From Serendipita indica DSM 11827 (lineage: Eukaryota > Basidiomycota > Agaricomycetes > Sebacinales > Serendipitaceae), in NCBI GenBank assembly GCA_910890315.1, contig CAJVGD010000017.1, positions 1 to 64,000 of the forward strand: 64,000 nt of DNA, given 5' to 3'. This document shows positions 1 to 64,000 of this stretch, piece by piece. The notes beneath the pieces were generated by a model. The model saw only the letters and a program-made list of their open reading frames with translations, made no database searches and was not told where the DNA came from. Within the stretch, counting starts at the first letter, position 1; each line of letters opens with the position of its first letter. The translations under genes were made by a program, and so were the position numbers.

Positions 1-3000
1 GATGGTACCACGCTATCTCCGATAGGCTGTGCTGCAACGACGACCGGGGCCAGCCCAATCGGTGAAGAGGTTTGTAGTTTGTAAATGACATCGGGTATGT
101 CTTCACGGGGGAGTAGAGTGAGTTTGTCGGGTGAGAATGGAGACTCTGATTGGAATTTTTCCATCTCCTGGTCGACGTCTACATCATGCTTCTCGGGTGA
201 AGATGCTTCTGCTTCTGGTGACTCTTCAGCCTCCGATTTTGACAGCTCATCATTCTCAGCGTGAGGAACCTGGCTTGATTCTTCTTCGTTGTTCGGATTG
301 CCGGCGTCGGTGTGGATGGATTCCTTTTTGCGAACGATACGTTTTGCAACTTTGGAGCCCTGTGATCCAGTCAGAATCAGCTGCAAACAGATATAAAAAC
401 GTACACCGCTCGCACTCTGGCCCTTGTGCCTTTTCTTTGCGCCATACTCCGACTCATCAGAATCCTCCTCTATCAAGTTTCTGGAAGTCGTCTCAGCGTC
501 GAGACATTTGAGAAACTCGAATACGTACATTTCCTTTCTGGTCTTGCGTTTCGACGGTCTCGGTTTCTTGGGAACTTCTTCCTCGCTCTCGTCTGTACCG
601 TCCTCGGAGGACTCCACGGGACGAGTTGCATTGAACTCCTTTCCACTTCTCGTCGCTCGCTTATCGAACACGACAGGTGGCTGGTCGACCAATGTTGATT
701 TATTGGGCAGCTTGTCATCCTCCACTACCGTGAACGATCCCTTGGTCTTTGCCTTGGGTTTCCGTGGTGATAAAGCTCCCTCTTCCGTTACAGTCTTCTT
801 GAGGGAGTCAATGATGTATCATGAAATGCAGAAGGAGACAAACCTGCTTCTTGGGAGACTCTGACATCTTCCTTTGTCTTCCCGGTTTTCTCACTCTCTC
901 GGCAAGAGGTTCCTCGTCGTCTGATGTCTCTCGCGACCGTTTCTGAGAATGCGAGTGACCCTCCGAACGCGTGGCTAGCTTGATTACGGGGAATGCTGGT
1001 CGGACTACGCACTCTTGGGAAACAAGAGACCGAATAGGATTCGCCTTGGCATATACCTCTGGTGGAACAGCGAGGAGACTTGGAGTATGTCCAACTCCCC
1101 AATCGTCCATGATTGACGCCCTCATCAGCGGATTAGGTGCGTGGAATTGCGGGAAGAATTTGGGCAGTATGACCTTGGGAGGAGCGCTGATCACAAGGAT
1201 CTCCTGAGGGTGATCAGCCTCAGGGATTCGTGCACTCTTTGACGTGACACTTCCCGTCTCTTGGCCCCTATCTTGCACGGAAATACTAGTTTCGTCCATA
1301 TCCTCCTCGTGGCCCTCGTTCTCGGACATTTGTAAGGGAGGGAGCGAAGGCTTTGGTGACTTCTTGCTTTGAGGTCGAGGAGCTGTCGTTGATGACGCTC
1401 CATGACTTGAGGGAGGCGGCGTTTTCGATTGTTGATATGCACCCTCGGGTAGTGGTATATGCCCTTTGGTTGGCGAGTATGCGTGAAGATACGAGGCGGT
1501 GTCGACTTGGCTGAATGAGGAGATAGGCTCGCGACCCGAAACTCGAGGGTGGGAGTACATGTGCATCCAGCTCATGCCATTAAAGTACTCTTCCTCGAAA
1601 GCTAATAAAGCTTCAGTTCGGTGTCAACAACGAAAATATGAGCGTCACCTTCGAAACCCTCCTCTTCAAAACCCGATCCATCGTTTGCTGAGGGAGCGTA
1701 TGGTCCGAGTGCAGGAGGATGAAAGTAGCTAGGAGCCATCATATGAGGGTTTGGCATTTCATATGGATGCATTGGGCGCCCAGGGTAAGGATGCATCGAA
1801 CGAGGAGGTGTAAAATGCATAGCATGGGACTGGTTATACGGTCCAGCGTAGAAGTACGGCTGTTCTCCACGTGGGAAAGAAAGCGAGCCGGCACGACGAT
1901 GCACCTTATTTCGGGTGGGACCAGTCCCTCCTGAAGCAGCTCCAGCTTGTGTATGGCCACGATTAAACTGACGCCCAAGGCCATGAGGGAGGATTGGTTG
2001 AGGACGACGAGCAGGAAGAGGGCCGTCTGTTCCTCCAGTCGTAGGAGGAGCGGTGGGTGGGATGTTACGCCCCCCAGAGTTCTCGGTATCCTCGTAGGCG
2101 TACTCGAGTATCGGCTTGTGACCAACCAATGCATCTACGGGGCGAGTCTCCTTTTCCTTTTTAGCCGGTCGTGAAGACTGCTTGGGTTCTTTGTTGGGCT
2201 TTTTCATACGTCCCTTGGTGTTCGGTTTGACCGCTTTGTCGGAAGACTTGGGGACTGGATCTTTGCTGGGAGACTGCCGGGCCTTGTCTGAACGGCGGGC
2301 CTTGAAGGGTATCCGACCAGACGCTCCCAACGGCGGGAGAAGAGACGATGGCTTAGTTTCCTTCGATTCCTTGTGCTTTGAGAGCGGGCTCGAGTCCATG
2401 ACGGTGGGCGACGACGGGACAATGTCATCCGATTTACTTGGACTTTCGTCGGCAGGCGAATGCACATCTTCGAGAGTGTTTTCATTTGGATCAATATCCT
2501 CGGTTATGAGCTCCATATAGAGATCAGAGACGCTCGTCGCCTCGCCTTCCTCTATCTCGGAGCTGTCTCGCCGCGAATGCTTGACGACATCCCTTGCCGT
2601 CGGAGGCGAGCGATCCAGTCGCAAGTCGACATTGCCTGAATTGAGAGGAGTTTTGGACACATCGGCTCCGCGTAGAGGTGGGTCCACTTTTGGCGGGCTG
2701 TCCATCGAGAAGTCCACTTCCATTCCACGAGGGGTATCGAAGTCAAAAAGAGAGTTGGACGAAGAAGATTGTTTCTTTCTTGGAGCAGCATCGTGAACAC
2801 CCTGACTCCAGCGGACGAGATCGACCTCTCGTTGCGCACTCGACGGAACTCGAGACGAAGGCGGGGTTGGAAGTCCTTGCCGTGACTGCATCGCATTTGC
2901 ACCTGCCGTCGCGGCCAGACGACGAAGCTCTACGAGCTCACGGGCAAGCAGGTCTACGCAATCTGCGGCATGCTGGGCGACTTGATCCCGAGTGCCGGTG

Positions 3001-3748
3001 TACTGGCATCCAAGGCGTGCCTGTGGGCATCTGTTTACGGCGAAGAATGAGCACAAGTGGAACACAGAGAGCTCGAGAGTGCGTACGGATGGTATGAACA
3101 CTCGCTGAGGTGAGCATCCACACGGTTCAAGGGTCCTTTAAACCTGCATGTTCTTGGATATGTGCCCCCATTGGGGCACAGAACTGGTCGGTATGGGCAG
3201 ACATGAAGGTGCGCGGATAGTTCTGATCTCACGACGGTGACCTTGCAGCCAGGATGAGGACAAGGTGTCAGAGATGCCTGGCACTGATTAGGAGACGTCA
3301 GCTACTGGTATGTAAAGCTACAAAGGCCGGGAATACCTTGATAGAATGCAACGGCTCGTCTGCGACGGATCCAGCCCAACCACAACCCCCGCCGTTTTGG
3401 CCATTGGCGCAGCGAATCTTCTGGGCTCCAAGAAACCTAGACGCAGTGGTGTCTACGACTCTATCTTTCTTTTTATGCATCGATGCACTGCAGCCACTTG
3501 TTGGGCATTTTTCGGTCTTGAGGGTCTTGACGCAGGTCGCGCAAGCAGAATGAGAATTGCGGCATATCTAGCGAGCATAATGAGTCTTTATGAGATGAAA
3601 GTCAAGATCATACCTGTAATGGGTCCTTGAGAATCAGATTGCAGACGGGACAGGTCCAAAAGTCTCCTGGCGGAACTGGAAACAGTTTCTGGAAGCATTT
3701 TCAGTCTACTATGTACGAGTTAGCCCTTCATACCGGATCATAGCCCAT
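1..3748 (-). CDS. RING finger and TRAF-type zinc-finger protein with long disordered tail (partial, 3' end outside window)
   Basis: Probable E3 ubiquitin ligase. The start MGYDPKLFPVPPGDFW is obtained by joining a short first exon (ATG at 3748-3746) to the next across a GTATGA...TTCCAG intron. A RING-like C-x2-C (TCPVC) ... C-x3-H-x2-C-x2-C ... C-x4-C pattern lies at about 3640-3490 and is followed by TRAF-type Cys/His clusters (CPHPGC, HVCPYRPVLCPN, HLSECSYHP, CQYTGTRDQVAQHAADC). After about 250 residues the protein becomes Ser/Pro/charged and looks disordered (about 2900 down to 1), with lysine-rich basic patches that could be nuclear signals. A 47 bp intron at about 1650-1605 joins the tail segments, further small introns lie near 850 and 390, and the frame is still open at base 1. 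The RING-TRAF module is clear; the substrate is unknown. The tail exon borders are less certain. Confidence 0.75.
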
Positions 3749-4776
3749 CGTTTAGGGGAGCTACGTCTGATCCAGATATTCGTCGGGAATTGGAGGGGAG
3801 TAGGAGTGCTTTATCAATCTAGAGACGTAAATAGGGCTGGATGGGAGAAGTAGAATGCTAGGGCGCATGGACAGAAACGCGGAGGTTTGGTGATTTGCGC
3901 GTTGGCTTCCATTTCTTGCGAGCATCCACAGTCGAGAATGCCAAAGAACGCTCTGGAAAGTGTTTAATTCCCGCATTCGCACTTCAGAACGTCGACCGTA
4001 GGACGTGGCGAGGTCAAGGAGCGATCTCCCGCATCAGTGACGACTTAAACTTTGTCTCAGCCAAAATGTTAGTAAGTTATGAATTCAAAATGATTTCGGA
4101 CATTATACTGCCAGAAGAGCAGTATAGCAGGCAACAAGGACCAGCTGGCCCCTGCCACTCGCGCGTACTGCATGGGAGAGAGGACGTGTGCAGTGCGATG
4201 ATACGAGGAGGTGAGACGCGTACATAGTGATTCAAATTCCAGTGGGCCATATATCTGGCTATAGAACTCTTCCCGCATTTGATAAATCGGTCGAACGTGT
4301 CTCGAAACCCAAGCGCCATCAGGCTATTATCAGTTTGAAGTTAGGCAAGTCACCTTCAAGGTAATTGTACAAGTCACGCGGAGCGCTAAACCAAGCGTTG
4401 TCCTTATTCTGCTGTGAATCACCTGCAGAGGTTGTATGAACGCTATGGTCCGGTTCTGTGCTTACCAAAGGATATCCTTGGAGATGCATTGATGCGCGAC
4501 TGCTTGATATAATACGGAAATTATTCACTGCATTACTTGGACAACAAAACGCATTACAACAATAACGAAGAGAGACCTGGGAGTGGTGAAGGATGTAGGA
4601 TTTGGAATAGTCGGCGCTGGATTTGGGAAAGCCAAAGGACGTACTTGCATGGCGGCTAAAATGCAATCTATTGTAGATTGACGAGAGTGTGGATGATGAG
4701 GAGGCTGAGAGCATGGAGTCGGTGTGTCTCGCTAAGACTGCAGAGACACCACGTTAGGAACAAAGTGAGCATGAAG
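3749..4776. other. stretch without an assignable gene
   Basis: No recognisable family. An ATG-started minus-strand frame at 4714-4319 begins with a Ser-rich run (MLSASSSSTLSS) and could be a leftover exon of the decayed ULD gene to its right. Smaller minus frames at 4319-4069 encode a hydrophobic run that I cannot assign. It also contains the upstream region of the RING gene. Confidence 0.4.
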
Positions 4777-6107
4777 TCAACTCACCAGGTCGATCCACCA
4801 AATTTCGCAAACTTCGCGAACTTCACAGAAATAGCCGTCCATAACCACAACTCTGTCGAAAAGGAAAGGTTGCCTTTCCCCATCACGACGATATGCCAAG
4901 ATAGATGCGCCTCGAACTGTTATGAGACGAAATTGATTCACATGCTCCTGATCTCGAGTTTCTGTGAGCCCTTCTTGCATGCAGGGAAGAGTTTCGCTCG
5001 GCATTATATAGTGAAAGTCTCTCCGACACGATGCGCTTCAATATTTATTAAGATGCTATTTTCTGAATACTCTGGCCACTCACCAGGTGATAACTTGGTT
5101 GTGTTTACAGTCAATGTTGAAGGTCTGGCAGTGTGGACATTGATGACCAGTAGCACCTTCAATGACAATGGACACTTCGATGGTTACTCCGTGTTCCAGA
5201 CGCCGCGACCACAACGCTGGTATGACCCCTTGGCGCTCATTGCTATGAACTAGCTCAAACCTACCCTCTTCAATAAAAGATCGACCTGCTAAGCCCTTGT
5301 GTTTTGCGAGGATGTAGATCATATCTCTCATCATCTCCTTGGTGGGTGAGCTGCGCCTGAAGCAAAACGAGGCTCCTTACTGCGTAAGTAAAGCAGAATG
5401 AGATAGGTATAGGAAAGTGCTGGCCCAGAGGATCAATCAATGTGATCCGAGCTTCGACTGGTCATTTCCTTGACACCGTTTTCAGGACCCTTTAATTTCC
5501 AGAATAGAGGCGTATGTACGCTCTATCTGTTGACCAACCGACGCGACCTCTCTGGAAACTTCGACCGCTACGTCTTGCATCCGGTTCGAGAGATTTTCCA
5601 TCGATCCATGGAGGCGAGCGACCTCGTATCTTGTTCTGTCCTCTTGATGGCTCTGATTGTACCTGAATCAAGGCGAATCAATCCGCTGTTCAAAGGCAAG
5701 GAGTTACTTACATCTCAAGGAGCATTGTTAGCCGGGCATCCCCGGGACAGAAGCTCTTGTAGCTCCTTTGCCTCAGTAGTGCCCAAAGTGTGCCATGATG
5801 CTATCTGCCAAAGACCTTTGGGCTTCTTCCTTCTATTGAGAAAGGTGACGATGGCTTTGTGACAGTCCGCGGCCTGCGCAAGAAGGATGGCTAGATGGCC
5901 TTGGGTCTCCTGCGAGGTTTGGGGTCCTGTCTTGAGCAGTTGTATCCCATTCAAGATTTGTACTGTCTGAACGAGCTCGCCTTTGAGTGCCTGGTACTCG
6001 CTGGACGAGCCCGTCGTGTCGTGGAGCTCCTTGCCGATTTTCCAGAGCAGCTGGATGCACTGAGAAATATCTCCGAAAGAGCCATATGTAAAGGTGAAGA
6101 TGGGCAT
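4777..6107 (-). pseudogene. decayed fungal ubiquitin-like-domain (ULD) protein gene
   Basis: This is a degraded relative of the gene at 62121-63713. Exon 1 (from ATG 6107) starts MPIFTFTYGSFGDI and runs about 125 residues alongside the intact copy (LLWKIGKELHDTTGSS, WHTLGTTEAKELQELLSR). Its last bases before the GTAAGT donor are about 2 nt short relative to the intact copy and give an in-frame stop. The next segment (about 5660-5450) shifts frame before the ULD start (ITLIDPLGQHFPIPISFCF). The ULD core itself (EMMRDMIYILAKHK ... IEVSIVIEG, with CPHC/C near 5110) is open behind a 44 bp intron. A later piece near 4950 (VNQFRLITVRG) matches QFRLLAVV of the intact copy. I read it as a pseudogene with at least two frame breaks. 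A functional gene with unusual splicing is less likely. Confidence 0.6.
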
Positions 6108-6570
6108 TTCCAAGTTAAAGACACGATAAACGCCAACCTTCCACCTCTTTAGTCTTGCTGGCAACGCAGTTACTGCTGGGGAGACTGGCACGGCGCCAAC
6201 GCCAAAAGGCTATGCCATTCACGTTCACAACCTACATTAATGAACGAACCGCCGCCTCTCCGAGTCGAAGGTCCTTTGAAGAAACAGTCGGTTAAGGCAG
6301 GAGTCAAACTCTCAGCTAGGGGAATTGGCGCATTGTATACTCTACCCAGTATATCTCCAAAGAGCACCTATGAACGTTCCCATTTTCAGCACCTTGAGAT
6401 ATTTGGGTCGAGTGAGCTCATCCATGATCCTAAATATGGAGCTTGCGCCTGGTTGACTGAATTACTCCAGTATTAGAACACCAAGACTGGAAATAGCTTG
6501 GAACTCGTCATTGTCGTCCATTCGTATAAGACGCCGCGCTAAAGCCTCCAGGTGCAGACATCAGCACACG
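6108..6570. other. divergent intergenic region
   Basis: Upstream sequence shared by the decayed ULD gene (left) and the phospholipase-D gene (right). An open frame at 6240-6476 shows no family features. No other feature was seen. Confidence 0.5.
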
Positions 6571-8944
6571 ATGATATCCGAAAAGGTTTATAAGCTTTGC
6601 CACGAAGCGGAGACAGTCAGCTCTAAGATGGCAAAGGAACCGTCACTTGGCCCCGGCGACATTTACCAGCGACTCTATGAAGAGCACGACCAGAGCCAAA
6701 TCGTCGACAAGGAATCGCCGAATGTAAAGGAGATTACAGAGGAAGATCTTGAACGGGCTGCACAGTGCGGGAGGTGGGGTCCAACAAAGCCAAGCACGAC
6801 GTTTCTCCGGGTAAGTCAAACTGCGGGGCGGCATACCGCCTCTAACAGACTATAGATATATCATGATGTTCTATGTACACTCGACGTAAATGTTGCTCAG
6901 GCGGTCGTCAGCCCACCGCTGTTGGGCACTTGCGGTGTGATGCCGTTGACTATTCTCTCAATGTAGGTAGCATCTCATAAATGAAACGTCTCTAATGAAA
7001 TAATTAGCGTCCCAGATATTATGAGACACATGTCCAACCTGATTGTCCGAGCAGAAAAGGAGATTGTAATCGCAACCAATTATTGGATCTTCTCTGTGGC
7101 TTCTAGGTTTGTCAACAATGCTCTGAAAGAGCTTTCTCATCGGGCTCAGCAACGAAACCAGAGGATTGTCATGAAGGCGAGTCCTTTCTTTGAGTATGAA
7201 CTTTGTTTGACGAGGAACCAGCTCATCTACGACCGAGGGAGTCCTTTGCAAATAATTGAGAATCATTTGCCCGTATCGGAGCAGACGTACACCTCGAAGG
7301 AGATCGGACTTCCCCCATCAGAAGAGATTCCGAATATTGATATCCAAGCCATCAACTATCACCGTCCCGTACTTGGGACTTTTCACGCCAAGTTTATGAT
7401 TGTAGACCGCAAATTTGCGGTCGTTCAGAGCAATAATATCCAGGCATGTCTTGTCTAAACGCTGTTCACCCGTCTGATTCGTGACAGGACAACCCCAATC
7501 TTGAGATGGCGTGCCAACTCGAAGGACCGATAGTGGACTCTCTCTACGACATGATGCTTATTTCTTGGTGCAACAAACTCGAGCCACCGCCGCCTAGCAT
7601 AAGCTCGCCGGCTGCAGCTGGAGCATTTCCGGCTCGTTCCATGACGATCAATTTAATGCCAAAGGAACATTCCGGGGAGGAAGCGCAGTCTTGCATCCAC
7701 AGTTGGTCCCTAAGCTTCAAGCATATGGGAGGCCAGGGGACCAACCTACATGCCCGACCACCACTGATGGGGTGTTACATCCAGTGGAGAATGGAGGAAC
7801 AAGCGACTTGACGCCAAAGCAAGAACCCGTCTCGACATCTGTCAGCCCGCGTCAAGTCTTGCATCCAGAAGGGAATGCTGAGCGTGGCGGAGACTTTCGA
7901 ACTGGTGAGCCTCTTGGACAAGGCCATAACATTTTCTAATTCAGTCGAATAGAGAGCTATCTCTCTACGGGAGAAAGTGCAATTCCGCAGGCACAAATCG
8001 AACATCCATCTACTGACAATTCTCTGGAAGAGCATACGGTGGACGACCCGCACTACGATGCCGATATTGCGGGAGAGGTTGCTCGCGTTCAGTCCTCTGT
8101 CTCGCCTAAACCCGGCCTCACGCGTGTCCAAGCCGTTACTCGGCACTTGAACCACACCGTCTCACCGGACGTCGAAGGCGACGCGCCCGACTGTCTTCCA
8201 GAGGAAGAAATGACACCCTATATCCCTCATCCAACGCACGAAGCGTTTCCTATGGCGCTTGTCAATCGTTATCCCTTCGGTCCCCTTACGCACTCTTCGC
8301 TCTATACACCACAGAATCAAGCCTGGATCTCTGCGCTGCGTCATGCGAAGAAGAACGTGTTTATCCAAAGCCCGAATATCAATGCCGAGCCACTGCTTGC
8401 CGAGATCTTGAGCGCGGTTCGGAGGGGGATCGATGTGTATTGTTATGTGTGCCTTGGGTACAACGACTCGGGAGAGTTGCTGCCCAGACAAGGCGGAACG
8501 AACGAAATGGTGGCGCACAAACTGTTCACGACGCTTAAGCCGGAACATCACAAGAACTTGCATTGGTACTGGTACGTTGCCAAGGATATGATGGAACCCA
8601 TCGTCGCGAAGAAGAAACAACGTACATGCCATATCAAACTCATGATCGTCGACGAACATATCGGCATTCAAGGCAGTGGAAACCAAGACACGCAGAGCTG
8701 GTTCCACTCACAAGAGGTCAATGTTATGTTCGACTCGGAGATGATCTGCCGTGCATGGATCGATGGACTCCGAAGGAATCAGAACACGCATCTTTATGGA
8801 GAGGTCAGCCAGGAGGACGGGATTTGGCGCGACAAAGCTGGGAACCAAGCGAAGGATGTTATTGGTGTCAATCCTGGAAAGTTTAGCTGGGCAAAGGGCC
8901 TCCTTGGCGCCATCGAGCGCGTTCGAGGTCAAGGCGGTTTCTGA
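6571..8944 (+). CDS. phospholipase D superfamily protein (two HKD motifs)
   Basis: Phosphatidyl-transferring or hydrolysing enzyme of the PLD superfamily, in the bacterial cardiolipin-synthase-like group common in fungi. The first HKD motif is HAKFMIVD near 7385 (followed by SNNIQDNPNLEM after splicing). The second is HIKLMIVD near 8632, followed by GSGNQDTQSWFHSQEVNV. Both contain the catalytic H-x-K-x4-D. ATG 6571 (MISEKVYKLCHEAE) is the first plausible start; the frame is open slightly further upstream, but only from a TTG codon. Introns are clear at about 6811-6855, 6966-7005 and 7445-7488. Between about 7640 and 8040 the reading frame changes and the exon borders are not resolved, probably two introns. 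The C-terminal block from 8150 onward (AVTRHLNHTV, EMTPYIPHPTHE, VNRYPFGP) is typical. Phosphatidic acid release or cardiolipin/phosphatidylglycerol metabolism is inferred from the family only. Confidence 0.8.
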
Positions 8945-8999
8945 TCGTTTACGTGTCCGTATTTGAAGCTCAATATAGGCTTTTTGTGTCACATTTTGT

Positions 9000-10160
9000 T
9001 CATACAGTGATAGGCTGAGCCAGCGGAGCCTCACTGGACAGGCCATTGGCGTATTGGAACTCGTTAGAGTTTTCGTACTATCGCACATAAGCGAGCGCTT
9101 TTGAATCGGAATACGAACACACCTCCCACATATCCATGGCGACAATGCAGCTCTCTCGTACGACCGTCGGCGCGTCTTCTTTGTTCATCCACTTCTTGAG
9201 TACCGGCAAACACTCCTCCGTTGCGATTCCACCAAGTGCTTCAGCAGCCTCATGTCTCACCATTGCATTCTCCTCTTCATCCTCGAGCACCTTTATCAGT
9301 GCTGGGACCGACAGGGGCGAGAGGACTTGACCAAAGATAAATGCGACTTCATGCTTGAAGAGTGCCGACGGCTCCGAGGCGGTGAAGGCACTCGCTAGTG
9401 CGTCAATGGCTTTTGGGTGTGTTGGGCAAAGATTGCGCAGGGAGAACATTGCGCGATAGCGCGTAAAGAGTGGGACGTTATTGTCCACCAGTGTCTGTCG
9501 GAGTTGTTCAATCTCCTCATCTGAGGCAGTATACTTCTTCCCGGGCTTTGACTCTGGGATCGCTATCGGTGGCGCAGGGTCCTCCGACGTAAACTGCTTA
9601 TCGCTTTCCGCTTGTTTGGCTTCCTTTTCACGGACACTCTTCCCTTCTCCCCAGTCCCATCGAATCTTTGCGATGGCAATCTCGCATGTCTCCCTGACCT
9701 CGCGGCATTCGCCTGGACGGTTGGCGTATTCTTCGAGGAGAGCGAGACAGTCTTCTTGCGAGATGGCACCAATAGCTTCCGCAGCTTCGTGTCGTACCAT
9801 TGGGTCCTCGCCCAGGTTACGGAGGACAGACGTGAGGATTGGGAGAGCGAGTGGGTTGCGGAGCTGGCCCAGTACATAGGCAAGTTCGTGCTTTAGTCAA
9901 AGCAGATGGACCTTGGAAACCTGTTCATTGTCGTCCATGGTGTTCAGGAAAGCGGTTCGATGAGTTCAGTGAACGGTGGCAATGAAGAACACACCTTTTC
10001 CGATGATATCGATGACTCGCTCGTCGGTTTTTCCAATCGCTTTGAGGGTAAACAGCGCACGGAATTGCTGGGCGAGGGAGACTTTGCCAGAGGTGTTCAG
10101 CAAAGCGGCCTCCAAGCTCGCTAACTTGGTTGAATCAACTTGAATTGGAGCTTCTGACAT
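9000..10160 (-). CDS. DOHH: deoxyhypusine hydroxylase (apparent one-base frameshift)
   Basis: HEAT-repeat di-iron enzyme that hydroxylates deoxyhypusine on eIF5A, the last step of hypusine formation. All four HE metal-ligand motifs of the family are seen: KHELAYVLGQ (about 9885), MVRHEAAEAIG (about 9800), FKHEVAFIFGQ (about 9350) and MVRHEAAEALGG (about 9260). The protein starts MSEAPIQVDSTK (ATG 10160) and, after a last intron near 9114-9069, ends YENSNEFQYANGL...PITV. An intron of about 77 bp follows IDIIGK. The next exon should read GFQGPSALTKHELAY, but there is one extra A in the ACTAAAGCACG stretch near 9895, which shifts the frame between SALTK and HELAY. Either it is a real lesion or a homopolymer error; everything else looks functional. 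It is head-to-head with MRT4. Confidence 0.85.
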
Positions 10161-10472
10161 TTCTACGTTCGATTTTTTGAATGTAAATCGCTGGATTACT
10201 CTGCGAGATATAATTGAGAGGTTATTCATGGTCCAAACGATGGCTTGTGCTTACCAGAGATGTTTGATGGAATATCAAGATATCAGTACGCCGCCCACGA
10301 CGCCTGCGATGACCCGAAAAGACTGTGAAGCTGGGTGGCAGAAAGCAACTTGGCGCTGGCCATCACCGCGCTGGTCCTCGACAGATCCTCTTCCTGCTCT
10401 GTAGAGTAGTACCCTCGTATACGACTTGTATCGACGCCGTAGAATTCACTTGGCGTATCCTTTCGTTTCACC
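10161..10472. promoter_or_regulatory. divergent promoter, DOHH / MRT4
   Basis: A 312 bp spacer separates two divergently read translation-related genes, so both 5' control regions must lie in it. No canonical TATA element stands out. Confidence 0.5.
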
Positions 10473-11424
10473 ATGCCAAAGTCGAAACGCGCAAAAGTCG
10501 GTATGTTCTCCATTATGTCTCAAGGACAGCTGATGTAGGACCATGATGGCTAACGGACACTTTTCGCGTCTTTTTCATAGTCTCGTTGACAAAGACGGAG
10601 AAAAAGGGCCGAGCAAAAAAGGAGGCGTTGGTTCAAGAAGTGGGTCATTGTCATTTGGAGATAAAATCTCATTGCAGTACCTTTAGATACAAGAAAACTT
10701 GGACAAATGGAGATATCTCTGGCTGTTCGAGGTCGGCCATATGCGCAATGCGCATCTCAAAGACATTCGTGCCGATTGGAAAGAGTATGTCGCATCAGAC
10801 ATTTAGGAGTACAGCTCGCTAACCTTTTTAAGGACTGGTCGCATGTTCTTTGGACGCGTGAGCGTCATGGCTCTGGCACTTGGAACCTCCCCTGAACGCG
10901 AGCACATGCCAGGATTGTCAAAACTCTCAAACCATCTAAAGGGACAAGTCGGACTCTTCTTCACGTCATGGGATGTCTCCGAAACACTCGACTACTTTCA
11001 CTCTATCCGCAGACCAGAGTTTGCACGCGCGGGATGCGTTGCAACACAGACATTCATAATACCCTCGGGTGGACCATTATCGCCGATTTTATCGCAAGAA
11101 GATAAGGCTGCTGGGATCGAGAGGAGCACACCCTTTCCGTCGGCAATGGAACCTCAGCTACGAAAATTAGGCTTGTCGACGAGATTGGAAAAGGGGAGCA
11201 TTATGATGGCTGCCGAGCAGACGGTTTGCAAAGCTGGGGACAAGTTGACGAGCGAACAAGCGCAGATCCTCAAGCTGATGGGTGTCAAGATGAGCGTGTT
11301 CCGCGTCGGTCTACGGTGGCTGTGGGATAAGGAGACGGGGGATGTCAAGGAATATGACGCGCCCCTGGAAGATGAAGGCGATGCCGAAGAAAGCGAAGAG
11401 GAGGACGAGGAGATGGATGAATGA
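10473..11424 (+). CDS. MRT4: ribosome assembly factor MRT4 (P0-like)
   Basis: Nucleolar 60S assembly factor related to stalk protein P0; it holds the P0 site on pre-60S particles. The short first exon MPKSKRAKV is joined by a GTATGT...CATAG intron to VSLTKTEKKGRAKKEAL, then to LDKWRYLWLFEVGHMRNAHLKDIR, and then via GTATGT...TTTAAG to TGRMFFGRVSVMALALG. The central block has the P0-like core (LFFTSWDVSETLDYF, ARAGCVATQTF, LRKLGL, SEQAQILKLMGVKMSVFRV). The C-terminus is acidic (DEGDAEESEEEDEEMDE), as usual for MRT4. All four exons join in frame. Length is about 235 residues, normal for the family. Confidence 0.92.
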
Positions 11425-12448
11425 GCGACGCATTGTTTCAAAAGTATTGTACGTCCATTACGACAATTGGAGCACTCAAAATTAAAGAGTCCAATCAGAA
11501 GAAGCGAGATCCGGATGCCCGATATAAGATGGTTGATGTAGAGCCCCCTTGAGAGTGGAAGAAGCCGCCCAGGGTGAGCCCCGGGGACAGCGTTCGGAGC
11601 TCAAGTGGGTGGTGGCGTGATGGGGTAGAATTGAACTTGGTAGAGCCGATTGTCGTCGCCCTGGATGGATTTTGAGAAAAGAGAACAAGCTTAGCTATAA
11701 AAGGGGACCAACTAGCCACGCGAGACGCACGCGAGACCTCTCCCTAGACTATGGGCCACGGGCGCCCTGATCAGTCCTGGCTGCCACGGCTGCTGTGATG
11801 TCGGCAGCAGTGTACGAGAAATGAGACTACTCGCCGGAGATATTCCTTATTCGCTTTCTTCGAATTGACAGAGGTTTGTTGTACGACTGCGCTGTTCGGG
11901 CACGGAGCATGTCACCTTTGGTCCAAACGTCGTTGCGGAAAAGTCCGTACGCATATGTCTCCGTGAGGTCACGCTGGACTTGCAGGTGTACTAGCTGCTC
12001 GGAAGTAGCCGCCCGGAGAGTGTGGGTCAGCACCGAAAGGAAGCTCCGGAATCATTGAGAAAGATTATAGACCACACCGAGCGCTGGCGATGAAGAGTTA
12101 CCAGGGCTCGCAGTTCCAGTGCGCCGTCCGCATTTATTGTCCGGCCGCATTTGGGAGACGGTCCTGATCAAGTCTAGCCAAACTTGTCGCGACAGCCCTT
12201 GACTTTTGTTTTTTTCTTATTCCGTTTTATCATATCATCCTTGTCGGACGCGGGGAATCGCACAGACGACAAAAGAGCCCCTCGAGCCGTGAATTCCGTT
12301 CCGGCCGTCACGCTCACGAGTCGCCCAGTCTGACAACAAAGAAGAGCGTCATTCCCGCATAACAGCGCACCTTGATCTCTGCGACGATCCAGCGACGGCA
12401 ATCTCCCGTGCGCGTCCCAAGTGTTCCCTCGTTGTTCAAGCTCGTCGA
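11425..12448. other. 1.0 kb intergenic region
   Basis: Contains the 3' region of MRT4 and the 5' region of the septin/Zn2Cys6 gene. Only short open frames without family features occur. No repeat or RNA gene was recognised. Confidence 0.5.
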
Positions 12449-15400
12449 ATGTCCGACGAGGACGATGAAGAACGCATCACAATGACGACAACTCCCGCTC
12501 TCCCCACTCTGGACTCGCCAGGAGGACAACCGGCGGCTACAAGAAGCCAATCCACAGAGTCGACGGTTCAACACGGTGCTGGCAATGTTGAGGCAAGCAT
12601 AAATCGCGATAAAACAAGCCAAGTAGAACGCATCAACATCCTCGTCGTTGGCCAACCTGCTACAGGCAAGACTGGACTCGTCAAACTCTTCTTGGAGACC
12701 GCCCCGTTATCACTCCAAGTTGGAGGCCCATCAGATGGACGACAACAGCCAGAATCAGGTTCTGAACATCCCGGACGGCTTGGAGACGATCCCAACCCAG
12801 CGGCTCTGCTTGCCCGCTGCGCCGAATTTGCTAGTTTTACATCGTTTTGCCCGACGACGGCGCTCTCGACGCTCGAAATCCCTGTCAAGGTACAAAAATC
12901 AGCGGATGGCTCTCCAGGGACAAAGACTCGAATCCTTTCCTTCATCGACACTCCTGGATTGCATCTCCATCTTCCTCACGAGAGAGAGCAGGTGGTCGAC
13001 AGTATTCTCAATAGGATCACAGAAGGATTCGAAAGCGGTCTAAAGGCAGACACTGTGCGTCCTCTCTGCCACATCCCGCCGTGTCGACTAATCCCGGCTG
13101 CTTTTGCCGTTTGCTCGCAATACCTTTACGACATTTAGGAAATAGCAGCACGTGATAATCACATTCACTTGTAAGTTTGCCTCCAGCCACCGCGCCTCTG
13201 TCCGCCTCATTGTTCGCGCGCCTTGTGTCGGGTCCAGGTTTCGTTCCTTGCGAACATAGACTCACGAGCTCTCTGAAACAGGTGCCTCTACCTATTGGAT
13301 CCAAACTCTGTTATTCCTTCGGAGACTCATCGTCTTTTGCACCCGGACCTTTACAATTCCTCACTCGCACACGCCCGTCAGCGAATACATCAGGCGACTC
13401 TCCCAATATCCGCCACTTCCCATCTCCTCCTTGCTGGCATGCCTGAACGGCTCTCCTCACCAAATGAACCACTTGATACAGGCACCACCACCAGGTACTA
13501 CGATGCGGAGCCAACTTCTCCGTATAGCCAAATGGCCATTCTACCAGAAGAAAAGGAGTTGATTCAGCAAATTGCCCGTCGTGTGCCCGTCCTACCAATC
13601 ATTGCCAGGGCGGATGAGCTGACGGAGAGCCGCCTGGAAGCTATCCAGGAGTGCGTGAAGAGGGAACTTCAAGGAAGCACGGAAGCATTACTCAAGACTC
13701 TACTGGAGGATTCGCGCACGCGTAGCTCGGCCGACGAACCCATGATGGAATCAGCTCCACGACAACAAGATAGGATAGCTCCAGCAATTATGTTACCAGA
13801 ATCGTACCATCATGGAGATGGGGCTGGTCGAGCCACCACTAGACCCTCAAAGGAAGCATATGCGGAGAGATTTCGCGCGGAAGTGGGCGAGGGGTGGCCC
13901 CTGGATGAAAACTCGATTCAGGATAGCCGGAAGGACCTCGTTCGGTCGTATCGCTGGGGTACAATAAACGTCTTGGACGCGAAGTGCTCAGACTTTCTGC
14001 CACTCCGAACCGTCTTGTTGCATCCAAGAATCCGAGTACGTGATTTAGCTCATAGCATATAGCAAAGACCGATCTTCTTCAGGAACTGCGTGACCTTGTC
14101 ATGGAACGATATCTGCCAGTATATCTCGCCGACATACAAGCCCCACCATCAAAGGAGACAACTGTTCCACGGCATCGCCAGGAGCCATCTTCTGGCTCAT
14201 CGTTTGCTGCACCGTATTCACCTCTATCCTTGGCCCATACGCCTGGATTGCCACCTTCTCCAACGGCACCATTCCCTCAGCCCAGATCTCGTTCATCGCT
14301 CACCTCGCACACTACGGGCCCTACTCGTGGTACGCATCAAGAAGAGCCCGCACCAGTCGTCTCTCCGGCACTCGTCACACCTTCTGCTCGTTCTTATCCA
14401 TCGCGTGGCAGTATCCAGTTCGCGGTCCCATACTCGTACAAGCCCTCGGCACCTTTGCCACCAGGACAGGCTTCATCCTCATCTAGTGGGTTTGTCGGCG
14501 GACCACCAGTTACCACACCCTCGGTTCCAATCAGATGGGCGGATCAGACTACACCCTTGGGTCGAAGGGGGAGTGGGAAGAAGTTATATGTTTCAGGTAA
14601 GCCTAGTCCGCTTTACTTCGCGGCGAGTCTAACCAGAACAGGTGCATCGTCTCCCGTCCTCACTGCGCCAGCGCCCATGCAGAGTACTTCGAATCCAGTC
14701 TATCAAGCAAGATTGACAGCCAAATCTCTGATGGGGAACCCAGAAGCCACTCTTGAACAGTCAGCTTCTTCAGGTACATCAGCACTCACTACTGGAGTAC
14801 CCAACGTTGCCCCACAGACTGGTTCAATTTACCCGGCAAAGTCACGGACAGGTCGCAAGATCGCCGTGGCATGTAATTTTTGTCGATGTGAGCACTCCTC
14901 GTGCTCATATTTAGAGGTTCTCATCTAGTTATTATAGCACGCAAGCTTAAATGCGATGGTGTCCGGCCGGTGTGTGGACAATGCAGTCGACGTGGCGTTC
15001 CATGTGCATATGAAATGACTGTGAAGAAGCGAGGAATGGGGAAGATGACGCTCGCGGCTACAGCCGTTGAAGCTGCCGATAGCGGCGACGGGAGCGGTGT
15101 AACACCCCCGACATCAAGCATACCCCCCGCTTCTGCTGCGGAGACAACGCGAGTTCTTCCCAGTGGCTCGAAGCAAATACAGTGGCGCATAGACGTGCGT
15201 GGATCCGATCCTTCGACTCTCACTTCTGTGGGCAACGTCGGCCCTGCTCTGCCAGGAGGTACCACTGAAAGCACGCAACCTCAGTCGCCGCTAGCAGCTG
15301 ATCTTCAAGCGGTACTGCTCTCCGAGATTCCCTCTCGAGGGTATGCGTGTCAATTCTGCCGCGCGCGGAAGACGCGATGCGATGGTACGCTTCCCAAATG

Positions 15401-16277
15401 CTCTAATTGCGCAAAGAGGGGTCAAGCTTGCGTCTACCCGCCTTCGTATTTCCACGCTGCGTCGGCGTCTGGTGAACATATCGCCTTTACTTCTTCATCT
15501 GGATCAAGTGATCAGCAAAAACCGCCGACAGATCCTCTGCAATCCTCTGGGTCGGCAGCGACAGCGGTGTCCAATCCGACGCCTCGTTTAGGCACAAGTG
15601 GGGTTTCGTTGCCTCCCCTTAGTTCACTTCCCTTGGATCAGCCGCTTCGGGAACGATCTTCGTCCTCCCAGTCGACTTCAACGTCGTATTGGCCTGGCCG
15701 AGCTGGAAATGTATCTGGCACGCTCTTGCCCTCCCGACAGCCTCCGCTTTCTCCCTTGAGCACGTCGCGTCCATTCCCGTCATATGGAAGGTCGACTGAT
15801 CGAGGTCCAGACTCGCGAATGGCTACTTCCAGCTCTCGAACGAGTACATTGTCTCGACCTCCGCTCCTCATCTCGACGTCACCTACCGCCCCTGCTCTAC
15901 CTCCGAGTGGTTCGAATATCTCGCCTTTGACACTTAGTCAGAGCACACCTTTTGCGATCCCATTCCCCCGCCGTGACTCTGGCGAGCAGCAAGGGCCTAT
16001 AGGGTTGATGAGAAGGCCAAGCACAGCTGAATCCGCGAGCCAAAGCTACACGTGGCGGGATCGTAGCTCGGTGAGCTCGTCATCTACACGCGGTGGAGGA
16101 CCGTATGGAATGGGTGGAGAAAGAAAACGCAAGGCCAGCGGTTCAGAGGGTGGTCAGGACAAGGAAGACGAGGAGGATGCCTCGGCTCCCTCGCCCCCAA
16201 AGCGAAGGAGAATCTCTGGTGATGAGCCTTCTTTGATAGGAGAAAGAAGATCGTCCAACGATGAAACCAGGAAATAG
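12449..16277 (+). CDS. septin-type GTPase fused to two Zn2Cys6 binuclear-cluster domains
   Basis: Six exons join in frame (introns 13055-13138, 13171-13281, 14036-14082, 14597-14641, 14888-14937). N-terminal half: P-loop GQPATGKTG (about residue 70), switch II FIDTPGL, a septin-like IHLCLYLLDP strand, G4-like ARAD in PVLPIIARADELTESRL, and septin-unique-element-like SYRWGTINVLDAKCSDFLPLR then ELRDLVMERYLP. A Pro/Ser-rich linker of about 250 residues follows. Next come two fungal C-x2-C-x6-C-x6-C-x2-C-x6-C clusters: ACNFCRSRKLKC...VCGQCSRRGVPC (about 14870-15010) and ACQFCRARKTRC...KCSNCAKRGQAC (about 15345-15435). The rest is low-complexity Ser/Pro with a basic KRRR near the end. The septin C-terminus and the first cluster lie in the same open frame (14083-14887) with no stop between them, so a single polypeptide is the simplest reading. 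GTP binding and DNA binding are inferred from motifs. An internal transcription start making the Zn2Cys6 part alone cannot be excluded. Confidence 0.75.
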
Positions 16278-17059
16278 TCGCATGTTGGTGCCACACAGTA
16301 CGTTCCTCATGTCGCTGCCTCTCATATATTCTGACTCGTGGATATGTAGCACGGACACAATTCCTTTGTGATTATTATTTCACGACAATATCGGACATCA
16401 AGTATTGGCGAGGTTCCTTTATCTCGCTTCACGACCCCGGCTACGCTTCTGTTCTCTTCGTTTCGCATTTGCAATCCTCTGTTCGACCCAATCCAACCAA
16501 GGGAGATACGGCTCCCTTCCATATTCACGTATCACTTTCTTTCGGCGTGCAACTTATGATTTTGCTCGCCGCTGACTGTATCCACCGTTTGTTCGCTCCT
16601 TTCCCCCTTCTAGGGTACCTTATGGATGACTACGTTAGAGTGCAAACTTTGGCTACGTCGTTCATACGACGTTTTGACTGTTTTCGTACCTGCTCACAGC
16701 TCCTTACTATCTGTTCATCTCGAGCCAACTACATTCGACCCTGTGATAATTTGACGTTTTGTATCTGCTTCCCGTCTCCTGAGGTGTGATGAGTCTCAGG
16801 GCGCGAATTATTATTTGCGCAAGGATATCGTCCGTGCACGCGTTAGTCAAGTGCACGAACGAGTTTCTAATGTACCGATTCTTCAGCAAAGCTAAGATGC
16901 AGATAATGTTTATGACATCTTGATGATGATTAGCGGTGGCAGGAAGCGTCTCACTCTTTGACCCCTGCGTTGCTAAGCGCAAACGCATGGTGAACAGTGT
17001 TACCTGAACTTGTAGCGAATACTACCTCCGGTTTAATACGCTCAGTGCACGTGTTCACC
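16278..17059. other. intergenic region
   Basis: AT-richer spacer of 782 bp between the septin/Zn2Cys6 gene and the F-box cluster. Nothing recognisable beyond short frames. Confidence 0.5.
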
Positions 17060-18301
17060 ATGCCAAGGGCAATTCAAAAGTTCGTGCGCAATCTCCGTAA
17101 AGTGAGAGATTCCTTCCAGCAACTCTTGAGTGCTAACTCGTACAAAGACCCTACGTCGCAAACGTCGGAACCTGCTAGGCGGCTCATCTACCTCGGATTT
17201 GAGGCTACCACGCAACGAGAAGCTACCGTTTGAGATTCTCGGAAAGATTATGCAGATTTTAGGGACGATGTCAACCACAGCGAGGATCCTAATGCAATGG
17301 ACCGAATCCGTTTGGTTTGTAGGTCCTGGATGCATGCGGCAGATGGTCACCCAACTCTCTGGTCAACCATAGTGATACGAATGGGATCACATAGAGTCAC
17401 ATTCTGGCTCCAATATGTCCGAACTCGCCTTCGGCGCTCTGGTGCCGCACCTTTTCTGGAAATCAGCTTGCTAGACAGCGCAGACAGACCGTGGTGGCCC
17501 CTATTTCCGGATAGAGGATACTACTACAGCGTATTCTGTGAGATGCTTGACGTTTTGGTTGGTGAAGAGGGCGAAGTTGCCGCTCGATGGAAGCGATTTA
17601 CATATCATGGCTTGTCAATACCAGAGCAAACTCCGGAATGGTTGGGGGAGAATATCGAGCACCTCCTATCATTTAGCACACCTCATCTTGAGCTGGTGGA
17701 AATTGTGGATCTCCAATCAAGCTCGCCCAAACCACTTCTCCCTTGGACACCATCCCTTAAATCATTGACATGGCGCAACAACGATCTACACGCCCTCCGT
17801 GGTCTTTCAATGAATAGACCACTTCTTCTAAAATGGGTGAATCTAAGCATGGGGAGCAGGATCTCACCATTGCTTTACGAACTTCCCCAGGCGCAGAATT
17901 TGGTGCTGCTAGCGATCGTCGGATATGTTCCCTGGGAGTTCCCTGAAGGGTCGACATTTCCCATGTTGCTTCATCTCCTGATAGCAGGGTCCAGCTTTAA
18001 CGATCGAGTAATGCAACACTTTTCTGCGCCGAATATCCAGACCCTGGCGCTCTGTGTACCTCCTAATGAAATGGTCATAGTGCTCGAAAGATCCAATCTC
18101 TCTCTAGCAAAGCTTCGCCAACTCGATTTGAAGACAATATCAGAGCCAGCCGAAGGACTCCCTCCAACTCCGGATATTTATGCGATTGCGCCTAACCTCC
18201 AGAGGCTTGGGGTCGAACGTGATTCGAGATTTCTGTTCAGGATTATGGCGCTCGCCAGGGAGCGGTATGCAGAACGATTGGCTATAGTGGCTCGCGGTTG
18301 A
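17060..18301 (+). pseudogene. F-box family gene with frameshifted N-terminus
   Basis: Relative of the genes at 18728-19885 and 51802-53010. The F-box core LPFEILGKIMQ (about 17226-17258) is in one frame, while the following NAMDRIRLVCRSW and the whole body to 18301 are in another. The change falls at a TTTT run near 17256, where no intron fits. The only upstream ATG (17060, MPRAIQKFVRNLRK) is in the body frame and meets a stop near 17233. The body is intact for about 335 residues and shares the family landmarks: LVCRSW, a W-x-Y-V-R-x-x-L block, RPWWP.FP, GEVAARWK, and leucine-rich C-terminal repeats ending at ERLAIVARG. It could be a decayed gene, a gene with an unrecognised 5' exon, or a sequencing error in the T run. 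Confidence 0.6.
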
Positions 18302-18727
18302 GGACATAAATGGGTCATAATAGGCTTTATGTGACTGTTCGTCCTTTTCATCTACTGAGCACACGCATTTATTTCTTTTTTAAACGTAATTAAGAGATAT
18401 CAATTCAGGACTAAAAGGGTAAGACCGGTGAACCAACCCCGGCGAGCTCGTATCTGAGGCTGCGGCTCAGTTCGAAAAGAGAGGAAAATATGGAGGCTGG
18501 ATTGAGGCTGGAAAATAATTTTTGAAAACGTTTAGGATATAGCGCAAGTACGCGAACAAAGGAGGGCTCCAAATAGGTGTGCAAGGGACCCGTGCGGAGA
18601 ATCCTCAATGAACGCGCAGTTAGTCGATATGACATTCATTGGGACATGATTACGAAAGCAGCCTTCTTGGCCGGCTGTCCGGCCCATATTACGGTCAGCG
18701 CTTGCTCCCGACCACATCTTGCGCGTT
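18302..18727. other. spacer between tandem F-box relatives
   Basis: 426 bp with AT-rich stretches (TTTCTTTTTTAAACGTAATTAAG near 18375) typical of 3' and 5' flanks. No gene seen. Confidence 0.4.
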
Positions 18728-19885
18728 ATGCCTGGCCTCTCTGCATTCGAAAGAGTCCCGGTGGAGGTGCTGAGCTACATATTCCTCATCGTCAGAGATG
18801 AGCCTGCCTATGACCCTGTCGCGCTTCCGAATCTCGAGTTGGTGTGTCGCTCATGGGCGGTGACATTGGCTCTATATCCATCTTTCTGGTGTCATTTGTC
18901 GATTAGCATTGGATGGAGACCCATCGGGTTCTGGCTAAGCTACACCAAGGCGCATCTCCGACGCGCTAGATCGGACCAACTGCTAGTCATTAAATTTGCC
19001 ACTAGCCCCATCAGACGTTGGTGGCTGGAGGAAGGCGGTTTCGAGATTTACCAGAAACTAGTCCAGACACTCACGGGAGAGCATGGAGAAGTGGCCCAGA
19101 GATGGAAGCGACTCCAGTGCGAGCTATTCGGTGGATTCGAGTCTGTTGTCCAGGACACCCTTTTTATATTTCCCACTCCGAACCTTGAATGGCTGGAGCT
19201 AGAGGAATTTGTCTCGCCTAGAGCCTTCACCATGCTGCCCTCGACACCTTCTCTTCGACACCTGCGCCTCACTAACTGCATACACCCAATCCCTCAAGGT
19301 ATCTCTCTTGGGGATATTAAATCCTTGAAGTCCCTCGATACAAAATCCAAAAGAGTTCCACCACTGTTGCCTCTACTTCCTCGAGCTACAACCCTTTCCA
19401 CCCTCAAACTGTGGAGTCTCTTAGAATGGCAGTTCGTGCCACGGACTACACTCCCAGCACTTCGAGAACTCTGCCTCGCTGGTCCCATATTGCCCGATGC
19501 CTTTCGGCATTTTGATGCACCCAATCTAGAAGTCTTACGTTTTCGGACAGACGAAGACGTCGCCACCCCTATATTTAACTGCCTGACATTTCCCTTTCAG
19601 AATATCTGTCATCTCGATTTGACTTGCCGGTGGCGAAATAAATTAGGACAAAAGTCTCCTGAACCCCGTAGAAAGCACTTTCAGTCAGTAAAACTCCTCA
19701 AGGCGTTCACCAATATTTCAACTATGGAGATACACAATTATGACGAAACTTGCGAACTTTGTTCGACCCTCGTTACTCAAGCGAACCTACAGACGGACGC
19801 AGCAGTGCAGTTGATCTGCCACTCAAAAATGGAATATCGGTCGATTAGAGTTGCTCCGCTCATGTACCGTATATTCCAATCATAG
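18728..19885 (+). CDS. F-box / leucine-rich family protein
   Basis: Intact single-exon gene of 385 residues. The F-box lies at the N-terminus (VPVEVLSYIF ... LELVCRSWAVTLALYP), then a body shared with the two relatives in this window: GWRPIGFWLSYTKAHLRRAR, IRRWWLEEGGF, LTGEHGEVAQRWKRLQ, and leucine-spaced segments (LRHLRLTNC, LSTLKLWSL, LEVLRF, ICHLDLTC). By family it would be the substrate-recognition subunit of an SCF ubiquitin ligase, binding Skp1 through the F-box; substrate unknown. ATG 18728 (MPGLSAFERVP) is chosen because the F-box begins seven residues later. It lies in tandem with the broken relative just upstream. Confidence 0.8.
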   Translation: MPGLSAFERVPVEVLSYIFLIVRDEPAYDPVALPNLELVCRSWAVTLALYPSFWCHLSISIGWRPIGFWLSYTKAHLRRARSDQLLVIKFATSPIRRWWLEEGGFEIYQKLVQTLTGEHGEVAQRWKRLQCELFGGFESVVQDTLFIFPTPNLEWLELEEFVSPRAFTMLPSTPSLRHLRLTNCIHPIPQGISLGDIKSLKSLDTKSKRVPPLLPLLPRATTLSTLKLWSLLEWQFVPRTTLPALRELCLAGPILPDAFRHFDAPNLEVLRFRTDEDVATPIFNCLTFPFQNICHLDLTCRWRNKLGQKSPEPRRKHFQSVKLLKAFTNISTMEIHNYDETCELCSTLVTQANLQTDAAVQLICHSKMEYRSIRVAPLMYRIFQS

Positions 19886-20560
19886 ATGGATGTATGTTAC
19901 ATTTCTTGGCCATTTCGCATTCCTGGTATCTGACCTCCTCCGAACGTTGTCACTATATTGACGTGATGCGGAGATCATGTTTGATAGCACTCGTCACGCA
20001 GTGGCAGAGTGGCGAGGGGAAGGAGCGGAGATGAGTGGCGGAGATTGGATCGTGTTTACCTCATTCGGTTTGCTTACCGCTCCGTCTGAGACCTTGCGTT
20101 CATTGTCTAGGTGCAATAATTGAGGTTTCTTGGAAGTACTATTCCGAATTTGTTTCGTAATGCTTTTTACAACTCTCTTGCGAGAAACATTCGCCGGACA
20201 GACTCAAACGCCTGGTGACCGTTTTTTTTGACGCGTCGTCCAGAAATAAACCTCGCAAGGCGAATTTTCTGACTGAAATATGGCTACGGCACACGTTCGT
20301 ATCAATATGAACCATAGCGCTCCAATGTTGCCGTACGGCCGTTTGAACCGCCATATGGGCCACGGCTTCTCGTCCACACGGACTCGCCGGAAGACCATAT
20401 TTATAACACCTTTCCTTGCAAAGGCCTTCTCAGTTCACGTTCCGACCAACTCCCATCGTCTCGTAGGCCTACGCCTCGACGCCTGTTCCCTAATCCTTTG
20501 TTCTCCTCAAAGGACGCACACTTCCACTTGGTCTTTCATCTCATTCAGCTGCCCGCTGCC
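19886..20560. other. intergenic region with promoter of S1/P1 nuclease gene
   Basis: 675 bp spacer. A TATA-like ATATTTATA at about 20398-20406 lies about 155 bp upstream of the nuclease ATG and could be its core promoter. Otherwise nothing recognised. Confidence 0.45.
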
Positions 20561-21628
20561 ATGAAGTCGTCCATCATTACTACATTTGCCTCGACATCGC
20601 TCTTTGCCGTCTCCGGAGTCCAGGCATGGGGTGTACTGGGTCATCAAACCGTTGCATTGGTTGCGCAAAGCTTTCTCCTCCCAACGACAATAAAAAAAGT
20701 GCAGTCGGTGCTCAACGACACATCGTCGTCGTACATGGGAAACGTCGCCACCTGGGCAGATCAGTTCAGGTCGCAACCCGGTCAAGGATGGTCAGCTGGT
20801 TTGCATTACATTGATCCTCTGGATGGACCACCACCAGAGAGCTGTGTCATTCATGAAATGGATTGCCCCGCCGGTGGATGCGTGCTCAGCGCGTTGGCAA
20901 ACTATGTGAGCTTGTTTCTTTGAATTCGGTTTGGGGAACGTGACTGACAATGGTGTAGACGGCTCGTGTACAAGATACCAAGCTCGATGTGGCAGATAGA
21001 GCTCAAGCGATGAAGTTTATCATTCACGTACGTGCACTCTTGACTTGTATCTACTCGCTCATATTATCGTAGTTTATGGGTGACATTGCGCAACCACTTC
21101 ATACAGAGGAATGGGGTCAAGGAGTGAACAATCTCACCGTCTTCTTCAAGGGCTACAAGACGAATATGGTACGTGGTTATCGAAAAAGTATAGGTCGCTC
21201 ATCCAGGCTAGCACGCAGCATGGGATACGTCCATCCCGAACTCGATGCTTTCACTGGCGCCAACCGCAAACATCACCATGGACAACTCATTTTCGTTGGC
21301 AGACCAACTTCATACCGCTATCAAGTCGGGTGAATACAAGCAGAATGTGACGAGCTGGGTCCACCCATGGCATATCAAGGCTCGAAACCCATACTCTGCC
21401 GAGAATACGACCGAGGCGATTGCGACCACTTTTGCGCAAGAGTCGAACAACTATGTTTGTGGCTACGCACTCAGCTCGCCAGACGGACCCAACTCGTATA
21501 ATGGCACGGAGATTGGTGGGCAGTACACGAATGGTGCTGTACCGATTATCCGTATCAGTCTTGCGAGAGCAGGAGTCAGACTAGCGGCATGGCTCAATCT
21601 GATCTACACAGGCAAGACCGGATTCTAG
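20561..21628 (+). CDS. secreted S1/P1-type nuclease
   Basis: Zinc-dependent single-strand/3'-nucleotidase family enzyme. The signal peptide MKSSIITTFASTSLFAVSGVQA ends just before WGVLGHQTVALVAQ, where the mature N-terminal Trp is a zinc ligand in this family. Other ligand motifs: ATWADQFR, LHYIDPLDG, FMGDIAQPLH, and after the last intron HAAWDTSIPNSML. Four exons: introns after SALANY, after MKFIIH, and after YKTNM (GTACGT...GGCTAG). The C-terminal part carries N-glycosylation sequons (NIT, NVT, NTT) and ends LNLIYTGKTGF. Length is about 300 residues, as expected. Likely role: extracellular nucleic-acid and phosphate scavenging. Confidence 0.92.
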
Positions 21629-21847
21629 AGTATGGGCCTAGATGTAAAAAGACATGCGTTATTACGAGCCATTTACCGGAGAAAAGCCGAGTTACCGGAA
21701 TTGTTTAGATAATCATATCCGGGCGCAGCGACTCCTGTCCAAAGCCGGCGCTGCGCGTTGCAGTGACGTCGTCGCCGTAAACAGATAAAGCCGCCACGCC
21801 ACCCAGCACAGAACCTTGAACCCTCCCACAACTTTAGCGAAATAACC

Positions 21848-22770
21848 ATGACCTATCCAGTAACTGTAAGTTGTACATGAAGCCTGGATCTCGCTCCTGA
21901 TCGCAGCTTGGCAGGTCTCTAGCCTTTCCTCGACGACGACAGAGAAGTCGCTGTCCGAGTTCTTCTCGTACGTATCACAGTCTGCCTAGAGGTGATTTAT
22001 GTACTGGTTTCTGACTGCATCTCTGCACCCTATAGGTTCTGCGGCAAAATCTCTTCGATCCAGCACGAGTCCGGCGCTGGAACTGCGACAATCACCTTTG
22101 AGAAGCAACAGGCAGCAAAGACGGCGCTCATGCTCAACGGTGGAACGCTAGATGGTAACACCATTCATGTCACGAGCGACACCGTCACCGATGAGCATGA
22201 TACAACCGGACGAGCGTCGCTAGACGAGGGAAGTACCTCGTATGAGCAACACGACAAGCCGCGTGCAGGTATTGTCGCAGAGCTTCTTGCCAAAGGCTAC
22301 GTCCTCTCGGAGCACGTGCTACACAAGGCGATTGAAGTTGACCAGAAGCAGGTTCGTCCAACGTCTTTATAGAGAGACCTTGCTGACGTATTCTACAGGG
22401 TATCTCGACTCGCTTCCTCAACTATATGCGCTCGCTCGACAAGACACTCGGCGAGAAGATTAGCGGACCAGAGGGAACCGTGAGCGGCAAAGCCAAAGAG
22501 GTTGTCGACCAGGGATACGCTCAGGCCAAGTCCATCGACGAACAGCACGGAATCTCGAAGCAAACCCAGGACTATTACTCGCGCGCCGTCCAATCGCCGT
22601 TTGGCCAAAAGGTCATGGCGTTTTATACACAGGCGGCCAAGCAAGTCGCCGATGTGCATGAAGAGGCGAAACGCATCGCAGAGCTCGAGAAAGAAAAGGC
22701 AGCGCACGCTGCAGAGACTGCGCCACCCTCGACTGCTCCGACGACAGCCGCTCCTGGTGCTTCGTACTAA
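21848..22770 (+). CDS. VIP1-like RRM protein
   Basis: RNA-recognition-motif protein resembling fission yeast Vip1. Exon 1 MTYPVT joins VSSLSSTTTEKSLSEFF (GTAAGT...TTGGCAG), then FCGKISSIQHESGAGTATITFEKQQAAKTALMLNG. Together these make one RRM of beta-alpha-beta pattern with a degenerate RNP1. The C-terminal half (about residue 110 on) is helical and charged: a GYVLSEHVLHKAIEVDQK helix, GISTRFLNYMRSLDKTLGEK, and a coiled-coil-like KRIAELEKEKAAHAAE ending in an Ala/Pro/Thr tail. The fifth exon begins after the intron ending TTCTACAG near 22399. It is intact at about 240 residues. Cellular role is uncertain; the family name derives from yeast annotation. Confidence 0.82.
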
Positions 22771-23099
22771 ATACAAATAAGAATATGTAGAACAGATTGG
22801 TTAATAATGATCTTGTGTTGATTTTACGAATACTTTTACTGAGTTTACGCCGTATTTGGTCTTGTTTGGCCTCCCCTCTCTGAACTTTTCGACCTTTCCC
22901 TCAGGTAAGCGTTGGCATTTGCTACAACGCTTTGCGACAATATCATTGTGTTATTTGTGTCACACGCCCATTGCAACGTCGATTGCTCCTGTGTGCTGGA
23001 CAACCAGATGCACTTTGCACGGCGGCTCTATCGACCTTGGCTCGGTTCTGGCTTGGAAGATATGATCGCTAATACTCTCTTTTTCATAGATTATCTCTA
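22771..23099 (+). promoter_or_regulatory. L25 promoter and probable 5' UTR intron
   Basis: The stretch CCCTCAG followed by GTAAGC (about 22904) and the acceptor TTTTTCATAG (about 23089), ten bases before the L25 ATG, look like a 5' UTR intron of about 186 bp, a common arrangement for ribosomal protein genes. No TATA box is evident. Confidence 0.4.
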
Positions 23100-23795
23100 A
23101 TGTCGCAGGCGAAGACCACAAAAGCCCCGGCGGAGAAGAAGGGTCAGTAGCCTCGCCGTTCCTCTGTAAGAATACTAACAGCCCCTTATTTCTATGCATA
23201 TATCATCATATTCGATATTTGCAACGCATCAATCATTCTCTTCAACGCCACTTTGCATCCTGACGATGCTCATCCACGATGCATAAACCATGGAAAATCA
23301 TCCTACAGGAGCCAAGTCCGACTCCAAGGACGCAAAGGCTAAAGCCGCGAAAAAGGCCGCACTAAAGGGAGCGTCGTCGACGATCAAGCGCAAGACACGC
23401 ACCTCGGTCTCCTTCCACCGTCCAAAGACACTCCGTCTGCCCCGTGCACCCAAATATCCACGCACATCGATCCCTCATGCACCACGAATGGACCAATACC
23501 GCACCATCGTCTCGCCACTCAACACCGAGAGCGCGATGAAAAAGATTGAAGAGCACAATACGCTCGTATTCATTGTGGATGTAAAGGCCAACAAGCGTCA
23601 GATTCGCGAAGCCGTCAAGAAGCTCTACGACGTCCAGGCTGCAAAGATTAACACCCTCATCCGACCGGATGGAAAGAAAAAGGCGTACGTCAGATTGACG
23701 AGCGACTTTGATGCGCTCGATGTGGCGAACAAGGTGCGTTTCTACTCCCTTTCGTTGACGCGATATTCACGTCACTACAGATTGGTTTCATATAG
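23100..23795 (+). CDS. RPL25: 60S ribosomal protein L25 (uL23, L23a)
   Basis: Large-subunit protein near the peptide exit tunnel; it binds 26S rRNA and the signal recognition particle. Three exons: [14 protein letters not shown] (from ATG 23100), then after a 166 bp intron (23143-23308) [21 protein letters not shown] through the conserved core ([74 protein letters not shown]), and a last exon of 15 bp (23781-23795) giving IGFI and the stop. This matches the usual ...VANKIG(I/F)I ending. Intact; length about 155 residues. Confidence 0.95.
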
Positions 23796-24130
23796 GCACA
23801 TCTTCGCATACCTTTTGTGACATTAGGCTCTGTGGCTAGTCCATGATCTTGCATGCGAATGATTATGTCTATGAAGCGCAATTCACGATAAACGATTCTC
23901 TATTCAGGCACGACGACTGCAACAAGGACCAACAAGAGGAAAAGACGATGTACATTGTACACCGCGAGTCTACATGGTGATACAGAATTGAGCGATTCAA
24001 AGGAATGTGTGGTGCGACGAACTTGTTTGTGCCCGTCGACGCCCAAAAAAAAGGATGAATACGATGACGGTTAGGTTATGTCTGTTTTCAACCATGATCC
24101 ATGGTTGGTTCTATAGAAACAAGTCTGGGT
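23796..24130. other. convergent 3' spacer
   Basis: 335 bp between the ends of L25 (+) and the RA-PH gene (-). No feature recognised; it should hold both 3' UTRs. Confidence 0.4.
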
Positions 24131-27100
24131 TTAGAGACGCTTTGAGAGCAGCGACCCAGGAACCGGCTGGAAGGATCCCAAAGGGGATGTGACGCCAGCA
24201 GTCGGCAACGACGGCATCGGGGGCGTCGCGGATGAGTTTTGTTGGAAGAGAAGCAGAGGTGCCGGCGGTGCGCGTCTCGTACCAGATCGAGAGACGGCTG
24301 GCGCGGGTGAAGGACCCGGTGATGGAGAAGTTGCCGTTGATGGACGAGACTGAGGTTGAAGTTGTCGGAACAGCGCGGTGCGTTCCTGGTGTAGGACATA
24401 GGACTAAGAGATGTGAGCAAAGGAACAGATACAAAGACTGGAGAGACGCACGCGTGCCAAGAGGATATTGTGAACCCAGTGCCCACCATCCATCGCGTCG
24501 CAGGAAAAGACGTGGTGGTAATCCGTCATGCTCTCGAAAAGCCTCATATTTTGCACCGACTTGACGGAAAAGGTGTACGGCTTGGGTGACTTGTGAATGC
24601 GCGTAATGTTATACGCATCAAAGTTGGAGAGCGTGCAGAGATGCGTAGCGTCCTTTGCCTAAGAAAAGGTCAATAGTTTGGAGGAGTAAAGTCGCAAATG
24701 CACGTACACCTTGTCGTTTCGAGAGCCACAAACTGTGCTCGCGAAGCTCGAGCCAGCGCTTCGTCCACTTGCCGCGTTTTTGCTCCCATTCGACGTATCC
24801 ACTGTACGTGGGCGAGGCTTTGGGCATCGCCTCTGCAGCGAGATACGGTGCGAGCGGCGTACGTTTGAGCATAAAGTAGTTCATGCGTGTATCCGAGTTC
24901 CACGAGTTGTACACCTCCATCAACAGCTCGTACTCACGAATCGGGCGTTCTATCCCATCATCAGAACGCATGCCATCGGAAACACAAAAAACTCACCCAT
25001 CCCAAAATCGTTGGCCATCTCAAATACCATCCAGTCGTCTTGTGCGACCTCTTCTGGTGCCAAATCACCTCTCGAGGCGAGTTCTTCAACCACATCGCGG
25101 GCATTCGTCTTGGAGCCAATCTCAACGACGCCGAAACGCTGCATGTCGCCGATGAAAATGCGCTGTTGCATCATAAACCCGCCAGATGCATCTCCTGCGG
25201 ACGAACGCTCCCCTTGATTGTTCCATGCCGAGTCGCTTTGGCGAGATAGAGGGAGAGGAGGCAATGGTACTTGTGGCATCGGGTGTGGTGCCTTTGATGA
25301 ATGCAACGACGTAGCTCGCTGTCGGAGTTTGTTCGCTCCAGAAGAACTGACGAGTTTGCCGAGTAACGTATCCGCCCGCAAACGTCCCGAGGGGGTTGGC
25401 AAAGGCGCTTGAGCATGCTGTGCGTCGTCGGACGGTCGACGGAGATCAAACGAGCCACCTGGAACAGCCGTGCGAGGCGAGTCGAAAGAAGTCATTGAGC
25501 GCGTAGGGAATGTGGGCCTCGGAAGCGCTGTATGCGGAGGTCCATGGCCAGCTGCATCCGTCGCGTGCCGCTTAATCGCGGGTGGCGACATGGGTGTCGA
25601 CGAAGAAGGAAACGCAAACGTCGATGCTTGCGCAGAGGAAGAGGGTATCGGTTGCGGAGCGGGAGCAGGAAAGGAACCGTAAATTGGCGAACGGAGAGGC
25701 GAAGTGGCTTTCGTCATACTCGACGTAGGTAGGGTAGGAAAAGCGGTTCTGCCGGTCGGCGAAGCTGGCAGGGATGGGGATTCGGTGGCGCGAAGTCGCA
25801 GCAGGCGCGCGGTAAGGTCGTCTGCAGACAAATTATCCGTCTTTGTCGAAGTTGACGATGTCGGCTCTAGGTGTGTTGCGGCAGGCGCAGCGCGTGACGC
25901 TTTGATGGTCTCCTTGCGCGACCTTCGCTCGTCTTTGATGCGCATACGTAGCGATTTCTGTGCCGAAAATGCGTTTGGGCGGTGTCCGAGCGGAACGTTG
26001 TCACTATCCTCATCTTCAGAGTTTGTCGTCTCGGATGTGGTATGTCCGCTCGAGTCTTCTTGGCTTGAATGTGGACCGTTTCCGGACGGATAGCGGCCGC
26101 CATTCCCTCCACCGGCGCCTCCGCCCGCTCTGTCCCTATCCCCTGGCATCCTTCCTGCGCCATCCGATCCAGATTCCTCGTACCGTCTCTGGAACCCGCT
26201 GTTTCCTTCATCATAAAAGCCACCAGATTGATTGAATGAACCATTGGACCGGTCTCGACCTTCGCGTCGAGAGGATACCGTGCGAATATGGTCCATCAGG
26301 GACGACTTGGACTGATTGTGTTGGGTGTATTTGGGGTCGTCCCAAGGCTCGGATGGGAACCGGGCTGCGAGGGAGGAGGACTTGGATGAATGGGGTAAGA
26401 AAATTTTGGTGTTAGCCAGAATGGACAGGCTAGGGAGCGATGGCCGACTTTGGACAATGTGTCGCACGCGTTCGGTGAGCGAGTTGCTCCGCTTTCGCTC
26501 GGGCACGTCTTCATCACGTGAATATGGGAGTGCCGAGGTGGATGCATGACCAATCTCATGAAAGAGGCTCGAAGTGGCATCGCCATCATCATGCTCTCGC
26601 TCATCATCTCCTTCGTCTTCCTCTTTGACTTGCTGTTCGAGTCGGTTCCCGGTTGTGAAATGCACATGGAGCGCGCTGGTGCTGCTGGCGCGCCGCATCG
26701 AGAGACGTTTCCTCGTGAGATCGTCAAGCATCTCCTCTGGTTCCTCCCGAATGACATCTGTGGACGACAGTTGTCTAATCCACGTTCGTCCTCCCAGCGG
26801 GCTTTGGCACTCCGAGGGCGGTGTGCTCAGGTTTGCAAACGGATCGTCTTCGAGTAGATATCCAAACTCGGCCATATCATCTTCTACCGAGTGGGGGTCC
26901 TCACTGCTCTCCCTATCGTCTTCTGTCGTGCATGCGGAATGATCCCGACTTGTCCCTCGACTCCGGGTATTCGTCGTAAGGACATTCGAGCTGTTAGTCC
27001 GTGCGCTCTGTGGGCTAATAGCATCTGATCCGGAACGAGAACGAGAGCGGGAGTTTGTCCCACGGCGTAGGGAAACCATGGTGGTGAGGCGGTCTGCGAG

Positions 27101-27489
27101 TGCCAAGGCGCTGCGTCGGCGAGGACGAGAACTTGGGGGCGCCTGTTGCTGCTGCTGGCCATGGCCTAAGCTGGAATTCGAGTCCATAATCCCCAAAATT
27201 TTGGGAGAGGCAAGGTCCAAGTCGTCTTGCTCGTCGTCTGCGTCGCTGGACGTTTCGACAACGGACAAGCGAGAGTGTCGTTTGGCAGGGTAGCTGGGGA
27301 CACTGCCCGACCACCGCGAGTATTTCTATGGGTTAAGAGTAAGAAGGGGGTATAACGAAGGTGGGTATAAGAGGAAAGCAGAGGCCAGGTCCAAGGTATG
27401 CGAAGAGGGCTTCTCCATGAGCGTGTGCTTACCATTCTCCGGCCTAAACCGACTCGAATTCCCATATACAGCTCGACGTCATGTTTCAT
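24131..27489 (-). CDS. Ras-associating (RA) plus pleckstrin-homology (PH) domain adaptor
   Basis: Large protein (about 1,000 residues). Exon 1 MKHDVELYMGIRVGLGRRM (ATG 27489) is joined by a GTAAGC...CCATAG intron to KYSRWSGSVPSYPAKRHSR. A long disordered Ser/Pro/acidic region follows (about 27200-25250), then an RA-like fold (RIFIGDMQRFGVVEIGSK, WMVFEMANDFGMG, then IERPIREYELLMEVYNSW, NYFMLKRTPLAPYL), then a PH domain (PTYSGYVEWEQKRGKW, KRWLELREHSLWLSKR, DATHLCTLSNFDAYNI, PKPYTFSVKS, HHVFSCDAMDGGHWVHNILLAR). The C-terminus is Pro/Ser-rich with PPLLFQQN, stop at 24131. The RA-PH order is that of the MRL/Grb7 adaptors, which link Ras-type GTPases to membrane lipids and actin. A role in polarity or morphogenesis is inferred from this architecture. 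Introns are small. Confidence 0.78.
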
Positions 27490-27793
27490 TTTGTCCAAAC
27501 GTCGCTTGCAAACCTGTTGCCGGGCAGTTTTTTTCTTTGGCGTTCGGCGATGGCCGTCTTCTGATTCACCGACGGTCCCGTGATTTTATTTTCTTACGAA
27601 ATAAACCGTCGTTTGGCAGTCCCACGCTTGCTTTGGCGGCAACGTCGGCTGAATGCGTCCCTAACGTTTGGTCACCACCGTCACCAAAGACCCTGGACGG
27701 CTTTCGCACTATTATCGGCGTCTGTCTACTGCTAACCGTGCACAGGCACATCTATTTGTTTCAGATTATCTCGATTCAGGAGACGCTAAGTTT
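27490..27793. other. spacer between co-directional genes
   Basis: 304 bp with the 5' region of the RA-PH gene and the 3' flank of the DUF6699-like gene. Nothing else seen. Confidence 0.4.
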
Positions 27794-29334
27794 TCACTTG
27801 CACACCACAAGTTCCCAGACACCCCCATCTGCCTCACCATTCACCATTCTCTGCACTCGCATCTCTCCAGTAGCCCTCAAACCCATCCATCGATATTTTC
27901 CACCGAGAGACGACACCCGGTTCTTGTCCTCGCTGTTCACATGATGCCCACCCACATTCGACGCTCCCATAATGGGTGCCTTGAGAGCTCTATAGATCGT
28001 CTCAATCACGTCCCCTGCACCTCATCTCAGCAGCCGTATCCCCAGAAATTAGAAAGGGACCAGAATACTCACGTACACGGACGATTCCTCCATCAGCGGT
28101 CGGCTGCGTGCTCCGGATGCGTACACCCCACCCGTTATTGATGGAAACTGTCAGTACCTATGTTTTCGTCATGCGTGAGATCAATGTCTACGTATACGGA
28201 AGGGCATACTGTGCACGGTGGATTCGTCGCCGGTTCGTTAAGCATTTGGCGAAACTTGCTGGCCCCAACGGGCTCTTTGACAATCTTGATCCGCCCTTTC
28301 ATGTCTTCCTCTTCTTTCATTCTAAACACCCGAGCGGGGATGGCCATGATTGTCGCTTGACTGGGCACCTGACGAACGTCCCATACAAGCGAAGGCAGGA
28401 CGTCCAACGTTCTCACCAACCCAAGCCAATCAAGTACTTTTGCAATCACCGGCGGACCATACGATTCCAAGGAGGGTGGGGCGAGCGCAAGTACGGGATG
28501 AAGGGGTTCCACTTGCTCGACGCTGATGGCCTTGCGTGCTTCGAGCTGCAAAATATCGAATCGGCGTCGAAGGAACTCGAGGCGAGAAGCGTTTAAGCTC
28601 CGCCGATCAGATACCGAATGGACGATCATGGTGCCTTCTTCGCTTGGGGAAGGGTTCGACGCCCCCTTCGGCGACGCCTCGTGGGGGCTCGCGGATGCCA
28701 AAGTCTGTGTGTATGGACTGAATAGCGTAGGATCATCGAGGATGGGCCCTGCCCACGTCGTTGGCGAATCCGCCGGTGAGGAGGCAGGTGAGCCCAAGTC
28801 CTTTGGTGTGTTCGTTTGCAGCGTCGCAAACGCTGAAGGGCTATGGAATGAAGTGATATCGCGCTCCTCTAGCGAATTGCCTACGGTGGACGACGTCCTC
28901 TTCGTGCGCTTGGTGCTGTAGCCGTGCGAAGGAAGATGGGTGTGAGCTCTTGCAAAAGGATGAGAAGAGTATGATCTATGCACGTAAAAGTCTTCCACCT
29001 CGGGCGCAAATGGGAATATTCCATTACCAGGGGATTGCAAGAACTGAGACGGCGACGAAGGGTAATAGTAGGACCCATACTGTTGCAACCCGGGAGCATC
29101 TGATGTACTGATCCCCAAAGGATTGTTGATGCTCCCAGTTGAAAACGGATTAGACGTGCTAATGGTACTACTGCGCGAAACGGAGACTTTGAGTGGCAGC
29201 TGGCAGCGTCTGGACACTAGAGGTCGCGAGTACGAGGAAAAGGGTATCTTCGAACTGGAACTGGAATAAGAGCCGGAGGAATGACCTTTCCGCGGTTTCT
29301 TTGAGGCTTTGAAGCTATGGTTGTTGACCTCCAT
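27794..29334 (-). CDS. DUF6699-like protein with disordered N-terminus
   Basis: About 460 residues. The N-terminal 230 residues are Ser/Pro/Tyr-rich and disordered. From about 28560 the sequence fits the basidiomycete DUF6699 pattern: EPLHPVLALAPP, LPSLVWDVRQVPSQATIMA, then after splicing SINNGWGVRI..., and RVRDVIETIYRALKAPIMG. Two small introns are needed: one from about 28213 or 28198 to the CATAG acceptor near 28156, and one from about 28073 to GGTGCAG near 28025. Together they return the C-terminal frame that ends GGVWELVVCK at 27794. The function of the family is unknown. Exon joins by eye; the first intron has two possible donors. Confidence 0.65.
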
Positions 29335-29578
29335 TGTCGCGGCACTTGTGGCAAGCTCAGAGTGGGAGACACCATTTAAGACATTTTATGATTGTGACAT
29401 GAAATATGGGACGTGAAGGATTTCACGCTGTTCTCCATGCTGCAGATTTTCGTAGACTCGAGGCTCGTCGTGGTCAGCCGCAGGTTCCATTCGCCACCTT
29501 CAAGTCGCGTCAATATCTCAGATGAACAAAATTTGCTATTCGGGAGAATTACATTGTCCATGAGCCGCGTCTGACTTA

Positions 29579-29986
29579 CTAGTACACACACCTCGAAAGC
29601 CATTCAGCCTGTGAGACGTCAATTGCACAGATTTCGGGCCATGTCATTTTGGGGCCACGGTCATGCACACCCCAGTCCACTCTCCAGCCGAGTGAATCAA
29701 TCAAACCTATGAGATAAACCCACTCCGTTACCTCCTTGAACTTGGGACCTGCCGAAGACCAATTCGTGGCCAAGGTAGAATTTCACAGCAAAAGTGTTCG
29801 GGGAAGGATGATACCTTGACTAGCTGTGCTGTACTCGCGTACTCTGCCAGCTGAAAAGTGTAGTCGTAGAAAAATTCAAGATTATCGCCGAAGTTCTCGG
29901 AGCTCTCATAATACTGAAAGCATTTAGGGTCAGCTTAGCAAACTCTTGAAGGTTCGCATCGTTGATGCCCAATCAGGAGTCGCCAT
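29579..29986 (-). CDS. small hypothetical protein
   Basis: Weak model. ATG 29986 (MATPDWASTMRTFK), an AG acceptor before YYESSENFGDNLEFFYDY (about 29915), then a small exon ending near 29820 and a C-terminal piece WRVDWGVHDRGPKMTWPEICAIDVS down to the stop at 29579. The acidic/aromatic composition looks coding, but I recognise no family and one splice phase does not close cleanly. It could be a decayed gene. Confidence 0.3.
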
Positions 29987-30134
29987 CAAGAACGCTGCTT
30001 ATGAATATGAGCAACTTATTATGCCCCGTGTGAAAAGCCTGTCTTCGGATTGATCAGCAGACGGCTCTATAAGAAGTACTCTCGAATCTGAAATGCTCCG
30101 CTAACCTCAATTCGAGGTCTCCTTCGCATTCAAA

Positions 30135-30952
30135 ATGGTCTTGAAACTCCACGGAGGTAGCCTGTCGACTTGCACCGCCCGCGTCGCGGTTATCCTCCAT
30201 GAGAAGCAAATACCTTACGAATTAATTGAAGTGGATTGGCCCAAGGCAGAGCACAAATCGGCAGCTTGGAAGAAGAATCAGCCATTCGGCCAAACTCCCT
30301 ATATTGACGTGAGTACAGCACCCTCGGGTTCAAAGTTATATCAATGCGAGAACACAATAGGATGACGGATTTATCTTGTTCGAGTCTCGTGCTATTGCAA
30401 AGTACATCGCGACCAAGTATGCCTCCTCCGGGACCCCACTCCTCCCGTCGAGCAACGATCCTCAAAGCATGGCCCTTGTTGACCAAGGAGCCAGTATTGA
30501 GAACAATAACTTTAATCCAAGCGCCGAGGGCTTGACGGTTGAGCTATTCTTTAAAAAGTAATCTATATCTTCTTCCGCCGCAAAGTCGAGATGATTGATA
30601 TCCCTAGATTGCGCGCAGCGGAAGCGGAGCCCAAATTTGTTGAAAAATGGGAAACAACGCTTCAGGGGAAAATGGAAGGGTTTGAATCTCTCCTCAGCAA
30701 ACAGAAGTACATTGGCGGAAATGTACGTCGTATTCGATCTTCACACCTCTTCACTCACGATATCGACAGGAGTTAACCTACGCCGACTTCTTCTTTTTGC
30801 CATATGGAGAAGCTATCATCAAGCTAGGTTATAACCATCTGACGAATGAGATTGAGTATCCACACGTCGCCAGGTGGTGGAAGGAAATATCGTCGCGAGA
30901 GTCCTGGCAAGCAGTCAAGGATGGGGTAAAAGGGCTTCCGGCTCAAAATTGA
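30135..30952 (+). CDS. glutathione S-transferase
   Basis: Detoxification enzyme conjugating glutathione to electrophiles. N-terminal thioredoxin-like domain: MVLKLHGGSLSTCTARVAVIL (candidate catalytic Ser/Cys near residues 9-13), NQPFGQTPYI with the cis-Pro site, DDGFILFESRAIAKYIA with the glutathione-binding E-S pair. C-terminal helical domain: EAEPKFVEKWETTLQGKMEGFESLL, YIGGNELTYADFFFLPY, PHVARWWKEISSRESWQAV. Exons join in frame through introns of about 59, 50 and 50 bp. The phi-like (GTF) class is the best fit. Length is about 220 residues, normal; no signal peptide, so cytosolic. Confidence 0.92.
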
Positions 30953-31341
30953 ATAATACATGCGCGATTTCATGCTACTCCTGTTAGTGCGAACGTAAAG
31001 GGTGCCTGCAAGACATCGGTAGGTGCCAATTTCAACAAAAGCGCAAAGGTCCAATTCTATAACAATCAACTTTCAAAAATCATCGATAGCAATCAGCTTG
31101 GAAGAAGAGGTCTTGAAGAAAGTAACTTATAGTACAGGCTCCGTTGGCTCGACATGGCAGCCCAACGTTTGAGACCCAGTAACTTTCGAAGCCAACTCAG
31201 AAAGCAGTTAGCACATGGCATTTATTACTTCCACATGCTACAAAAAGCGGAATAACGAAGCAAGACAATGCTTTTCACGGCATTCTATGTGGAGGATCAG
31301 ATCCCAGCCTGCTGCTATTCTATCCGGTAGGCTACTGATCC
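30953..31341. other. convergent 3' spacer
   Basis: 389 bp between the GST gene (+) and the U-box gene (-). No feature recognised. Confidence 0.4.
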
Positions 31342-32554
31342 CTATATGGTTGCCTCATTTGCGTTAAACTCGTTCACGATTCGATAAATCCATTTTGTTG
31401 TCACGGCGCACGAGACATAATCCAAACGAGATGCGGGTTGACGGTCGAAGGGGTCGATACTGTTGTGATCCAGCCAGTTGTAGATCTCCGACCGCTCGTA
31501 AAGCTGTCCATTTCTCGTCGAACGCACGGGCTTGATACTAGCATCCGAGTGTTGTTAGAATAGAGATATCGACGGTGCTGCGAAGGACGTACGGCATGCG
31601 GCCACTGATACAGCAGCGAAGAGTGTCCGTCAACTGGTTTTCAATAAGATTAAACTGGACTCCAGTCCATTCTCGTGCGCGTCTGTCTGTGAAGACCAAG
31701 GAGTACGCCCAGTCTGCCCAACCACCAGCTGCGTTCTTCGCGTGAATAACCCGGTCAGTAACTGTCGAGGTGACACCTAGTAAGGCCCAGTATCCCGCCT
31801 GGACGACTAAACGCGCGGATCCGGCCGCTGGTCCCAAGAAAGCAGTCACGCCCGTAACTGCCGCAGCGGGGAGGAGCGCATCAACGCTGAAATTGGATTT
31901 GAATGACTCCCAGTGAATATTGGCCGACTCTACGTCTCCCATTGCACTCGAAACCCAACTTGCGCTTCCATCCCACATAGCCTTGAAGAGGAGAAGTGCA
32001 AGTGGACCACACATTCCACTGAGCGCCTCCGCGGCGACTGGCTTTGGGAAAGTTAGCAAACGAAACTATGTAGAATAGAACTCGAGATTACGAATCTGAC
32101 TTACTGTGGATGATCCTGCGAGGGTCCTGAGGAACTGAGCACTCAGCAACTGCTGCTTGAGCCTCTGGAGAAGTGTCTCTGTCAGCCAAGTCACCCCAGC
32201 GCCTCCAGCAAACGACACAGAAATCGTCTTTGCTGCCACGGCGAGGCGATTGGACACTCCTTCAGCACCACCGCCGCTGATGAGGATGTCCACAAGCACG
32301 GGGACAGCGGCGAGGCAAGCTGCCAGTACCCCGTTTCTCAGTGCTCGATATTTAATATTCGGAGCAACAGCGGATGGGACTGGTGCAACTGATGCGCAGA
32401 CGACTCGCATGTACTCGCTCAAAGGTATGCCATTGTCACGACGGTCTGCAGCCCTCCTAGCGTGTTGCCTCCGCGCTTCTTCCAGCTCTTCATCAATCTG
32501 AGGGTTCCATTGAGTGATTCTTGGATTTCCTTGAGTAGTGTGGGTGGCCGACAT
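31342..32554 (-). CDS. hydrophobic protein with C-terminal U-box-like domain
   Basis: Three exons: MSATHTTQGNPRITQWNPQ...AGSST; FRLLTFPKPVAAEALSG...CCISGRMP; IKPVRSTRNGQLYERSEI...NEATI. Small introns lie at about 32107-32066 and 31595-31540. The N-terminal part is Glu/Arg-rich, followed by several Ala/Gly/Val-rich hydrophobic stretches (NGVLAACLAAVPVLVDILI, GPAAGSARLVVQAGYWALLG) that could be membrane helices. The final about 65 residues fit a U-box: TLRCCISGRMPIKPVRSTRNG, LYERSEIYNWLDHN, DPFDRQPASRL. By family a U-box recruits E2 and gives E3 ligase activity. A membrane-bound U-box E3 is my inference; no substrate or named family is recognised. Confidence 0.62.
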
Positions 32555-33210
32555 TATCTACGAGGGGGAGAGTGGGCGAGTCAGAGAGCAAGGAGGGATC
32601 ATCGACCGTTATATCATGGTTCTGCACCCATTTTCACTAGTACACGTGTTCCAGAGGGCCACAAAGCAAATCAGCTTCTGTATATGCTGGCAAGTCCTGT
32701 AGCGAGCCTGACGCACAGCAAAATCGACGGGCATCCAGCACTCTATCCTTGAGGATGTAGGCGCCATATTTGTTGGCGAACCAAAAGTCCGAAATTTTCA
32801 ACCAACCAGCAAAGAAACAAAACAGTGGTTGAAATGCGATGCAAAGGCAGGAACCCATACCACACAGAGAATGGATGGCAATCGAGTCGGTGAAATTGGA
32901 TGAATGGATTACCGATGATATCGGTACGCGGTCCTTTTCTTTCCCGTACGGTGTAAAGGCGCGAGGCGAGGCAATGGAGAATGACAGACGCCCCCGTTCG
33001 AATTGTAGAGAAGAGAGATTGATGAATGTGGATGCTGGTCAGGTATCTTTATTTTATATCTCGAAGAGATGTAGAGGATGTCGTAGGGACGTTGCGTTAG
33101 CCGGAACTACATCGAGCTACGAAATATGCCCCTATTCCCGCGTCAATGAATTGCGAAAAAAGGAGAATATTCTACGAGCCATCAGGATGTACCAAGCTGG
33201 AGAAGATGCA
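32555..33210. other. intergenic region
   Basis: 656 bp upstream of the U-box gene and downstream of RIO1. A minus-strand frame at 32858-32637 (FWFANKYGAYILKDRVLDARRF) looks mildly protein-like but has no family match I can name. Nothing else seen. Confidence 0.4.
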
Positions 33211-35481
33211 TCAGCCCGCGCCACCTCGACTATTCTTGATCCGCTTCTTCTTCTCCGCCTTGGGCATCTTGGACTTGCGCTTTTCGCGCTGTTCCTCCTT
33301 GGTCGCCTTTTTACGTTCCTGTTAACCTGTTATCAACCCAACTCGCCAGGATCGCTTATCCATAGCACCCACCTTTTTCGCCGCACGGTCCTCATGTCGA
33401 TGCCCACGTGGCTTCTTCTCGACAAACCCTCCACCTTCTTCTTCATCATCATCATCATCATCCTCGTCCTCGTCCTCGTCGGTGGTGGGCGGTGTCTCAT
33501 CTTCCTCCTCCGGCCGTCGCTTCGGTACACCCCGGAATCGAACGGCTCTACCCTTTTCGACTTTTGCAGACGTCTCCTCTTCCGCACAACCGATGACTTG
33601 ATCTTTGACGTGTGCCAAGCCCTTTGTAATATCACTCGCGCCACGCGCATCTCCACCATTACCCTTTGCCACAACTATGCTCGCGTCCCCATCGGAAGCG
33701 TGCTGCGCGATTGCCACCGCGGGCATCGGGCTCGGGGAACCAAGATTTGGCTGAGCAAATTTAGCCTTAGAATAGGGAATAAAATAGAGCTGAGTAATGC
33801 TTACGTCCATCGACTTGGCCTGCACATTCGCCGAGCCTACACGCCTCTCGAGCACTTTTTCCGGATCGCGCATCTCGGAAAGGGAGCGTGGGATGAATGT
33901 ATGCAAAAAGACTTGGTCTTCATTCGCATTGAGCCGTCGTGTTTCTTCTTCGAGTGCCGTCGTCTCGTCCTCGTCTGCCCCGTTGGGTGCAACCGCAGAT
34001 GTGGCAACGCCCATGGACTGTTCTTCCTCGATCCACTTTTTGAGAGTGAGCTCTTCCCAGCTCTGTTCTTCAACTTTTTCAGTGTTGTCGGTCGACTCTG
34101 ATGCTAGGTTGGACGACTGGGCACCAATGTCCCCTGTGACAAACTCGAATGCTTTCCGCAACCCCAAGACGAGGACACCACGTTGCCCAAACCATGCGGC
34201 AATATTTTTGAGATCGAGCCGCAAAAACTCGAATGCAGAAGGATGATCGTGCTCGACGGATTGCGAGACGTCGATGATCCAGAGTTGCTCGGCATGATAT
34301 AGAATATTGTACTCGCTCAAGTCGGCGTGCACGAGCTTGCATTCTTGATACATCTTGCGCACAGTGAGAAGGAGTGAGGTGTATAGCGAGGTGTATGTGT
34401 CCAGTGAGAGGGATGGCGCATCTTTGAGACGTGGAGAAGCCCTACAGTCGTCTCAATAGAGGAGTGTGGAGAATGAACCGACGTACCAGCCTTCTTCGTC
34501 ACCCAAGAAGCGCATAACGAGGACGTTTTCGCGCACTTCAATGGGCTCTGGACATAGAATACCGGCAGTTTGCAGACGCTTCAAATTTCGCATCTCCTTT
34601 TCGGCCCACAAGCGAACCATTTTGCGTGGATTATGGCGGCTGTAGCCTCGTCTAAACCTAAACTCTCCCGTCACGTATCGGTCTCGATCTTTGAAGACGA
34701 GGATGGACGTCTTGTAAATCTTGAGCGCCAGATGAGTATTCTCTGGCGTAAGAGCATGGTACACATTGGCCTATCCGTGATTAATTGCAATCGTTTATGA
34801 GCCGGGGACATACCTCTTTGCCTGTACTAACGCATCCATTAATCTCCTTGACGAGGCCGCGACCAATCATCTTGAATAAGATGAGACGGGTTCGTGGATC
34901 GAGGACGAGCTCGCTTGTCGCGCGATCGGATTTGTCCTTCATATTGGCAGTCGCGCTTGGTCCCTTTCGGTTGACGCTCACACCCAGCTGGAATCGATCT
35001 GCGTCTTGCTTGTCACGAGGAGCGTACGGTTGTTCAATCTGACTGATCCGTGATGCATATTTGGATAGAGCACTGAGCTGGTCGGACATGCGCTTGTCAA
35101 TAATCTTTTTGCGCTCCTCTCTGTTCTCGGTGGGCTGTTTTTGCTGTTTTGGCCGATTGATCGCGGGTAAAACGGGGAGATTCGACGTTGATGCGCCTGT
35201 AGTCAAAGCGTGGTGTTGCTTGAGACGGTTATACTGCTTTGTAAAGTCTGGAAAAGGTTACTAGTCGTTCTACTATCAATGTGATTACCTTTTTCAGCAA
35301 TTTCCCAGTCCTCGTCGTCGACCCGGTGGTCCTCTGTGGCAGCCCACTCTCTCCAGTCGTCATCATCGTCATCCAAGCTATCCGAGTCTATTTCATTCTC
35401 CTCGTCAATGTATGTATGCGTTCCTGTTGGATCTCTGAGTGAATAGTCTCCTGGCGCGTCTTCAAACTGATCGACGTCCAT
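33211..35481 (-). CDS. RIO1: RIO1 atypical protein kinase
   Basis: Serine kinase/ATPase for late 40S subunit maturation. ATG 35481 starts [15 protein letters not shown]; an acidic N-terminus ([15 protein letters not shown]) is followed by the RIO core. The flexible P-loop STGKEANVYHA is rebuilt across an intron near 34810-34770. Then [19 protein letters not shown], the hinge [13 protein letters not shown], the catalytic loop [15 protein letters not shown] (about 34320) and the metal-binding [13 protein letters not shown]. The C-terminal extension holds a Glu/Asp run (about 33480-33440) and a basic end [26 protein letters not shown] with stop at 33211. Exons join in frame through short introns. 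The acidic/basic tail is usual for fungal RIO1. Divergent from the ABC transporter gene. Confidence 0.93.
33444..33480 (+). repeat. trinucleotide microsatellite inside RIO1
   Basis: Runs of CAT then CTCGTC on the plus strand encode the Asp/Glu tract of the RIO1 C-terminal tail on the minus strand. It may vary in length between strains. Confidence 0.7.
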
Positions 35482-35765
35482 GGTCAAGTGGCGTTTTACC
35501 ACGGTTGACCGGAGATGCCACCGGATATAATGTTTGAATATTTCGTATTTCCTGAAACCGCGGCCATCGGCCACGGCACGGGGGAAGATTCTGGGCGCTG
35601 CGTCCGTTCCCTTCGGGTTGACTGGAGTGACTGCGATCGGCCTGCCCACGTAAGCCAAACCTCGGCCACACCGCAGCTAATACATATATATTATCCAGCC
35701 CGCGTATCCAAACACTTGTCGCTCATCCCTTGGACTCTTCCGCTCCCGCTCATCCCCCGCCATTA
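35482..35765. promoter_or_regulatory. divergent RIO1 / ABC transporter promoter
   Basis: 284 bp separate the two start codons. A TATA-like ACATATATATTA at about 35682-35693 lies some 75-85 bp upstream of the ABC transporter ATG. Confidence 0.5.
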
Positions 35766-38700
35766 ATGTCCACTACGGCCCAGGGAACAGCCCAGGCCGC
35801 TGTAGAGACCACAGAGGTCCAGCAACTCACGCCAGACACCCTCAACGATACACACTCACCCGCCCCCGCGAAGAAGAATAGATGGTCCCTCAAACCAGAA
35901 AAGCACAACGAAAAGCAGCACCATTCACGCTCTGCTACTCCCTCTGACAATGGTACAAACACTACGACCACAAAGATTAATGGCAAAGGTCAAGTCAAGA
36001 AGGAGCTAAAGGCCCTTGAAGACGCTGCAAATAAGCAAAAGGAGGAATTCCCGCCCGTTCCCTTTTTCGCACTCTACCGTTTCACGACTAAATTCGAGGT
36101 ATTCTCAACCTCGTTGGCATCGTCTGTGCCGTCGCAAGTGGTGCAGCCCAGGTCAGTATTTCTGATGGCGCCCATTTCTCCCCATCTGACGATCTTTGAC
36201 AGCCTCTCATGACGCTCATGTTCGGTAATCTGACTGTCGCTTTTGTCGACTTTGGCACGGCCGCCGCAAACGCGTTCCAGAGTGGTGCCTCTCCAGAAGC
36301 CTTTGCTGCCCTCCAGCAAGCCGCAGACCACTTCCGTAGTGTCGCAGCCAAAGATGCCCTCTATCTCGTCTGCATCGGTCAGTTCCGCAGCATCCACGCA
36401 GCCGTTCGCAGTCACTCACACCCTATTCGCAGGTATCGGCATGTTTGCCACAACCTACCTCTACATGGTCACATGGATCCGGACCTCGGAAGTCGCCGCG
36501 AAGCGTATCCGTGAGCGCTATCTGCAGGCCATTCTCCGCCAGGACGTTGCCTTTTTCGACACTGTCGGCGCTGGAGAAGTTGCCACACGTATCCAGACCG
36601 ATACCCATCTCGTCCAGCTCGGCATCAGCGAAAAGGTACCCGTCGCGGTTTCGTTCATGGGCGCCTTTGTTGCCGGTTTCATCCTCGCCTTTGTCCGCAA
36701 CTGGAAACTTGCGCTCGCATGCGCGTCCATCGTGCCATGCATTGCCATCACGGGTGGCCTGATGAACTTTTTCATCTCAAAGCTCAAGCTTGCCACCCTC
36801 GGCCACGTCGCCGAGAGTGGTAGTTTGGCAGAAGAAGTCATTTCGACCATTCGCACGGCCCAGGCCTTTGGCACACAACACAAGCTCGCCGGAATGTACG
36901 ACGTCCACATCGAACGCGCGCACTCTCTCGACAAGAAAATGGCCGTCATCAACGGCCTTGGCCTTGGTGTCTTTTTCTTTGTCATTTACAGCGCATACGG
37001 TCTCGCCTTTTCGTTTGGCACCACACTCCTCTTGCGCGGAGAGGTCGATGTCGGTGTCATCGTCAACGTTTTCCTCGCAATCCTCATCGGCAGTTTCTCC
37101 CTTGCCATGCTCGCCCCCGAACTCACGGCCATTTCCAACGCTCGTGGTGCGGCGAGCAAGCTCTTTGCCACTATCGACCGTGTACCGCCCATCGACTCTG
37201 CCTCTCCAGACGGTCTCAAGCCCCACCGTGACTCGATCAAGGGCGAGATTGTCGTCGAGGATGTTCGTTTCAATTACCCTTCCCGTCCGGATGTGCCTAT
37301 CCTCAAGGGTGTCACGCTCACGTTCCCACCCGGCAAGACGGCTGCCCTCGTGGGTGCTTCAGGAAGTGGCAAGTCGACCATAGTCGCCCTTGTCGAACGC
37401 TTCTACGACCCGCTCGAAGGTCGTGTGCTTTTGGACGGTACGGATATTCGTGAGCTCAACGTCAAGTGGCTTCGTAGCCAGATTGGTCTCGTCTCGCAGG
37501 AACCCACTCTGTTTGCTACGACCATCCGTGGAAACGTCGAGCATGGGTTGATCGGTACCGGTATGGAGAACCTCCCCGACGAGGAACGGTTTGCAAAGGT
37601 CAAAGAGGCGTGCATCAAGGCCAACGCCGATGGTTTCATCTCTGCTTTGCCAGACGGTTACGATACGCTCGTTGGTGAACGTGGTTTCCTCTTGAGCGGT
37701 GGCCAAAAGCAGCGTATCGCCATTGCCCGTGCCATCGTTTCGGATCCAAAGGTCTTGTTGTTGGACGAAGCAACCAGTGCATTGGATACTCAAAGCGTAC
37801 GTATTTATATCTCCGAACATAAAACATACTCATCCCTTGCGCAGGAAGGTGTTGTGCAAAACGCTCTCGACAAGGCTTCCAAGGGACGTACGACGATCAC
37901 AATCGCGCACCGTCTTAGCACGATCAAGGACGCCGAGACCATCTTCGTCATGGGTGACGGACAGGTTCTCGAACAAGGAACGCATGCCGAACTGTTGCGC
38001 GACACCGAGGGACCCTACGCCAAGCTCGTCGCAGCCCAGAAACTCAGGGAACAACAGATGCAGGAAAACGAGATCAATACCTCTGGCACGAACACGCCAC
38101 TCCCACCGAGCTATGGCGGTCCTACCCAAAGTGGCGAACATGGTTTGGAAAGCGACCCAGCGGCCATGATGAAGGCACGTATGAAGGCACAAGCAGACAA
38201 GGAGAAGCAAATCGAGGAAGAAGCTGCCAAGGAGAAGCCTCTTGGACGTACGGATACGAGCAAGTCTCTTGCCAGCGAAATCCTCAAGCAACGTCTCGCA
38301 GCCGAAGCTGGAGATGGCAAAGGCGAAAAGGAGTATGGAATGTGGTATATCCTCCGACGCATGGCCATTATCAACAAGGACAGTTGGAAACACTATGTAC
38401 TCGGATTCACTGCCGCTGCCTGCACGGGAATGGTCTATCCAGCGTTTGGTATCGTCTATGGTACGTTCGTGTGCTACAGAGCTTTTTCATATACTGATTT
38501 GTCCCAGGTCGCGCTATGGAGGCGTTCCAGTCGACAGGCCGCGAATTGCGCGTCAAGGGTGATCGCGCTGCCCTTTGGTTCTTCCTCATTGCTATTGCGT
38601 CGACCATTGCCATCCAGCTACAAAACATGGCGTTTATGCGCACCGCTGGAGATCTTTCCTTCCGTCTGCGCCACCTCGGCTTCCGCGCAATCCTCCGCCA

Positions 38701-40310
38701 GGACATTGCTTATTTCGACGACGAGAAGCACTCGACGGGTTCGCTCACGTCTAGTTTGTCGCAGAACCCCGAAAAGATTTCGGGTCTTGCGGGTGTGACG
38801 CTCGGTGCCATCGTCCAGGCCATTGTCACCGTCATCGGAGGAAGTGTGATCGGTCTCGCGTACGGTTGGAAACTGGCCTTGGTTGGCATTGCATGCATTC
38901 CATTCGTCATTTCCGCTGGATACGTCCGCCTTCGTGTCGTCGTCATGAAGGACCAGATCAACAAGCATGCGCACGAAGATAGTGCGCAACTTGCGTGCGA
39001 GGCAGCTGGCGCAATCAAGACGGTCGCGAGTCTAACGCGTGAAGAGGATTGTTTGAGATTGTATAGCAAGAGTCTCGAGGAGCCACTCCGGGTGTCCAAC
39101 CGCTCAGCATTCAACTCGACATTCTGGTTCGCCCTCTCGCAATCCATGGTCTTCTTCGTCATCGCCCTCGTGTTCTGGTACGGCTCTCGTCTCGTCGCAA
39201 GCCTCGAGTACAACACATTCCAATTCTTCGTTTGTCTCATGGTATGTCTTCCCGTCGCTTGTAGCACTCGAGTACTGATTGCGATGACAGAGCGTAACGT
39301 TTGGTGGTGTACAAGCCGGCAACGTCTTTGCGTTTGTGCCCGACATTTCCGAATCCCACATTGCTGGCTCGAACCTTGTCGCCCTCTTCGACTCGACGCC
39401 CGAGGTCGACTCCGAGTCGACAGAAGGCAAGAAGATTGAGAAAGTACGTGGACGTATCGAGGTCAAGGACGTTCACTTCCGCTATCCAACGCGTCCTGGT
39501 GTCCGTGTCCTTCGTCACTTTAACCTCACTGTCGAACCGGGCACACACGTCGCGCTCGTCGGTGCCTCTGGAAGTGGCAAGTCGACTATCATTCAGTTGA
39601 TCGAACGATTCTACGACCCTCTCGCGGGAGAGGTTGTTGTAGATGGAGAAAATATCGCCGACTTGAACGTGCAAGAGTACAGGAAGAACCTCGCCCTAGT
39701 GTCTCAGGAGCCGGTATGTTCAACTCCTTTGTCCCGCGCGTTTTAGTCCTAACAATTCACAGACTTTGTACGCCGGAACGGTCCGCTTCAACATTTTGCT
39801 CGGTGCTACCAAGCCAGTGGAAGAGGTCACACAACAAGAGATTGAAGCCGCCTGCCGTGACGCCAATATCCTCGACTTTATCAACTCGCTCCCAGACGGA
39901 TTCGAGACTGAAGTCGGTGGCAAGGGATCCCAACTCTCTGGTGGCCAAAAGCAACGTATCGCGATTGCCCGTGCTCTCTTGCGTAATCCATCGATCCTAT
40001 TGCTCGATGAAGCCACGAGTGCTCTCGACTCTAACTCGGAACGTGTCGTACAGGATGCATTGGATCGGGCTGCAAAGGGACGGACGACCATCTCGATTGC
40101 GCACCGTCTCGCGTCGATTCAAAAGTGCGACAAGATTCATTTCGTCAGCGAGGGACGTATTGTGGAGAGTGGAACACATGACGAATTGTTGAGACTCAAC
40201 GGCAAATAGTACGTTCATCTCCTTCGCCCCTGTTGATTCAGGAATACTGACACGCGCTTCGCAGTGCCGAGTATGTCCTCTTGCAGGATTTGTCTGGACA
40301 GGCGGCCTAA
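35766..40310 (+). CDS. ABCB-type full ABC transporter (MDR / Ste6-like); one apparent frameshift
   Basis: Membrane exporter with two (membrane domain + ATPase) halves, about 1,300 residues. Cytosolic N-terminus [18 protein letters not shown]...; first membrane domain from about 36070; first ATPase with Walker [10 protein letters not shown] (about 37350), signature LSGGQKQR (37694), Walker [14 protein letters not shown]-loop IAHRLSTI. Linker about 38040-38330; second membrane domain from about 38400; second ATPase with GASGSGKST (39565), LSGGQKQR (39936), [19 protein letters not shown]; end [15 protein letters not shown]. Introns near 36152-36203, 36380-36431, 37798-37844, 38461-38508, 39241-39290, 39715-39763 and 40209-40265 all splice in frame. 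In TM helix 1 the text reads KFEVF then [16 protein letters not shown] in another frame: one base seems missing near 36103. Apart from that it looks functional. Expected role: export of drugs, lipids or a peptide; substrate unknown. Confidence 0.9.
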
Positions 40311-40658
40311 GACGGCCGACACGTCTTCCGTGACTTATTATCTCATCTTCCTTTCATCTTAAACCTCTCGCAATCTCTAGTCTACCTTATGCCCCTAAAA
40401 ACCTCAGTACGAAGCAACCGTCCTCATTAATATCTACGGTCTTGTATTGCAACATAACGAAATAGAGAGATGACTAGCCTTGGTACATAAACTCTGGAAA
40501 CTATCGGAAAGGATCCTCGCCGATTACGTGTCCCAACGGCTCGGGATTCAATAATCGTGGATGTCCACGAGACTTAATCTCCGAGGTACGAGCGTGGGGT
40601 AAAAATAGATCATTATCTTTCCATATAAGATAGAGCATCGTCGAAATCCCGTTTCTAC
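40311..40658. other. convergent 3' spacer
   Basis: 348 bp between the ABC transporter gene (+) and the split MFS gene (-). AT-rich; no feature recognised. Confidence 0.4.
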
Positions 40659-41861
40659 TTATGGTTCTGTCCTTTGAATTGGTTTGCGACTTTCCTCCTC
40701 TCGCGTCTTAACGTTCCAACTACGGACAAAAGCGGAGGCTATTGCGCATAATATGCACGCTGGGACGGCTACGATGAAGATATAGTCGAGTGCTTTGATG
40801 TATGCATGAATAACACCACTTCTCAGTGTTGGATCCAGTTCGAAGATGATGGTGACTGATTGCTTGACAAGTTGGACCATCTTTGGCGGTAGACTCGGTG
40901 CATACTTGGGCAACTCCTTTGAGAGTTGGTTATTGAAGACGGACCCAGCGATTGCTACACCGATGGAGCCTCCAAGCATCTGGAAGAACATGATGAGCGA
41001 GGTAGCTTGTGGAACCATGCAGGGTCGATCCGCATATTCAGCTTGAATCGCAAGCACTGAAGCAACATGTGAGATTGAAGGAAGAGATGGTAGTGTCCAC
41101 TCACTTGGAAGTTGAACGGAAATACCCATACCTGCACCAAAGATGATCTGGTAACCAACGAGTTTGGCGGATGACGTCCACTCGTTGATTGTAATGAGAA
41201 GACCTGCACCGATAGAGGCAAAGAGGGGGCCTATAATCAGAAATGCGTAGTAGTGGCCGGTGCGTTTGACGAATCCGCTTCCAACGATACTTGCAAGGAT
41301 GAGACTGAGCATGAAGGGAAGAATGTCGACGCCACTTTGACTCGCGGAGCGCCCCTTAGCCTGATAGAAGAATGGGAGATAGTAATTGGCTCCCAAGAAT
41401 GCGATACGTGAGAATATCACGTTCAGTGATGCACCAACCTGCGAACGATTGAGGAAGAGCGAGAGAGGCATCATTGCGTCCTTTCCCTTACGGTACTCCC
41501 ATGCAATAAAGGCAATGAGGAGGTGAATACGACGAACAAGGAAACGATGACCTTGTCGTTCCACTGAAGTCAATGTGAGATACATTGCGATCCGGGTTTC
41601 AGAGACAGAGCGTGCCTGTCGAGTTACGCCTCCCCATTGGAGAGGTAGTAGGAGACATATAACGGTTGAAACCGAGAGCAAGCCACCAATCCAGTCCAGA
41701 GAGGCGACCTTTTCCAATGTTGGTCGAGGATCGGTGACTGATCCAGGCGGAGAGTTAGCAGGTTGAAAGAGAATGGCGGTCAAGATTGACTAGACGTTCA
41801 GTAAGCAATCAATTATACTTCAGAAACGAAGATACTGACAATTCCACCAATAGGAAGATTG
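40659..41861 (-). pseudogene. MFS (DHA2) transporter copy A, C-terminal part, cut off by a retrotransposon
   Basis: C-terminal half of a 14-helix drug:proton antiporter-type gene whose N-terminal half is at 47299-48183. It begins at the exon piece LPIGGI next to the element, then [136 protein letters not shown], and ends EESRKPIQRTEP. Relative to copy B about 4 nt are missing where B reads [14 protein letters not shown] (near 41530), so the frame also shifts there. That fits loss of constraint after or before the insertion. The antisense element lies directly 5' of this fragment. Confidence 0.85.
41857..41861. repeat. target-site duplication, left copy
   Basis: GATTG next to the left LTR, repeated at 47294-47298. 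The empty-site counterpart in MFS copy B (about 50245) reads GGAAGATTAATCTGTCAG, so removing the element and one GATTG restores the alignment. Confidence 0.9.
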
Positions 41862-42003
41862 TGTGGTTTGTGACTCGATGATATATGTACATAGGTGACG
41901 ACAATGGGCACCCAAGAGGTTCTCACCTCTTGGACCCAGCCTCATTGTCGTCACAGGTCTGTAGTCAATCTAACCTCTTGGACCCAGCCTCATTGTCGTC
42001 ACA
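41862..42003 (+). repeat. left LTR (142 bp)
   Basis: Starts TGTGGTTTGTG and ends GTCGTCACA (TG...CA). By eye it is identical to 47152-47293. Inside it, a 30 bp unit beginning CCTCTTGGACCCAGCC is repeated in direct orientation, and the first unit is preceded by an imperfect inverted partner (GACGACAATGGG...CCAAGAGGT), which could fold into a hairpin. Confidence 0.92.
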
Positions 42004-42017
42004 GGTTATGAGCCCTG
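42004..42017 (+). other. primer-binding site, half-tRNA(iMet) type
   Basis: GGTTATGAGCCCTG directly follows the left LTR and is complementary to the anticodon-arm region of initiator tRNA-Met (...CAGGGCTCATAACC). This is the internal, half-tRNA priming known for Drosophila copia and yeast Ty5, not the usual 3'-CCA-end priming. Confidence 0.75.
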
Positions 42018-45000
42018 TGAGAGGAACGTTGTGAATTTCTCAGATTTTACTTCGCACTTCCTCGCCGCCGCTGCCTTACGCGTTCTCGCCGCAAACGCAC
42101 GCCAAGGAGAGCTCCCTACAGTTCTATACCACAGGAGACTATCGATCGCTCGCTAATACACGTACTCTCGGGCTTTCTAGCCCTCGCCGACTTCATACAC
42201 GTAACGCCCTCGTTGTTCAGCAAGGCTTTCTAGCCTTTAATCGATCTCTTACGAAAATTAATATCATACCATATCATTTCCTGAGCGTTTCGATAGTCCC
42301 CAAAGCCTCCTTTTCTTTTGCCACTTCGATTTTCGTCACCGTCGTCCTCACCGCCGTTGAACACCATCCGCCATGTCTGGCAGCTCCAACACGCCCGAAC
42401 CGTCGTCCAAGACGTCAATACATCCGTCATTCATTCGGCTCCCCCCATGTTGCACCAGCAGTGATCTCGAAGCCAAACGAGGCGCTCGCTGACGCTGTTC
42501 CTCAAGCTGAAGGAAAGGACAATGTCCTGACGGCACGTAACTACCAGTGGTGGTTCTCTGAGCTCGACGATGCCCTTCTGTACGGCGACGTCTGGTTTCG
42601 CTCTTCGCCAAGGACGGAGGAGGCAATCGTCCCAGCGTACCAGATCCGAGCGACCCGAACCTCGTCCTTTATCATGCAGCCAACAAAGCTGCTGCAGCGT
42701 GGATCAAGACGGCTGCTGGCTACACGCATCGCGCTATCGTCCAGAAGTTCTCCGAGAAGGGCGATGGCGTTGGAATGTACGACGCGCTGCGCAACCAATT
42801 TGGCAAGATGGCCCCCGTCTCGCTACTTCGATGTGCAGTCTCTTTCCGTCTCCGTGACAGTTCTCTCCCCGTCGTTGGCACCAATTGGTCGGAACGCTGC
42901 AGCGCAATCGCGAATCTGAAGAACTCGCTGCGTGACAATTGCGCGGGTATGTCCATAGAGGACTTCATCGACGAAATGGCGTTCCACACCCTCATTTTCA
43001 GTCTTCCCGACGGCGACGAGTTCCAGCAACGCCTCATTGCCAATCTTGATTCGGGCAAGACGACGTTTGAGGACGCGCGCGAGCAGCTCATTAAGCATGC
43101 TCTCGTGAAGACGACCCGCGCGGAAGCAAACGGCTCCCCTCCCGACGCCGCCCACGCCGTGACAGAGTCCCCATCGATCGCAAAGGGTAGTCAGGCTCTT
43201 CGAACGGCGCCACACTCTATTACGTATGAGGAGCTCGCCGCCGCTGTCCAAGCCAACATTCGTTGCTTCCAATGTGGAGGACCGCATTTCAAACGAGACT
43301 GCCCGCAGCTGCGCCATGGCAACGGTCCACAATCAATCCGATTCCAAGTGCGCGGAGGTCAGCAGACCGGACGGTTCATTACTGGTCGCTTCAACAACGG
43401 CAACGGCTTCCAAGGCGGTCAAAGAGGTCACGCGTCTGGTCAAGCGCCTGCTCGCTGGCGCGACAACGCGAATGCTGCTCAAGTCGACAACTCCACCACC
43501 ATTGAACTTGCTCTGGACGATCAGTCCTCGCAGTCATCTTTTCCTATCGACGCCATCATCGATGGAATTACGATTGATTTCGCTGGAAACGTTAGTTCCC
43601 TCCCATCTCTGCCCAACCACCGCTCTGATGCCATCGCCGATTCAGGGGCCTCCACCCACATGTCCTGCGTCCGCGAGCGGGTTCTAGATATGAAGCCCAC
43701 TGATCGTATGGTGAAGTTGGCAGATGGAACTCTTGTTCCGGCAGAGGGCATTGGGCATAGCTTATTCCATGCGTCGATTAATGGTGTGCTGGCTTCGAAA
43801 CAGACTGTTTTCCCCAACGTTCTCTATGTGCCTTCTCTCTCAAACAATCTTATCTCGACTGGGGCTCTCGTCGAGTCTGAGGGATACACACAAGAGTACG
43901 ACAGAAAAGGGATGAGATTTTTCAAGGACGGCGTACTGCAGTTCACAGCGACTGTCGGAGACATGCGCGTCCCAGTGCTGGACGGAAAATTTGCCCTTTC
44001 GACCCATGAGAATGCTCTGGCTGCAACGTCCTCATCGGCGCCGCTTGCGGTTTGGCACAATCGCCTTGGCCACCGCAGCTACGATGCTCTGGCGAAGCTC
44101 AATTTGCCGCTCTCTGATCGAATTGTGCCAAGGACCTGTATTCCATGCATCAACGGAAAACTCACTCGCGCTCCCAGCACCCAACTCGCTCGACGTGCTA
44201 CTCGCCCTCTCGAACGCATATTCTCGGACGTTCATGGGCCAATGAGAGTGCAAGGTCGTCATCAAGAGCGTTATTGGGTCACCTTTCAAGACGACTACAG
44301 TCGCTTTGTTGTGCTATACTGTGTAAAGTCGAAGTCGGACGTCTTTCGTTGCTTCAAGGAGTTCGTCGCCTGGTCCACAAATCAGATGAACACGCGAAGG
44401 ATCAGCTTCGATGAAAACGACATGCGCACAGTTGTTCGTCGACTTCGAGATGACAAAGGTGGCGAGTACATATCGCGGGAGTTCGATGAGTTCTGCGCGG
44501 CTCTTGGCATTCAGCGCGAGCATACAATACGCGACACTCCTCAACAGAATGGACCAGTTGAGCGTTTCAACAGGACTCTGTCTGAAGGGGTCGCTGCACT
44601 GCTCAACCAGTCAAGGCTTCCCGCATCGACGTGGGTAGATGCCGCCAGCGCCTTTGTTCACGTGCACAATCGAATGCCCTCGTCATCCACGGATGGAAAG
44701 TCTCCATTCGAGCTTTTCAATGGTGAAGCTCCATCGTTAGATCGGATGCGGACCTTTGGATGCGAAGCATGGGTGCATCTCCAACGTGATCAGCGCTCTC
44801 CATCACTGGATCATGCTGTTCGAGCTGTCTTCCTGGGTTACCCGCCAACTTACAGTGGGTGGCGCTTCGTCAACCTGAGCACTGGGAAGGAGGTCATCTC
44901 AAACTCAGCGGTATTTGTCGAAGACGTCTTTCCCGGTCGACTGCGCGCCGATGCAAAAGGTGTCGACTACACGTTTACACCTGGCATGCTCGACAGTGAC

Positions 45001-47141
45001 GATTCTCCTCCATCATCTCCACATCCCGCTCCCGCTCCTGCTTCCATTCCTCCTGCTCCTCCTCCTCTTTCCCCCACCCTTCCTACTTCTCCCTCCCTAC
45101 TGCAGAACCAGTTGTTCCAGCCACTGTGAACACTGGTGGTCCTAATCTCGTCTTTGCACCGGGCAACCGTGTGGAGATCCTGCTTCCGCCACCCAATCTG
45201 GGCACCAGCCAGCCGACTGCGCCGCCGCCACCTCTCTCGAGAGGAGAAGAGCCTGAAGAGAGACTATGAAACGCATCCTGGTAACCATCTGAGCCGCAGT
45301 GAACGACAGAGTCGTGCCAAAGTCAACTATGCCGAGTCGTCTGACGATGAAACGGCTGACTGCGCGTTCTCTACAGGCGTGATTGACAATCACGACTGGA
45401 TCCCGTTCAGGTGCCATGGATTATGTGTTTGCTGTCACTGAATCTCTCGATCCTCGCTCTTGGAAGGAGGCTATGTCCCGTCCTGATGCGAATAAATGGA
45501 TCAAAGCGGCTCATGAGGAGCTCGAGGCTCTTCTGAAGAACGGCACATGGCAGGTCGTGCGTCTTCCCCAAGGCAAAACGGTGCTCGGGAATAAGTGGGT
45601 ATTCAAGACGAAGAAGGATGCCACGGGAAATGTCGAGAGACACAAAGTCAGACTCGTCGCAAAAGGATTCCTTCAGAAGCAGGGCGTCGATTTTGACGAG
45701 ACCTTCGCACCGACTGGAAGCCTGGCAGCACTTCGCACTGTCATTGCCACCGCGACCGAGCTCGATTGGGAGATTCACTCAATCGATATCTCTTCGGCTT
45801 TCCTAAACGGTGACATGGATGCTGAGGTTTACATGGAACTACCTGAAGGCGTTAAGATTCCGCTGGGCGAACTTGACGGCTTAGAGGAGGGAAGTGTGAA
45901 ATCTCTCCGCCTCCTCAAGGCACTCTATGGCCTGAAACAAGCCGGACGTCGATGGTCGGTGAAGCTCCATCAGGCTCTCACAAAGCTAGGCTTCGTCCGC
46001 ACCGTGCTGGAACCCTCGTGTTACCTATACGAGAAAGAAGGCATAAAACTCGTCGTTCCGGTCTATGTTGACGACCTCACGTGCGCGTGTGCGTCGCAAG
46101 TGCTAATTAGGTGGTTCAAGGACGCTCTCGAGAAGGAATTCGATCTTCGATACATGAAGGAGACAAAATTTGTCCTTGGTATCGCTGTCGACCGTGACCG
46201 AAAGTTGGGCAAGACGTTCTTATCTCAAACGAGCTACATCAAAGAGATCTCATACGCCTTCTTCGGCACGCGCAACGTCCACCCACTCTCAACTCCGATT
46301 GCTCCTGGTCTAAAACTCACCAACGAAGACGCGCCACAGACTCCGAACACCGCGGACGTCAAGCGAATTCAGGAGTACACCGGCAAGCTCCTATACCTTC
46401 AACGAGCCACGAGACCCGACATCGCGTTCGCTCTTCATCAAATCTGCCGTTTCACTCAGAACCCGGGTCGCGTCGTGATGGAAGCTCTCAATGGCCTCAT
46501 GCGATACGTCCATGGGTCAATGCATCTTCGTCTCACATACACGCGCAGTGGGAAGAACGAGCCACAAGCATTCGAAACATTCAGCGACTCGGACCATGGT
46601 GGCGATCCAGTCACGCATCGATCAACGGGCGGATTCGCAGTTATGATGTGCTCTGGAGCAGTTAATTGGGGCTCGAAGCTTCACAAAACTGTCTCGCTTT
46701 CGTCCACTGAGGCCGAGTACATCACTGCGTCGATCGTCGGATGCGATATCATGTGGCAACGCGGATTCCTCGAAGAACTTGGCTTCCCTTCTACCGGGCC
46801 GTCTCCTATCTATCTCGACAGCAACTCTGCTGCGCAAGTCGTTCGCAATCCTGAACATCAGAGCACGATGAAACAAGTCAATCGTCGCTACCATTGGATT
46901 CGCGAGCGCGTAGCGAAGGAGACATCGAAGTTCGTCGCGTAGCTGGATCTGATAATCCCGCCGACATCTTCACGAAGCCACTCAACCGTATCAAGTTCCT
47001 CGAGTTTCGCTCGATGCTCGGTCTGCAGTAGACCACCCTTCATTATCTTCTCTATTCCCTTCATTGCTTTCCTTACGGACTCTGATTCGTTCGTTATGGA
47101 CACTGGTTACGCTCATTTGATTACACTGTATTCATCGAGTC

Positions 47142-47151
47142 AGGGGGGTGA
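47142..47151 (+). other. polypurine tract
   Basis: AGGGGGGTGA lies immediately before the right LTR, the expected plus-strand priming position. Confidence 0.75.
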
Positions 47152-47293
47152 TGTGGTTTGTGACTCGATGATATATGTACATAGGTGACGACAATGGGCA
47201 CCCAAGAGGTTCTCACCTCTTGGACCCAGCCTCATTGTCGTCACAGGTCTGTAGTCAATCTAACCTCTTGGACCCAGCCTCATTGTCGTCACA
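47152..47293 (+). repeat. right LTR (142 bp)
   Basis: Identical by eye to the left LTR over all 142 bases, which indicates a recent insertion. Confidence 0.92.
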
Positions 47294-47298
47294 GATTG
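47294..47298. repeat. target-site duplication, right copy
   Basis: GATTG directly after the right LTR, matching 41857-41861. Confidence 0.9.
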
Positions 47299-48183
47299 AT
47301 CTATCAGAAAAGTGAGCGCCTTGTTGTGGAGAATATGCGCGCTTACATAGAAGCACCAGCGCCAGGTGGCATGATCAGTAAATACGCCGCCCAGGAGTGG
47401 GCCCAAAACGCTAGAAACTGCTCCCAGTTAGGCACCTTGATTGACAGCTTCGAGTGTAGTAACCGCACCCCCAAAGACGGCGCCAAAGCTACCCATGAGG
47501 ATTGCTATGATATTTCGTCAACTTTTAGGCATAGATAGGTTTATATGAGACGTACGTCTTGACTCCAGCCGGGTGATTTGAGCAAAAATGACGAGGATGG
47601 ATGTATACATGCCCGCAGCTCCAATGCCTTGAATGGCACGACCAAGGATCTAAATGAACTATCAACAGACATCAAAAGGATAAGAAGGCTACGAACCAGA
47701 ATGCTCATACTCGGTGCTAAACCACAGATCAAAGAGCCTGCTTCGAAGATCACGACGCAGCTGAGATAGATATATTTCGCAACGAGAACAGTCAAGAGTT
47801 GTCCAAATATAAGCATCAATCCTGCGGTGCACACTGCAAAAAATGAGATGAGCATTCACTGTCCGTATGGATGATGGATGACACACACAGAAGTACACCG
47901 AGATAACCCAAGTGAGCTGATCTAATGCATTGAACTCGGATGCAAGCTTGGGGAGTGCGGTGGCGACAATAGTTTGGTCCAGAGAGAAGCAGAAGACGGC
48001 GAGGAGGAACCCAGTATGCGCAAGAAAGAGTCTCTTCCCGGTAAGAATCAAACTGTCATCTACAGTAGGTCCACCATCCTTCTCTCCTATGGCCAACGTG
48101 TCCTCGTCTAACGTCGGCACCACGGCATTAGTGCTTGCGACCGCGCCTTGTCCTAATTTTCTATGGGGATTTTTAATATCCAT
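47299..48183 (-). pseudogene. MFS (DHA2) transporter copy A, N-terminal part
   Basis: N-terminal half of the split transporter gene. ATG 48183 starts MDIKNPHRKLGQGAV; the first membrane segment region reads [20 protein letters not shown] then [21 protein letters not shown]. After an intron come [61 protein letters not shown] and HATWRWCFY. The donor and acceptor flanking the next exon are still visible, and the exon that should read INLPIGGI is cut after its second codon by the retrotransposon. The part left of the element is at 40659-41861. Transcription could at most make a truncated protein of about six helices. Confidence 0.85.
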
Positions 48184-49043
48184 GTGTAGGGAGATGGTCC
48201 TTCGAGTTTGGGGTCGGTAAGTTCCAGAATCCAGGTTAGACGACTGCTAGCTTTATACCACAAGGATGCTCCGTGGCAGTCGGATAGTACGGTGGTCCTA
48301 TATGCATTACCTATATGCATTAGAGTATATTCAGAACTGGCTAGTGACCCTGAGATGGACCCCAAAGTGTTTTAATGCGGAGCAAACGGTTGAGTGCATG
48401 CCCTTCAGCCCTTGCTTCGGCCCTTACGCTTCTTTACATCGTTGAGAACGATTAGCTGCGGGAGAGATGGAAATATATACCGTCTGTCGTGAACGAGCTG
48501 ACATACCAGAAGCGCTGCTAATCAAGACGACGGAATGCCGAGATCTTATCTCCGCGCGTATGCATTCATTAGAAAAAAAGAAGCGAAAAAATGGGAGACT
48601 GGAAGCCGGATAGGTAGCGTAGATGGCCGACGGCCTCTTGGCTTATTATCTTGCCTTTATTTCACCTTCAGCCACAGTGATCTTTGTAGAAGTCCAAAAC
48701 GAAGAAAAGCAAAAGCCGGTGTGAATTGGCACAAACGACGTAGCGTTGGCGGTCGCAGTGGTGTAGCTCCTGAAAACACCTTGGTGTCGACTGCCGGCAA
48801 AGGCCCAAGTGTCAGTAGGCGGCGTCTTAGTTCGTGGGATTACCACCGGCGTATAATTTCAATCCTCCACGTGAGTATCTTTATATTTTGGCGCTAATTC
48901 GATTCAGTGTGAACTCGTTCTAAACAGCCAAGTCGAGCCCGTATTAAAACAGGTCTCTCAAGGCTCTAACGTGCGTGTGGTAAAGTAGATTAATCATTAT
49001 CGTCTATGTACGGTAGAAAGGCTCGTGATAAGTTCAGGCTCTA
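48184..49043. other. spacer between MFS copies A and B, promoter of copy A
   Basis: 860 bp. The part next to copy A resembles the region upstream of copy B: both carry TTTATACC followed by GCAGTCGGATAG (about 48252-48287 and 51200-51235). The tandem duplication therefore seems to include the promoter. No other gene seen. Confidence 0.5.
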
Positions 49044-51116
49044 CTATGCTTGTGTACTTGTGGTTGGTTTGCGACTTTCCTCCTCTCGGGTCTTAACGTT
49101 CCAACTCCGTATAAAGGCGGAGGCTATTGCGCATAGTATGCATGCGGGTACGGCTACGATGAAGACGTAGCCGAGCGCTTTGATGTATGCATGAACTACA
49201 TTACTCCTCAGAGTCGGATCCAGCTCGAAGATGACGGTGACCGATTGTTTGACAAGTTCGACCAGTTTTGGTGGAAGATTTGGTGCATACTTGGGTAACT
49301 CTTTCGACAATTGGTTGTTGAACACGGATCCGGCAATAGCTATTCCGATAGCGCCTCCAAGCATTTGGAAAAACATGATAAGCGATGTGGCTTGGGGGAC
49401 CATACGGGGTCGATCAGCGTATTCCGCTTGAATTGCTAGCACTGGACAAGATGTAAGCTCAGAGCGTGAGACGCCATCGTCCACTCACTAGGAAGCTGCA
49501 GTGCAAGGCCAATACCTGCCCCAAAAATAATCTGGTACCCAATAAGCCTGGCCGATGATGTGGCCTCGTTGATTGGAATGAGAAGACCTGCACCGATAGA
49601 GGCAAATAGGGGCCCTATGACCAGGAAGGCGTAGTAATGTCCGGTACGCTTGACGAATCCACTTCCAATGATACTAGAAAGGATGATACTGAGCATAAAT
49701 GGGAGAATATCGACGCCACTTTGACTTGCAGAGCGTCCTTTGCTTGATAGAAGAAGGGAAGGTAGTAGTTTGCCCCCAGAAACGCAATACGGGACATCAC
49801 CACGGCGAGTGACGCGCCAACTTGGGAACGATTGAGGAAGAGGGATAGAGGCATCATCGCGTCCTTTCCTTTACGATACTCCCATGCAATAAAGGCAATT
49901 AGGAGTACAGCAAAGACGACGAACAGGGCAATGATGACCTTGTCATCCCACTGAAATTGATGTGAGATACACTGTGATACAATCTTCGAAGACAGCATAC
50001 CGGTCGAGTCACGCCTCCCCATTGGAGCGGTAGTAGGAGACATATAACGGTTGCAACAGAGAGCAAGCCACCAATCCAGTCCAAGGAGAGGACCTTTTCC
50101 ACTGTTGACCGTGAATCGGTGGCAGCTCCAGGAGGAGGGTTGGCAGGTTGAAAGAGAATAGCGGTCATGATTGACTATAACTCAGGTTATCAGGAGCATA
50201 TAACTATCGAGAAAGGATACTCACAATACCACCAATAGGAAGATTAATCTGTCAGAAAGTGAGCGCCTCATTGCTGGAATTATGTATGCTTACATAGAAG
50301 CACCAGCGCCAGGTAGCATGGTCAGTAAATACGCCGCCCAGGAGTGGGCCCAAAACGCTAGAAACTGCTCCCAGTTAGACATCTTGATTAATAGCTTCGA
50401 GCGTAGTCAACGCACCCCCAAAGACGGCGCCAAAGCTACCCATGAGGATTGCTATGATATTTCGTCAACTTTAGGCATAAACGAGTTCAGACGAGACGTA
50501 CGTCTTGACTCCAGCCGGGTGATTTGAGCAAATATAACAAGGATCGATGTGAATATGCCCGAAGCCCCCACGCCTTGAATGGCTCGACCAAGAATCTGCG
50601 ATTAGTGAGTATACGTAAAAGATGAGGACATTACGAACCAGAACGCTCATATTGGGTGCCAATCCACAAATCAAGGAGCCTGCCTCGAAGATCACGACGC
50701 AACTGAGGTAGACATATTTCGCGATGAGAACTGTCAAGAGTTGTCCAAATAGAAGCATTAACCCTGCGGTGCACACTGCAAAAAATGAGATGAGCGTCCG
50801 GAGCTCGTGTAGAAACTGGATGAGACTCACAGAGGTACACAGAGACAACCCAAGTGAGCTGATCCAGTGCATTAAACTGAGACGCAAGCTTGGGAAGTGC
50901 GGTAGCGACGATGGTTTGGTCGAGAGAAAAGCAGAAGACGGCGAGGAGGAACCCAGTATGCGCCAAGAAGAGTTTCCTCCCAGTGAGAATCAGACTATCA
51001 TCCACAGTTGGTCCATCATCCTTCACCCCTACGACCTGGTCCTCGTCCGAGGTGGGCAGAGCTGCATTTGTGGCTGCGACTCTACCTGATTTTTCGTCTG
51101 ATTTCTTGATCTCCAT
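49044..51116 (-). CDS. MFS (DHA2, 14-helix) transporter copy B, one apparent frameshift
   Basis: Tandem sister of split copy A. ATG 51116 starts [17 protein letters not shown]. Exons carry [214 protein letters not shown] and the end [12 protein letters not shown]. Small introns splice in frame. Near 49738 the text reads YQAKDALQ where copies A and C read YQAKGR(S/T)ASQSG: an A run is one base shorter. This is either a real lesion or a homopolymer error. Expected function is proton-coupled export of toxins or drugs; substrate unknown. Confidence 0.8.
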
Positions 51117-51801
51117 ATCGAAAGAGACGTTTCTGTGACTCTGAGACCAGCAGAAACGAGCGTTGTGGATCGATATTATCGGAACCCCCGAGCCGCTGGT
51201 TTATACCGGCAGGTTGGGCCGTAGCAGTCGGATAGCACAGCGTTGCTATAGACAATATAGTCTGGTCAGAACGCTGGCTGCCCTGAAATAGACTCCAATG
51301 CGTTCACTGCGGAGAAAATGCTTACGTGCACGCTCGGCAGGGCTCCCTTCGGCCCCTCTTCTTCGCCATTGTGATTAATCAGCTGCGATAGCAATGAGGA
51401 GATGATGCCGTCTGCTGTGGAAGGGCATACTAGAAGGGCCACTGGTCAACGGAAGACGGAGAGGCAATCTCCGCACGGGACCATCATCGCATCCATTGGA
51501 AATATCCATAGGAAAGAGGAAAGATTGGATGGGAGCGTCGTAAAATATGATCTATTTTTCAGCCATCGAAGTGGAGTCCAATCTTGACCTCGACTCTCGT
51601 GTCGACTCTTGAAGAGGCGTCAACACATCGTCCAATCAGACGTTTTCCCCGCGGTAAGCTCACTTCGGCAGCGTTACCCACTATCCGCCCGAACGCGTGC
51701 AATTCTTCTCAACATTATCACCCCCTCATGTCGCTCTGTTTTCTGGAACTGAGATATTTGTAGACATCAGGAGACCATTGCTAACTTCGGTTGGTTGTGG
51801 G
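51117..51801. promoter_or_regulatory. divergent upstream region of MFS copy B and an F-box gene
   Basis: 685 bp. The left part is the duplicated MFS promoter (see 48184-49043); the right part precedes the F-box gene. No other feature seen. Confidence 0.4.
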
Positions 51802-53010
51802 ATGGCTCACGATGACCGTGTACCACGACGTATCAATAACGACGTAATACCTTTCGATCTCCTTGGACAGATTATGCAATCTATGATCGATGACTTCGAT
51901 TCGGAGCATGATCCGTACATACTTGGCCGGCTACAACTGGTATGTCGGTCATGGGCAGTTGCGGCGAAGCTGCATCCTCGGCTGTGGTCAATTCTAAGGA
52001 TATGCATTGGAGAGCAGCCCATAAGATTCTGGCTACATTACGTCCGGTCTCATCTATCACGCGCGGGCTCGATCCCACACCTCGATATTAGGCTTCGTGG
52101 CAGTCTCAGTAGACCCTGGTGGCCGGAATTCCCCGTACTAGGTGACGGATATACCGTATATCGCCAGCTCTTACAAAGTCTAACGGGGATCAACGGAGAA
52201 GTCGCGGCAAAGTGGAAAAGCTTTGTTTATCAAGGCATGCCCATTCTCTCAGACTTTGAATCGTGGCTTAGCGACTGTACCGAACGTCTTTTTTCATTCC
52301 CGACTCCTCATCTTGACCACTTTGAGTGTATTCTCCCCAACACCAGCCCAGGTGCATCAATTTTACCGCACACTCCACTCCTACAGTCTCTCAAGTGGAT
52401 AGGGTGTGGAGATATTGCCCTCTCCGGCCTGATGTCAACGCCAAGGCTCCCACTGACAGCATTAGATATTGGAATGTACAAGACGGCATCGCCACTTATC
52501 GCGCTTCTTCCTCGTGCAATGCATCTTACATCATTGCGTGTAGGTGGCCATGGCCTCTTGGTATTTCCGGTCGGATCTAGCTTTCCGCATTTACGGGATC
52601 TTACAATCGCCGACACAATACCACAATCCAAGGCTTTCCGATACTTTTCAGCCCCGAAATTGCAAGTATTGCGGGTATCGGCTCAAATATTCAGGAATTC
52701 CAGCATCCTGAAATGTATCGGTATCCCATTTGCGAATATCAGACACTTGGAGGTAACATGCGACATAGACTATCAAGTTGAATCTCAGGAATCCGATCTA
52801 TATGCCCTCGAGGTGCTTGCGGTCGTCCCAAATCTCCAAAAGTTGGTCATCCGCCAATACGACCGCAGCTGTGGCCGATGCTCAAGTATCTGCGCACATG
52901 CCATGAAGATGTTCAGAGGACACTTGGATCTCATCGTTTATTATTTGCCAGGTCGCGAACCCGCAGGAGCGATGGATATCAGTAGGGCACATAGCATTGT
53001 TGTAGGCTAG
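51802..53010 (+). CDS. F-box family protein
   Basis: Intact single-exon gene of 402 residues, third relative of the family at 17060-19885. F-box: VIPFDLLGQIMQ ... GRLQLVCRSWAVAAKLHPRLW. The body shares IRFWLHYVRSHLSRAG, SRPWWPEFP, LTGINGEVAAKWKSFVYQGM, FSFPTPHLDHFE, leucine-spaced segments (LRDLTIAD, LQVLRVS, IRHLEVTC) and a Cys pair near the C-terminus (RSCGRCSSIC) also present in the 18728 gene (CELCSTL). Likely a substrate adaptor of an SCF ligase by family. ATG 51802 (MAHDDRVPRRINN) is the first in frame. Confidence 0.8.
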   Translation: MAHDDRVPRRINNDVIPFDLLGQIMQSMIDDFDSEHDPYILGRLQLVCRSWAVAAKLHPRLWSILRICIGEQPIRFWLHYVRSHLSRAGSIPHLDIRLRGSLSRPWWPEFPVLGDGYTVYRQLLQSLTGINGEVAAKWKSFVYQGMPILSDFESWLSDCTERLFSFPTPHLDHFECILPNTSPGASILPHTPLLQSLKWIGCGDIALSGLMSTPRLPLTALDIGMYKTASPLIALLPRAMHLTSLRVGGHGLLVFPVGSSFPHLRDLTIADTIPQSKAFRYFSAPKLQVLRVSAQIFRNSSILKCIGIPFANIRHLEVTCDIDYQVESQESDLYALEVLAVVPNLQKLVIRQYDRSCGRCSSICAHAMKMFRGHLDLIVYYLPGREPAGAMDISRAHSIVVG

Positions 53011-53106
53011 TACATGCTATGATTATCATCGGCTTACTCATGCCAATTGTTATACCATGCGTGAAATGTTACTCAAGAGTTATTCCTTTAGACCTACTCG
53101 TCATTG

Positions 53107-54566
53107 CTACACAAGTCCTCTGGTAGCATGGGCTCCTGCAATAACACCACTGTCATCCACCAATATCTTCTTAATGGGAGCAATCAACCTCTCACCTAAA
53201 CACATTTCGGGGATAGATCTGGACACCATTCTTCTAAACCATAACTCGACCTCTTGCCACATCGCTGATAAAGAACAATCACAAAGCTCTTGCAGAAATG
53301 CCAGGTATGTATACAAGTCGGAATAAATATCGCTCCAAAGATTCATGTAAATGTCTTTGACTGAGTTCCCATATTTCATTGTTGACCGCGCCGATTGCCT
53401 ATGTCGAAGCGATGAAACCACAGCTGGGGCCGGCGCAATGACAAGATAAGGATTGGGATAGAGGTAAGGTGAAAATATAAAGATGATAGAGGGAACTCTT
53501 GGTAACTTACAACGATCTAGAAATATAGGCAGCATTATAACGAGGACATCGGTGAAGGCAAGGAGTGTTAAGGGGGCTATGAAAGATAATAAAAAAGGGG
53601 TTCTGTGAGAGAGTCCCCCGGATTTTAGCAATATACAGTGGTCTAAGACATGTATCATTCCATAGAGTAGCTGGTGAACAGGTCTCCGTGGAGGACGACT
53701 GTATCCTTCTGGTTGCTCGTCTGCAAATATGGAAATTTGAGCCACTGGTCGCGATCGCAGTGCGCCCGCTGTGCCCAAGTGGCACCAAGGGACTGGACAA
53801 GACTAATTCCAGAGTCATCGGAAATGAGGCGTCTATGTAATAGGTGAGGATCCTAGTAGAGAATTCATTTGTCACTGTGGAGGCACAGTGAGTCGTAAAC
53901 AGCGAGTGCGCAGTGGCACAACGACTGGATATTATAAGCGCGTGAGTAGGCCATCGCTCGCCGAAAGGGACCGAAAAGGGTGCTGTACAACCTGAACGGA
54001 CCCGAGTGCGACTCACCTTTATTGGCCGGTCTCGCAAAGACGGTGGGGCCAACTTCATAGTAGAGTCGCAACTAATCGGTCATTTTTGGGAAAGCCAGCA
54101 TCACATCCGCCCGTACTACCACCGCAGGATTCTTTGGGGAGCCTTCCACAGGTTTTATTCGCGTATGAACGATTCCAAAAGACAGGTATACAGGGCTCGT
54201 GAACTCTTCACTTCCAGTTCAGAACAATTCGGAGAGGACAAGGTGAATATAATGTCACTCGCCTCAAATTGGGCGCTGCGCCCCCATCGCAGAAACTATC
54301 TCTATTGCCAAGGAGAATATTCACCGAATTTCCATGGCAGATATCTGGGTGCCAAGGATCAATGGTCCACCAATGAGCCAATCGAACTCAAGCGCGTTTC
54401 TGTCACACCAGACAATTCCTTTGGCATGGTTCAGGATCAAGTCACCATAAAACGGATTTGCCAGGCGATGGGGTGATGCTCCAGCCAAGATCCGTGTGTA
54501 CCTCCTAACGATGGCAGCAGAGGTAAACAGCAAACCACCCAAGAATAGCCACACACTACAGCACAT
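53107..54566 (-). CDS. hypothetical membrane protein (weak model)
   Basis: Several minus-strand exons look coding. ATG 54566 gives MCCSVWLFLGGLLFTSAAIV, a membrane-like helix, then RRYTRILAGASPHRLANPF and DRNALEFDWLIGGPLILGTQ. A middle piece follows (near 54250, SDIIFTLSSPNCSELEVKSS), and a last segment from about 53778 holds TPFLLSFIAPLTLLAFTDVL, a second hydrophobic stretch, and a soluble end (SVKDIYMNLWSDIYSDLYTY, ELCDCSLSAMWQEVELWFRR) to 53107. A GTAAGT donor near 53510 and a CCCCAG acceptor fit an intron. I recognise no family, and the middle exons do not all join cleanly, so it may be decayed. Confidence 0.35.
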
Positions 54567-55287
54567 GAGTACACAGCCGTTCTCAGACGACAGACTGCCT
54601 TGGGCTCGCGAGGGGGACTATCGAGGTCGGGTCCAAGATGCGTTTGGAGGCTGGGTGGAGATGACACATTTATAGGGCGAGCCACTTTTTCAAATTATGA
54701 AATATGAGCGGACCTTCTGGAAGGGCAGTGCATTATTTACCTCATTGCCATTCATTTGCGGTCACGGCTTTGTGGATTTGCTGTTTTATCCTGCATTAAC
54801 AGAGATTATTCGGTCACATTCGGAGCTCTATCTGAGACCTTGCCGGTTAAATGGAGTTGGTGCAAAGTGTTGCTTCCGCCGAGTTTGCAAACAATCAGCC
54901 ATCAGCATTCTCGGATTGGAGCCGACACTGAGGAATGACATTGATTCGAAGCGCTCGACTGCGCCTTTATACATAGCATGCATATTATGCGCGGTAGCTC
55001 CACTTTGATACACGGTCGGAAAGTTAAGACGCGAAGAAAGTCGCACACCAGCTATATATACGGACTTGTAAGGTTACCCTGTCTCACCAAATGTTCTCTA
55101 CCTCATATAGAGAGATAACGGTCTACTTTACCAAACGCGCGTCCCTTCAAATGCTTCACGACGTGGATGGCGGGCAAGCTTCTGAATCGCATAATACTTA
55201 GGATCCAACGTATCCGATATTCATATTTTATGCTTGTAAACAGAACCTTTCAATCACCGATAGTTACACAGTGGACATATCTACATG
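54567..55287. other. intergenic region
   Basis: 721 bp between the weak membrane-protein gene and the SGNH hydrolase gene. Short frames only; no feature recognised. Confidence 0.4.
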
Positions 55288-56741
55288 TTAGTTGTAGCCA
55301 TCGACGCCATCCTCAAACTTTTGGAAGATCTCCAATGGGAATGAGTCGGCGATCTTTTGGTATCCGGCGACACTAGGATGGAGGTAGTCGCCCGAGCTGT
55401 AAGCGGCATTGAGTTGCGTCGCATTTTTGGGGTCTCGGAGGATCTTGTCAAAGTCGATCACGGCGTCAAACGTCTTGGACGTCCTGATCCAGTCATTGAT
55501 CCTCAACCTCGTCGTCTCCCTCGTCGGGTGACTGTACGCCTGCAGCGTCGAATTTGGAGCGCCGAATGGCGTGATCGTCGCGGCGAAGATTGGGATACCC
55601 GCGGCGTGAACGCGTGTGGCGATTTGCTTGTAGGCGAGGATGAGGCGTTGGTAGAGACGGTCTTGTGCTTCGACGTTGGTAGCAGTCGTGCCAATGTCAT
55701 TGACTCCTTCAAAGATCATGGCATACTCGACACCAGAGTGCGCGAGCACGTCGCGGTCGATGCGGCCTTGGGCATTCGGGCCGAGGCCGTCGTAGAGAAT
55801 TCGGTTACCACCGGCTGCTTGGTTGACAACAGCAATGTTCTTTGTATACCCGTTTTTCTGCATCCGGGCCGAAAGAAGGTTGGTCCATCTGTACCTAGCT
55901 TAGTATTGAAAGCAAGTTCATCGGAGCACTGACCGGTTGTTTTGATCCGTCTGACTACCACGTCCGTCTGTGATGCTATCCCCCACGACGGCGAGAGCAC
56001 GAACTTTGCTTGGGGCCCATGCCTCTACGGCACTAAGGAAGTACCAATGCGCGGCACTTGCGACAGAAGAGTCGGTCAAGTTAGCCGCATTAACTTGGTT
56101 ACCGGCAGCAAAGAAGCTTGTCGTTCTCGAGCCGGGATGTGACGTGATGGAAAAGCCCTGTTGGCCTTCGCGCGTGTAGATGGTGACCGAGATGACGGAC
56201 TGGGGGTCCACGTGGAAGTCGATTGGATCCGACACGGCAAGCGCGCCATTGGGTATGATGATGGAAGAGCTGCCGCTGAAGCTGACTTGCTTGATCGTGT
56301 TTGCGAGGATGGCCCGCTGGCCCGCGGTGCCGTTGAATGGTTTCGCAATCGTGACGGCCGTGATCGGGAGGTCATTTACACCAAACACATTGGAGAGTCG
56401 AAGACGAATCTTGTCGGCGCCGACAGACATTTGGAGAGTTTGTCGAATCGTCGCGTCGACAAACACCCCAGAGGAGCCATTCTATTTTTGGTGTTGGCAT
56501 TGACGTGGATGTGAAACAGAAAAAGGTTAGAACTCGACTTTGCAAAGGAGAAAGACGTTGAGATACGCACGTACGGAGCAGGCGGAAGGTTAGCGGGCTC
56601 TGTGAGTTGTGGCATCGAAGTCCAGGTATCAACCCAATGGAATGGCTTTGATCCTCGTTTCTGGTGTGCAGATACGCCAACATTGCCCAACAACGTCGAG
56701 GCAAGCAAAATGTTGAAAAGAGCGGAGAGAACCTGCGACAT
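55288..56741 (-). CDS. secreted SGNH/GDSL hydrolase (XynE-like)
   Basis: Extracellular esterase/lipase-type enzyme. The signal peptide MSQVLSALFNILLASTLLGN (ATG 56741) is followed by HWVDTWTSMPQLTEPANLP, an N-terminal beta domain (RLRLSNVFGVNDLPITAV, PIDFHVDPQSVISVTIYTRE), then block I ALAVVGDSITDGRGS with the catalytic Ser, NQAAGGNR, FEGVNDIGTTA (oxyanion Asn block) and the final catalytic pair SGDYLHPSVAGYQKIAD. Two introns splice in frame: after PAPY (56574 to about 56484) and after DQNN (GTCAGT...GGTACAG, about 55934-55891). Length about 440 residues. By resemblance to the XynE-like group the substrate may be an acetylated polysaccharide. It is divergent from the MFS copy C gene. Confidence 0.88.
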
Positions 56742-57476
56742 GGCGGCTTCTAGTAGTGACCTTAGAAGAAAGAAATGGAGAAGGGAAGAACGTACGTACT
56801 GGTCAACCAACGAGAAGAGACGGGGTAGAACTTGGGATTTCTTCCTCCAGCATGGTCGCGAGCTTTATGCTTGAGGGTTCAGGAGGTAGAAATCCCTCTT
56901 CTACCATTGATTTCATTGTACGAATTCCTCGTGAAATTCGACATTGACACCAGCGCGAGAGTATAGGACGAACTTCGGGACTGCCGACGCCGGGACGAGG
57001 AGCTTTCGTTATTCCCATAGGTAAGTAGATGGGGTTCTGTGTCACTTGACGGATCCATCGGGCCGTTTCAAATTGGTAGAACGTACATGGGCGGGTCCAA
57101 GTTACGAGACCGCAGATCCGAGACACCGAAGCAATGAAACTGTGATAAATAGATACAAACAGGCACCTATAGTCGATAAATACCCGGATGTAGATGTCTT
57201 GAACATACTTGCGGCTGACCACCAATCACCATCCGGATGATTCGACAAAGTTTGCCAAGGATGTTGCTTACTTACGCAATACAAAATGCTTTCTAAGCTT
57301 GCTGGCGAGTCAAGCTTGTGAGTCAAACTCGGAGCCGTCGTGCCGCCTCGGCTTGTTTATATAGTTTCAGGCTTTTGGTCTTGGTCTCGTTATCTCTCCC
57401 TCCGTTTCTTTCGTCTGTCGCCTCTGAAATTCTCTGGACTTTATTCTCATATTGCACTTAATATTCTGTACGAATA
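56742..57476. promoter_or_regulatory. divergent promoter, SGNH hydrolase / MFS copy C
   Basis: 735 bp. A TATA-like TTTATATAG at about 57356-57364 lies about 115 bp upstream of the MFS ATG. No gene recognised within. Confidence 0.45.
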
Positions 57477-59547
<2,071 letters not shown>

Positions 59548-60037
59548 ATTTTCGAGAGGACGCACACGTAGAGGGAGGCAGTTGGCTTCAACTGGAAATC
59601 GACGTCTCCACTGGTATATGTACGCGACGCTCATAACCACTCTATCCGTAGCCTTATACACGTTGCTCGTGCCTAGATGAGTGACTCATCCTCTTACCTT
59701 AAGGCAAACCGCTCGTTCTTCAAGACTACTGAAGCGGTTACTCTCAAAGAGGATACTCAGATGCTGGCCGTGTATGTGATCCCGACGCTGACCTTGTCCC
59801 TCCGCCTCCTAATGACGTTGGGTTGAGTTGTAGATAGCAAAACGTGTCCGTTGGATACCTTTTACATGATATTTATACAGATGGAAGCCCTTAGCTCACT
59901 AGATATCGAATCGTGCCGCCCGCGAGTGGCGCCTATTTGCCTCCTTTGTTGGCACCGGGCTTGAACCTGACTTCATCCATCAAGCTATCCTCTTGAGAGC
60001 CAAGAATACGGTATCGCAGTAGGATCCAAATCAGACA
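59548..60037. other. intergenic region
   Basis: 490 bp between MFS copy C and the calmodulin-like gene. No feature recognised. Confidence 0.4.
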
Positions 60038-60912
60038 ATGACCGACCGACTTGTGCGTGCCCTTATTCTGATTTACTCTTGCTATCGAGAACTTATTCGA
60101 TGTCTGGCAGTCCGAGGGTAGGTTCTGGTATCTAGCATACGAACAAGCACCTAATTTGACGATCTCACGTTGATATCTAGAACAAATTTCAGGTACGACT
60201 CTTGCCCTCTCCCCTCGCGCCGCTGAACCACAAATCCAGAGTTCAAGGACGCCTTTTCGTTATTCGACAAAGGTAGGTTTCACTAATCCTCTCATCTGTC
60301 TGAATCAACCATGCTCTTCATCCATATGCGCGCAAACCGAGTTGCAAACTCATCGAATCTCTTTGATATGCTGAATCGGGCCACAGAAGGAGATGGTACA
60401 ATTACCACACGTGACCTTGGGATTGTAATGCGGTCACTGGGAGAGACACCCTCAGAAGCCGAAATCCAGGACATGCTCAACGAGATCGACCCAGACGGAA
60501 GTGGCACGATTAACTTTCCTGATTTCCTCACAATGATGGCACGAAGGATGAAGGCTGACGACGTGGAAGATGAAATCAGACAAGCGTTTGAGGTCTTTGC
60601 CAGGGACGGGACTGGGCTTATCTCTATTGGCGAGTTGCGACATATCATGATACACCTTGGTATGTGCCAGTGACGAAGGAAATCATGGGCTGTACTCACT
60701 CACGGCGTAGGAGAGAAATTAACCGACGAGGAGGCAGACGAGTTGTTGCGAGAGGCAGACGCTGATGGCGATGGCTATATCAACTATGAAGGTACGGGCT
60801 TTCTCTGCACATTTTCCCAGTTTTTCACCTCTCCCTGCAGAATTTGCTAAGGTATACTTGGGACGCGCACTCACCCTGTTATTGATGATTCGATCAGATG
60901 CTTGGGAAATAA
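60038..60912 (+). CDS. calmodulin-like EF-hand protein with microexons
   Basis: Splicing by eye gives 148 residues, the calmodulin length, in eight exons: 60038-60052 (15 nt, MTDRL), 60111-60117 (7 nt), 60181-60192 (12 nt), 60240-60272 (33 nt), 60387-60659, about 60710-60791, about 60840-60851 and a terminal exon 60898-60912 (MLGK). The joined start [20 protein letters not shown] matches calmodulin's [20 protein letters not shown] pattern closely, which supports the tiny exons. EF loops: [36 protein letters not shown] and [12 protein letters not shown]. The third loop has Ala in place of the first Asp, so its calcium binding is probably weakened. A reading with a start at 60311 is open but lacks EF-hand 1. 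Probably a divergent calmodulin paralogue or a fast-evolving calmodulin acting as a Ca2+ sensor. Confidence 0.82.
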
Positions 60913-62120
60913 GCATTGTGGACGCACACTTTTGGCTACCGGAATCGGATTGTATAGCAGTCGAAGTGGAAACCAGCAACTTAAACAAAGTCGAGGTTGT
61001 GTTAGCTAGACACCGGATAACATTTAGCAAGGTTGAGCCATCGTCGCGCCACCTTATTTTGGATCTCCACGCCTCTTAGAATAGCAATCTCAATAAGCAG
61101 AGCTGTGGTCTCAGGGCTGGCTCGCCCATTTGCCTTAAATTTACTCTGGCTTGGTGTATATCGTGGGTAACAACAGATGACCATTGTGCGTTCCATTGGT
61201 AATTTACATCAAAATCCCAAGCTTTACGATGAACAAGACGACACTGAGCAACGGGCGGAGATCGGAAGCCTAATTGTTGTCTGTCGTGCGTGGGCTTTCA
61301 CGCGGAGGGCTTCAAATTCACATCAATGGAGAACGCTTATCTTTCCGAATCGAAGAAACCGCAATGGGAGACGGCCTGAATGAACATGCGGACGCCACTT
61401 CGATGAAACCCAGCTGACCGGTGCCGATGAGCCTTACGGGTTTCTCTCAGGAGAAAGGCATGGAGGCCTCGAGGTTTCCTTTTGGATCCACAAGGTATCA
61501 ATGTGATGTGCGAGATGTTATCTTGTACTTGATTAATTGTCAGTCTTTTCGGCAACAACCGTCATAGAGGCCTCAAACTTGTGACAAATTCTACTGGAAC
61601 TAAGCTAATGTCATATTACCGATGCAATGCACGCTGCCCATGGTATCAAGTTGACTATTTGCCCGTCTTGGCTGATAGGACCCACGGTTGTGTACAGACC
61701 AAATACACATTAAGGTGAGGGTCGATAATAGTTTGCCTTTGTTGTTACATCTTTGTCTCTTCCATCGCCCAAGTCAATCCCGTCTTATCCGCTCATTCGC
61801 CAGGTCTTGAATCTTCCATTGTAAAACTATCTCGTGACTCGATTAAGGTTTCCGATTTTGAGCTTCTATTCACTAATTCTAAACCTAGTTATCTATATTC
61901 ATGTCTTGCTAAACGATTCATGTCACAAGATCGGGCGGAACTACCCCTCTGCTAGCCTCGTTGTGTGATCCGCTTTACTTCCGTGGGGAGCCAAGTATCA
62001 CCAACCATCATGTGCACAGGGTCGTCTGCACAGCTTTCAGGGTGCAAATCTGTTGTCAACCTCAGGCCCCATATAAAAGTCGATTCATCTTGGCCCCACA
62101 CCTGCAAACACCTACTCAAC
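60913..62120. other. 1.2 kb intergenic region with possible F-box remnant
   Basis: Mostly featureless. A plus-strand frame from ATG 61177 reads SLIVVCRAWAFTRRASNSHQ near 61270, similar to the LVCRSWAV... landmark of the F-box family in this window, and then stops at 61383. It may be a small relic. A TATAAAA at about 62072-62078 lies 43-49 bp upstream of the next ATG and is the likely core promoter of the ULD gene. Confidence 0.4.
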
Positions 62121-63713
62121 ATGCCCATCTTTACTCTCGCATATGGGTCTTTTGGTGATATTACCTTGTGTGTACAGTTATTATGGAAGATTGGCAGGGA
62201 GCTGCGCGACACCACCGGGTCGTCACAAGAGTATCAAGCACTCAAAGCGGAGCTAACGTACACTGTCTCTCTTCTGGATCAGGTTCGGCGACTGGAGCAG
62301 GGGCCTCAGACATCCAAGAGGACACAGGATCTACTTCAACTTCTTCGAGAGGAGGTGGCGCTCAGCCATCAGGCGATTCAGAACTTCATGACCCAGCACA
62401 GGAGGCCACGAGGCATCCTCCAAATAGTCACTTGGCATACAATGGGTACTAACGAGGCCCGAGAGCTCCAGGAGCTCTTGTCAAGACGATGTATGCGACT
62501 ATCAATGCTACTTGATATGTAAGCACAGTTTATATTCTGATTTGTATTCCTAAAGACTATAGGTTTCATCAAAGCAGTCAAAAAGATAGAAATACATACG
62601 AAAGCTCTCGTGTGACACTCATGCACAGAGAGGGAGTCCGTATTCTATCAACTCGGATTGAGAGTGCTACCACTGGGATAGTCGCCGATGTTGCTTCCGT
62701 TGGTCAGCATGTGATCGAGACGCAAACAACGGTCTGCAAGATAAAGGAGATCCTAGATTCTCTGGGCAAACATGTCAAGGATATGTCACGTGTTGAGATC
62801 AAGGTTGCTGTAGTCGATCCGCTCAACAGACGGCATGACCTTTCCCTTGGGTACTGCCAGAGCTACCAGGTGAGCAACGAGTAGGCAGTCAGTCCTGCAA
62901 CCAAATGTTTAATTATGCAGATGGCCGTTGATATGATCAAGTTTCTTGCAAGGCACAATCAAATTGCAGGTGGCCCTTACCTGGAGAGAGGCCAATTCCA
63001 GCTCATGTACGGAAGATCGCATGGCGTGGTCAAGGAGGCATCATGGACTACGCTTGCTCAAGTTGGACTATCCATTGAGATTTGTGTCATCAGTCAACGT
63101 TGGCATTGCGTTCGCTGCCCAGCTTGTGGTTATGAAGGTCCGCAGTGTCCTTCAAAGGATCCTCAAGCTAGAAAGTGGTCGGTAAAATATCCTCATTCAC
63201 TGCTTGAAGACTGACCTTTTCAGTACAATGTGTCATCGCAAGTTTCAAGTTCTAGAAATGCACGATGTTGACTTACCAAACCGGTTAGTCCGTTTATCAC
63301 ATGGTCATAACTATAAAAACGATATTTTTTCAGAATCCTGAACAGTTCTGTGGATGCGTCGTGGAATTGGGAAGAAGTGTCACAATTCCGTCTCCTGGCT
63401 GTTGTTAGTGATGCGTATCCTCACGTGAGTGGATGCCTCGTAACATAATCTTCCCTAACGGATAGTTTATGCCCACCACTCTCAGCCTACTGCTCGGTTT
63501 CCCATTTGGAACACAGACCAGCTCATTGGGTTCAAGGAGTTTCTCGAAGAGGATGAGTCGTTTCTGTTCCCCGACACCCCTTCTGATGAGACAGAGTGCG
63601 AGATGTTTGTTGTAGAGAGTGAACTGTCGGCTTGCATAGATCCGCTGGTGTTGCTTGACATGGAGAGACTGCTCGACATCTTGACCCACCTGTTTGTAAT
63701 CGATGAGGCGTAA
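62121..63713 (+). CDS. fungal ubiquitin-like-domain (ULD) protein
   Basis: Intact counterpart of the decayed gene at 4777-6107. ATG 62121 starts MPIFTLAYGSFGDITLCVQL, a hydrophobic/amphipathic N-terminal helix region typical of fungal N-terminal-domain proteins; helical repeats follow (LLWKIGRELRDTTGSSQEYQ, WHTMGTNEARELQELLSRR). Exon 2 (from about 62564) gives a coiled stretch and the ULD start VEIKVAVVDPLNRRHDLSLG. Exon 3 completes it (MAVDMIKFLARHNQ, GQFQLMYGR, LSIEICVISQRW) and carries a C-x2-C ... C motif (CVRCPACGYEGPQC). The tail QFRLLAVVSDAYPH / PTARFPIWNTDQLIGF ends LTHLFVIDEA at 63713. Six exons join in frame with introns of about 45-60 bp. Function unknown; the ULD suggests a role in protein-protein signalling. 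Confidence 0.75.
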
Positions 63714-64000
63714 TTGCGTCCGCGGAGATGGTATCTATATACAATATTCCGATTGTCTGTGTTCCTGGCCTTCGTCTCAGTGTCTTTATCCTCGAAACTC
63801 CAACGCATTTCCATTGCCGCTAAGAAAAATAATGGAAATCATATCAGTGAGCTCTGCTTCCTATTATTGTAGTTATGTCTGCAGAGGACAGAGAGACAAT
63901 GACCTTAGTCACACACTTGGTAGTCGCAAAATGTTAACTGAACTGGAGGATCTGTTGGTTCTGGTCACCGTGTAGCATAGCCATGACCTACATAGGCAAG
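63714..64000. other. right edge, no gene seen
   Basis: 287 bp after the ULD gene. A plus frame at 63703-63975 overlaps its stop and has no family features. Confidence 0.35.

Follow-up and report, generated by a model that had tools for sequence, protein, structure and literature searches.

Structure of the septin–zinc-cluster gene

The window, the whole 64,000-nucleotide stretch of DNA that was analysed, carries on its plus strand (12449-16277) a six-exon gene coding for a septin-type G domain followed by two Zn2Cys6 clusters. The spliced model comprises a coding sequence of 3492 nt, specifying 1163 aa with a single terminal stop, and all five introns are GT..AG, with lengths of 84, 111, 47, 45 and 50 nt. 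In the spliced model and its database match (P0001, below), exon 1 (12449..13054, +) encodes a disordered N-terminus and the part of the septin G domain with G1 and G3, and exon 3 (13282..14035, +) encodes the remainder of that domain. Between them lies exon 2 (13139..13170, +), a 32-nt micro-exon encoding EIAARDNHIHL, with a phase-0 intron before it and a phase-2 intron after it. Exon 4 (14083..14596, +) supplies the last septin helix, ELRDLVMERYLPVYL, as judged from the spliced and structure models, and the start of a disordered linker, which in the spliced model continues into exon 5 (14642..14887, +) up to the first half of cluster 1. Exon 6 (14938..16277, +) encodes the rest of cluster 1, then cluster 2 and a disordered C-terminus, with the stop codon at 16275-16277. 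Upstream on the same strand is a frame at 10807-11424 (+) with ribosomal L10P insertion and L10 domains, whose product we take to be the ribosome-assembly factor Mrt4; downstream, an F-box-like frame at 18650-19882 (+) has a Pfam match that falls short of the threshold (21.4 against 24.3 bits).

A single-protein search returned P0001, a protein of 1152 aa from a 4,620-nt contig, which equals residues 12-1163 of the model except for S226L and A785T. Because P0001 crosses the five junctions without intron residues, its source must be spliced RNA or a record equivalent to it, and its spliced state points to a transcript. Searched against its own genome, P0001 gave seven matches. Five were to exons of the window gene, the 32-nt micro-exon being too short for listing, and the two outside the window were weak, one to a septin exon on contig C20 and one to a zinc cluster on contig C44. 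Scoring of the best candidates revealed no second copy of the septin–Zn2Cys6 gene in the 24.7-Mb genome. The first-pass annotation had placed a septin and two Zn2Cys6 clusters in one frame, and the six-exon model, the Pfam scores given below and the spliced P0001 bear this out. Its exon layout was right in outline, with cluster 2 in the last exon; intron 14888-14937, however, splits cluster 1, which is therefore spread over exons 5 and 6, and the septin domain additionally needs the micro-exon.

The gene model also bears on whether a second product is made. Upstream of cluster 1 there are two in-frame methionines, Met648 and Met666, and the 45-nt intron 14597-14641 leaves the frame open if retained. 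Both features would suit a bifunctional gene, in which alternative starts or splicing also yield one of the two parts, zinc-cluster or septin-like, as a free protein. We regard such a gene as distinctly unlikely; a shorter isoform begun at a downstream start is nevertheless a caveat on the explanation preferred below.

The G domain has the motifs and predicted fold of a septin

The Pfam Septin family matched the window protein with 65.4 bits against a cut-off of 26.2. G1, G3 and G4 are all canonical: the P-loop VVGQPATGKT (aa 66-75; 12644..12673, +) contains GQPATGKT, conforming to GxxxxGKT, the G3 motif is DTPG (aa 167-170; 12947..12958, +), and the G4 motif is ARAD (aa 321-324; 13604..13615, +), for which the septin form is AKAD. 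The septin element RSYRWG (aa 434-439) is encoded at 13943..13960 (+). By spacing and alignment, its R and W were taken as equivalent to R360 and W364 of CDC3, in the residue numbering used for the G interface in PMC6323724.

Fold comparison of the predicted model placed the G part among septin GTPase folds, nearer to these than to the folds of other GTPases. Septin identity, which the first-pass annotation had proposed to check by structure prediction, is thus supported by the predicted fold, and a likeness arising by motif coincidence alone was ruled out through the same comparisons. The window protein shares with the core septins (Cdc3, Cdc10, Cdc11 and Cdc12) the fold, G1, G3, G4 and the septin element. 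Unlike them, it is fused to zinc clusters, has large insertions in the G domain, falls on a divergent branch of the tree and, judging from the models, lacks the septin coiled-coil tail.

Two canonical Zn2Cys6 clusters lie towards the C-terminus

The Pfam Zn_clus family matched the same protein over two stretches with 69.2 bits (cut-off 21). Cluster 1 (aa 713-740; 14872..15005, +, with the intron inside) and cluster 2 (aa 855-882; 15348..15431, +) were modelled as blocks with pLDDT of about 86-92 and 91-94, respectively. Both are spaced C-x2-C-x6-C-x6-C-x2-C-x6-C, the canonical Zn2Cys6 spacing found in GAL4/HAP1-type factors, and the zinc region matches HAP1/CYP1, LAC9 and GAL4 chains. In contrast to typical Zn2Cys6 factors, however, the protein has two clusters per chain, at the C-terminal side, with a septin-type G domain ahead of them. 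Fungal_trans (PF04082) was absent from the four Pfam families that matched the window protein at E <= 1; this domain is described as common, not universal, being present in 43 of 66 Zn2Cys6 factors of P. ostreatus (PMC7295025). Neither the Pfam scan nor the structure models of the window protein showed a coiled coil. Towards the C-terminus, two short stretches of basic residues, RKRK (aa 1113-1116) and KRRR (aa 1139-1142), encoded within 16122..16211 (+), are candidate nuclear localization signals, and the stretch PPKRRRISG is common to the window protein and a relative, P0002.

The fusion is conserved in relatives

The single-protein search gave seven matches, all seven with both domains. A profile search gave 208 matches at E <= 1e-3, with both domains in all 120 listed, and a profile made from P0002 and P0001 gave 27 matches, of which 25 had both; P0001 was not among the latter matches despite being in that profile. 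Overall, both domains were found in 125 of the 127 listed relatives, and the domain order is kept in relatives from many species. The named relatives listed are, we presume, all Agaricomycetes (Polyporales, Russulales, Agaricales, Boletales, Atheliales, Gloeophyllales, Jaapiales and Hymenochaetales), and no relative from outside this class was recognized among the named matches listed (best 120 of 208). An orthologue from Coprinopsis cinerea, P0084, is among the relatives. Orthologues with the same order, which the first-pass annotation had proposed to look for in other Agaricomycetes, occur among the listed matches of both profiles, and orthologues are not consistently two genes. The two relatives without a zinc cluster, P0124 and P0125 from Serendipita sp. 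399, come from contigs of 2,880 and 2,993 nt; since these contigs are short and P0124 is marked partial, they do not demonstrate a two-gene state.

Scanned for the cysteine pattern, 110 of the 127 listed proteins showed two clusters, 10 showed one, 3 showed three and 4 showed none. At least some of the shortfall is due to unspliced or broken gene models, as with P0123 and P0039: both records run on through an intron that interrupts cluster 1 where the window gene's intron does. This shared intron is also an argument against an annotation or assembly artefact, in which neighbouring genes would have been merged into one. Such events do occur, and a database entry that seems to merge A. nidulans aspE with the gene next to it has been reported (PMC11238149), but here P0001 spans every junction and the two domains recur together throughout the listed relatives, and we give the artefact almost no credence. 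Two adjacent genes were likewise ruled out by the spliced match and by the relatives with both domains. The product is almost certainly one fused septin-type Zn2Cys6 protein.

Source names for the relatives range from 'GTP binding protein', 'Septin-1' and 'Cell division control protein 11' to 'Zinc finger transcription factor' and Zn(2)-C6 protein, a divergence that makes annotation of the family inconsistent. Records P0011, P0037, P0062, P0100 and others are inconsistently annotated, and some of the models look over-long, merged or broken.

GTPase motifs differ between lineages

The alignment holds 90 of the 127 proteins, 37 near-duplicates and over-long or doubtful models having been omitted by eye without a fixed rule. 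Its rows consist of five of the window type (P0001, P0002, P0123, P0124 and P0125) and 85 from core Agaricomycetes. Window-type rows that cover the sites have GxxxxGKT (3/3) and DTPG (4/4). In the core rows the P-loop is shorter by one residue in 78 of 85, the other seven being unreadable, mostly for odd N-terminal models, and the G3 glycine is lost in 85/85 (Ser in 81, Ala in 3, Pro in 1). The core rows nevertheless keep the P-loop Lys, the P-loop Thr/Ser, the G3 Asp and the guanine-specificity Asp of G4, each in 85/85, together with the septin Arg (83/85) and the interface Trp (84/85). Across all 90 rows, Arg and Trp of the septin element are present in 88 and 89, respectively. At the position equivalent to H374 of CDC3, His is found in 76 of the 85 core rows and in three window-type rows, while P0001 and P0002 have Cys, a point against the explanation that we prefer. 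The septin alignment is gapped at the position of the arginine finger, as that finger is defined in PMC11238149.

We take the core pattern to mean that switching or hydrolysis was lost while the interface was kept. The core proteins may still bind nucleotide, and in most mushrooms the septin-derived domain is probably a pseudo-GTPase. The suggestion, made in the first-pass annotation, that the septin part is a degenerate GTPase therefore holds for core Agaricomycetes but not for the window's own clade, where the motifs are canonical; a GTP-linked mechanism and a degenerate dimerizer, both of which had been put forward, may each fit different lineages. It could also be argued from the degenerate P-loop and G3 of the core proteins that the septin domain is a relic, a decaying passenger beside zinc clusters that do all the work. 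Uniform conservation speaks against this, and we consider it highly unlikely.

Relationship to stand-alone septins

Four canonical septins are present in the same genome. Their best yeast PDB chains are Cdc3 (C1), Cdc10 (C16), Cdc12 (C12) and Cdc11 (C14, only partly pieced together), and the C1 septin, Cdc3-like among yeast chains, scores top with animal SEPT7. A fifth septin, at C20:44500-49500 on the minus strand, is a stand-alone protein of 636 aa; its GTPase motifs are intact and it carries large acidic and basic insertions, and no zinc-cluster pattern was found within the 5 kb examined. It is the sole septin of the genome matched by P0001 at E <= 1e-3. The micro-exon is common to the window gene (32 nt) and the C20 gene (47 nt), in both with a phase-0 intron before it and a phase-2 intron after it that falls inside the Leu codon of HxHL, whereas the four canonical septins run through this point in a single uninterrupted frame. 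A weak septin-like match at C10:866431-866658 (22.4 bits) was under the Pfam cut-off of 26.2.

In a tree of 39 rows, including 29 of the 85 core rows picked by hand, the septin–zinc-cluster proteins and the C20 septin split from the four canonical septins at 100/100, with long-branch warnings, and Serendipita records (order Sebacinales) were nearest to P0001 (100/99), a position that suggests Sebacinales for P0001 too. The branching order of C20, the window type and the core fusions was not settled by this tree: two alternatives gave AU p values of 0.444 and 0.546, and the grouping in the free tree had support of 43/0. Scored with a profile of the core fusions' G domain, C20 reached 254.9 bits, ahead of P0002 (222.0) and P0001 (135.2), and the canonical C1 septin, at 101.4, outranked the two Serendipita rows (97.1 and 91.2). 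A single common fusion is likely, but with this ranking of C20 and C1 the G domain does not prove it; either the window clade is fast-evolving, or a second fusion or a loss took place in the course of its history.

Group 5 (AspE-type) septins of filamentous fungi are described as divergent, with coiled coils absent or weakly predicted (PMC1931588). C20, the closest stand-alone relative found to the fused domain, probably fills the Group 5 slot by elimination, in a tree without an AspE reference, and on this footing we infer an AspE type for C20 and the fused domain alike. As a stand-alone septin without the zinc-cluster pattern, C20 differs from the window gene, and it is set beside AspE by description, not by sequence.

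Possible roles of the fused protein

A coiled coil often serves to pair Zn2Cys6 factors. With no coiled coil seen here and the septin interface residues retained, a dimer formed through the G interface is the simplest substitute. The explanation that we prefer is a transcription factor with a septin-derived dimerization or regulatory module, a functional reading to which we give an even chance; dimerization specifically through the septin G interface falls slightly short of that. The fused protein would be nuclear, its C-terminal basic runs being possible nuclear signals, and its two clusters would bind DNA. The septin-type domain would replace the usual Zn2Cys6 coiled coil or regulatory domain, monomers would pair via the G interface, and the dimer, with two clusters per chain, would present four clusters. 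In the window lineage, GTP binding and hydrolysis by the domain could persist, and pairing would then depend on nucleotide; in core Agaricomycetes, because the phosphate-handling motifs have decayed, it is probably a constitutive module for dimerization or partner docking. A homomeric G-dimer has been speculated upon for AspE-type septins (PMC11238149).

A more elaborate version, which we think doubtful, is a GTP-gated factor. Nucleotide-dependent G-interface pairing, or short septin-like polymers, would set the number of zinc clusters lined up on DNA in the window lineage, an early branch of the Agaricomycetes, and later mushrooms would have frozen the switch to leave a pseudo-GTPase scaffold. 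If this were true, GTP or septin state would be tied directly to transcription.

Together with the relic, the main rival of dimerization is a latent tethered factor, whose septin domain docks at cortical or septal septins and keeps the zinc clusters outside the nucleus until remodelling. Retention of the fold and interface residues with decay of the nucleotide motifs is what a docking module should show, and AspE of A. nidulans, a divergent septin, requires three core septins for its normal localization (PMC3963935). However, AspE did not emerge as a stable component of core heteropolymers (PMC3963935), and the comparison depends on the AspE type that we infer for C20 and the fused domain. Basic residues ahead of beta-1 are also few: K/R in the preceding 20 or so residues number 3 in P0001 and range from 0 to 6 in the six other members compared, P0002 having none, P0124 four and P0010 six; the polybasic region is described as poorly conserved in septin Groups 3 and 5 (PMC6323724). 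We regard tethering as rather unlikely.

Septins are known as cytoskeletal GTPases. A septin fold joined to DNA-binding clusters in one conserved gene across mushroom-forming fungi is a candidate for linking transcription to cell architecture or to GTP state. The family further offers a septin turned probable pseudo-GTPase with its interface residues kept, and a lineage with intact motifs for comparison.

Earlier descriptions

Real and conserved as it is, the fusion has received little description. The first-pass annotation, which knew of no described example, was nearly right: one protein with the same domain list, PoZCP55 of Pleurotus ostreatus, has been mentioned, with three septin domains, two C-terminal zinc clusters and a clade of its own (PMC7295025, PeerJ 2020). 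Its domain list suggests that PoZCP55 is an orthologue of the window gene. The protein appears in three places of that paper (domains, clade and C-terminal position), and the passages concerned contain no family-wide survey and no analysis of fold, GTPase motifs or function. A second description was not found in searches that covered non-subscription papers other than preprints, mostly below full-text level. The main text of four septin papers (PMC8801916, PMC11238149, PMC1931588 and PMC6323724), as far as available, does not mention 'zinc', and no such fusion is described in the accessible parts of PMC12194055, PMC4624876, PMC10815960, PMC4035324, PMC10287680 and PMC3963935. Septin surveys may miss such fused proteins: in PMC6323724, one criterion was the absence of conflicting domains such as DNA_binding, and the authors allow that, with criteria derived from known septins, novel diversity may have escaped them.

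Other features of the window

Farther downstream, a long open frame at 36234-38795 (+) encodes ABC transporter membrane and ATPase domains. Retrotransposon pieces, presumably Copia-type, occupy 42562-46939 (+) in two open frames with gag_pre-integrs, rve and RVT_2.
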